Source: Acorus gramineus (taxonomy: Eukaryota > Streptophyta > Magnoliopsida > Acorales > Acoraceae). Taken from it: DNA of 64,000 nt. Under the pieces are notes generated by a model that had not been told where the DNA came from, searched no databases, and saw only the letters and a program-made list of their open reading frames with translations. Both the position numbers and the translations under genes were made by a program. Of the stretch, positions 1 to 64,000 are shown piece by piece. Location: NCBI GenBank assembly GCA_030737835.1, contig CM060850.1, positions 6,563,299 through 6,627,298 on the forward strand, in the 5' to 3' direction. Every line of letters begins with the position of its first letter. The first letter of the stretch is position 1.

Positions 1-1355
1 TTCTAGAATAGTATGTTCCCCGAAACTTCGGTTCACCTGGGCTTGATAAACTCTCAAGTCTCAACATAGCTATTTGGTTTAAAAAACTGACCTTTGTTGA
101 AGCGATGTTAAGTCCATTCCTGCTTTTGTGGACTATACCTTATGTGGGGAAGACACTGTGTGTGAGGCAGTGAAGTTAAATCCAGTGTACAACTAAAAAT
201 ATGTATCGACCAAAAAAGGAGGGTTATTCATGATATATTTAGTCAGAGATGGATGAGCCAACCAGTCAGATGAAGATCAGCCACAGATATTTCCAGATCT
301 GCAGGGCATTCGTTTGAGAACCCATTCTGGAGCCTTTTATCCCCTGGAATATGAGGGATGAGATTTTAAGTCACCTCACATTGACTCCACAATTGCAGCA
401 TATGCAGTAAAATGCACACATGAGATTTTAAGTCTCTCTGCACTCGCAGACCACAAGGGTAGGATTCATTCCTTTCGCTTGTATCAGTAAAAAAAAACCA
501 TCTCTGACTGGTCATTAGATGATGGTTTTAATTCAAGTTCTGTACAAAAGGTGAAATCTTTTTTGTATTGTAGAGCATCTAGTGTGATTGTGTGTGTTAT
601 TGTTGCCTGTTGATCATGTGTGGGAAAGATGCAAAAAGAGTGGAGGCTGATTCATACGTTGGAAAAACATTCTTTTGAAGATATGTAAGCTCTTTTTTAC
701 TTGGATGGTCAGTATCCATAAGATATACAATGCACAGAATGGAATCTGGTTGTTATGTTCTATATGCAACATAAAACTTCAAAGAGGTCCCATAAATTAT
801 AATAGATAATATCCATGTTCTCCTGGGCTTGCATAATTATTCGGTCATGATGGCATTTCACAACGGCACACAGACAAAAAGAAAAAGAGGTTGGAATAAG
901 TACTGAAAACGTAGCATACAAGTACTGTGGACACCACAAAAGAAAGGCAAGAGTATCCAAATTTCAATTTTCATCCATATAATTTCAGTGTATGATCAAA
1001 TTTCATCCACCTTGAGAATACATCTATCTAATACACACCATGCCACTTATAGAAAACTAATATTTAGTCAACTGAAAGAAAAACCAACAAATGGTGGAAT
1101 AACTGGAAGCTTATTCTCTGATAAAAGGAAACAAGCAAAACTGCCTAAATTTCATTAACCATCACTTTGGATCTACTGTCAAGAAGAAAGAACTTACATG
1201 GTTTCTATGGGATTCAAATCTGCTGCTCATGTTGAATAAATAAATTCCTTGATCTATGAGATGATCTACGATGCATGACTTCAACAACCAAAGACACATC
1301 TAACTCTGAAAAAGGGATTCACGGTGCAGCTTGACAGGAGATGGAACCCACAAGC
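1..1355. other. Spacer upstream of the PPR stop codon, no gene recognised
   Basis: Both strands were read and no exon with convincing family similarity was found. Only very short open frames occur. The stretch could hold the 3' UTR of a gene lying left of the window and, at its right end, the 3' UTR of the minus-strand PPR gene. Nothing in it decides this. Confidence 0.5.
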
Positions 1356-3332
1356 CTAGACTAGTTCTGCAATGATGGGTTCTTCAGTCCTCATAGAGTA
1401 GAAGAGATTTAGCACGTCCGCATGCTGACGGACATGACCTGGAGATTTTGAAAGGAACTCTTGTGCCAAATGGTGTTTCCCCTTCACAAGCAGCTCTCTG
1501 AACATCCATAAAAAGACTGTGATTGAAGGGCTATACATCCCACTCATGGCTTTCATTAAAGCCGTGGCTTCATCCGCTGTCCCGTATCTGACAATGTACT
1601 GGATGAACGGATCCAGGGATGATGGAGACACTCTTTTCATCAATCTGAAAAGCTCCAAGGCCTCTTCAAACCTCCTTTGCCCCAAAAGGTTCTTAACCAA
1701 GATTTTATAGGTTTTCCACGAAGGACACAACTGTTGCTCATTAACCATCTTAATCAGCAACTTATACGCATGTTCTGCTTTGTTATCACGGCAACATTCT
1801 TCCACAAGCTTCTCAAAAGCACGAATTTCATTATTCTCAACACCATGTCTTTCAACCAACTTCCGAAATTCTGATGAGGCTTCATCCACTTCATCAGACA
1901 CCGAGTGCCTTTTGATGAGCTCAACCAAAGACTTCCATTTTCTATATCTATAATCTGTTTCATCCTCTGGTATCTCCAACTCTGCCACGAGCTCCCTGGC
2001 CTTGTCCAATCTCCCAGCCTTGCAGAGCTTACGCACAAGCCAACCGTAAACTGTGAGGTCAACTTTATGGTGGTCAACTTCCATGGCCTTCCACACCTTA
2101 CAACACTCATCCAGCCTACCAACTTTCATCAATGCATACCCAACACTTTGAAAAATAGATAACTTCAAAGAACCTCCATGAGACACAAAACCCTGCGTGA
2201 CTCTTGAAACGAGGTCCAAATCCAAATCTTCCCTAACAACAATCTTACTGAGAAGATATGAGCAATGCGCCTCCTCAGGGTGCTCCGCCCTGCCGCTCAC
2301 CACAAACTCATACAACTTCACAGCCTCCTCAACCGCGTCCCTCCTAAACAACAAGCTCACAATCCCACGAAACGCATCGATGCCCATCTCAGAACCTGTG
2401 CTCCTCTTCTCACGAACAAAATCCCATAACCCATCCAACCCATCCTGCTTCGCTAAAACCCTACCCACTGTGGCGTAACCCGCGCGATCGAATCCCGACC
2501 GCTCAACAAACTTCAAACCCTTCTCAGCATCCAAACACTCGACAACCTTCTCGACCAATTCAGGTGACAACTCGACGCCCGAATCCTCCAGTTTTTTCCA
2601 AGTCGCCTCATCCCACTCATTATCTCTAACTATCTTAAGAACCTTACGAGATGGGTTTTCAATGGAATTCACCGAGGAGTTTGAACGACACAATTTTTCG
2701 AACATCTTAAGATCCCTCTCCAACCCCTCTTCCTTGAACCTCCACCCTACCTCCCGAAGAGTGGATTTCGATATCCCGAACCCCTTTTTTTGCATGACCC
2801 ATATCAGATCCCAGAAATCCTTCAAGTGGGACTTACTGCAGCCGAGGATCTGAAGCATCCAATTGTAAGATATGGAGCTCAGCTTACCGGGCTCCCTCTC
2901 CGAAACCCAACTGAAGAACCCCTTCGCGGCATCCGGTCTCGACTTGAGGCCGCCCAAGACACCGATGACCTCTGCGTGGCTGAGTGTGGGACCGAACGAG
3001 TCCAGTCGGGATACGATGTCATCGGGACCGTCTGATGCGGACAGGGTTTCGATCAGGCGGGGGACAGCAGGGATGGGATCGAGCGAGTCCATCCCGGTTA
3101 CGGATACGACGTCATCGGGACCGTCTGATCCGGGTTCGGACGCGGTTTCCGAGGCAAAACCGCGATGCAAGGTGTTCGTCGCCGAGCTCGGAAAGAAAGC
3201 GAGGGGGGCGGCGAACGAAGAGAAGGGACGCTGAGGCCTTACCTCGAGATTCGGGACCCCGGACCTCGGAATCCGTGCCGGGGGGATCGAACGGGTGCGG
3301 GAGAGGAGGTACCTCAACCAGGCGCTTCTCAT
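1356..3332 (-). CDS. P-class pentatricopeptide repeat protein, probably mitochondrial
   Basis: Intronless 658-aa frame. PPR proteins bind organellar RNA in a sequence-specific way and help in its processing, stability or translation. The first residues (MRSAWLRYLLSRTRSIPPAR) are rich in Arg and Ser and poor in acidic residues, as in a mitochondrial presequence. The rest is made of degenerate 35-residue helical units, such as a block with VDLTVYGWLVRKLCKAGRLD and one with SWKTYKILVKNLLGQRRFEE. No E, DYW or SMR domain follows, so it is P-class. Length and layout recall the Arabidopsis At3g02490/At5g15980 group (recalled, not searched). The frame is open for 54 codons further upstream, but that stretch crosses an A/T homopolymer and reads as low-complexity; the Met at 3332 begins the targeting peptide and was chosen. 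Stop is TAG at 1356-1358. The target RNA is unknown. Confidence 0.9.
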   Translation of the reverse strand: MRSAWLRYLLSRTRSIPPARIPRSGVPNLEVRPQRPFSSFAAPLAFFPSSATNTLHRGFASETASEPGSDGPDDVVSVTGMDSLDPIPAVPRLIETLSASDGPDDIVSRLDSFGPTLSHAEVIGVLGGLKSRPDAAKGFFSWVSEREPGKLSSISYNWMLQILGCSKSHLKDFWDLIWVMQKKGFGISKSTLREVGWRFKEEGLERDLKMFEKLCRSNSSVNSIENPSRKVLKIVRDNEWDEATWKKLEDSGVELSPELVEKVVECLDAEKGLKFVERSGFDRAGYATVGRVLAKQDGLDGLWDFVREKRSTGSEMGIDAFRGIVSLLFRRDAVEEAVKLYEFVVSGRAEHPEEAHCSYLLSKIVVREDLDLDLVSRVTQGFVSHGGSLKLSIFQSVGYALMKVGRLDECCKVWKAMEVDHHKVDLTVYGWLVRKLCKAGRLDKARELVAELEIPEDETDYRYRKWKSLVELIKRHSVSDEVDEASSEFRKLVERHGVENNEIRAFEKLVEECCRDNKAEHAYKLLIKMVNEQQLCPSWKTYKILVKNLLGQRRFEEALELFRLMKRVSPSSLDPFIQYIVRYGTADEATALMKAMSGMYSPSITVFLWMFRELLVKGKHHLAQEFLSKSPGHVRQHADVLNLFYSMRTEEPIIAELV

Positions 3333-3403
3333 CTTCGCTGCTTCGGGCGATCGAAAGATCGGATGTGTGTTTTTTTTTTTTTTTTTTTTTAGGGTTTCGT
3401 TCG

Positions 3404-3591
3404 TTAGGGTTAGGGTTTTGGGGAGGCTTTTTGGGGGGAAGAAGGAGAAGATGCTGTTACAGTACTCGGCGAGTGATTTTAAGATTAACGTCACCCTGCT
3501 TCACTGTCAGATTTCCAAATTCCAGCTACCTAGGTTTCGGACCAGGCGTGTCAAACGGGTCGGCTTGTATGGGCCGGGCCGACCGTGGGCC
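3404..3591 (-). promoter_or_regulatory. Telo-box and paired site II motifs upstream of the PPR gene
   Basis: A telo-box-like double repeat (TTAGGGTTAGGGTTTT on the plus strand) lies at 3404-3419, about 75-90 bp upstream of the PPR start codon. Two TGGGCC site II elements lie at 3570-3575 and 3586-3591. In plants this pairing is known from promoters of ribosomal-protein and organelle-biogenesis genes, where TCP factors bind site II. A 21-base T run (about 3370-3390) separates the telo-box from the coding start. The motifs are seen directly; their use by this gene is inferred from position. Confidence 0.55.
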
Positions 3592-4257
3592 GGACTCTGC
3601 AGCCCGTCACACGGGGGTTGCGATCGGGATCCCGTGTTTGCAACATGAGCTCTGTTACACAGCTTTTGCATTTGCACAAAGCTAGTTCTGTAATCGTACA
3701 ACTAAAAAGTTTTACAATTATAGATTTTTGCAGACAGATTCCAAACAAATATTGTACAAAAGCTATTATTGAAAAAAACTAAAGGGAGACATAATTAATT
3801 TTAAACTTGCGTTTGCAAAAAATCAGTTTTACAATCCTGCTACTAAAGTCTATTTTCCAACCTTAATTTAAGTCGAATATGTTCTTTAGCGTCATATAAT
3901 AAATTTCAGTCATCTAGAAATCTTACAAGCTTGTATTGACTCTACTCATATGTTCATTATATATCAATGATGTTTTTATGTCATAATTCATACACTTTTG
4001 GTAAATTTTGATTAAGCAGTTCTTATTTTTTTAATGAGACATTAATTTGATAACTTACGAGTCTTAGGCAAGTAGCCTGAGCTCGATGAAACATTCATGT
4101 GTGTCATAGTGTCAGTTTGTGATGAGAGATTTATTTTTTTTGTTTCTTCAGAAAGAAGAATAAAAAAACTATTAGAGGTGGTGTTATTCATAGTTCCCTT
4201 TGATAGAAATGGTGAATAAGAGAACCAGAATGTTGTAGCTAGTGTTATTGACAAATG

Positions 4258-4616
4258 AGGAGTATTCTATTTGGTTAACCCCTGACTAAAAACACAATAT
4301 ATCTAAAACCCCTACAATATGTTAAAAATACGAAAAATCATTCATAAATGACGACTTTACCCCTCCGGATAGGGTTTTATAATCTATTCGGATTGATAAA
4401 TTATTTATTTATAGAGGATTTTCTATATTTTTAATATATTGTAAATGTTTTTTTGGTATACTGTCTTTTTAACCAAGGTTAACCAAATAGAATATTCGTT
4501 GAATATTTCTTTTCTATCAACGGAAGTTTAACTCAGAGGATTATTTGGATTTACATAAGTGTTTTTAGGAGTTAAATAAACTAAGAAAAATCAAAGGGTC
4601 GTATGAATTTCTGACA
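4258..4616. repeat. Partial copy of a palindromic MITE family (family P, copy 1)
   Basis: The copy shows the family signature: TATTTGGTTAACCCC near its left edge and the inverse GGTTAACCAAATAGAATATTC about 220 bp later, followed by a 'ttatttggattta...' outer arm. The left outer arm is missing. It matches the better-kept copy at 41786-42280 and the diverged copy at 15827-16225. No coding capacity. Confidence 0.6.
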
Positions 4617-6275
4617 GTTTACAGTGGATGCTGTAAGTGTGCTGCTGCATGGCCTTCATTTGACCCCTTCATGTATTAGAATATCTATTTCAGGCCTTTA
4701 GCAAAATCAGGACTAGCTGATCAGGGAATATGAAGGATTAGTGCTGGACTTAGTCTCTCATCACATCGGATGCTTTTATGTGAAATGTATTCTTATATGA
4801 ATGAATACATGAGATGATTAGGTATCTTGAAGTGACCTGAGTGAGTTCAGTGAGGTAGAGATGACAATGAAAAATGATACATCTGACCGAAAAATAGCCC
4901 CAAAAATTGTCTAAAACTGTCATGTACTCTTTGTTTGACTTTGATTATTTTTTCTTCTGCATTTTTAAAATACATATAAGTGTATATGACCCGAAGGTGA
5001 TTTTTCGAGCTGAGTGTATTAAAGCTCGATAACAATAGGTTGGAAGAGATGACAAAATTTATGTGGGTAACCTGTCTCATTTGTGTTATGACTGAGTGTG
5101 GTTCCCTGTATGTTATACCAAACCTATACCAAACTTGCTTCGTTCCAACTCGATGCTGACATAGATTGAGGCATTGTCTCATCCTATTTATCCAAAAAAT
5201 TGTTAAGATTGATAAATGGTAACATATAATTTACCATTAATGATTTCCTTACATAAAAATGAGCTAAAATGATTATGGATGAAAAATAGAATATCACACA
5301 GTTAAAAATGACAAACTTTCAAATTTAGGAGGTTAACTCTACTATAAATAAAGTTGGTCTATCCATTATTTTTCTTTTCCTCCTTTTTAACACTTGATGA
5401 ACCCAAGTATTTATCAGATAATATTGGGATGTATCAGGTGCTACTTGCTAGGGCATGTCCCACATTCATCAGATCCTGACTTGCAATTGAACACTAGGAT
5501 GCCATCTTGATCAAAATCCAAAAAATCAATTCAATCTTTTCCATTGCATTGAGTTGCCATCCAAAAGATCCATTCACAATTTCTGGGGACAAGTATTAGC
5601 ATCTACAACTTGAAAAACATGAAGAAAAGTTTCAACATATCAGTTCCAGCATTTTGTACAACTAAAACTGAATCTAAACTGAATCTGGTACCCTTTCTTC
5701 TTGGAGGGTACCTCATTCAAGTTGTAGTCCTGCTCATAAACTAAGATTTAATCATTAAAAAAGCACTTGCTACTAAAAAAAAACCTAATTTAAACCTGGC
5801 CTCATCAAGACTTTTCAAGCTTCCAATTATTTAAATAAATGTACAAATCTCATATAGAGATTAAAGAAAGTGTGTTTGTGCATAGCATACACAAAAAAAA
5901 TGTCTACATTTTGTTGTCACATGGAAAAGACCAAAAACAAAAAACTGTTGATTCCAGATACAGAACACACCATAGAGTGATGAGCATCCTCAGATACATC
6001 TAGGAAAAAAAATAGACATCAAAAAGAGGAGGGTACAAATTTACATTGATTACATACAGACGGAAGTTACACTGGTTCCAGTCATAACACACCCACCAGA
6101 AGAATTAATCGCTTTGATTGTCTTCGAATAAGTTATACATGCTAAGCTTTCCAACAATCCACCATGTCTTCAAATGACTAATGCAGTGAGAATGACGTCT
6201 GGATGCAATATCTGCTCGTTATATCAGTTATGATTGTTCAATCTGATAATACAACATGAATAACATGTATTCTTC
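4617..6275. other. AT-rich spacer 3' of the CONSTANS-like gene, no gene recognised
   Basis: Only short open frames with no family likeness. The right end must hold the 3' UTR of the minus-strand CONSTANS-like gene, whose stop codon is at 6276-6278. Nothing else was identified. Confidence 0.4.
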
Positions 6276-9200
6276 TCAGAAGCTTCTTGTTTGGGACATT
6301 GGGTCATAATCATAGGCCTCCCCCGCCTTCACAAACCGACCTTTCACACGCCTTCTCACATCTGCCCTCGCCTTGCGTGAAGCGTACCTGATTTTCTTCT
6401 CAAACCTGTGTTATTAAAGCAAAGGAAAATATGAGTTCATTACCCATATGAATGTCAAATTCAAATTTTTATCTCTGCATGTATGTTTCAAGAAATTATA
6501 GGGTTGTCCTAAGTCCTTCCCTGTTCTATACACCTCCATATGTGTATATATGGTGGTACAAGCCCCTTATAACTCTACATGTGCTATGTACACCACCCTT
6601 GTACAAGTTCCCAATTCAGGAATAGTTCGACAAGGACAAAAATTCACAATTTGGCTTAATTTAATTCAAGTTTGGGAAAAATTTGAGAAAAGTTCAGAAA
6701 AATAAAGATTACAAATATAGAAAAATTAATTATGACAAAAAATGCTCTCTCAATGATGTTATGACATCAAAACATTACAAATACTTAAATTTGAATTTGG
6801 GCAAAATCATAAAAAATCAACACTATAATCTCGAGCAAAGCCCAGTCGAGCACTTTTCGTTTTTGGTTTTCTTTTGTAAGTAAAAATACATATCACACAT
6901 TTAACACATATTTAATTCATTTAATACATAAATTATTGAATAAAAATTGTACTGTTAATGAGTCAAGATTTAAACGAGAATTATACTTTCAATATCACAT
7001 ATATATCAAAAAGTATTGATGAGAATTCCATCAATAGTTTTTTAATTGATCGAAGGGTTTTTAAGTACTCTTTGATGGACATGTGTCATCTATCCCGAAA
7101 CTTAGTAACTTATTCATAAAAATTTTCTGATGAGCATTGCATGCCAAAATATCTTACTTGCGTGCTTTCTTCTTTTCCTTGTAACGCATGACAGCGTTAT
7201 TCCTTCCAGCCGGAGTGAACGTAGCGCTCTCTTGACCCGATGGATACCATTGAGGCTCACTCATGAGAAGCATCGACGACATCTCACATTCTTGGTGATC
7301 TCCTGCGCTGCTCTCTGCAGTCAAGCCGGAGAAAGAAAGTGACAAAGTGGGCCTGGACTGCCTTGCCGGAAAGGACAGGTTCGGTTCAGCTGTGGCACCA
7401 TGATTAGACTTTATTGAGTCACCTGACATGGCACTGCTGCATGCGGCTTGCTTTGCTTTCACCTGCCCAGCCGAAGAAGCCTGGGAAATAAGATGGGGTT
7501 TAGAAATATCAAAATCTATTCAAACACTGTCCATGTGTATGAAAAAAATAAAAAAAAATTTTCCTGCAGAGAAACTAATGCACTGCTACCATTCAAGATT
7601 ACTCACTGTTTAAACTCAAAGACACAACTAACAGGCGCAGGTGAGCTATGCTACTGTCTTACCACAAGTGATTGGGAACAAGTAGATTTTGGAGTTGAGA
7701 GTGAAACAACTGGTTCTTGTGATTGGACTGGCGATTCCTATAAATATCAGCATTTGTTCTATCTGGATGATTACCAAATCTCCAATTTTCATGTGGTTAT
7801 GTGGTTTTTAAGTATGTACTGAGAGAGTGGTACTAATATTTCATGGGAACTTGTTTGCCTATGAAGACCCCGTTTAGAAACAGGTTTGAGACTTAGCTTT
7901 TCCTCAAAAGCTAGGTTTAAAACTGGGTTTGCAGGAAACTACCTCTCCATTGATTATGAAAAAGCTAACTTTTGGACTTTTTTTTGCAAAAATGTGTCTA
8001 CTGTTTTAATTAAGCGACAGCCTTTTTTTTCTATTTGAAACATGCTTGGGGAACTTAGCTTCCTGTAAACTCAAAACCTCCTCAAACTCGTTTTCAAACG
8101 AGCCGTAAGGTATTGTTTGGATCCAATTTCCAAAAACTGATTTTTATCAATTAATATAGCAGTTTTTAGTTGATATTCATTAAATCAGCTTATCCTGCCC
8201 GCATTGGTTTTAAAATAATAGGAGTAGAAAAGTTGATTGTGGCTTATGAAGACCAATTACACAAAAACTCATAAAAGGTGCTTTTAGTTTTCCATCTTTT
8301 ACATAAAGTACGTTATAGCTTTTAGGATAATTGGTTTCACAAAGATCATTTGGAACCAATTATATGAAAAACCAATCATGAAAAAGAATAATCTGCCTTA
8401 ATTGGTTTACAATGGTACCCAAATATTATAACAAAAAAAAAAACAATTATAAACTTTATCTATTTACCTTCTGAAATTATTGCTAATACAAGGAAAGAAT
8501 GCAATGTCGATCAAACGATATAAATTTTGTAGTATGCATGAACATTCAACAAAACATGAAGGATTATGACCCTCTAAAATCCTTGAATAAGTGGACAAGA
8601 AATGGAAGACGGGTTTTAGGATCCAGGTGGCAATGGATTTAGAATAAGGAGACAGGAAGGTGCATGCCTCTTTAAATGCATGAAACTTTTAAATCTTCCA
8701 TGTTGCTTATAAGTAAGAGTTATTTTCCTTCCAGGTTCATTGTTAAGTATTTTCATTTCGACAAATAACTCTTGGATTGCAGAAGATCATCTCTTCATGG
8801 AGATAATGATTTTATTCTGCTGAAAGAAAGCAGGTGGTTCCAGTATCTCACTATGGTATGGCAAACATAATTAAGGTTCTTTGAGTATGCAAAATGGAAT
8901 ATTACACCAGATGAATTCTTAAGTATAGTAAGACATTTTCAAGGTGCCAATTTAAATTACTAATCTTTGCTGGCAAATGGTGATTTTATCTGAGAATGCA
9001 TGAATGATGGATGGAAACACAATATTGGATTGGGCAACAAATGTGTTAAACATTGTATGCTCACATAAATTATTTTGCAGGAAGGATTAGGGAGCAGCAG
9101 GAATGTATGGAATGCAACAAATGAGGGTATAGACCAAGCATACCCCATATTGCAAAACTATCACATCAGTACTCACTGTTTTAGTGACCAGTAGATGAAC

Positions 9201-11927
9201 ATGTTCATGTGCGACAATAATAGGAGTCTTTACATGTGAGAATATGCAAGGCTAGTGAAGTTTCTACTATCACATATTATATATATCTGTGATATTTTCT
9301 CTTTCACTCTTCTTCTTCTCCTATTCATTGTTGTGTGGATGAACTTTAAATATACCAATCTTTGCAAGGGTGTTTTATCCCTAAAATAATATAAAATTGT
9401 GCAACCATTTGCATCGGATAAAAAAACTAAAAAATATATAAAAGATTTTAGAAAAAATTTCGTGTCTTGATATAGTATACTACTCACCAGGTAACTTGTG
9501 CTATTATGAGTCATGACAAAGCATATGCAAGGAAAAAAACCTCTCTTAAAATGATAAGAAACAAACAAACACACATGTTATGATCAGAAAAGAAAATTCA
9601 AAGGTTTTCTTCTTTTTTTCTCTTTCATCTCATGAGGCATTTATAAAGCTATTTCTGTGAACAAGAAGTTAACAGAAACTAAACTCACCAGCCATTTAGT
9701 CGACTGAAGAAAAAATGACATCATGCATACAACTGCAGACATGAAAAAGGGTTGAATACAACTCATACAACTTGTATTAAAAATATATGCAAAAGGTCTT
9801 CCACTTGCATGGTTAAGAGGGATTAATGCATTTTAGACTACTTCACAAGTATGAGATTGTACAAGAATGAAATTTAGAACTAACCTCTGCAGTATAATCT
9901 CCTTGATAATTCGCATCAGAAGTAGACATATTCTTCATTGGAAATAACCCATCAATGCCAGCATCATCCAGAAGTTGTTCAGAGTAATTCTGCGTTGCAC
10001 CGAAAAGTTCTTCATAGTTATCAAAATTCAAATCAACATCATCCATGCTGAAACCTTCATAAATGTCATCTCCATCACATATTTCAAGGTCCTTCATTCT
10101 GGTAGAACATCGCTGCACATTTGAGATCCATAGACTTAGCAAATACCCAGAAAACATAAATACTTTAGAAGATAACAATTTAAAGAAGCACCTAATCGTG
10201 CAAGGAATTATCTCAAATGTTTTCCAACCAAGGTCCTGTTTGGAATCAATTGTCAAATTGATTCAGCTTCTACAAAATCAGTTTTCAAATTAGTTTTATG
10301 AAAAAACTGGTTGAGAGTAACTTTTCTGAAAAATCTAATTGAGAGCATCTTTTATGAAAAAGCTCTTTTCAAATTGGTTCCATATGAGGCCTAAGAGGAC
10401 CAGGGATTGTGTATAAAAATTAATGTGATCTTCCCTGTTCATGATAATGTCTTTGAGATACAACAGTGTGCAACAACACTATGCATCACAATTTTTTAAA
10501 AAAGGAAAATAGAAGTGTGTTTGAAATTAGAAAAAAGGTATACATATTTTATTGTAGAACCAATTCCCTACCAAGAATTCCTACAGGAGCATGCAAGCAT
10601 TTCTGCAATGTTTTGGCATAGCTAATACTGTATAACATGGAAATGCATATATAAGTTGAAGGTGATACATGTGATGATATGATACAATGCTAAGGGTAAA
10701 ATCAAGCAATATACTTCTGGTGGAACTGACTATTTTAACTGAAGAATTCATAAGCTATGATGAAAGAATATGAACTCTTATTCTAATGTAGAAGTGTGAA
10801 AGCAAACCAATCTATATAACAAGCAAAACTTGTCAATTGGTGTTCACTTAAATAAAATTGATCTCTTGATCGTCAAAAGATCACCTCTTTGTGAAGGGTT
10901 ACTGCCCCTTCTACGAATCGAGGAAATATGTATTCAGGTTGATGGGGGAAATCAAAATACCTCTGAATCTGGGGGGAGGGGGGATCGGAATTGAGAAGTG
11001 AATTACAATAACTAGGAATTGGTAAACATCTATAGTAAGGTCAATCATGTAAAGAAGACTCCATTTGGAATTGATTTTAACAATCAGCTAATGCTTTAAA
11101 TTGATTAAATTGACTCCAGACGAAGCTACTCTCATTCAGCTTTTTATAAAAGCTATTTCCCTGACTTTTAACAGCAAAACGAACATCTGAACCAAAAGCT
11201 AAAGTTCAAACAATACCCGTTTAGAACCAATTATCTGATTTAGTTTTGTAAAAGCCAAATCAATTTGATAATTGGTGCAAACGGGGCGAAATTAAACTAA
11301 TTTCTTCATCTACGAAAGACCATAAAAAGTTCACAATGGCTATCTGAAAGTCATCAAAGCCAATTAGCTCACCTTGGGATCAGCCATCCGATTGGGCATG
11401 GCATTCAACGAAGACATCGAAGATGACCCGATCAAGAAATTAAACCTATCCACTTTCTCCAAATCACTCAACCTGCTCGAACCCGCAACATTCACTTTAC
11501 TGTTTTTCTCAGGAGGGTCCCAACAGTTGCTCACACTATCCTCATCAATGCTCATCAACCCCAACCCCTGCTCACAACTTGAATCATCCATTGATGCAAA
11601 ATCAAGGACAAATGACCAGATCCTAGAAAGCTCAGTCGCGGATGGGCAGCCCGAATAACAGTTGATGTTCTGCCTCTTGTGCTCCGATGCAGACATGTTG
11701 TGCCCATTCCAATCGCAGTTTTGGCAGAGTGAAGCGGACTCTTCGATGCATCTGACGATTGCAGGCTGAGAATTACATCTGTCACAGAGAAGAGTCCGCG
11801 AGTGCCGCCTCGAAAGGGCGTTCGCGGAGTGCACGTTGCGGTCGCAGGAGAGGCAGAGGCAGGCAGCGTCTGATCGGCAGTAGACCATGGACTTCTGCTC
11901 CCCGCAGAAGTCACAAAGAGGACCCAT
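6276..11927 (-). CDS. CONSTANS-LIKE 9/10-type B-box zinc finger protein (BBX7/BBX8 class)
   Basis: Four coding exons: 11373-11927, 9885-10112, 7158-7480 and 6276-6405, all with GT-AG borders and matching phases, giving 411 aa. Exon 1 starts [20 protein letters not shown] and holds two B-boxes (about residues 5-45 and 48-90), the second with its zinc ligands in [14 protein letters not shown] and CQNCDWNGH. The conserved [18 protein letters not shown] segment follows, typical of the COL9/COL10 group. Exon 2 holds an acidic middle region ([15 protein letters not shown]). The exon 3-4 junction builds the CCT domain ([10 protein letters not shown], then [20 protein letters not shown]), ending SQTRSF. 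CCT mediates DNA and NF-Y contacts. COL9-type proteins act in the nucleus in photoperiod and clock output. The Met at 11927 matches family starts; an upstream in-frame Met lies in the probable leader. Introns 1 and 2 contain MITEs. Confidence 0.93.
7866..8105. repeat. MITE in intron 2 of the CONSTANS-like gene
   Basis: The left edge (CCCCGTTTAGAAACAGG, then GTTTGAGACTTAGCTTTT) is an imperfect inverted copy of the right edge (TTCAAACGAGCC, preceded by CAAACTCG and AACTTAGCTTCCTG). Length is about 240 bp and there is no coding capacity. Ends are placed to within a few bases. Confidence 0.55.
8107..8425. repeat. Second MITE in intron 2, adjoining the first
   Basis: Left edge GGTATTGTTTGGATCCAATT and right edge AATTGGTTTACAATGGTACC are imperfect inverted repeats, and the interior has several echoes of 'aattggtt'. 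About 320 bp, non-coding, resembling Tourist or hAT-derived MITEs that carry a GTTTGG-type end. Family assignment is tentative. Confidence 0.45.
10232..10391. repeat. Small Tourist-like MITE in intron 1 of the CONSTANS-like gene
   Basis: The left edge GGTCCTGTTTGGAATCAATT is an imperfect inverted copy of the right edge AATTGGTTCCATATGAGGCC. About 160 bp, composed of A/T-rich 'aaaaagct' and 'aattggtt' modules shared with the intron 2 MITEs. It lies about 120 bp upstream of exon 2. Confidence 0.55.
11049..11288. repeat. MITE remnant close to the donor of intron 1
   Basis: The left edge GACTCCATTTGGAATTGATT and the right edge (AATTTGATAATTGGTGCAAA, then CGGGGC) are weakly inverted. The interior repeats the 'attgatt' and 'aaagct' modules of the other local MITEs, and a second end-like motif (ACCCGTTTAGAACCAATT) at about 11216 suggests two overlapping copies. 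It ends about 85 bp from the exon 1 splice donor. Confidence 0.4.
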
Positions 11928-12029
11928 TAAAGCTTTGCTTGGGTTCCAAAGATTTTGCTTAAAAGTGAGAATTCTTTGCTTTTGATGATGTTCTAACAAC
12001 TTGGCTTTTTTTGTTCTACAGATCTTCAA

Positions 12030-13633
12030 AGCAAATATTTGGAGAAAGTCAGCAACGTGCTTTGAATCATTAAAAACGGTTGCAGATTTTGATGGATTCT
12101 CAGAAAATTAGAGACAGACAAAACCAGAACTACAATTATTCGCACAAATATCTAATTTTTGACAAACAGATCAAAGGGTGATATATTTAGCAGTGAATCA
12201 AAGCAAGAGAATATAATATGTGTGGTATTTTTGCAGTACTTCAAAATCAAAAGTCTCTTTATCAAACTAAATCCACGCAAAGATTTGATCTTTTGCACAA
12301 ATTCTTCAAAAATGAATCACAAAAACAAAATAAAAAATCAAACAAAGAAATCACATCAACCCCCCCCCCCCCCCCAACACACACACACACACACACAGTA
12401 CCTCAAAATTCCAAACAGAACAGTTCACACCAAGATTTTTCTAAAAATTATAAAACAATTGTGAACCAATGGCAACACAGCTGAAAACATCCAATCACAC
12501 CTCAAAATCAAACTCTGACAACAGAAACAAAGCTAAACCAACTAAAAAAACACAAACCCATATGTAAAACCATTATATAATCAAACAAAACAAGATACCC
12601 AGATGACAAAAACCTCAAAAGATCTAAAAATAAACAAAACCCAGATTATAAAACTCCAAACCTTAAAGAATCAAAACCAAAAATGAGACCTTTAGAGGAC
12701 TTGCTGATGATTCTGGGGATCTCCGAAGAGGAAATATAAAAAAAATGGAGAGGATAAGCACGGGAGAAGAAGGTTTGGTCTCGAGAGAGCTCTCTGTCAC
12801 CTTCACTTCGTTTTCGGATATTATTGAAAAATAAGAACAGATTTTTTTTAATAAAAAACAATTCAAAAAGAATAAATAAAATATCAGACGAAGCTCACAC
12901 TGACGACCCCAAAAAAATATATATATAAAAAATGACACTTTTAGACACACAAACCCTTTAGCTTCTTCATAGCACTTTTTAATCAGTCGCTTTTCGCTTT
13001 TGTTTTTGCACTTTTTGGTGGCAGTTTCGTGAATATTTGTGGGAGGATAGATCGGCATTTTTGTTTAAGAAAGACACGTGTAGCCTTTTATTTTTATAAA
13101 TATAAATAGGATTTTTTTATACACGTAACGCTGTTAAACCTCAATTTTATCAAAATACCCCCCACTTAAAATAGTGCATCTAAAAATATCCTTGAAAATT
13201 TCATAAGTTTTTTCGGCAGGCATATCTATTCTATTTAAGAAAATACAACAGACGATATCTGAAATGATGGTAAGGGAATAAGAAGACATAATAAAACAAA
13301 GAGAAACTCGAAAGAACTGTCGAGACGCTGTAGAAAAGAATTCTCCCAATTTTTGACTCAAAACAACCATCATGCGATCACGCCACACTTAGAAAATTTC
13401 ATAAGTTGTGCATTCATACCCCTACGGTCAACAAGCATGAGCTAGAGTTAATTTTCTTCGTCTAGAGGCCATTAGAACAGTTAAAAACAGCTGAAATGAC
13501 AAAACTAACCATGGTTCCATCATCTTCTTCAACTTCCCACCCAAAATTAACACATTTCTCTAGTACTCTAAACCAATTTCATCCTCATCTTCAACCTCCC
13601 ACTACTTTGCCTAGAGCTCATTCAAAACCCAAA
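12030..13633. other. Leader and upstream region of the CONSTANS-like gene
   Basis: The minus-strand 5' UTR presumably begins in this stretch, possibly with a leader intron because a polypyrimidine-plus-ACAG site lies near 12020. It contains a simple repeat of about 17 C residues followed by (AC)n at 12361-12398. No other gene was recognised; open frames here are low-complexity. Confidence 0.4.
12361..12398. repeat. Poly-C plus (AC)n microsatellite
   Basis: A run of C residues is followed directly by about ten CA units. It is a compound microsatellite within the likely leader or promoter of the CONSTANS-like gene and is probably length-variable. Confidence 0.9.
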
Positions 13634-14121
13634 GGCCTAGTTTGGTATGGGGATAAGGAGTTAAGATAAGGAAAAAATTAGGTTAAATCACTTGTTATCC
13701 CATATGGCATAAAAAAAAATAGGGATAAAGTATGGACAATTGTCCATGTTTTGAGATAAAAAATGGGGATAGTTTGTTTTGAGTAAAAAGTAGAACAGAC
13801 TTTGTCCCAATTTTTTATCTCAATTTTATAAAATTGGGATAACATTTATTACTATCATTTCCAAGAAAAAAAAAAAGAAAGAATATGCTCCACTAAACAA
13901 TATTAATGCCCCATTAATAGAAAGCGTAGATTTGATATTTTTAAAAAAAAATTAAAGTTATTCCATATGTGATCCAAATGCAAGATTGAGGATAAGAAAA
14001 TAAAAAATGAGGATAATAAAAAACATTACCAAATGCAAATCTGAATAAAAATAATAGTTTTTTTATCCTCATAAATTAGGCTAACTTATCCTAAAAATTG
14101 ATCTCTTTACCAAACTAGGCC
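13634..14121. repeat. Tourist-like MITE, about 490 bp, full length
   Basis: The left edge GGCCTAGTTTGGTATGGGGA and the right edge TTACCAAACTAGGCC are inverted repeats, perfect over about 13 bp and then imperfect. The flanks read AAA on both sides, which could be a 3-bp target duplication but is not the TAA expected of Tourist elements. A left-truncated relative lies at 19315-19760. Confidence 0.7.
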
Positions 14122-15200
14122 AAAAACGTTATACAAAGATGAGTTCATCTCAAGCATCATCAACTCTTCACGAAGAAGAGAGAATGTTAGGGTTACATGT
14201 AAGTTAGGGATAGGTTTTTTGTGAGGTTTGGAAGGATTAAAAGAGGGTGGTTTTATAATTGCACATTTAATGGTTAACCAATTAACTAGGGTTGAGTAAG
14301 GGACGTTAACATCGTGTAATGGAGGGGGTATGGATGCACAAAATATGAATTTTTTCAGGGGTATTTTTGGATAGACTATTTTAAGCGATATATTTTGACA
14401 AAATCAAGATTTACCATTGATATATTTGTAAAACAACTCATATAAATATATACATTTAGAAAATATAATTTTATAAAAATCATAATATGTTTGGAACTGC
14501 AAAAATAAAATTTTCATTTTATGTTGATATATATTTTATTTTTAAAATATATGTAATTTATTAAAATTATATGATAACCTAAAACATATTTTGTATGATA
14601 AAATGACTCTAAGAAGGGTTGTTCCTATCTTTTTTTTTTTTTTTTTTGAATTTTGTTGATTTTAATTGTTGGAAGTTTCTTTTATCTTTCAATTGTTTAT
14701 TTGTAAGTTAGATTTTTTGTCAAATTATACTAACTTCAATCTTGAATGTATTATGTTCTCTTAAAATAACAACTATTTTGTGATTTGATGAAGAAAAAAA
14801 CATATATTTACCTCTAGAGGTGAAATAGCTACTAGTAAGGTGGAATAAAAGAAAAAAATTGTTTGAATTGGGAAAATAAAATAGCATTGGTATTCTGAAT
14901 GTAAAGATATCACAACATAAATGTAATTCCAAAAATATAAAATTAGATTTTATGAATCTTAGAAAACAGAGATATGCCAACATGAATCTAAAGATTAATA
15001 AAGCCAACCAACTTCACATCAGAGTCATATTTTCACTCGACTAAAAAAAATCAATCTGTCAAAGCATAAGTGGATACCACATTTGCATGATACTACATAA
15101 TAAAACTAGTTAATTTTGATATACGTATTCTCATTTAATCTAAACTTTGAAACACTTATTTTAAAGTTATTCCAACTAATTCTTACTTGTTCCGGACCAT
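14122..15200. other. AT-rich spacer, no gene recognised
   Basis: Very A/T-rich DNA with short open frames that have no family likeness. One 19-base T run lies near 14630-14650. Nothing else was found. Confidence 0.4.
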
Positions 15201-15315
15201 TTATGAAACCAAACGGGCTTAAGCCCAAACGGAAAAGCACCTTCGAACAGCGCGAAACGTAAGCAAACCAGCATCCATATTACTAATCTGCCCTTGTTTG
15301 TTGTGACTCGTAAGC

Positions 15316-15378
15316 CACGTGCGGAACAAGTGCGCAATGCCACGTCATCGTATCAGTCCACATCTTGACCCTTTGACC
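15316..15378. promoter_or_regulatory. Cluster of G-box/ABRE-like and W-box motifs
   Basis: CACGTG lies at 15316-15321 (context GCCACGTGCG), CACGTCA at 15341-15347, and two TTGACC W-box cores at 15365-15370 and 15373-15378. These are cores bound by bZIP/bHLH and WRKY factors in plants. The block is less AT-rich than its surroundings and looks promoter-like. No gene was found right next to it; the nearest known start is the minus-strand CONSTANS-like gene about 3.4 kb away. Confidence 0.4.
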
Positions 15379-15593
15379 GTCCATTCAGTGTTCCCGTTTT
15401 CTCCACGACGGAGCATCAAAGGAAAACTCCGTTTATAGAAAACCGGACACCGTGGACCGTTGAAAAACGGAAATCCAACGACCAATAGAAAACCCTCGCA
15501 CACAGTGACGACTTTCGTTGTTAATTACAACACGAATTGCTGACATGGACGTCGCTTTTTAGGCGGACGAAAGCGTGACTTGGCAAGGTAGGC

Positions 15594-15773
15594 ACTCCAC
15601 ACGTGTGAAGGACGGCTGGTAGTGGTGGACCTTTGGGAAAGGCAGCATCTCGTCCGTTTATTGGGTGTACCTTGCATTGTGGACTCCACACGTGTGAAGG
15701 ACGGCTGGTAGTGGTGGACCTTTGGGAAAGGCAGCATCTCGTCCGTTTATTGGGTGTACCTTCGCCATTGTGG
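15594..15773. repeat. 89-bp tandem duplication carrying a G-box palindrome
   Basis: Two nearly identical head-to-tail units (about 15594-15682 and 15683-15773) each begin ACTCCACACGTGTGAAGG and end near GGGTGTACCTT. Each carries the palindrome CACACGTGTG around a CACGTG core (15600-15605 and 15689-15694). The copies differ by a few bases near their right ends, so the duplication is recent. Confidence 0.9.
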
Positions 15774-15826
15774 ATGATTGTGGCGCGCACTCAACCACTA
15801 TTTGTCCACGTCACCTTAAAAAAATA

Positions 15827-16225
15827 GAAAAATATCCTTGTATCTATATAACCTACTGTAAAATAATCCCTATTAAATTTTTGTTTACAGATGAGCGAAT
15901 ATTCTGTTTGGTTAACCCTAATTAAAAACATAATATACCAAAAAACACTTACACTATGTTTAAAATATAAAAAATCATGTATAAATGATGATTTTACTAT
16001 TTTGAATTATTTTTCGTATTTTAAACACATTATAAAATTGATATATTATGTTTTCTGACAAGCTTAACCAACAAAATATTTGAAGAATATTTTTCATCTG
16101 TCAACAGAAGCATGGGCTTATTTATATTTATATATATGTTTTCAAGAGGTTATATGAACTTCAAAAAAGATTAGGGAGTTATATGAATTTTAAACAGTTT
16201 AGAGGGGGTTATTTGAATTTTTCCC
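15827..16225. repeat. Diverged copy of palindromic MITE family P (copy 2)
   Basis: The outer arms read GAAAAATATCC at the left and GGTTATTTGAATTTTTCCC at the right, with the inner signature TTTGGTTAACCCTAATTAAA and its inverse AGCTTAACCAACAAAATATT. It shows the same order of modules as 41786-42280. About 400 bp, non-coding, older than copy 3 judging by divergence of its arms. Confidence 0.65.
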
Positions 16226-16455
16226 AAAAAAAACATCTCCGAGAGTGGACAGGAGAGACTTTTGGCGTAAGCCGTTATGTCAATTAATCGTAGGCCATGT
16301 CTGGTTATCATACGATTACGGATTACCCATGAATGAAGCATTTTGAAAACACGTTTTAGGTTACGTTTTCACTTGAAGTGGATAAGATCCTTCAATCAAT
16401 GAATTCATATCGAAATATCTGGATGTGAGAAAGATCCATGTAAAACTTAACATAA

Positions 16456-16640
16456 AAATATATGTTTTTTTTTTTTGTTTTTTTTTATAGAAAGATCTAC
16501 AAGGGACTAAAAAACTAACCAGGCTCAAGGTCCATAGCAACAACACTTCTCACATTAGGGGATAAACCAAGGATTGAACTCTGGATTTTTGCTTCAAAAT
16601 GGATGCATCTCAATCACTGTGCTAGCTAGTGGTGGTACAA
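16456..16640 (-). repeat. tRNA-derived SINE-like element
   Basis: Read on the minus strand, an A-box-like start (CTAGCTAGCACAGTGATTGA) is followed by a B-box-like AGAGTTCAATCCTTGG, a short body and a terminal A-rich tail (the plus-strand T runs at about 16468-16487). The flanks share AAATATA, possibly part of a target duplication. This layout is typical of plant SINEs. Ends are approximate. Confidence 0.55.
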
Positions 16641-17908
16641 CAGAGAAATATACTTAAGAATAGGAAATGAGAGAATGTAAAGTGAGTTGAATTGAGGTTT
16701 TAAGACTTCTGGCATCTGAAGAGATTATACAAGCAAATCCAATGGTTATTTCGAAATAGAAAAATGTGATTAAGTATATAATTTAAATGAATTTAGATAA
16801 CATATAATATAGATAGACCGTTTTATATCTGTAAGATCAGTTACAACTGGTCCAAAAGGGGCATGAAGAAGGGATACAAGAGAAGAGGCAGTTTAAAATA
16901 AAACCAACCCCAAATAAAAAGAAAAATCAGGTGTTTGTTGCAGTAGAGTTATGTTATATATTGTGAAGCCTGATGATGTGCGTAGAGAATTGTTGGCACT
17001 ACGCCCAGTCAGCTCGCGGGGTTTGGGGGCAGCGCCCCGAGGAAAAAAATTTTGGGGTGTCTTTCGTGTATTGATTTTTTATCCTTAATGAGATGTCAGT
17101 ATAAAATAGAATCTCATATTTTTCATTAGGTTTTTAGAGTTTTTATTTTCGGTATGACCATTGTAAAAACTTCTCAATTGATAGCGGATTAATCTCTGGT
17201 GTGCTCTGTGGACGTAAGCAAGATTTGCAGAACCACGTAAATTTGTGTCTTTACTTTGATTTGTTTGTTTATTTCCTTTCATTGATTGCATCTTAAGATC
17301 TAAAATCGTAACAAGTTATACATTTTCTACATTCACTTCTAAATCATTGTAGAAATCATGCAGCTATTCATACAGCGAGCACATCATCATGTAAGTGTGA
17401 AACTATTATAATTGAGCCTCCCAAAAATGGAAAGAGTGATCAAATGGAAAATTAGATGTCAGTCCTATATGTTGTCTTGTCCAGCCTTCACCGATTTAAA
17501 AAAAATACACTAACTTATTGAAGTACATATTGTTATAGAAAGTGAACTATATACTGAGATATACTAGTGTATTTTTTATTTTAAAAAATAAAAATTTTCT
17601 TAGTTTTTCATACACTGTGATAGTACAATGTATAATACATTATTGCAGTTAGACTGTTGGAGGATAGTTAAGTGTATCAACACCGAATTATCAAAATGAT
17701 CCACAACTTTGTACGAGTTAAATTGCTACAATATTTACTACTCTGCTTTAATAAAAGAGATTGATTATCCTCCTATCCCTTAATCTGAAGGGAAAACAAA
17801 ATAAATGATGTGTTGAAAGAATACACATAATTCATAGATTTATAGTTTATAGAATTAAATTAATTAGACCAGATCATGATTGTCCAATCTTCTTTTTACT
17901 TTTCTCTT
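16641..17908. other. Spacer, no gene recognised
   Basis: AT-rich apart from a short GC-rich patch at about 17012-17045 (GGGGTTTGGGGGCAGCGCCC) of the kind often seen in repetitive elements of plants. No gene or complete element could be delimited. Confidence 0.35.
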
Positions 17909-18320
17909 TTTTTTTTTTTTTTGATAAAACACATGCTTGAGATTGCAACTCTCAATGTCAAGGGAATGTTCCAATGGCTGAACATGTTGAAGCCCAAAAG
18001 GCTGTGAACAGCAACTATAACTGTCACAATAACAAAACCTGATCCCACAAACAAGGGACCCTCCACACACACAACTTGCTGTATCATAACGATCCAAATT
18101 GCATGGAATCATAAATATCGTTGGGGATGTTCAGTCACTTGGGCCACTGCATGTGATAAGTTCAAGAAAAGAACCAGATAATGCTAGTGGAGATTACAGC
18201 CTTACAACATTAATCCCATTAAGAACTGATGGAGCACAGGCAAAAGAGCTTGTTACACTCTCAATCCATTTAGAGTCCCATTTACAACTCCCATCTGCAC
18301 TCATTGGAACGAGATATATA
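17909..18320 (-). pseudogene. Possible processed retrocopy: 3' end of a gene plus poly(A)
   Basis: Read on the minus strand, an open stretch ends in a protein-like C-terminus (MSADGSCKWDSKWIES, then VTSSFACAPSVLNGINVVRL and a stop). About 300 bp of 3'-UTR-like DNA follows and then a run of about 15 A residues, seen as the plus-strand T run at 17909-17924. Upstream the frame closes at once. A coding tail, UTR and poly(A) with no upstream exon suggests a 5'-truncated retrocopy. An alternative is a terminal exon of an unrecognised gene. The parent protein was not recognised. Confidence 0.3.
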
Positions 18321-19314
18321 TCTACTTAGAAATTTTTTTACACATTTTATAAATAAGTGCATATAATTCATTGGAACATATTTTTTAAAGAGAAATACAT
18401 ACCTCATTAGATGAAGTTTACCATTTTTAAGAAAATGAAAAGGACTGGAAACGAGGTTGAGTCTAATATAATCCCAATCATATGGGTGTATATTTAATTT
18501 ACATTTTTGGGCGCTGATATATTCAGCTATTCTTGCAGTCTTAACTAAAAAATGAGTTGAATATATGTGGGTATTTTGGGTATTAGAAAATACGAAAAAA
18601 AGATTTGCATTCAATCAAGCATGTATACTATGTTTTTTTTTTTTATGAAATGGTAGACACACGCTCTTCATTATATTTCAAAGGAAGGGGATGCCCAAAG
18701 TATATATTCTATGTTAGAAAAAATTAAAAAACGTATACATTCAATTCATTTGAGTAGGTACTAATACGTAATCCATTAGACAAATCTAAACTTATAAAAA
18801 ATTAAAACATGTTGAGATAGTAGATAATAAAAATGCGCATTTTCTTTCTGTAATGAAATTGAGACAGAATGTCTACCACTTTTCTCAAAAAAAAAAAAAA
18901 AAAAAAGATCTCGAGAATTTGATAATTTGTGAACACCATGTGTGTTGCAGCAACCAGAAAAGCATGGATTTGATGAACTGATGGGAGGGTCTCCAAAGGG
19001 TAGATCATGCTGTTTCAGTACAACATGTTATGTGAACATGCATTGCTTCTTCTGAAATAACAAGAATTCCATGTCGAAATTTAAAGGTGAGATAAAGGTG
19101 AAGACAACATTGTTGTCCACATTTCATTCTTACAAGGCCATAGGAAAACACACACACATTAAATGAAATTAAGCTTGAACATGTGGTGACCAAACACTGT
19201 TGATGATATGAAAGTTGCACGTGACCGGTTCTTTGGTTATATCCATGGATTTGTTCCTAACTTTATAGGAACAACATAAGCCATTCAAAGTCCTTGTACG
19301 TTTTATTTTCTTTT
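18321..19314. other. Spacer, no gene recognised
   Basis: AT-rich DNA with two long T or A runs (about 18630-18643 and 18888-18906) that look like tails of decayed retroposons. No bounded element or gene could be supported. Confidence 0.35.
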
Positions 19315-19760
19315 ATTAGGCTAGTTAAATCACATGTTATTTCATATGACATAAAAAAAAAAAAATGAATAATCATTTGTATTTTAAAAAAAATATATTT
19401 TTTTTCTAATAAAAGGTGAAACATGCTTTATCTCCATTTTTAACCGTATTTTGTAAAACACGGACAACTTTTATGATTGTTTTTCTCATAAAAAACAAAA
19501 TAAAAAACTTCATAAAATCAAAACCAATAATATCAATGCCCATTAATAAAAAAGGTAAACTTTGTATTTTAAAATTTTTTTTAAAGTTATCATATATTTT
19601 AAATCATGTGATCCAAATAAAAAGTTGAAGATAAAAACATAAAAAATAGGGATGACAAAATACATTACCAAATGTAAATCTGAATAAAAATAGTAATATT
19701 TTTATCCTCATAAATTAGGCTAATTTATCTTAAACATTTATCTATTTACCAAACTAAGCC
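19315..19760. repeat. Left-truncated copy of the 13.6-kb Tourist-like MITE
   Basis: The modules TTAAATCACATGTTATTTCA near the left, ATCCTCATAAATTAGGCTAA near the right, and the right terminus TTTACCAAACTAAGCC match 13634-14121 in the same order. The outer 45 or so bases of the left end are absent. Non-coding. Confidence 0.65.
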
Positions 19761-19889
19761 TCAAAGTATAAATTTCATGTGACGAAACATGAACTTCCAT
19801 ACAAATAAAAGACATACCACAATGGATCGCATATATCCGTTTATGTAGAAAGTAAAAATATTATGTTTAATACCTCAACAAAATGGATA

Positions 19890-20040
19890 CCTCTGCAAAA
19901 TGAGACTGCATGTGGTGTTGCATATAAGGATTGCATATATATATAACCATTAAACGCAAACAATATAAATTTCACGTTTAACGGCTTCGAGGAATATGAG
20001 ACTGCACATGGTGCTGCATATAAGAATTGCACGTATCATC
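19890..20040. repeat. Short direct duplication, two diverged copies
   Basis: Two copies of a module of about 36 bp lie about 95 bp apart: one holding ATGAGACTGCATGTGGTGTT and one holding ATGAGACTGCACATGGTGCT, each followed by GCATATAAG. Several substitutions separate them. It lies just beyond the 3' end of the gene at 20226-23548. Confidence 0.55.
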
Positions 20041-20225
20041 CCTTTAAAAAAGACAACTGATAACAGGTCCTAAACTCAAAATATCTAAATGAGGAGAGCA
20101 ATAAAAAAAATCTTCACACATATAATTGTTGTCACAGAAGATGGTGCATCACTATAGCTAAATCTGCTTTGGATTCTGTAATAAAGACAGTAAGATCACA
20201 TCTTAGTTATAGAATGCCTAAATCT

Positions 20226-23200
20226 TCAGCCATACAATGCCCGCCATGGCTGTTCGACCAAGGTTGGTTTCTCTCTCAAATCATGGGAGATGCTGTCTTT
20301 GAGAAACTGCAGGTTGTACTGGCTTGCCAAGAACTTTCCCATCTCGTACAATGCCTGGAATTTAGAATGAACCAGGGGGTCAGTTAATATAAAGTTTTAA
20401 AGTTTATATACAAGAAAGCAATAACACATGCTTCTTTTGCAGTTAACAAATGCAATTAGAGACCATCCGAAGCCATGATTTCAATGCTTTTGGAGAAGAA
20501 AACAACAAAAAAGAAAGGAAAGGATCACAACTTTGGTCACATAATTCTCAGCTAGTGACTTTCTTTTCTGTTGTGTACATGCATGTAAACCGGCATCTGA
20601 GGGCTCGGGATTCGACTGAAAACTCCAATTGTTTTAATCACAGGTCACATGGAAATGAACAAATTTAACACAAGAATGTAAATCAAGACAACCTGCGCCA
20701 AGACAATAGTGAGTACTACATTTTTTATGCAGATAATGAAGGGAATATCAGGATATTGTCTGGCTTATTTTAAAACACGAGAGTTATGACCTGAAAGACA
20801 GAAAAAAGAAAAAAAAAATCTGAATGCAACTGCTATCCATAAATTGCATGAATTAATGATACCTTAAATAATACAGAACTTTTTTCAAAGCAATTCTGCA
20901 TTCAAAAGTACACAATCTCTTTAACTGTAGTGTGTGCTAGAACTTGCTTGCCAAAGCCCTTAAATTTTAAACAAAAGAGAAGTGGCTTTTAGTGTTTAGG
21001 TATCTTTCCTACAGTTAAATTTGGCAAGACCAGCGAAAGCTTTGATTTTTTAGCAGGCAGCTATATAGCTATTTTTGCAATAAAAAACACTATACCATGA
21101 GAAAATAGCTTGACACACCAAGCATTGAGATTAGCTCTGTAGAAACTTGAGCAGTTGAGCACAATGTTTGACGCACTTTGCTCATTTGGTCAGAAAGTGA
21201 TGGCAAAGCATTTGGGATACCCTTGCTTCTCAGTTCTCACCAAATCAGGATCCGTAAATAATTTTTTTAGAGATAAATTACAGGTACCTCCTGTAATACG
21301 ATGTAAAAATCATAGTACCAATGGTGGGTGTCTGGTAAGCTTTCTAGGAGGTAAACAAACTATTATGATTGAGACGTGGTCAGTTAGCATCACGTAAATT
21401 ACAGTGAAGCAAGACTCCCATGAAAATCCACCAAACAAGTAGGTTAACACATAAAGTCCAATACACCAGTAATAGAAACTCTCACATGCAATGAAAGAGG
21501 CATAGTAATTTAGATGGCTAGTCAAGGAATATCTTAAAACAGTAAGATGTCATGTGAATAAACGAATGAATTTCAATGCTATTGGCATCATTTTTTGCAC
21601 AGATAACAAGGACGGGGAGTGTACTACCTCCACCTCCTGGTAAGCAGTTTTGCCAATTTGTTGATGACCACTCGATGCAACTAACATGACAGTCGGCAAC
21701 TTTAATACACGAACCAACTGCACTAAGCAGGCCAATGATTCAGACGGGATTCTCCAAGATGAGGGAAGCACAGGAATTCCTGCAGTGAGGGCATCGGTTG
21801 ATTTTGTTGCAGAGCCAACATGGATACCAAAGACTGTAACATTCTTCTCAGATGAAGTTAGGTTTCCCATTTCTGAATTGAGTTTTGGAACTAGACTGAT
21901 AATTGGGAGTATCAATGTAGGCTGAAAGGCAGTCTTCTCTGCCAAAATGGACTCCAAAATTTCATTTACGGCACAAGCAGCAATTGGAGGCTCATAATTT
22001 GGCAATAGCAATATGGAAAGCTGACATGAAAAAATGTACAATGTTCAGAAATCAATGTGTTACAAATTAAATTTCAGCAAATATAAGTTATACAACTAAC
22101 AAACAATTAATTGAATGGATCCAGTACCTTGGTTTTAGATAAAAACTTCAATATATCCTATGACCACATACCCCAAAATTGACATAAGAACATTCTTATG
22201 AGGTTTGTATTTTCTAGAATAGTTCTCAATGCTAGGCTCTTGAGAATATATAGAGATCTTCAAATCGAGAGCAATTTCAACCTTTATTGCACAAAGCGTG
22301 GGCATACAATGGAAATGCATGAGGGATGCATCCATTTTCATGTTCTCCAGTTAGGATCACTTCTGAGAGAGAGTGAGAAAAAAAATAAATAAATAGGGAA
22401 CTCAAAGTTTCTCTCCAACAAGATCAATGTTCATTACAACCAAAAACTTCACATTTAACCTGAGACCTTCCAAACTACATCTGCAATTAGCATTTGTCTC
22501 CCGTTCTCTCCATGCAAGCTACAACTTAAAAATGTTTTTATTCATCCATCTATCCAACTTTTCCCATCATATGAACAATCTCAACCACCAAGAAAAAGGA
22601 AAGAAACATCCATCCCATTCATCAGTTATCATTTCACAACAAATAAAAAAAACAGGCGGAGGTAGCCTTTCCAGCTTGACTGTAAGGTCAACTACGGGGG
22701 GTCTCTCCGATATAAAAAAAGAAACACCCTTCTTCAACAAACCAAGTGATTAGAAATTATTGAGAAATTCACTCCACTTGTATGAATTAATTGATTTATA
22801 TTAAGAAAAAAAACTTTTAGTTTACTAAGGTTTAAACAATCAACTTGTAGCAGTTCATATTTTAGCATCAACATCGCTATTTCAAACAACTTCGGATTTC
22901 CAAACTGGACCCTATCGACCCAAACCTCAAAGAATAGTAAGGTTATCATCTTCTATGTTCTCACTAACTACATCCAATCACTCCTCCTGAGGTCTCTTCA
23001 CTTCCCAAAACCATTGACCCAAATCAATTCGCTATGATCATACAGAACGTCGCATCACAATTAAACAGCATATCTTCAGTAATATCACCCATATATCAAA
23101 TTCACTACATTTCTCAAACAAAACAGCATTCATTTTAAAAGCTGAATATTTCATAATCTACTAAAAAAAACAAAACACTTCTATACACACCCATTAAAGA

Positions 23201-23548
23201 CAATCGAAACGAACAAAAGAAGAGTTGCAACAAAAACCTCAATCGATCCATTCGGGTGAACAAAGCGAACGATGTCCCCTGAGGCCTTGGAGTCCTTGAT
23301 CCCGTACTTCTCAAGAGACAATTCAAACTTCGATTCCCTGCGAAGAGCGTTAGAAACAACAACAAAATTAGGGTTTCGATTCTTTGAAGGAGAGAAAGAG
23401 AAATACAAGGTGGGTGCTTGGTTGGGGGAGGGGGGGATTACGATCGAGCGAGAGAGGAGTTAGGGTTCGGATGGAGAGCTCCAGCGATGGCGGAGCCGAA
23501 GCTCTTCGTGTCTCTCACGAGGACGATCACGTGCGGTCCGACCTCCAT
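20226..23548 (-). CDS. Conserved protein, possibly proteasome assembly chaperone 1-like
   Basis: Four exons join in phase: 23442-23548, 23238-23337, 21628-22020 and 20226-20354, giving 242 aa. The N-terminus is MEVGPHVIVLVRDTKSFGSA; exon 3 holds SILLLPNYEPPIAACAVNEI and then an alternation of beta-like and helical stretches (VTVFGIHVGSA; SESLACLVQLVRVLKLPTVM). The C-terminus is TLVEQPWRALYG. There is no signal peptide or membrane segment, so it is probably cytosolic or nuclear. The segment with GIPVLPSSWRIPSESLACLV and LKLPTVMLVAS resembles in layout the region of animal PSMG1 before its C-terminus, which suggests a PAC1-like proteasome chaperone; this is a memory-based, weak inference. The exon structure and conservation-like reading are much surer than the function. 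The exon 2 donor (GAG/GTTTTT) is weak but in phase. Confidence 0.75.
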
Positions 23549-24163
23549 TTTTTTTTTTTTTGTCTCCTTGTTTGAGCTTCTCTGAAAGGGACGAGTTGGG
23601 AAGATGAGAGAAGGGTATTGTTTTCTATGCTGTTTGGATGCCCGGATAACTGAAAACTGTTTATGCATTTTGATTTAATTTCTCTCTTAAGCCATCGAAT
23701 AGCCATCCAATGAGGTATACATCGAGTTCAAATCCAGTCAGACATGATATCATCACTACTATCAATATCAAACTACACAATGTATGAATCGAATTACACA
23801 ATCTATGAATCGAATTACACAGAGAGTGACACTGTACCCAATAATTGACTGTGCAGTATGATACTAATTGTACTCAGGTCTGCCTAGATCTGGACCGGTA
23901 TATTTTTTTTAGGTGAAGTATATATCTTGTTAATTTTTTTTTTATATTTATTAAAAATGAGTTCATTCAATTCAAAATGAAATGATATGCATTTTTTTTA
24001 TCAAAACATACACCTCATTAGAAAACTGTAGCTAACATTTTCCATTACGCTTTGGGTTACTTGGGGGTGGCCGGATGGGGGAAAAAGGTGTTCGGCCTCG
24101 TTCGGCCCACAAAGGCAATTTGATGACCATGGATAAGCCTTATTTGTGTACTATATAACTAAT
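23549..24163. other. Upstream region of the 242-aa protein gene
   Basis: A T run of about 14 bases precedes the start codon directly. The remainder should contain the promoter and leader of the minus-strand gene. No TATA box was convincing and no other gene was seen. Confidence 0.35.
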
Positions 24164-24441
24164 GACCGTTTGAATCTTACGTTTAAAATTTTAAAATATG
24201 AGATCTTGGTTAATAATCTACCGTCGTGTTTATATGTAAAAAAACCACATATAAACGTGTATACTTTTTTATTTAGTAATGTTTTCGTAATCAGTCATTT
24301 CAAAAAGCTAATTAAAGCATTTTTGTCACTTCAAAATTGTGTTTCAAACGCTAGGTTCTTCAAGGGGTTTCAAAATCAAAGTTTTAAAGGATGATTGTAA
24401 GACTCCTTTTTTTTTTTCAAAACTCACATCCAAACGGGTAT
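24164..24441. repeat. MITE with GTTTGGAT-type ends
   Basis: The left edge ACCGTTTGAATCTTACGTTT is an imperfect inverted copy of the right edge AAAACTCACATCCAAACGGG. About 280 bp, non-coding. It lies immediately left of the hAT element that begins at 24461. Confidence 0.5.
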
Positions 24442-24460
24442 AAACCATGTGCTGTGTCAT

Positions 24461-24949
24461 CAGTGGCGGAGTCAAGAATTTGTCTTAGTGGGGGTGAACT
24501 TAAACTGAAGCTAATTATAACAAAAAAAAAATGATGTTAAATGTCTCTTTTAAAACTATATAATCGAAAAATAAAAAAATAATGTATAAGCTTCATTTGT
24601 AGTTCCAATAAGACAGTCCATAGAAAAAATTGATAAAAAAACATTAAATATGGTAATTTAATCACTCAGATAAATGAATATTAACCAAATGGGAAACTAT
24701 TGTATAAGAGCTAAACAACTAAATATGAAATAATGATATACTTATGAACATAATAATAAAACAGTTTAATCAACCAACAAAATTACCTAACAGGTGTCTT
24801 AACAAATTTCAACTTCAACATATATAATACACACACACAAGACACACACACACTAATTAACCAAAAAAACCATGCACACATGTATATTGGTTATTGCAAA
24901 CCGAGTAGAGGCAGCTGCCCCCACTCGGCCCCATGTGACTCTGCTACTG
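24461..24949. mobile_element. Non-autonomous hAT transposon with perfect 8-bp target duplication
   Basis: Terminal inverted repeats CAGTGGCGGAGTCA and TGACTCTGCTACTG match at 12 of 14 positions. Both ends are flanked by TGTGTCAT (24453-24460 and 24950-24957). An 8-bp duplication with CAGTG-type ends marks the hAT superfamily. The 489-bp interior is AT-rich and has no transposase, so it would need to be moved in trans. The unbroken duplication suggests a fairly young insertion. Confidence 0.88.
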
Positions 24950-24957
24950 TGTGTCAT

Positions 24958-27339
24958 GCTTGACAAGCCGAGGGAGGAGGAGATGTTGGCGAGGAAGTGA
25001 TGTAAGGATGAGATGTTGGATAGATAAATTATGACTAAAACGAGGTTCTATGCAAACCAAGCTTTGATTAAGATACTTATAGACAATTTATATTATATTG
25101 GATTTTGATTCGGGATATCTTGACGAATCCCACAACGGATAAGTAATAGTTCAAGTCTGAGTTAGTAAAAGAAAAATAAGAGAGAGAAATATGGTGAATC
25201 CTACATATTTTTGTCTCCAATAAAACTACTCATAACTTTAACAATTTTTTAAATTAGATTTGGTGGAATTTTAGGGAATCATATTTTGTATGGCAGATTT
25301 TATTAGACAGAAAAACAAGACCAATACATTAACAAATGTATACGTTTATTAAAAATTTAATTCATGTTTATATTAATTGTCATTGAGAATTTTTTTTAAT
25401 CACAAATTTGTTCCCCAACATGGATTCATGAAAAGATTCATGTACTTTGATTATTTGAATGTGTATATTTCATGTGATCAAACATGTATTTTCATTAAAC
25501 AATGAAATATATGTTGCAATAACACGTGTATACCCCATTTACATAAAATAATAAAAAAATACATGTTTTATAACAAAACATGTACACCGTCAATAAACTA
25601 AGAAAATATTTAAAAACATATAAATAAGAACTACATGTAGCAACATATGAATAAATGTCTCCATAGGATGGTGATGCCCCGGTTAAATAGCTCTTCTAAC
25701 CCGGCATCCACTACCAAGATATGGCTTTTACAATATTTACTGATTTATTTTATTTCTCTTCATCTCCTTCAGAACTGTGCCTCGAAATTTTTCTACTTTT
25801 CTTTATAAAAAAAACATATAAATAAAGTGTCAAACACAAGGAAAACCAACAACCTTGTGGAGGCAATCAGAGAGTTTGTCATGGAGTCTCTTTTTAAACA
25901 ATTTCCCAGTTGAGGAGCAGAAGCAAATTTCAGTTTGGCTTAAAAGTATGCTTGGCTTAAAAGTATGCCATGAAAATGAAAGTGTCCACAAGACTTACCT
26001 ATCAATAGATGAATTGAAAGGCACATGCAAGTAGAGCAGAAACAGTGCATTGAACTGAATATTTTGTACTCTTGTGATCTTAATTCGTCTCTTGTTTTTG
26101 GACTCTCTCAATAATTTTTTAAGTTCTTTCTTGCAAATGCAGCGCACCAACGATATATAAAATGACAGGTTTTGGAGCTTTTTTGGGATCAGTCCTATCT
26201 TCAACTCAATAAGTACATGTTTGGTGGAATAAATGGGGGATAAGATGGTACAATGATAAAATAAGTGTTTGAAAGACATAAAACATTATAATTATTTTTG
26301 TTATCTCGGTGTGGAAGGTGAAAATGTTCTCCTCCTTGAATGGGTCAGATTCGAGGACGGTCCGGGCTTGGTTTGGGTAGATCCGCGAAGAGATGACGAC
26401 GGTGGAAGAGGCGACGACGGATGATCGATTTGGTGAATGTTTGTCTGGACTGAACCTGATGTAAATCAGGCTGCCTACGTATCTTTTTCAGGGATCAAGC
26501 CACACGTAGTTCCTTTTTGGCGAGAACCTTCGACGATGAAATCCAATCTCCATTAAAATTGAATTTGAAGCTTGGGTCTAGGGTTCTCGTTTTTTTGGAG
26601 AAGGAGAAGAAGTCTCACCTTCCGATGAAGGGGATATCCTCCTATTTATAGTGGGAGAGGGTGTATTTATTTCCATGGAGGTGTGAGCATATCATGGTCC
26701 AACCGTGTTGTGTTTTTGGTCTAATGTCATAGGCTAGGGTGGTATGGCCTTTTAAATGGATTCTAAAGTGTGACAGATTTGGGCTTTACTCAGTAAGGAT
26801 CCGCCTGCCTTAATAAATCCATTTTTGAATGAACAAACTTTCTCTTCATATAGGGTCGAAAGTTAGCAACCCGAATTCCCTTAAGGTCCATAAATCACAA
26901 AGTTGCATTTTACCGGGATTTTTCAGCAGAAACTGAATTTCAAACCATACCCTCATTAAAAAAACATCAAAATGATGGACTTTTGAGCTTATAGAATTAA
27001 ATTATTTTAGATTATTCAATTCATTTAAAGATGTAGGTTTCATTGTGAAATCAACTGTCATCGCCTCTTATTAATCAAGATGGTCTATATATCAAATTTT
27101 AATGATAGATCCCTCATAAGGAATAATAAAAAACATATCACATAAACCTTGATACTTAAACTGTAATATGTAAAAAATGAGGGATCGATGCTAAATCGTA
27201 TAATTTAGCGGGTCTGAATAGACAATCACAAAACACAAATATGAACAATTAGAAGGGTATATATGCAAATTAGAAGACAGTCCAGCCAAGATTCCTAAGT
27301 TCTGGTACAACAATAGAAAAGTGCATCCAAACAGCATAA
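24958..27339. other. Spacer with repeat-like block, no gene recognised
   Basis: AT-rich at first. The block from about 26300 to 26830 is less AT-rich, starting near CTCCTTGAATGGGTCAG and containing GCTGCCTACGTATC and CACACGTAGTTCC. It looks like a fragment of a dispersed repeat, perhaps part of an old LTR-type element, but no ends or parts could be identified. The right end leads into the CBL gene promoter. Confidence 0.3.
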
Positions 27340-27577
27340 TTCGGTTGTCCTAGAGAGAGAAAATATCAACACCATCGTCATCGTCATCATCTCTCTCTCT
27401 CTGTCTCTCATTATTATTTGTTTTTCTTCTTCGATTCTAATACAGAATCTCTATCTGTCCTCCTCGTCTCTCTCTCTCTACCAACCTTTCAATCCCAATT
27501 ATCATCACAAAGTTTCATATATCACACACAGACCAAAGAAAAAGATCCCAATTTTTCAATTAATGGATCCTCCGAAG
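27340..27577 (+). promoter_or_regulatory. Likely 5'-UTR exon of the CBL gene, with uORF start
   Basis: A pyrimidine-rich tract (CATCATCTCTCTCTCTCTGT at about 27386) leads to ATGGATCCTCCGAAG and then a GTAACT donor at 27578. A good acceptor (CCCTTGCAG) sits at 29536. Joining them gives a short upstream reading frame, MDPPKIGLGLQKQ, with its stop at 29561-29563, before the main CBL start at 29699. A second leader intron may run from 29575 to 29667. Transcript ends are guessed from composition. Confidence 0.45.
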
Positions 27578-29698
27578 GTAACTCTCTGTCCTCTTGTTTT
27601 ACAGATCTATTAAAAATGCCAACTTTATGAGATTGTGATCATGGTTATTTGAAATTACGTTAAGTTTTTTCTTTTTATATTGTGGGCATCTTTTTTTTTG
27701 GATAGATTTTGTAGATTTGCCTTGGGTTGCGGTTTTTGTTTTTGTTGGGTTTTGTTGTTTTTAATGGTTTTTTTCGGTGTAGATTTATTGGTGGGGCGGG
27801 AATTTGAAGGTTTTGTGTGGGTGGTTCTATGAAAGATCTTAGCTTTTCATGTGAATCGTGATTAATATTATTCATGCCTATTGCTTATCGAATATTGGGA
27901 ATTGCATGTGTTGGTTTAGAAATTGGGATGTTCTTTCTTTGTGATTCTGAGCATTGTAGGGTTTACAATTACAAAACGCGGTTAAAGATTTGTTGATTTG
28001 GAGCTGCAATTTCTGTGTTTGTGAAGCCGTGGTTACCGACATAGCTTTTGCCAACCCATTTAGTAATTTTTGATAAGCTATGCTTCCGATTATTGTACGG
28101 AAGTATAAATTTTTGAAAAACTGGGATGAGGTTTGCCTGGATGGAATCCATGTACTGACAAGACTGACTATGCTTTGCCATATTTTAGAATGATGACTCA
28201 CTGTCTTCTATACAGATTCACTTACTATCCATTTTACAAGTTTGAGTCTGTTTAGGAACTTGTTGGAAATTCAGGTGAACAGAGCGGGGAGGACATATTT
28301 AAATGGAAATGAGGTGAGGCTATAGTAAAGTCCTTTTTTTGGTGCTTTGCATGGCCAATGGGGGGAACTGGATGTGTTGGGAACTACAGCGGCATATAAG
28401 GAGATTTGGAGAGTGAAATCTCCCCAAATGTATAAGCATTTGTGTGGCTAGTGGACCTAAACAAAATACCAAGGAAGGAGTAGAAAGAAGTGTGTGCATG
28501 ATAGGAATGTTCGGTTTGATCTCCGTGGAGTGGGAATGTGCATTTTGAACATATTATGGTTGGATGCATATATCTTAACATCTCATGGCTATTAAGCACA
28601 GGAGACTTGGGGGCTGGTTTTCTGCTGCTTGGGGCAGAAGAATTTTCCTATGGTTTTACAAACCTTCTGTTGATGATGTGGTTGTCAAGGAATGGAAAAT
28701 TATTGGTTTACACTATTTTGTGGGCATAAGTGCTAATTTGAATAGGGATAGGAGATTGTTATTGATCACAGGGGTATTGTTATTCTGGAAGATTAAAGGG
28801 AACTTTTAATTTGCAACTACACATATGCAACATCAACTTTTGTCCTCACCTTGGGGCAAAAGTTTGGTGGACTAACTGTAATTTTATTAAAAAAGCAGAG
28901 CCATAGCTCTAATGTGCGCGGGTGATATAAATCATAAATGTTATCTCCTAAAACATACAAGTAGATGAGATAATGGGGTATGGATCCATAGTTCAATCGT
29001 TGACAACAGAATTTGCAAACCTGAGGTCGGGGTTCTAGTCCCACTGCTTCCTCAAAAAAGGAGACGAGATAAATCCAAAAAGGAAAAATCACACAAATCC
29101 ATCACCATTCGCAATGCAAAAACTAATGCTTCCTCAAACAATTAAGTAGTTAACCCTCCCCCAGTCCAGAATAACAGAATCACTTCAGGTTTAATTATGC
29201 AATCCCCTACTTGAAAAAGGGACATATTTTCAAGTAAAATATTTGTTGGATGATAATTTTGCCTATATCAGCTTCTCTTGTGATTGATCCCGCCCATTTT
29301 TTGTTTACTTCCTATTGTTTCATGTAGGCACAAAATTTGGTGATTTAGCTTGTATGGTTAAATGCTGGAGATTTAATGAATGATGGATAAACTAACCATC
29401 ATCGCTTTTCATTTTTTCTTTCTCTGCCGCTTATGAGTTTATACTTTTCTTGCAAGTGTATGCTCATTCTCTGATTTTTTTGTCAACTACAGATAAAATT
29501 TTGAGGGTGTTCTTTATTCTCTATGGTCCCTTGCAGATTGGCTTGGGGTTGCAAAAACAATAAATGGTTCAAAGGTTGTCCCAATTCACTAAGTTTTCCA
29601 TGATTACAATAACTTTCACTTCATTTTTACTGACTTGAGTAACTGCTTACCCTTTTTACAAAGTCAGGTATGGAGTGTTTTGACGAGTGGGAAATATC

Positions 29699-39356
<9,658 letters not shown>

Positions 39357-41785
39357 GGGGTTGTTTATACTACAATCTAGGGCTGTATAGAAGGTTGGCT
39401 ATTCTGATGGTCTATTCAAATTCAGATCACATGAGTGCCATAACTGTGCGGCGCTCTGGATGGTACTATCATATGAGATTTTCTTTTATTAGGACGAAGC
39501 TTTGCATTGCGTGTCAATGGTTGACAACTACACATTTTCGATTTTCATGATTGAAGTTCATTTGTCTTATTTTCATCCCTTCTCTTGGATTGATCCTTCC
39601 TTGTGCAGGATTAAGTATAGCAATTTCATTGCTTTGCTTCATGTTTTTGACACAGTTGGGATTAGATTTGGTCTACCTAGGTGTCGAATGGGAGCAGAAA
39701 CCCTCCCCCCCTGTCCCAGGAAAACAAAAAAAGGTTGATCAAACCTTATAATCATTTATCACCTTAAAAGTAATTTTGTTGGCTCGGCACATATTATGAT
39801 TGGTGTCGATTTGTGTGATATGTGTTGATCACTTTAAAAATATAGCGAGGTTGGAATACATTGGAATGTGAACAACAGTTTGGTGTGAATTAGATTGACT
39901 ATTTATGCTGTGTATGGGAGTTTTAAGTTGTATCCTGGGGAATTTTAACATATGCAGCAATTGGGATAGATTGGCTGTCTTTAGTTGTGGAGCAAGTCAC
40001 TGAAAATGTAGGATGGAAGACTTGATGTAAATGCTCTTTGAAGTTCTTGATTTCCCTTTCTCTTTTTTTGTGTTGGTTTGCTAGTTTAGATTTGTCAAAC
40101 CTTTCTCATTTTTTCTTCCAATTTTTAATCTTGCAATGGAGAATGATCAGAGTGGTTTGTTATTGGTAAGGGAAGGATGACTGAGTGAGAAGGAATGATG
40201 TTTTCATTAATAGCAGTTTTTTGAATTTATTGATACTCTTTAGCATTCAAAAAATGAAAATATCGGTAAGATATAGACAGTTATAACAAAAATAATGACT
40301 ATCCTGGGTTTCTCACCTAAAATGTTTGGTTTAGTGTTGTAATATATATTAGGGGTAATTATAATGGCTATTGTAAAAATACTTTTATTTTTTATGAAAT
40401 TTTTTCTGCCTCATTAGGATAATTTAAAAACAAAAAAAATCTATAGATTAAATGGCATTTATAATAATTTTCTTACCAATATATGTTTATTTTCTCAATT
40501 TCTTTTAATTAAATAAAGTATCATTATGTCAATGGAAATTAAAATACTATTAGTTAAAAAAAAATTCCAACTCTATTCTTTCAAATCCTGTTAGTATATT
40601 TATTTTTTTATTGCCAAGATACCCCAATTATTTAATAATATATAAAAATGCATAAAACAACATACATGTTACACAATAATGTATATAGACATATAATCAT
40701 ATATGCAAATCAAATATATGCCTTGTTTCACAGGCATAACGGTTTTAATTTGGATGCTCTTTGAGCAAAAAATTATTTTCTTCCTCTTCTAATTAGTGAT
40801 AAATGTATTCCGTCATGGTACCTCCAACATCTCATAGTATATTATCACTTATTTACATTTACATCATGCGATGAAAAAGACAAATGCATGTTGGAACTCT
40901 GAACAACCCTATAAGCCAAAAATAATGCAAGAACAAACTAACATGTATGATATAAGTGAAAGAAGGAAAATATGTATTGTATAAAAAGAAGGAAGTAAGT
41001 GAACAAAGTGTGACAAGTATGATAAAAATCATGAGTATAAACTCATGAAGTTGAAGAGATGATTTTGATGTCCTTACTCTCAAGCCTGAAGTAATAATTA
41101 GAAAAAAAAAAATTAAAAACCAATACATGTAAAGTAAATGATGCATGTGACTTTACGATGATATTCTATATTTTAAACCAAATTTTTTATTTTCTTTTTG
41201 GTAGAAGGAAAAGTTTGGGGTGCAAAAGTTTTAATGGATCCAATGCATTATTTTATGCCAAATGTTTGAAACCAAGCCAATTAAGAATCAATACCCGCAC
41301 TTGAATTAAATAAACATATTGTTGGTTCCTTTGATCGTTGATGTTTGAGTTATTTTTAAAGTAGATATTATCAATAAATTTTATGGTTAAAGATATTATT
41401 GTCCCTACAAATATAAGTAATCTCATATAAATTACTTTTGAAGTTATAGTAGATGTACAAGTTCTAAAAAAATTCACAAAATTATATATATATATATACA
41501 CACCCATTTTGATTGATAGAATCAGTGAGGATGAAGGAGAAATGACTCGATAGAGGAGGGCACGCGAGCGACTGAGGGAGGACGTTGGGGAGAGGGCAGT
41601 GGCGGGCGGAGGATGCCGAACCCTCCCCGGTCTATCTCGTTCTCTCTCCCACTCCCCCCTCTTACCCGCCCTCGCCCCCTCCCATACCGGCCTCCACCTC
41701 CCACCCCTTTCTTTTTATCCCTTTCTCTCTCCTCTGTTCTCTCTCTCTTTTCTTCCTCTTCTCCCCTTCCCACCAATTTTAAAAA
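39357..41785. other. 3' flank of the CBL gene and spacer
   Basis: The CBL 3' UTR must start here. The frames at 39353-39751 have no family likeness and are most likely UTR. From about 40240 the DNA is AT-rich and structureless. A block at 41522-41776 is pyrimidine-rich and codes only low-complexity Arg/Glu/Gly or Pro/Ser strings. It is rejected as coding. Confidence 0.45.
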
Positions 41786-42280
41786 GGGAAAAATCCATAT
41801 AACCCCCTGTAAACCGACTGAAATCCATATAAGCTCTGATTTTTCTTAAAATCCATATAATCCCTTGAAAATATCTAGTGAATCCAAATAACCCCCTGAA
41901 TAAAATGTATGTTTATAGATGATGAATATTATGTTTGGTTAACCCTGATAGAAAACACAGTATACCAAAAAAACCTTATAATGTGTTAAAAATGTGAAAA
42001 ATCTTGTATAAAAGATGATTTTATCCCTCTAGATTGGGTTTTAAAATATATCAAGAGAGGATAAATCGTTATTTTTATAGAATTTTTTACATTTTTAACA
42101 CATTGTAGTGGTTTTTTAATATATTGTGTTTTCAGTCAGGGTTAACCAAATGAAATATTCGTAAAATATTCATCATTTATTAACGAAAATTTTATTCATG
42201 GGGTTATTTGGATTTAGTAGGTGTTTTCAGAGAGTTATATGGATTTTAAAAAAAATCAGGGGGTTATATGGATTTTTCCC
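41786..42280. repeat. Best-kept copy of palindromic MITE family P (copy 3)
   Basis: The 495-bp element is close to one long palindrome. The ends are GGGAAAAATCCATATAACCC and GGGTTATATGGATTTTTCCC, and the inner halves GTTTGGTTAACCCTGA and TCAGGGTTAACCAAAT also pair. The arms hold repeated 'aaatccatataa.cccctg' modules. No clear target duplication was found, and no coding capacity. The right end directly abuts the left end of the element at 42281-44671. Confidence 0.85.
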
Positions 42281-43241
42281 TTAACTCCCTGAATTCTTTG
42301 TAAAATCACAAAAAGTCTATGTAAACTTTAAAAATCAGATTAGGTCCCTGTGTTTCCAATGTAATATCCCCCCTGTCGTGACACCACGTAACCCAGCTAT
42401 AGTTAACACTAACCCGACATAAAAGATTACAAAATTACCCTTCCTTCTCTTTTCACTCACGTGAACACACATCGAGTTTTTGTATCCTCTTCTTTTCGCC
42501 GATCACTTTCTCTTCTCCCTCGCGAAACACGAATCTGTGACTGGTTGGAGCGGTCTATCTCGTGCGATCTGTGACTCTCTCACAGTGAGTCTCTCACACT
42601 CACAGTTCGATTTTCTTTTTTTCTTTTTGATTTGAGAATGTAAGGCTTGGATGGTTTTTCGCTTGGATTTGGATGTGCATTATGTGGATTTAGGGGATTT
42701 AGGGATAGATGTGCATTCTCTCACAGTAAGGCTTGGATGGTTTTTCGTTATGGACATTAGCATATGTTGGGTGTTTGCTTATTTATCAAAATGTTGAGTG
42801 TTTGCTGCTGTTGAAAAGATTTTTTTTTTTTTTTTTTGGAATACGTTGTAAAGATTTGTTGATGTTGAATAGTTTTTGCTGCTTCTGAATAGTGTTAATT
42901 GCTGTTGAATAGTGTTTCTGTTGTAGAGAATGGCATATGATACATATACATGGTAGTGCTACGTTTCTGAAATGGCAAAATGCACCCACACAGGGTAGTG
43001 CAGTCCACATGTAATGTAAGAGTTTCTGAAATGGAACTTTTGGGCTGATTGTAGTAACTGAACTTCATTTAAAGACAAAGCAGAAATTACATTACTTGAC
43101 TTCATTTAATGACAATTATAATAAGTATTGAATTACATAACTAGATTCAAAGAGACTTCTTATAAATAACATACACTAAAAATAGAACAAGAACAACTAG
43201 ACAAATCAATATCAAAGTAAGTTTGTTATTCAAGCTTTGCA

Positions 43242-43585
43242 TCAAATTGAGCCTTCTCTACAGTGACTGTTCAAGACCGATGAGCTGATACTGATATCGA
43301 TGGTAGAGTGATTCGGATCATCGACCCATTCAAAGATATTGCAATCAGCATGAGTCTACAACAAATTAGATAAATTAGTTTCATGAATGTTTGGTTGATA
43401 GACAAAAACAACAAATATATGGGTTGAGTTTGATTGGCATACCCTGTACATGGGGCATGAGTAAAACCTCTGACCTTTGTTGTGTGCTTGCCGAGATGTC
43501 TTGATTACACAATCACCTTTCTTGCATCGACATTCACATGGTGGAATGTATCCCATATGAAGGCCTGGATACACTACTTGATTCC
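43242..43585 (-). CDS. GRF-type zinc-finger protein, partial model
   Basis: Two exons, 43443-43585 and 43242-43355, join in phase through a GT-AG intron. They read NQVVYPGLHMGYIPP, then CECRCKKGDCVIKTSRQAHN, KGQRFYSCPMYR, and after the junction THADCNIFEWVDDPN. This is a complete GRF zinc-finger pattern: a Cys pair, the KTS and N-x-G-x-x-FY-x-C core, and the final Cys followed by a FEW tryptophan motif. GRF fingers bind single-stranded or structured nucleic acid in DNA-repair enzymes; the many short plant GRF proteins have no known role. The upstream exon was not resolved, although an ATG (ATGTCAAAATGT) with an adjoining donor-like site lies at about 43709-43720. The gene sits inside a TIR element. 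Confidence 0.55.
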
Positions 43586-43725
43586 TGAAAACCCAAACAA
43601 TGCAAACCGAACCCAAAAAATCTTTTAGGAATTTTATCAAACATTTGAAGTGTTCACCACAAAACAGAACTTCCACTTTATGAAAAAGATCAGTTCTTCA
43701 AACTTACACATTTTGACATTGTTGA

Positions 43726-44248
43726 TAGGGCTGCAACTCGGGCTGGTTGGGTTCGGGTTGACCCCAACCCGAATCCAACCCGAATTTCAAACTACTCAAC
43801 CCTAACCCGAACCAACCCGATTTTCAACCCGAATCCCGAATCAACCATAAATTAAATAAACCAACCCGACTCAACCTGAATTGGACCAACCCGGCCCAAC
43901 CCAATTTTCAACCCGAATTGGACCAACCCGACCCAACCCGAATTTCTAACATGATGTGCAAATTAAATAAATCAACCCGACCCAACCCGTAAGATTAGCT
44001 AGGTTTACTTAAAATTTAGACTACCTAAATTAGAAGCTATAGAATGAACGGCCATGATTTTTTTTTTTAACTATTAATTTACGGGTTCGGGTTGGGTCGG
44101 GTTGTGAGTGAGGCCAACCCAAACCCAACCCGATTTGTGAGTCAACCCGAATTGGCGAACCCGAACCCGATTTGGTCAACCCAACCCATGTAAAAATCGG
44201 GTTCAACCTGTCGGGTTCGGGTTCAACCCGACGCAAGTTGCAGCCCTA
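43726..44248. mobile_element. Non-autonomous hAT element built of AACCCGA-rich repeats
   Basis: The ends TAGGGCTGCAACT and AGTTGCAGCCCTA are perfect 13-bp inverted repeats. Both are flanked by ATTGTTGA (43718-43725 and 44249-44256), an 8-bp target duplication typical of hAT. The interior is a string of CCAACCCGA or GGGTTCGGGTT units in inverted halves, able to fold on itself. It interrupts the likely leader of the GRF zinc-finger gene. A degraded relative lies at 51115-51300. Confidence 0.88.
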
Positions 44249-44671
44249 ATTGTTGACGATCTCTTCGCGATGGTGATGCTCTCTGTGGGCTGTGGTGGTG
44301 GGTAAGTAATAAATGGACTAAATCCTTGAAGCCTTCTAACTTGAAATGGGCGGTGATAGACCAAATTCGTGGCTACTTTGTAGGAGAGTATGGTGGTGGG
44401 TCTGCGAGGGGCGAATGGTGGGTCAATGGTGGTATTGGCAGGAGAGGATGAGATTTATAGGGAGGAGATGGTTTCCAACGACTACATTTTTCTAACCATT
44501 GAGACTTGAGAGGGATTTCAATAACATTCTCTACAAACTAACATCAAATTGACCGGAGGACTAAATCAGTTAACCATATGCATTTTATAGGGACCTAATA
44601 TGATTTTTGAAGTTTACATGGAATTTTTGTGATTTTACAAAGAATTCAGGGAGTTCAGACCATTTTTCCCT

Positions 44672-46915
44672 AAAAAAAATTAAGAAAAATTTCTGGGTGG
44701 TGGGTAGAAGGATTGGATTTAGGTGGTGGGTTAGCCCCTCCCCAATTTTTTTGTATCTCCTTCTAAGTTTGATTTTGTTACGTGATTTCTCGACACACAC
44801 ACACACTTGTCTCAAAACCATTTATGAATTATGTGAAACATACCTTGATACAATAAATGAATTGGACCATAAAAATGATTGAGATTAGCTTTGTTCCGTG
44901 ACTCTAGACACTCTCTCTCTCTCTCTCTCTAAGTAGGATCGTGTGTTGCTAACTACATATAATAACCCTGTAGCAATAAATAAATAAAAGTATTTGTATT
45001 GTAGGATCTATGGCACATTTGAATTACGCAGCGCCGGATTTGATCCGCCGTAGACGACCCCCTTTTTATCTAAGGTTTGCATGAATTTTTTCATTTAGGG
45101 TTTTTGTATAGTTTTCTCAAAGATGCACATTACGTGATATGGGGTCATTGTGTTGATGAATGATAAATCAACATCTATTTGTATGATTTTATGTTGATGA
45201 CTTGATAAATCAGGATGTGTTGATGGATGATAAATCATCATCTATTTTTGTATGATTTTGTGTTGATGAGTTGATAAATCAGGAACTACATTTGATTTTT
45301 TTTTTATTATTATTATTTATGATGGGGGGTTGATATTTCAGAGTCGATGCATGATATTTTTATAAATCAGGATCTGCTTCAATAGATTTCGTTGCTCAAT
45401 GGATGATTTCTTTTTATAAATAGGAGTTGATCAGGTTTGATGATTCTCTTGTTCAATGCATGATTTTTTTTATAACAGCTGGTAATAGGTCACACTACCA
45501 TATCATGCTTTTTTGGTTATATGTGTTCTCAACTTTAAAGAAAGATGGCTTGATTGTATTCATTTACATTATGATAAGCTCATCTTGCACATTTCATTAA
45601 TTTTATGCATTTGTGTAAAATGTAGGAAACATGTCATATTTTGCGTCATTGAGCAATGTCTTCATAGAACAAGGCTATAGAATTAAGTTTCAAAAATGTT
45701 TTTTTTTTTTTTTTTTTTTGCAAACGTTGGTGTAAAGCGGCAATTAAAATATCTGAATCAGACAAGAACCTAGAAAAATAGGTTGATGATTTATGATAAA
45801 TTCGATGGATTCACTATTTTATAATCGCGTTATAAATTTGAAACAGAGTATCCATTTTTTTTCTTGATCAACTGGAATAGTAGAATTAACCCACCTCTTG
45901 GCAGGTTGACGGGATGTATCTCCTCTGTGGGGGTTCAAGGTTTGAATCTTACTTATGTAGATAAGATTTCTTATGTCATCAACTCCTTAATTTGCATTCA
46001 TTTGGAGATATTCCATCCAATACCATTTAAGTCAAATGCACCCATTTCAGTAGTACTACCAATAAGAGCAGAAACGGAGTCTGAGAAACCTGTAGCAAGA
46101 AAAATATACCGAAAACATACACAAATTGCATTGGACCACTGGAAAATGATCTAGATATATGTTCATTGTAATAGAACCATGGGCATCAACTTACAGTTCC
46201 ACAACACAAATTAGCAGTACCGCAACAGAGTACAAATACCAAAACCAACATATAGAGTTCAAAAAATGCAGGGAGATGCTCAAATTCTAAGAATAGAAGT
46301 ATGCGACTTTTAGTTGCACTGTGAGGGAGATGAACTCTAAGTCTAGAATAAGATCCAACCTCTAGCTGATACTGGCATGATCCCATCATAACACGAATTA
46401 TCTCGAAACCTTAGCGAATACATAAATTATGCAGCAAAAGACCACTCTAAATGAGCAAATTCTCCATCAAGGAACCTAGCTATGCTTGAATCATGGCATT
46501 CAAATAACCCTGCACCAAGAAAAAAATTAATATTTATTCAAACTAAGACAAAATATCCTAACCAAAGAAATAGAAGAAATGGTCCTGCATAGGGATATTG
46601 GAGGAAAATATTCAGATAAATCACAAAATGCATAATAAGGTACATATATAAAATTTTTACCACAGTTGACTAACCTTTATTTTTACCCTTGAGGAGATGA
46701 GCAAGCCCACACATATCAGATTCTATTTATACTGTTCATGGAAACCGACAAAATCAGCGTCACCTTAAGCTACCATAAGTTGTACTTTCATCAGAATCTT
46801 GGAAAACGACTATCAGATTCTCCTTCAGTGAGCCATGGAAAGAAAAAAAAATTTAAATAAAGGAAACTTTAAATCAGAAAGTCCATCTCTGTATTGAGGG
46901 AAGATTTTTTGGAAG
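44672..46915. other. Spacer 3' of the NB-LRR gene
   Basis: It contains a (CT)n tract at about 44911-44932 and a 67-bp tandem duplication at 45153-45287. A T run of about 23 bases lies near 45698-45720. A short open stretch at 45012-45076 begins MAHLNYAAPDLIRRRRPPFY but has no partner exons. No further gene could be supported. Confidence 0.4.
45153..45287. repeat. 67-bp tandem duplication
   Basis: Two head-to-tail units each contain GTTGATG(A/G)ATGATAAATCA, then ATCTATTT, TGTATGATTTT and GATAAATCAGGA. They differ by a handful of bases and a 1-2 base length change. Confidence 0.8.
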
Positions 46916-49639
46916 TTACCTGGTTCTCCATTCTGAAAAATAATGGTCAATGTGCTCCCAATCAATTAAAACAATGGGGACGTGCCTAACCTTTGGACGA
47001 TCCTCTCCTACTGATCCTAGTCTCTCCAAGAACTCTTCAGGCATATCATAAATTCGAAACTCTTGGAGTCTTATGAGAAATTCAATCCCCATGGGCAGCT
47101 TCTTCAACTCTGTGCAATAACGCAGTTCTAGTAGTTTGAGTCTCTTCATTGCTCCTTCCTCTATTATTATCTCCTTGAGTTCATTCAACCCAATCAATTG
47201 AAGTTGAATGAGAGAAGGGAAACCTCTTCCTTGGAAGCGCATTTGTCGCCCATCAAATGCACCGCCAAGCCAGAGGTAAGCAAGCTTGGGTAAGGATTGA
47301 AGGGAAGGAATTGGATCTTCCCTTAGTTTGCATCCTCTTAGAACAAGACGAGTGAGGTTTGCAAGGTAGCCAAACCACAGAGGCAATGCATTTAAACGCC
47401 CATCAAATTTGAGCTCTGCAAGGCATTGTGGCGGATTCAGTGTTTCCAACTGCAGTCTTCCACTGCTTTCATCTGATTCCATGGACAAACTGACAAGGCA
47501 TTTCAGCTTAGCTAATGAGTCAGACAACTTTGCGCCATCGGAGGTTTTCATGTCTCCGATTCCGAGGGATCTGAGTTGGGTGAGGTCCCCAACTTCTTGA
47601 ATGACCTGACTATTTGCTCTTATACCGATTAGAGTTTGCATGTCTTTCAAATCACCAATGCTTCCTGGCATTTGAATCGATGAGTTCCAGTAAGGTAACA
47701 TCATGTGACGTAATTTCGTTAGCTTTCTAATTCCATTTGGTAGCTTCTGCACCTTGCTATAAGTGAGGTCAAGGGTTTGTAGATTGTTAAGCTTAACTAT
47801 GGATTCAGGGAGCTTTCTAACATTAGTATTACGAAGGCTCAAGAATCGTAGATTGAATAAATTACCCACAGCATTAGGCAAGCCGTGTAATGACCGCACC
47901 CCCTCGAGATCCAGAACCCTCATTGATCTGCATGCTGAAAATGCAACAGTATTCAAGGTTTTGCAAGGAAAACGCGTCGGGTGACCAAACATCATCAGAG
48001 TTCGAAGACGGGACATTTTATTCTTGCTTTTCAGCATATTGTCTTCGATCTTATGCAATGACAACCTACGAGTTCTATTCTCTGGTTGGAGCTCACCTCC
48101 ATTGTACATCATGCAGAAGTTCTCTTCTTGAGAAATAGTAACCGCCATCTCTCTCACCAGATCATGCATTCTAAATCCTTCAGTTTCTTCAAAAATATAA
48201 CGTATCACGGCAACCTGAAGCAAGCTTCGTGAAATGAGATTGTCAAAGTAACCCTCCGCTACCTCCTCCATTGTCATCCCTTTTTTACCTTCAATGAATC
48301 CTTCAGCCACCCACAATCTAATAATCTTATTTTTACGAAACAAAAAGCCTTTTGGAAATGCACTGCAGTATAAGAAACAATTTTTTAATTGATATGGTAG
48401 AACTTCAAAGCTAAGCTTCAAGATGTCCTTTATCCTTTGGTCACCAACCAAGAAAGAATCGAAGCCACTGATAACCATTCTCCAATAGGAGATTGAAGTT
48501 TTCGAACACATGAGTCCACCAAGCACGACAATCGCAAGAGGCAAACCCTCACACCTCTTCACAAGTTCTCTTGCCAAGTCCTCCAACTCACCAGGGCAGC
48601 AACTCCCATGAAATGCTCTTTTGCAAAATAGGGCCCATGCTTCATCTTCCTTTAGGGGCTGCAGCTTGAAAACAAAGTCTTCTGATGCTAACTTTGAAGC
48701 TACATCATAGTCACGAGTAGTATATACTATTTTGCTTCTACACATGCTAATCGGAAATATTACACGAATATCATCCCAACCATCTATAGACCATATATCA
48801 TCGAAGAAGATAACACACCTTTGTTGCTGCATATGATCATGAATCTTTTGGATCCGTTCCACGCGATCTATCATTTGAGCATTTGGTTCGACATGCTTCT
48901 CTCGGAAGAACTGATGCATTATGCTTTCAAGAACATTATCAATAGTGTAGGTTTGGGAGACGGTCACCCACGCACGAAAGTTGAAATTCTTCGTTACTTC
49001 TTGGTGGCCGTAAACTTGGGCCACTAGTGTGGTCTTGCCAATTCCTCCCATTCCTTGCACCGCAATGACCCCGCATTTGGTTTCTTCGTCGTTGGTCAAA
49101 CAATCGATCAACATGGTTCTATTCTCTTCGATGCCGAACAATATCTCATCACTACGATTAATCAGAGAAACAGCTGCACGGTGTTCTCGTATGTCAATAG
49201 GATCATCAGCTGGAGCAATCGATTTCCCTCTCATATCCTTGTCATCATATTGGATTTTCCTCTTATGTATGTCTTCTAACTGAATTCTAATGTCTTTCAG
49301 TTCTTCAGAAACACGAATCCAATTGATGGCGTTCTTCAAGCGATGTACATATTTCTTGATGGAACCAGATATGGTTCTCCCATGCTCTCCGGCGAGATGA
49401 GTAAACTCATCTAGGATGTCTTCAATGTCGAGCGCCATTTCCTTCACTTCCTTTATCCAGACTGCCACGGATCCGTTGATATCCCTCACTTGATAGGCAT
49501 GTTCTATGACAGGTTGCATGGCCTCTAGCTCCTTCATTATTCTCTTCATCTCCTTCTTAAGGCACACCAACTCCATTGCTTGGACTGCCACGACAGAGCC
49601 AATCTTAGTGACCAAACCTCCCAGAATGCGTTCTGCCAT
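46916..49639 (-). CDS. CC-NB-LRR disease resistance protein, RPM1-like
   Basis: Intact single-exon frame of 907 aa. Such proteins are intracellular immune receptors: the NB-ARC domain switches between ADP and ATP forms and triggers defence and cell death. The N-terminal Rx-type coiled coil spans about residues 1-130 and includes the EDVID-like DIEDILDEF (71-79). NB-ARC follows with P-loop GMGGIGKTT (196-204), kinase 2 CVIFFDDIW (275-283), an RNBS-B TTRD, GLPLAIVVLGG (365-375) and MHD at 491-493, all with key residues kept. About a dozen leucine-rich repeats run from about 530 to the end. The absence of an N-terminal TIR domain places it in the CNL class. The stop codon overlaps a splice-donor-like AACCAG/GTAACT, so a further 3' exon cannot be excluded. 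Ligand or effector is unknown. Confidence 0.95.
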   Translation of the reverse strand: MAERILGGLVTKIGSVVAVQAMELVCLKKEMKRIMKELEAMQPVIEHAYQVRDINGSVAVWIKEVKEMALDIEDILDEFTHLAGEHGRTISGSIKKYVHRLKNAINWIRVSEELKDIRIQLEDIHKRKIQYDDKDMRGKSIAPADDPIDIREHRAAVSLINRSDEILFGIEENRTMLIDCLTNDEETKCGVIAVQGMGGIGKTTLVAQVYGHQEVTKNFNFRAWVTVSQTYTIDNVLESIMHQFFREKHVEPNAQMIDRVERIQKIHDHMQQQRCVIFFDDIWSIDGWDDIRVIFPISMCRSKIVYTTRDYDVASKLASEDFVFKLQPLKEDEAWALFCKRAFHGSCCPGELEDLARELVKRCEGLPLAIVVLGGLMCSKTSISYWRMVISGFDSFLVGDQRIKDILKLSFEVLPYQLKNCFLYCSAFPKGFLFRKNKIIRLWVAEGFIEGKKGMTMEEVAEGYFDNLISRSLLQVAVIRYIFEETEGFRMHDLVREMAVTISQEENFCMMYNGGELQPENRTRRLSLHKIEDNMLKSKNKMSRLRTLMMFGHPTRFPCKTLNTVAFSACRSMRVLDLEGVRSLHGLPNAVGNLFNLRFLSLRNTNVRKLPESIVKLNNLQTLDLTYSKVQKLPNGIRKLTKLRHMMLPYWNSSIQMPGSIGDLKDMQTLIGIRANSQVIQEVGDLTQLRSLGIGDMKTSDGAKLSDSLAKLKCLVSLSMESDESSGRLQLETLNPPQCLAELKFDGRLNALPLWFGYLANLTRLVLRGCKLREDPIPSLQSLPKLAYLWLGGAFDGRQMRFQGRGFPSLIQLQLIGLNELKEIIIEEGAMKRLKLLELRYCTELKKLPMGIEFLIRLQEFRIYDMPEEFLERLGSVGEDRPKVRHVPIVLIDWEHIDHYFSEWRTR

Positions 49640-52622
49640 GATTTGCTCTCTATTGTTTGTGGTGGACCTTTTTTTTTTTTGGTGGTGGCTAACTTTGCTT
49701 AATCAGAGAGCTTTTACTTCTCTCTCATTTATCACCAAAAAAATAAACACAGGTATTCCTCTGGTAATGAATATTAAGCTCCCTTCATTACACAATTCTC
49801 AGGTGAGAAAGGCTAGAGAAGTTTCCTCGAAGACTTTTTGATGCATTGAATTATTGTCATAGCAATGCTTGAATGTCAAACATGACAGCTCATGCTTGTG
49901 AATTGATTGGGATAATATCAATTGTTTATAATTTACCTGAGTCATTTATATTGTTTGTTTTTGGTTTAGGTAGGGGAGAAGCAGACACCCCTTGCTCCTT
50001 TTATATTGAAAAGTTCAAAGTTTTCATTCCCACTTGCATCTCTTTGTTTTACAATAATGATTTATGGGCTTCAAATTATAGACCCCGTTACAAGCCCCAT
50101 GAAGTGACACACGTAGAATACCCTTTTTACCCCTTAATTAAATAAAATATATTTTTTTTTGTAACAACTTTCCTTAATTTGAGGATTGGGTTACACATTT
50201 AAAACTGTCCACCGAAGAAACAGTTCGATCCCTTCCTTTTTTTGTGTGTGGAGACTCGATCGATGCGCAGATGGCCGCCGCAGCAGACGGCGGCTCTCGC
50301 GTTTTGATTGGAACATTTAGGGAGATTGGTTGATTTTTTTAATGATCTGAATTTCTTTTTTGTTTTCAGTTGAATCTGTTATTTGATATTTTCTAGTTTT
50401 TCATTCACCTGTATTTTATTTTATTTTTTTGTCATCTAAATTAATGCAGTTACATTCCTTTAAACAGTTGATCAAACACATTTATTTTGAAAAAGTGACC
50501 CAATGTAATCCAGTTACATTCATTTGGACAGTTTTTGTTTTTTAAAAGTCAAATACATTATTTAAGCATGTATAATCTTTTATAAGTATTTGAATCAATT
50601 TAGTTACATTCAAATACATTTGGTTTTGAATTCAAATACATTTGTATCTAAAAAAAAATTAATATAGGGTTGTATCTAAATCTGTATCTGAAAAACTTAT
50701 ATACTCATCTATATTTGTATCTTAAATTATTTTTAGGTACATCTGCAGGTGAACAAACTAATATATGCTTAATATATGGTTGTATCTTAATCAATATTTG
50801 TATCTTGTCTAGAAACCTAATATATTCATTTATATTTGTAACTATATCTTAAAAAAGGTGAAAATAGAAGTAACTAGAGGCCGGAGGGGGGCTCGAAAGA
50901 TAGCTGATCCACCTCTCATATGAATCCAATAGTGGTGACACCGGCCCGCAAGGAATTTTTTAAAAGATAGAGTATTGTATTGGGAGATGGTTATAGATTA
51001 TAGGGATTGTTTTTCTTGGGATAGAAAAACTAAAATTTGAAGAAAGGATGATGTTGTCTTTGATGCTTTTATTTTTTAAAAAGTCAAACAGAGAACCAAT
51101 GAGATAGTGACACCTAGGGCTGTAACTTGGGTTGGGTCCAACCCGAACCCAATGGGTTGAACCCGATTTTCATGCGGGTTGGATTAAAAAAAATAGGTTT
51201 GGATTCGAGTTGATGAATTCGGGTTGCTTGTAAAATCGGGTTGGATTTGGGTTGACATCATAGACAACCCGAACCCATGATATACACCCAACATGATAGT
51301 CAATATAAGATGTTAAATTGTTCTCTTTTGTAATCTACATGATTATGTTGGACCCAATCTAAACATATCTTTCACGTCACAGAACTTCAAAAACCCTCGC
51401 CGCCCCCCTTTCTTTCCTCTTCCACTCCTCTCTCCATCTTCAAAAAAATATATATCCAAAATAAAAGGCAACAGTGATGCTCATCTGCTGTATGATTTCT
51501 TCGTGACTCTCTCTCTCTCTCTCTCTTCCTATTAAAAAAAAAAACCCCAAAAAACTAGTGATGGTAGATCTTCAGTTCTAGATGGTCTTTCTCTCATTCT
51601 CTTCAAGAAAAATGTAATCGTTGATGGAAGATCCTGTGTTTCATGGTTTGTTAGAGATGGATTTCTCTGTTTGGTCATGCCAGGAATATGATTTAAGGTC
51701 AAATATGATTAAGGTCATAATTTAAAAACACCCTTCAGTACTTGCAGATAATGCAGAACGACCACATCGCAAGACGACCACCACCACCACCATCAAACAT
51801 CATGGCCTCATAGCCATGACTAATTTTGATAATATTATAATAGAAATTATCATTCATGAATAAGTAAACACACGCACAAAATTGCAAGTAATTTTCTTTG
51901 TAAATGAATGGAAATTTTTATTCTAGAAAAAAAATATTAAATCAAAAGATATCAAATAAAAAAACTAGGTAGCTACATGGTCAAAGTTGTTGGGTATTTT
52001 CAAAGTTTAATTTCAAATTTTGGGTTTTAGTAGTCTCCCCATTAGAAGATGAAAGTGGTCATATTCTTTAGTCTCACATCGATTGTTTGTAAAAGGTTTT
52101 GAATATTTATAAGAAGAGCTCAATCTACTTTAGTAAAGTCTTTTTGGTGGACATCTTATGGTGGACCTTTGATACGGGGTGATGCGGCACCACCACGCGT
52201 GGTATTGGGCGATCGTTTTGATCAGATGCAATCTGAACCCTTCGATGAAGGAACGTCCAGATGCAATGTGCGCCGTTGGATTGACAATTGGTGGTTATAT
52301 TCAGCGAGGGGTGCCATTGGATGGGATGCATCTCGTGATGGACAACCTGGACCGCACGATCGCGTGAAAACGGTGGACTACCGATCGGATCAAACGGTTC
52401 CTGTAACCCCCATTCATGGAAGGGTGTCTCATTTGAACCAAAAGGCAACATTATGAGAGTAGGCTTCATTATATCCTTCCATTGTCCCGTATAACAACAA
52501 TGTTTATTCACCCTTTCAAACAATCAAACATGAAAAATAAAAACTAAACTAAAACACCACTGACATAATCGTTTATTCACTCTTTCAAACAACCAAACAT
52601 AAAAATGAAAAAGAAACTAAGG
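49640..52622. other. Spacer between the NB-LRR gene and the strictosidine synthase-like gene
   Basis: The left part should hold the NB-LRR promoter and leader, including a T run just upstream of the start. A 21-codon GC-rich frame (MAAAADGGSRVLIGTFREIG) sits at 50271-50333 with no partner exon. A truncated hAT relative lies at 51115-51300. A GC-rich block at 52150-52470 looks like part of a dispersed repeat. No confident gene. Confidence 0.4.
51115..51300. repeat. Truncated relative of the AACCCGA-type hAT element
   Basis: It begins TAGGGCTGTAACTTGGGTTG, matching the left terminus of the element at 43726, and continues with CCAACCCGAACCCAATGGGT and GTTGGATTTGGGTTGACATC modules. The matching right terminus is not present, and substitutions are frequent. 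It is an old partial copy. Confidence 0.65.
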
Positions 52623-55600
52623 TTAAAAGACACCAACATGATCAACTGTCACAGATCCAAGGAATAACCTCCTGTCATGCTCGTGGACCTCACTAATGGT
52701 TTGAGATATGAAGGTGACATCTAACACTTCAATTATCCGACCTTCTCCATCTATTCTCATGGCCAAAGCACGTGCAGTTGGGCTATTCACTGCCACCAAG
52801 AATTCTCCATTTGTGGTTTTTGTAATATTGTCAGGGGTACCTGTTAGAAGATGAACATTAATATAGAACCATAATCACTACACTTTTTGAGACTTGAAGA
52901 CGCGTAGGGAATACCAAAATCAGACTAAAAACTTGAATAACTTTGATTATATATTGAATCAAAGTCAATAGTACCTGGTAGCAGCATCAAGATCTCTGAT
53001 GTTCCTTTCTTTGTACCAGTGAGCCAGTATTTATGAATTCGAAATAGTGTTGTCTCAGTGACGAGCAGATAACTCTTGTCTTGGCTTAATGCCACTCCGT
53101 TTGAAAATGCGAGTCCCCGCATAAGTACGCTCACTTGTTTCCTTCTTGGATCGTACTTCATTAAGCGTCCTGTGGCGTCTCCACTCAACATTGCCATCTC
53201 GTACTCACTGTAAAACATCATATTATTACTTTAGATGCCGTTTAAATGGAGACATAAGTTATTTTGAAATTTATAACTATTCAAAGAGTAGATAATTATA
53301 CCGGTTTGTGTTTTTAGTTGTTTTAGTTGGAAAACATGTAGTAATGAAGCTTTTGTCGTTTAGTTGATGGATACGGAATTATAAAATGTAAAATAATTGA
53401 TTTGCCTCTGATTTATAAAAGATGATGACTGACATGTGGGTCCCCTTTATACCAGTTGAATAAATTAGAATTTCAAAGGGGATCTGGAATACAAATATCA
53501 GCGCTATATATACCTATTTAATTTATTCCTTTCATCCAATAAACAGCTTTTTAGGCGTATTCTCTCTATGTTCCCTCCTATTCTCCCCATATTCCACTAC
53601 CTAAATAGTACCTTAATGTATGTAAATGAGTAATTTAATATGCCTTGATCAATACATACATACACACACACACAACGTACGTACGTACCTCCTATCATAG
53701 CGACTACTTGTGTCTGTGAAATAGATGTCACCGTTCTCTTGATCGATGTCGAGGCCATTGGTGAAGCGGAACGGCACTCCTTCCGCGCTCGATGCAAGTT
53801 GTTGTGCCATTCCGCCATTGGGTCCGACGACCATCAATCCGTAATAGGCGTCGGCGATGTAGATGTCACCAGACTTCTCATTTATCTGAAGGCCTAAAGG
53901 ACGACCACATTTGTGTTCCATAGAACGATTGGTCGACCCAATGCAGTCCTTAGTCCTGTTTAATGAAACCAATCAATCAATAAGTTCATGGATTTGTTAG
54001 ATGTGAAACACAAGAGTAATAAATTTGCATTTTAGAAAAAAAAAATAAAGATATATAGATGCACTAAGATCACCAACCGTATTAGTTTGATGGGTTGAAC
54101 ATACCCAGTTACAAGGTTTACAATCAGCTGTGAAACATATTATATATGAACTTCTGAAAAAAAAAAAAAAACAAATATAACATAACATTGGCGATACAAT
54201 TAGATGTATGGCACCTAGTAACAAACACAAAAATATTTAAGGATCAATCCTTCATTTCTTTATATTTTAATTTTAGTTCTCAGATTTAAAGAATATGTTC
54301 TTTTTTAGTCCATCTCAAATACTAAAAACAAAACTAAATAATTTAGGGATGGGTCTCTCCTATGAACTAAAAAGGAACATATCATTTAAATCTGGAGACT
54401 AAAACCAAAATATGAAGAATTGAGAGATTAATCACTAAATCCTATAGTTTATGGGGACTTAAAAATAAAAATTCCTTTAAAAAAAGCTTTTAAATCTTCA
54501 CTTATGAAACTAACACAGATTTTAATTACAAATCTTACTCAGAACATGACGGGATCACTGGATACTATATTTTAATTCCAACTATCACTGGATACTATAT
54601 TTTAATTTCAACGTTATTATGTAAGATAATAAGTAAAATGTATAAATAACTATAATAATTTGGGTAATTTGCAAAAATAGCCCCATGATTTTGAATATTT
54701 ATAAAAATAACATCCTCAATTGAATATTTGCAGATTCTGGCATTGGACCGGTTATTTTATATTGGATTAAGGGTGTTATTTTTGCTAATATTCAAAATCA
54801 TAGGACTATTTTATAAGTTTCCCTAACACTTTATATGAAAATTGAGTACTATATCCGAAAACATAATTTCGAAATGGAGAACATAAAGCATGATTCCATT
54901 TGATGTTTTGTATGTATTAGTAAATAAATATTATCAATATTCTTAGCAATTTTCATCTTAATCAATTCGTGGAACTTAATTTTTTATATATATAAAAAAT
55001 GAATCTCATTTTGCTCAATATTCATCTGTTAAAGCTATATTATTTAATTAGAAAAACATGATGAACAAGTAGCAATAATGAGTTTTAAAGAAAAAATCAT
55101 CCAAAAAAAATGTGCTTCCGAGTTCGACATGAACTTTTTTCTGATAGGTAACATAAACTTTTGAAATAGAATATAATTTTTTCTAAAAAAAACTAGAGTA
55201 TTGAGAAAATAAAAATCCAAACAACAAATCCAACTATGTTTATCCATGCATTCAAAATAACTAAACAATCCACTAATGCAAAATATAAGATAAAACAAGA
55301 GAAACATAAAACAATTTATATACCATATGTTAGAAGGATTATTGCCGTTAGAATAAAGGAAATAAGGAAACTAGAAAAACAATAATTTCATAATAATGAC
55401 TCTTTAATAATTACCATTGCGGAGACGTCGTCGCAAAATCATCCCAACCGCCAGAGTACAGTCCATTCCATCGGATTATTCGACCATCTGATATGCCCGT
55501 ATATGGACCGCGGCCGGACCGATCGAAAACAAGGCTTTCAGGTCCAGCTCCAGATGGTAGGGTTATTGGAATTGCTTGTGTACAGTGAAAAAGAGTGACA

Positions 55601-55638
55601 AACATGAACAAGAATAGATAAACTGATGCCACAGCCAT
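52623..55638 (-). CDS. Strictosidine synthase-like protein, secreted
   Basis: Four exons join in phase: 55415-55638, 53689-53955, 52975-53207 and 52623-52840, giving 313 aa. The family fold is a six-bladed beta-propeller. True strictosidine synthase condenses tryptamine and secologanin, but most plant members have other, mostly unknown, activities. The first 22 residues (MAVASVYLFLFMFVTLFHCT) form a signal peptide. Family landmarks follow: SGRGPYTGISDGRIIRW, CGRPLGLQINEKSGDIYIAD, FTNGLDIDQENGDIYFTDTS, a GRLMKYDP segment, FSNGVALSQD, PGTPDNI and ISEVHEHDRRLFLGS. The Glu of EHD lines up with the region of the catalytic Glu of the Rauvolfia enzyme, though the aligned position was judged by eye. 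Length is near the family norm. Intron 1 (53956-55414) contains a palindromic MITE. A TATA-like sequence lies 113-122 bp upstream of the start. Confidence 0.93.
54661..54824. repeat. Palindromic MITE in intron 1 of the strictosidine synthase-like gene
   Basis: Left arm GGGTAATTTGCAAAAATAGC then CCATGATTTTGAATATT; right arm AATATTCAAAATCATAGGAC then TATTTTATAAGTTTCCC. The arms pair over about 50 bp around a short centre (GGACCGGTTATTTTATATTG). About 164 bp, non-coding. The plus and minus transcripts would fold into a hairpin of small-RNA precursor size. Confidence 0.7.
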
Positions 55639-55750
55639 TTTTTCTTAGGTTGGATTCTTTGAAACAAATAGAAAATCAGTGTCAAAGATGGCTTCTATTG
55701 GGAGTCTGGATGTTTGAATCGAAGTGGGAAAAACAATGGATGCCATAGGG

Positions 55751-55760
55751 TTTATATATA
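55751..55760 (-). promoter_or_regulatory. TATA box of the strictosidine synthase-like gene
   Basis: The plus strand TTTATATATA reads TATATATAAA on the coding strand, 113-122 bp upstream of the start codon, in a position that would leave a leader of about 80 bases. No other TATA-like site stands closer. Confidence 0.5.
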
Positions 55761-56238
55761 GGGCATAGATCAGTTGAGATTGGATTAGTTAATGTGGTTA
55801 TAACATATTACACAAAATATATATAATATATCTAACGGAAAATATTAACAAATATCTAAATAACAAATTAATCACCCACAGTTAAGTGTGTAACTACCCT
55901 CATGTATTTTAATTCAGTTTTAATCCTTGCTTAAACTTCTTTCTAAAATCTGTTTATATGCTTTATATCATTTACAGATAATTAACTAAGAACAAAATCT
56001 ATCTCAAAAATATTAGCAAATATCTAAATAACAAAACTCTAATAAATAAATATTAAAAAAGAATTCACTGAAATTAGTAATCACCACCATGACCTAGTCA
56101 CGTCCTAAATTTGTAAATTTTTCTTCCAGGCAGTCATTTGGAATTAATTGCCAGGGGAGAAATTGTTTGGGTTTTTGGTATACTTATAGCCTTCAAATAC
56201 ATGGTATTTATTTATTTATATATCACAATTAATAATAG
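55761..56238. other. AT-rich spacer, no gene recognised
   Basis: Upstream DNA of the strictosidine synthase-like gene. It contains the short direct repeat AATATTA(A/G)CAAATATCTAAATAAC at about 55843 and 56009. Nothing else was identified. Confidence 0.4.
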
Positions 56239-56988
56239 TGAAAATACCCAAAAAAAATTTCTAAGTATTAGAAATACCTAAATCAGTCATTTTAAAAAAT
56301 TATACATAAAAAAGTCTTCTTTCACAATTTTAAAAAGTAGAATGACTTGATTACCCTTATGTTATCTACTATTTAAATATTATCAGATAAATTTAATTTT
56401 TTAACAAGGATATTAATAAATAATAAAATATTTTTATATGTGCATGAAGTTTATTAATATTTTTTGTATATCTAAATACACCATTAAGAGTTAAATTATA
56501 CAAAATTAAAAATTTTCTTTATAAAATATTTTTTTTAGATATTTCTAAACTCTATAAAATCTTGTGGGGCACTTACATATGTTTAATAGTATCAAAAAAA
56601 TCTTATGCATAATATTTATAAGATACATAAATAACAAAAAAATTGAAAAGTTTTTTAAAAAGTTTGAAAATTCCAAAAAAAAAAATATTGTAAATTTAAT
56701 AATGAAAATTTTGACAATATTAACATTTTTATAGTATATTTAGAAAATTTAAAAACATATAAAATCACTCTCAAATAAAGCTTTCTTATATTGATATTAT
56801 TTTTTAATTAGATGGTTGTGTGGAAAATTTTAAATATGGTGCAGAAGATTTTAAAAATTATAAGAGACTAGTTATTTGCATCATTTCACGTTATGAGATT
56901 GTTAAAAGATATATTTTTTTGGTATAATTATTAAAAGAAGCTGTTTTGGGTATTTTTAATCTTTATAAGACTTTTTGAGGTATTTTCT
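56239..56988. repeat. AT-rich element with long imperfect terminal inverted repeats
   Basis: The left arm starts TGAAAATACCC and contains AGTATTAGAAATACCTAAAT and AAATTATACATAAAAAAGTC. The right arm read in reverse starts GAAAATACCTCAAAAAGTCT and contains ATTAAAAATACCCAAAACAG and AATTATACCAAAAAAATA. The arms pair imperfectly over about 90 bp. About 750 bp, no coding capacity and no clear target duplication, so the family stays open (a Mutator-like MITE is possible). Confidence 0.45.
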
Positions 56989-57156
56989 CTATTTATTGCC
57001 TATTTTATTTAATTTGAATTTTTTCAAAATATTTTTAACATATAATTTATTAATATGATTTTCATTTTCACGTCATCTACAAATAAATCTATAGATCTAT
57101 ACATATCTATATAATTTAATTAAGTATTTATCAAAAACAATGCATGATAATTTTTA

Positions 57157-57284
57157 GAGAAAAATCTATGTAACTCCCTGAAAAATTAACAAAATCAGAA
57201 GAAAAAAAATTCCCTAGGTGTGTATGGTTAATGGTTTTAATCCTTAAGTCAAACTACTGTTAGTTTGTAGGGAATATTAGAAGA
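57157..57284. repeat. Fragment of the GRF-element terminal repeat family
   Basis: GAGAAAAATCTATGTAACTC at the left, and GTATGGTTAATGGTTTTAAT followed by ACTGTTAGTTTGTAGGGAAT further right, match in order the inverted right end of the element at 42281-44671 (GGGAAAAATGGTCTGAACTC, CATATGGTTAACTGATTTAG, GATGTTAGTTTGTAGAGAAT). Only one end is present. It shows that the terminal repeat belongs to a dispersed family. Confidence 0.5.
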
Positions 57285-58354
57285 ATATTCTATTATAGTT
57301 AACGGACCTCTTCTAAATGAAATTCAAATAAGTCTCTATGAATTATTAAAAAATTTATTTAGTTCTTCTGAAGACAAAATTTCGACATTGATTTATGCTA
57401 TCCAATCATCCTTAATGGTAAGGTGTTGACACGTCAAGCACATCACAGCAGGTGTGGCTGCGACGGCAGCAACCGCGCTGCTTATGCGTGCGATTAGCTC
57501 AGACAAATTATCAAACAGTTGACACACGTAGATGCTCTACGGCTACAAACAAATGAATAAATGATCAAACATCTGGTGTGTGTAAGTGGATAGAATTAAT
57601 AAACAACTTTGAAAACAAGAAAATAATAAACATGTTGAATTAGTGATTTTTTTTTAACTAAAATGTGAGCATATTCATTCATATAAAATAGACCATGTCC
57701 CGAACGGTGATTAGAAGAAATAGAAGAAGAAACAACATACTAAAAAGGGAATAAAAGAGTACAAAAACATCAAAGAACGAAGGCGACATAGGCTAGAGGG
57801 TAAACACCATGTTGAACTAGTGATTGCATATCCACATTTGAGTATACATCAATAAACAACAGAACAACTGACTACATAGCCTGCATAAAATTTTGGGGTG
57901 AGCTAAACTATATTTTTAATAAAACATCTACTCATATGTTTGACAAGCCATGGATTTTTTCACAAAAAAAAAAAAAAAACAGAATTTATTTAAACAATTT
58001 CTTTTTTCAATTTCAATTCTAACCCTATACCTCTTTAACATCATGTACCAACATTAATGAGATATATACCACAAATTTTTTTTCATTTTTTATAAATTCA
58101 TCAATGCAATTCTAGAGTATATACTTTATTTTTTCTAAAGATATATGCCTCATCTATTTTAAATAAATCAAAATATATACGAATTAAAATTGTGACAGAA
58201 AAAGAAATTGTATGTAAAATTTTCACAACGGTGTATTAACATGAGAGTTAAGAGATTAAAAACTATTAATGATAGTCCAGGTATAGCTATTAGGTCGATA
58301 GCTACATGGCAGTATTCAGATGGGACTCACCATATATAAATATGACACACACTT

Positions 58355-58358
<4 letters not shown>
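57285..58358. other. Spacer, no gene recognised
   Basis: A short patch near 57425-57510 is GC-richer (GTGTGGCTGCGACGGCAGCA) but has no long frame. Otherwise AT-rich with an A run near 57963-57979. No gene or bounded element could be supported. Confidence 0.35.
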
Positions 58359-58412
<54 letters not shown>

Positions 58413-58450
58413 GGGGGGCGATCGGGTGCGCCCCCCTCGTCGACCGTGCG

Positions 58451-58491
<41 letters not shown>
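58359..58491. repeat. Two (TA)n tracts flanking a GC-rich hairpin
   Basis: TA tracts at about 58359-58412 and 58455-58491 enclose a 42-bp GC-rich island. In it GGGGGGCG (58413-58420) and CGCCCCCC (58429-58436) form a perfect 8-bp inverted repeat with an 8-base loop. Two CGATCG-type words lie around it. Confidence 0.85.
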
Positions 58492-58496
<5 letters not shown>

Positions 58497-59399
58497 TAAT
58501 CTAGAGATTAACGCAATGATAAGACATGTCAAATGGAAAAGTCATTCATATCAAAGTCATGCAGATCCAAGAAATGTAGTTAAACAAACAACAAATTCAA
58601 TCAAACCTGCAATGCATGCCCAAATGACAAACAGCCTTAAAATGATGTATGGGTATACCAGTTCATGATAATACATACATCTCAATATCAAACCCTGCAA
58701 TGCTAAGGACTGTGTACTTGTATGTAATATAATAGAAGAATGCAGAACAAGAGAATTTTTAACCCAGACAAACCACACACAAAAAAAACCTTCATAAGAT
58801 GCTAAAACAGGCCTTGCAAGAGAAACCTTTTTGAACCAATATGTTATATTTCCAAGGAAAGAGAATTAAATGGGAACCTGAAAATTCCATTACGCGAATT
58901 ACGAATTACAACAGCATCCATACATTTTCCATTTTATACTATCAAAATTTACTTTACAGGCAAGATAGTGGAAAATAATGAAAACCCACCAAATCAGATC
59001 TTACCTTCAAAAGTCCTATAACCTCAACCAAGAAACAAAAGGATGACATGAGGAAGGAGAAAAATAGGACAAACATCAAAAAAGATTTTTTAACCATCCA
59101 AAGTTAAAACTTCGAAAGGCTAAAAGAACCAAAAGGATGCAGAAAAGAAAAGAAAAGAAAAGAAAAACTCAACTAGCTTGAAACTGGGAAAATCAGGTCA
59201 ATAGGGGAGTTTTTTTCACCTCTTCGCCCTCTATCGATCTGAATGAACCTTTTAACCCGCACGTTTTCGGCCAACCTAGATACATATATTTACACTCTCA
59301 GTTCAGGCCGATCCTTCACGTTTTTTCTCCCTTGCTCCGATGAACAGCCACGACCCACCAAAAATCTGATCAGTAGAATTTCTTTTGTTCAGTGGGTCT

Positions 59400-62300
59400 T
59401 CAGTAGTTATTGGTCCAGTTGACCTGTGTGCGTTGTGGCTGCTGTTGGTATACATTGTTTGGAGGTCCCACCATTTCAACGCCTCCTGCGACAGTTTGTG
59501 ATTGCTGGAGCAGTGGATGGACGGTAGCTGCAGCGACGGTCTGTGTGGGGTGGTAGATTCCGGCAAAGGGTCCATGGCCGGCTTGTGCGGGAGAAAAAGC
59601 CATGTGTTGGCCTTGTGGAGGGAGGTTGTAGAAGGAGCTTGCTTGGAGACCGCTCATGTCCCTGCCGGGCGCTGGAATCCAGACAGCTGAACCTTCGCTC
59701 TACAATTGCAGTAGCCAAAAAAAATAATAATAAAAAAATCAGTTAGGATTAGCAAAAGCATTGTGGATATATTAGTAAAAGCAATCTATTTTATTTTTAA
59801 GAAGCTGAACATGAAACAAGGAATATATGGAATTGGAAACCATATCGACAATTACTCAAACATGTATGAATCAAGTAAAGATCTTCCTATTCAAAGAGAT
59901 ATCTACTCATGTTCATTTATCACGGTCAATGGAGAGTAAAAAAAATGAATGTTAACCAATCATCTTCAATACACTCTTCGTGGTTATTTCTTACAAGAAG
60001 GAAGAACACAAGAAAGAAAAAAATTTAGCAACTACAGTTCACTATTCCAGCAAGGTACTCTTTGTATTGCTCAAGTATATACTGACTCAATATAACAGGA
60101 TTCAACCACAGTATTTAACAAATTATTGCCGCTTTTAACAAAATTGCTGGCCTTTGACAGATATATTAGACCCTTGGGTCACAAGAAGGCAGAAAGAAAT
60201 GCTATCCTGTAAACTCATACAAGCCCAAGCACGTTTAGCTAATTGCACAACTCCAGTTTTAGAATCATTGGAATAAGACATGTAGTGATCATACAGAACA
60301 TGTGATAAATAGATATTCAAAAAAAAAAAAAAAATGCACTGACATGATAAGGTTCTCATTACATGTTAAGCAACTAATAAGATATCATTATAAACCCTAT
60401 AACTTTCATGTGGCTCAGCATACAAGTTGAACTTGCTTCAATATTTGTTTTTTTTTTTTTTTGTAGAAAAACTGCCTATGATATTAACTTTATAATAGCA
60501 ACAAATAGATGGAGCAGCATTGCAGTTCAAGAATAAGATGTTGTGCCACAGCTACTCTAAAAGACGAAAGGTTGTGAAAGCACACCTTAAGAGCACCAAT
60601 AACAGAAAGAAAAAAAATTGAGAGAAAAATATAGGAACATTCTTATTAAAGAAAGACGCCCCAAAACAAAGGAGACGAGAGATCTCCATACGTAAAATTT
60701 AAGGGGAAAAAAGGAGAAAAAAAATTAGAGTAACATAGGAAGAGGGACTCTTCCACAGATCAACCCGGACCATTATCACCCAACCAAAAATTACACATGA
60801 TGGTTGAAGGAGCATCCACTCATAATATCATAGAAACCCAATCTCAGAGGTTCAAGGAAATAGGAAATAATTATTTGAGACATAGCAGATAAATATTTGA
60901 TTATATATATATATAGTCTGGTCCCCTTCCTGTGCTGCTGTGCATTCAGAACTATGGCTATGGTATCATCCACTTCTGACCTAAAGAAGCCTTCATTGTT
61001 TGTGAAATATTTGGTGGAAAGCCAAGAGTGAGCAAGTTAATTTCACATGGCAAGTACCGAAGCTCACCACACTAATACCCAGCCAAGGATGGGCATGCTC
61101 AAAAGCTACCTTCCAAACAGGGCAACAGCTATGCTTCTCTCCTTAAAGCATGATTAGCTTCCTCCCCATGGTTATGGTGCTTTTTTATTATCTATTTTAC
61201 TGTAATTAAATATTAACTCATCCATGGAGATCCCTCACCTCTGATATTCGAGGGCGTCATTTTTATCCTATAATATGAATGCTCCAATCCAGTTTTTAAA
61301 AGAAAAGCTTATTATTAAGAACAAGTTATTGTGATTGTTATTCATATTCTTATTTAAGTTAAGTCTTATAAAGAATAATAATAAGATACGAATAAAAGAA
61401 CAAGAACAATCATAACTTATTATTCTTATTAACAACTATAACTTTAAAAAATTTGTTATTATTCCTATGTTATTGTTATTCTTATTATTGTTATCAATTA
61501 AAATGAATTATAATAACAACAATAAGAATGACAATAAGAATAAAAATAACAATAAAAGTAATTTCTTGAAAATGCAAAATATGTTTCCAAACTAAACTAG
61601 TAATAACTCAAGTCAACACTCTTCTACTGAAAGATTCATATGCAAAATACAAACTTTCCCGTCAAAACATAAATGCATATAAAAAAGTATACAACAGTAA
61701 AGGAACATACCTGCTGCCCAGTTATGTAGACATTATTTTCCTTGTACTGAGATGCGGCAAGATCCTCATTGCCTGCTGAATTCCCAGCAGAAACAGGAGG
61801 ACTGGCATTGTAACCAGCAGCTAGACCAGAGCTGTATGGTCCATAACCTGTTGGCATCCCAATGTGGGGCAAGCTGCCAACATTAGATCCCGGTTTGTAT
61901 TGAGGAACTGAATATTTGACAGCAGTACCAGGTGCTGCTGCTGGAGGGAAAACACCACCTGTGGGAGATTGTTGAGGGAATCCAGTATTGCTCAAGAAAT
62001 GATGGAGGGTTGGCTGAGGGACATAGAATGGTGAGAAGTATTGGTTGTATGGAATGTAATTTGGGGGATAAGGTGATAAAACGGGTTGACGGAAGATGGG
62101 AACAGGTTGCTGGGTTACAGCTAGAGAGGTCTGCATACCTCCAGCGGATTGGGTAACAAGTGGGGTTGGTCCTGTTGTTGATAGAACAAGAGAGTTCCCG
62201 CTCTGCATCTACAAAAATAGATCTGTATCAGCATATTTTATAATAAAAAAATAATGATAGAAAATCAATGATATGTTATAAAGACAAAATATGTTTGTGT

Positions 62301-64000
62301 ATCATCAACAGTGTTCTAGAAAGTCAGTATCATCAACAACCAAAAAAAAGTGATCTAAAAAGTGGGATTAAAAAGGAATTATGATGGCACCTGAATCAGG
62401 CCTCACACGCCTCATTCAGGGATTAAGTGGGAATTAAGTGAGTTTAATCTCAGTAATTTGATTTTTTCTGTGCATTTATTTTACCTATGTTGTATGTTTA
62501 ACTATTAGATAAACAATGTATATGTATATATACATACATATTAAAAAAAAATTAATTATTAAAAAATGAGCGGTTAATCCCTGCTTAATCCATGTTTAGC
62601 CGAATAATCCCCAAGCAACAACAGACGGCCTACCTAGCACCTGGCACTTATTAGAACATTGTTCATCAGCAAGCCATGGAAGGAAGAATTTATCCATATG
62701 AGAAATCATTTGACAAGACAAACATATATTCACACATAACACTCCCTTGTCTTCGAGCTTGGAAGGACAAAAAAATATTCAACTCTGATCTCTATGGGCA
62801 TGCAGGGATTTGAAAGCATATATGCAAATCCTTGATATTATTTAGAAATAGAAGGTCTACTACATGACTGCCCAAGTGGATCTTTTCCAAACCATATGGA
62901 GAGAACTCGGACTGATGCTAGATGAATCGTCACAGATTTCAAAAACTTTCAAAAGCAAATAAAATAACCAGTGGCATGTTAAAATTTACAAACCTCTTGT
63001 GGGGATTGGCCAGCCTGAGTCGGCAACACTGCTATATTTCCATTGAACTTCGTCGCAGAACCTCCCGCAAGAAAGGGAGAGAAACGTCCGTCACCATCAG
63101 CACCAGGTCGATAAAACTGTGTATAATAGCTCGTGGAGGGATCAAATGGTTGCTGACCCTAGAATGACCAAATTTAGTTTACAAAAATTAGATAAGCATC
63201 TGATTTAAAGTACTACCAACAGGAAAACTGAGGTCATGATAGCATCAAATCTTTATTTCATTAAGGAATGAGAATAAACAAGCATAAAATCATAAATATA
63301 TGCATTAGGAGGTGATATGACTGTGATCTACTGATTAAAAAAAAAGTTGAGGTACAGTGAAACCCTATAAATGAACTTATTTTAGCATCCAAAAAACCTT
63401 AAGAATGCATTCCACTAATTCATTAAGGATCCTATTTTACAAAATTGGGTGGACAAAACTGGCAAGCGCTTTAAACCAATTCATAAAATTAATGAAGTTA
63501 AGCAGATCAGGACAAAATCGATAAAAAAATGAGTTTTTTTCACATTAAAATCATGACAAAAAACTATGGGTAACAACTCCAACCCAGATGCACTATGTCA
63601 TATCCTAGTAGACGATGAAAAATTTAATAGTAAAACCATGCACAAAGCTCATTTATTTCATTTGTATGTAGTTACAGCAGATAAACAGAATATGGTCAGG
63701 TAAATACAAGTCAGCTTTTCTGATGAACTGCAAAACCAGCAAAATATTACATTACATAAAGTTACATTCTAGTTACCTCATGCACTTATAAGTTATGATG
63801 GTACTCATGGAAACAGCTATAAACCATGAAAACCCCCCAACAAAAAAAAGAGCCACACAAATCTTAATAGAGTTTGGTGATAGGGTAAGCTAGCATGCAA
63901 TATATAATAATTACAAAGAGACTAACCTAAAAGACTAACAAGATATTACAATAAAGTTTTAGAAATTAGAAGTGACAAGAATCACATGCCTGGGGCTCAG
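59400..64000 (-). CDS. GBF-interacting protein 1-like, 3' part (runs off right edge)
   Basis: Three in-phase exons are clear: 62994-63158, 61711-62208 and 59400-59699 (stop TGA at 59400-59402). They encode 55, 166 and 99 aa rich in Gln, Pro, Tyr, Gly and Ser, including DPSTSYYTQFYRPGADGDGR, a PNYIPYNQYFSPFYVPQPTL stretch and the C-terminus with FYNLPPQGQHMAFSPAQAGH and GPFAGIYHPTQ. These match my memory of the plant GIP1-like (DUF1296) family, nuclear cofactors reported to help G-box-binding bZIP factors bind DNA. The N-terminal DUF1296 domain would lie beyond the window. The next exon upstream may end at 63990, where CCCCAG is followed by GCATGT, which would be a GC donor; this edge is uncertain. 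Confidence 0.85.
60640..60730 (-). repeat. LINE 3'-tail remnant in the GIP1-like intron
   Basis: Read on the minus strand it contains GGAGATCTCTCGTCTCCTTT followed by GTTTTGGGGCGTCTTTCTTT, matching the CGGAGATCC..CGTCTCCTTTGTTTGGGG module of the tails at 31020-31400. The flanks are A/T-rich. It is a 5'-truncated remnant of the same LINE family in an intron. Confidence 0.5.

Follow-up and report, generated by a model that had tools for sequence, protein, structure and literature searches.

Results

Genes and repeats at the locus

The window, by which we mean the whole 64-kb stretch of DNA analysed here, resembles plant nuclear DNA, with NLR, PPR and B-box genes recognized by Pfam and a G+C content of 35%. 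At 42281-44671 it contains a GRF zinc-finger gene that lies between terminal inverted repeats (TIRs); we refer to the repeats and all that they enclose as the GRF element. The GRF element has also been struck by other transposons, one of hAT type that is nested within it and one, a MITE, that abuts it. The features are listed below, with the analyses on which each rests.

41786-42280, unstranded: palindromic MITE, ends GGGAAAAATCCATATAACCCCCTG, directly adjoining the GRF element on the left (inverted repeats, ends and flanks)
42281-42349, plus strand: left TIR, its outer 13 bp missing (inverted-repeat alignment, end inspection)
42350-43146, unstranded: left interior, which looks noncoding, its ORFs having no transposase match (ORF list, Pfam)
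43147-43257, minus strand: tail ORF that encodes a strong transmembrane helix (LTLILICLVVLVLFLVYVI) in a frame other than that of the finger (hydropathy)
43242-43355, minus strand: GRF exon, second half of the finger (THADCNIFEWVDD...), the frame closing at a stop (ORF list, Pfam, splice join)
43356-43442, minus strand: 87-nt GT..AG intron that interrupts the finger (splice-site analysis)
43443-43584, minus strand: GRF exon, first half of the finger (CECRCKKGDCVIKTS..NKGQRFYSCPMYR) (ORF list, Pfam, splice join)
43708-43719, minus strand: putative first exon (ATGTCAAAATGT before GTAAGT), with that donor out of the finger frame (splice join)
43726-44248, unstranded: nested, non-autonomous hAT-type element with ends TAGGGCTGCAACT (target duplication and inverted ends)
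44454-44459, minus strand: TATAAA upstream of the putative 5' UTR (pattern only)
44589-44670, minus strand: right TIR with intact outer end GGGAAAAATGGTCTGAACTCCC (alignment, terminal-motif scan)
57157-57280, plus strand: degenerate related terminus, with no detectable GRF sequence or partner end (alignment score against a null)

Elsewhere in the window, an NLR gene (Rx_N, NB-ARC, LRR) occupies 46916-49702 on the minus strand, as a single open frame of 928 aa, separated from the GRF element by about 2.2 kb. A pair of 89-nt inverted repeats (73%) at 56234-56993, with 582 nt between them, is probably another MITE, and there are direct tandem duplications at 31071-31411 (167-179 bp, 87%) and 15594-15774 (about 91 bp, 97%).

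The terminal inverted repeats

The initial annotation described inverted repeats of about 75 bp. Such repeats are present, far beyond chance expectation, although their length is 70 bp and the left tip is missing. The 70-nt ends at 42280-42349 and 44589-44658, about 2.3 kb apart, are inverted with respect to one another and 93% complementary, with 65 of 70 positions paired and the differences made up of two transitions and three transversions. Their local alignment score was 120, as compared with at most 49 when pairs with this geometry were placed at random in the window 2970 times (3000 draws, from which the 30 near the element were left out). We take the GRF element to be an old insertion, since the divergence between its TIRs (K2P 0.075) fits one. 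The right end extends 12 bp beyond the 70-bp match and reaches GGGAAAAATGGTC / GGGAAAAATGGTCTG at 44670, giving 82 bp in all, whereas the left end breaks off at TTAACTCCC (42281).

The MITE that abuts this broken end, at 41786-42280, has perfect ends of 26 bp. A clean insertion of the MITE with a target duplication of its own was considered and rejected, there being no repeat of 2-11 bp at its borders. It belongs to a family of long palindromic MITEs with three copies in the window, of which those at 4255-4627 and 15861-16225 are 64-75% like the first; repeated units like AAATCCATATAACCCCCTGA lie near the ends of the copy at 41786-42280.

A search for flanking target duplications had been proposed with the initial annotation, and none can be read for the GRF element, from which the left outer 13 bp are missing. 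If the MITE and the GRF element are treated as a composite (41786-44670), TAAAAA is found on both sides, an exact 6-bp agreement in A-rich flanks that falls to 6 of 9 positions at 9 bp; as random pairs of all-A/T sequences match at 7 or more of 9 positions in 11% of cases, this agreement proves nothing. No target duplication of 8-11 bp was found around the composite.

The motif GGGAAAAATNNNNNTAACTCCCTGAA, a pattern written from ends already seen, was matched, with up to three mismatches allowed, five times in the window and never in 100 shuffles. Two of these matches are the ends of the abutting MITE, a third belongs to another MITE, at one of its ends (16200-16225), and the last two are the right terminus of the GRF element and the degenerate end at 57157. 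The MITEs, the GRF element and the 57157 repeat therefore have termini of one type. In a direct comparison, the right ends of the GRF element and of the abutting MITE were also alike (66% over 94 columns, E 2e-4).

The right end of the GRF element and the related end at 57157-57280 align at a score of 102, against a maximum of 78 in a null of 300, with about 66% identity over 122 columns and well past the 70-bp TIR match. The left end aligns with the 57157 end at a score of 43 against a null maximum of 64, which is not beyond chance. No partner end for it was detected in the window (scores of 53 and 52 against null maxima of 62 and 64), and in the 2 kb beyond it the GRF exons gave scores within the shuffled range, equalled or exceeded by 3 of 60 shuffles for exon 2 and by 11 of 60 for exon 3 with the tail.

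These ends might be taken to mean that there is no single element at the locus, and that an ordinary, decayed host GRF gene lies between two separate, oppositely oriented inserts of one repeat family. Such an arrangement would suit ends that are alike over 70 bp only, with a left tip missing and no target duplication, and also the solitary end at 57157, which matches the right end well beyond 70 bp and the left end not significantly. The restriction of the likeness to 70 bp, together with the failure to find an 8-11 bp duplication around the composite, likewise counts against the single transposon that we favour. We nevertheless consider the arrangement of separate inserts very unlikely, because the two ends are 93% alike, as against about 66% for the solitary end and the right end, because both ends face outwards as expected, and because the gene occupies much of the interval between them.

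Searches with the ends and the finger were also made in prokaryote and virus collections. A 24-nt TIR core was absent from the genome contigs and the terminal pattern from the viral contigs, results that have no bearing on plants. An exact 18-nt TIR core occurred at 11 loci in viral contigs; the best matches to the element there were of 18-19 nt, none was accompanied by a match to the GRF protein, and we rejected them as chance. The GRF protein pattern picked out 3 viral-contig and 12 genome-contig stretches, none of which was confirmed by tblastn, and these were rejected too.

A complete GRF finger in a gene that looks decayed

On the minus strand, 43584-43443 and 43355-43242 join to give ..VVYPGLHMGYIPPCECRCKKGDCVIKTSRQAHNKGQRFYSCPMYRTHADCNIFEWVDDPNHS.., which matches Pfam PF06839 at 43.3 bits (gathering cut-off 25.9, E 4e-11) and covers positions 3-44 of the 45 in the model. 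Among solved structures, the GRF fingers of NEIL3 come closest, with E-values of 4.5e-11 and 1.9e-10. The earlier description of a small, intron-containing gene with a complete GRF finger is thus borne out for the finger, which is complete, and for its one GT..AG intron; the gene as a whole does not look intact. No other GRF finger was found in the 64-kb window by tblastn and a motif scan, the remaining tblastn matches having E-values of at least 1.2, and neither a parental gene nor a second copy with the same ends and finger was seen within it.

The frame of the finger terminates after ..NSHCREGSI and directly behind it, in another frame, reads LNNKLTLILICLVVLVLFLVYVIYKKSL. The best 19-residue hydropathy of this tail is 3.39; of 794 stretches of its size in the window, counting those over the tail itself, 2 attained this value, as did none of 2000 shuffles. 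Within the stretch tested, finger and helix cannot be connected by any GT..AG intron of at least 60 nt, and the frame is broken behind the finger. A GRF finger with a membrane anchor is a known plant GRF layout, and the finger and tail would once have formed a single protein.

On the other side of the finger, exon 2 is preceded by a TTTTCAG acceptor. When this is joined to the GTAAGT donor of the putative first exon, translation from the ATG at 43719 yields MSKCESSSVSRPSYGIHSTM and then a stop, and is not in the frame of the finger. A second frame break, before the finger, is likely, although eight weaker donor/acceptor pairs (donors GTGTAA or GTTTGA) count against it by joining the same ATG to the finger without a stop. 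Besides the TATAAA upstream of the putative 5' UTR there is a further one starting at 44589, likewise recognized by pattern only.

The nested element, of 523 bp, lies directly before the ATG and is a later insertion within the span of the GRF element. The hAT superfamily is defined by an 8-bp target duplication and short terminal inverted repeats. Here a perfect 8-bp duplication, ATTGTTGA, is present at 43718-43725 and 44249-44256, and the ends form a perfect 13-bp inverted repeat, as expected of a hAT-type element. Once this insertion and one of the two duplicated copies are subtracted, the GRF element is 1859 bp long. A relative of the nested element is found at 51101-51275 (74% over 176 columns), and this hAT-type family has interior repeats CAACCCGAACCC / GGGTTCGGGTTG.

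Could the gene still work, as a source of a finger-only protein made by use of the weaker first-intron sites or of an internal ATG (MGYIPPCECRCKKG..)? This would be compatible with the other readings of the locus. The finger is complete, its GT..AG intron is intact and the eight splice pairs do yield open joins to the ATG at 43719, for example MSKLVYPGLHMGYIPPCECRC. Nevertheless, the GTAAGT donor gives the wrong frame for the finger, the membrane helix is out of the finger frame with no splice connecting the two, and 523 bp have been inserted in the 5' region; a working gene therefore appears highly improbable to us, and the GRF gene looks decayed.

Transposase search and affinities of the element

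According to the initial annotation the element holds no transposase, and this was upheld: none of 30 ORFs of the element (18 of the 19 in one ORF list and 14 of the 42 in another, two being common to both) matched a transposase when compared with Pfam up to E 10. The matches obtained, other than GRF, were weak, unrelated and below the cut-off (Peptidase_C78 0.007, Chordopox_A13L 0.009, zf-C2H2_ZN142 0.01 and others) and were rejected as chance. The noncoding-looking left interior amounts to about 0.8 kb. A search of Rfam with the 40-60 kb part of the window gave no match.

We believe that the GRF element is most probably Mutator-like, because an end of the 5'GGG...CCC3' type on its right, TA-rich targets and long TIRs agree with what has been described for plant MULEs (PMC9168764; PMC6446971). 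Its TIRs, at 70 bp and 93%, are long in the sense used for MULEs, those of the MUDR group being 30-320 bp in Table 1 of PMC6446971. The GGG...CCC termini are seen at the right end of the GRF element; the corresponding position at the left is taken by the MITE, which has such ends itself. A MURA-type transposase, demanded of autonomous MULEs only, was not recognized in the 30 ORFs. Gene sequence, which in a Pack-MULE would derive from a host gene, sits between the TIRs, and no parental gene was seen within the 64 kb.

Discussion

The locus is best read as a small, old plant DNA transposon with an almost whole GRF zinc-finger gene, from which the frame into the tail has been lost; the initial annotation, although confirmed only in part, was largely right. 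The explanation that we prefer, an old non-autonomous Mutator-like element that captured a GRF-membrane gene and later suffered decay and insertions, has as a whole about an even chance of being correct. In this explanation a non-autonomous TIR transposon, about 1.86 kb long before the later insertions, would have taken up one whole short host gene, encoding a GRF finger and a membrane anchor, from promoter to tail. The captured gene would have been transcribed inwards from the right end of the transposon, and the GRF element would have been moved by a transposase acting in trans. The gene would afterwards have decayed, its frame being broken between the finger and the membrane tail and probably also upstream of the finger; the hAT-type element would have inserted directly before the ATG, and the left tip of the GRF element may have been removed or replaced by the MITE.

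Plant transposons carrying host-like genes are well known. A near-whole gene inside the element, with TATAAA, ATG, finger and membrane tail, is compatible alike with the two readings offered in the initial annotation, the capture of a host gene and a gene that the transposon family regularly carries. Capture is our first choice, because no recurrence is shown here and gene captures are common in plants (PMC6446971; PMC9168764). Alternatively, GRF-membrane proteins might be encoded by a regular accessory gene of the family, lying opposite a transposase gene since lost, like mudrB or ORFR, and the present copy might be an internal deletion derivative. Additional genes that run opposite to the transposase have been described in MULEs (mudrB, ORFR of Abermu and the PMD genes; PMC9168764; PMC6446971), and the start of the GRF gene near the right end, from which it runs inwards, is like that of such genes (PMC9168764; Table 1 of PMC6446971). 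The gene is also nearly whole and not a fragment, since it has a TATAAA and a membrane tail and its ATG precedes a GTAAGT donor, and the left interior could be a remnant of a promoter/UTR region left after the deletion. Set against this, no remnant of a transposase was found in the 30 ORFs, the sole related end in the window, at 57157, shows no GRF sequence over the 2 kb beyond it, and among the papers listed none has a title that links GRF genes to transposons, MULEs or Pack-MULEs. The end at 57157, a single and degenerate copy, lends the accessory-gene reading no support. On balance we regard that reading as possible but doubtful. The wider proposal, that a Mutator-like lineage has genes for short GRF-membrane proteins as its accessory genes, in the way that MuDR has mudrB, and that transposition of this lineage explains the large numbers of such proteins in plants, seems to us unlikely.

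Many short GRF genes are said to be annotated in plants, as the initial annotation also stated. Should GRF genes prove to be regular in a transposon family, this would provide a direct and testable reason for their abundance; if only capture is involved, the locus is a further example of a decayed transposon that carries a gene. For searches of the host genome, the 82-bp right end (44589-44670) offers a ready probe.

Comparison with known systems

In the 'At4g04775-like' class of short plant GRF proteins, the GRF finger is followed by a single hydrophobic helix, a membrane helix at the C terminus; here these pieces are out of frame with one another. Among elements that carry gene sequence, the tomato Pack-MULE PM-ZIBP is, like the GRF element, a small TIR element without a transposase (PMC3310237). 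It holds a fragment of the gene for a zinc-ion binding protein, whereas the GRF element holds a nearly whole gene and has neither a readable target duplication nor, within the window, a parental gene. Section 3.2 of PMC3310237 names no specific zinc protein for PM-ZIBP, and 'GRF' is absent from the main text of that paper, as it is from the main texts of PMC9168764 and PMC6446971.

Abermu, with its ORFR, shares with the GRF element long TIRs, TA-rich targets and, as far as the right end of the GRF element goes, GGG...CCC termini, and has an extra gene opposite its transposase (PMC9168764). The Abermu reference element differs in its length of 8.2 kb, its transposase, its 9-bp target duplication and its likely autonomy. 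MuDR, with mudrB, and the plant MULE groups with antisense PMD genes differ from the GRF element in having a transposase, and GRF is not among the fingers and motifs given for them in Table 1 of PMC6446971; they share with it an accessory gene on the opposite strand.
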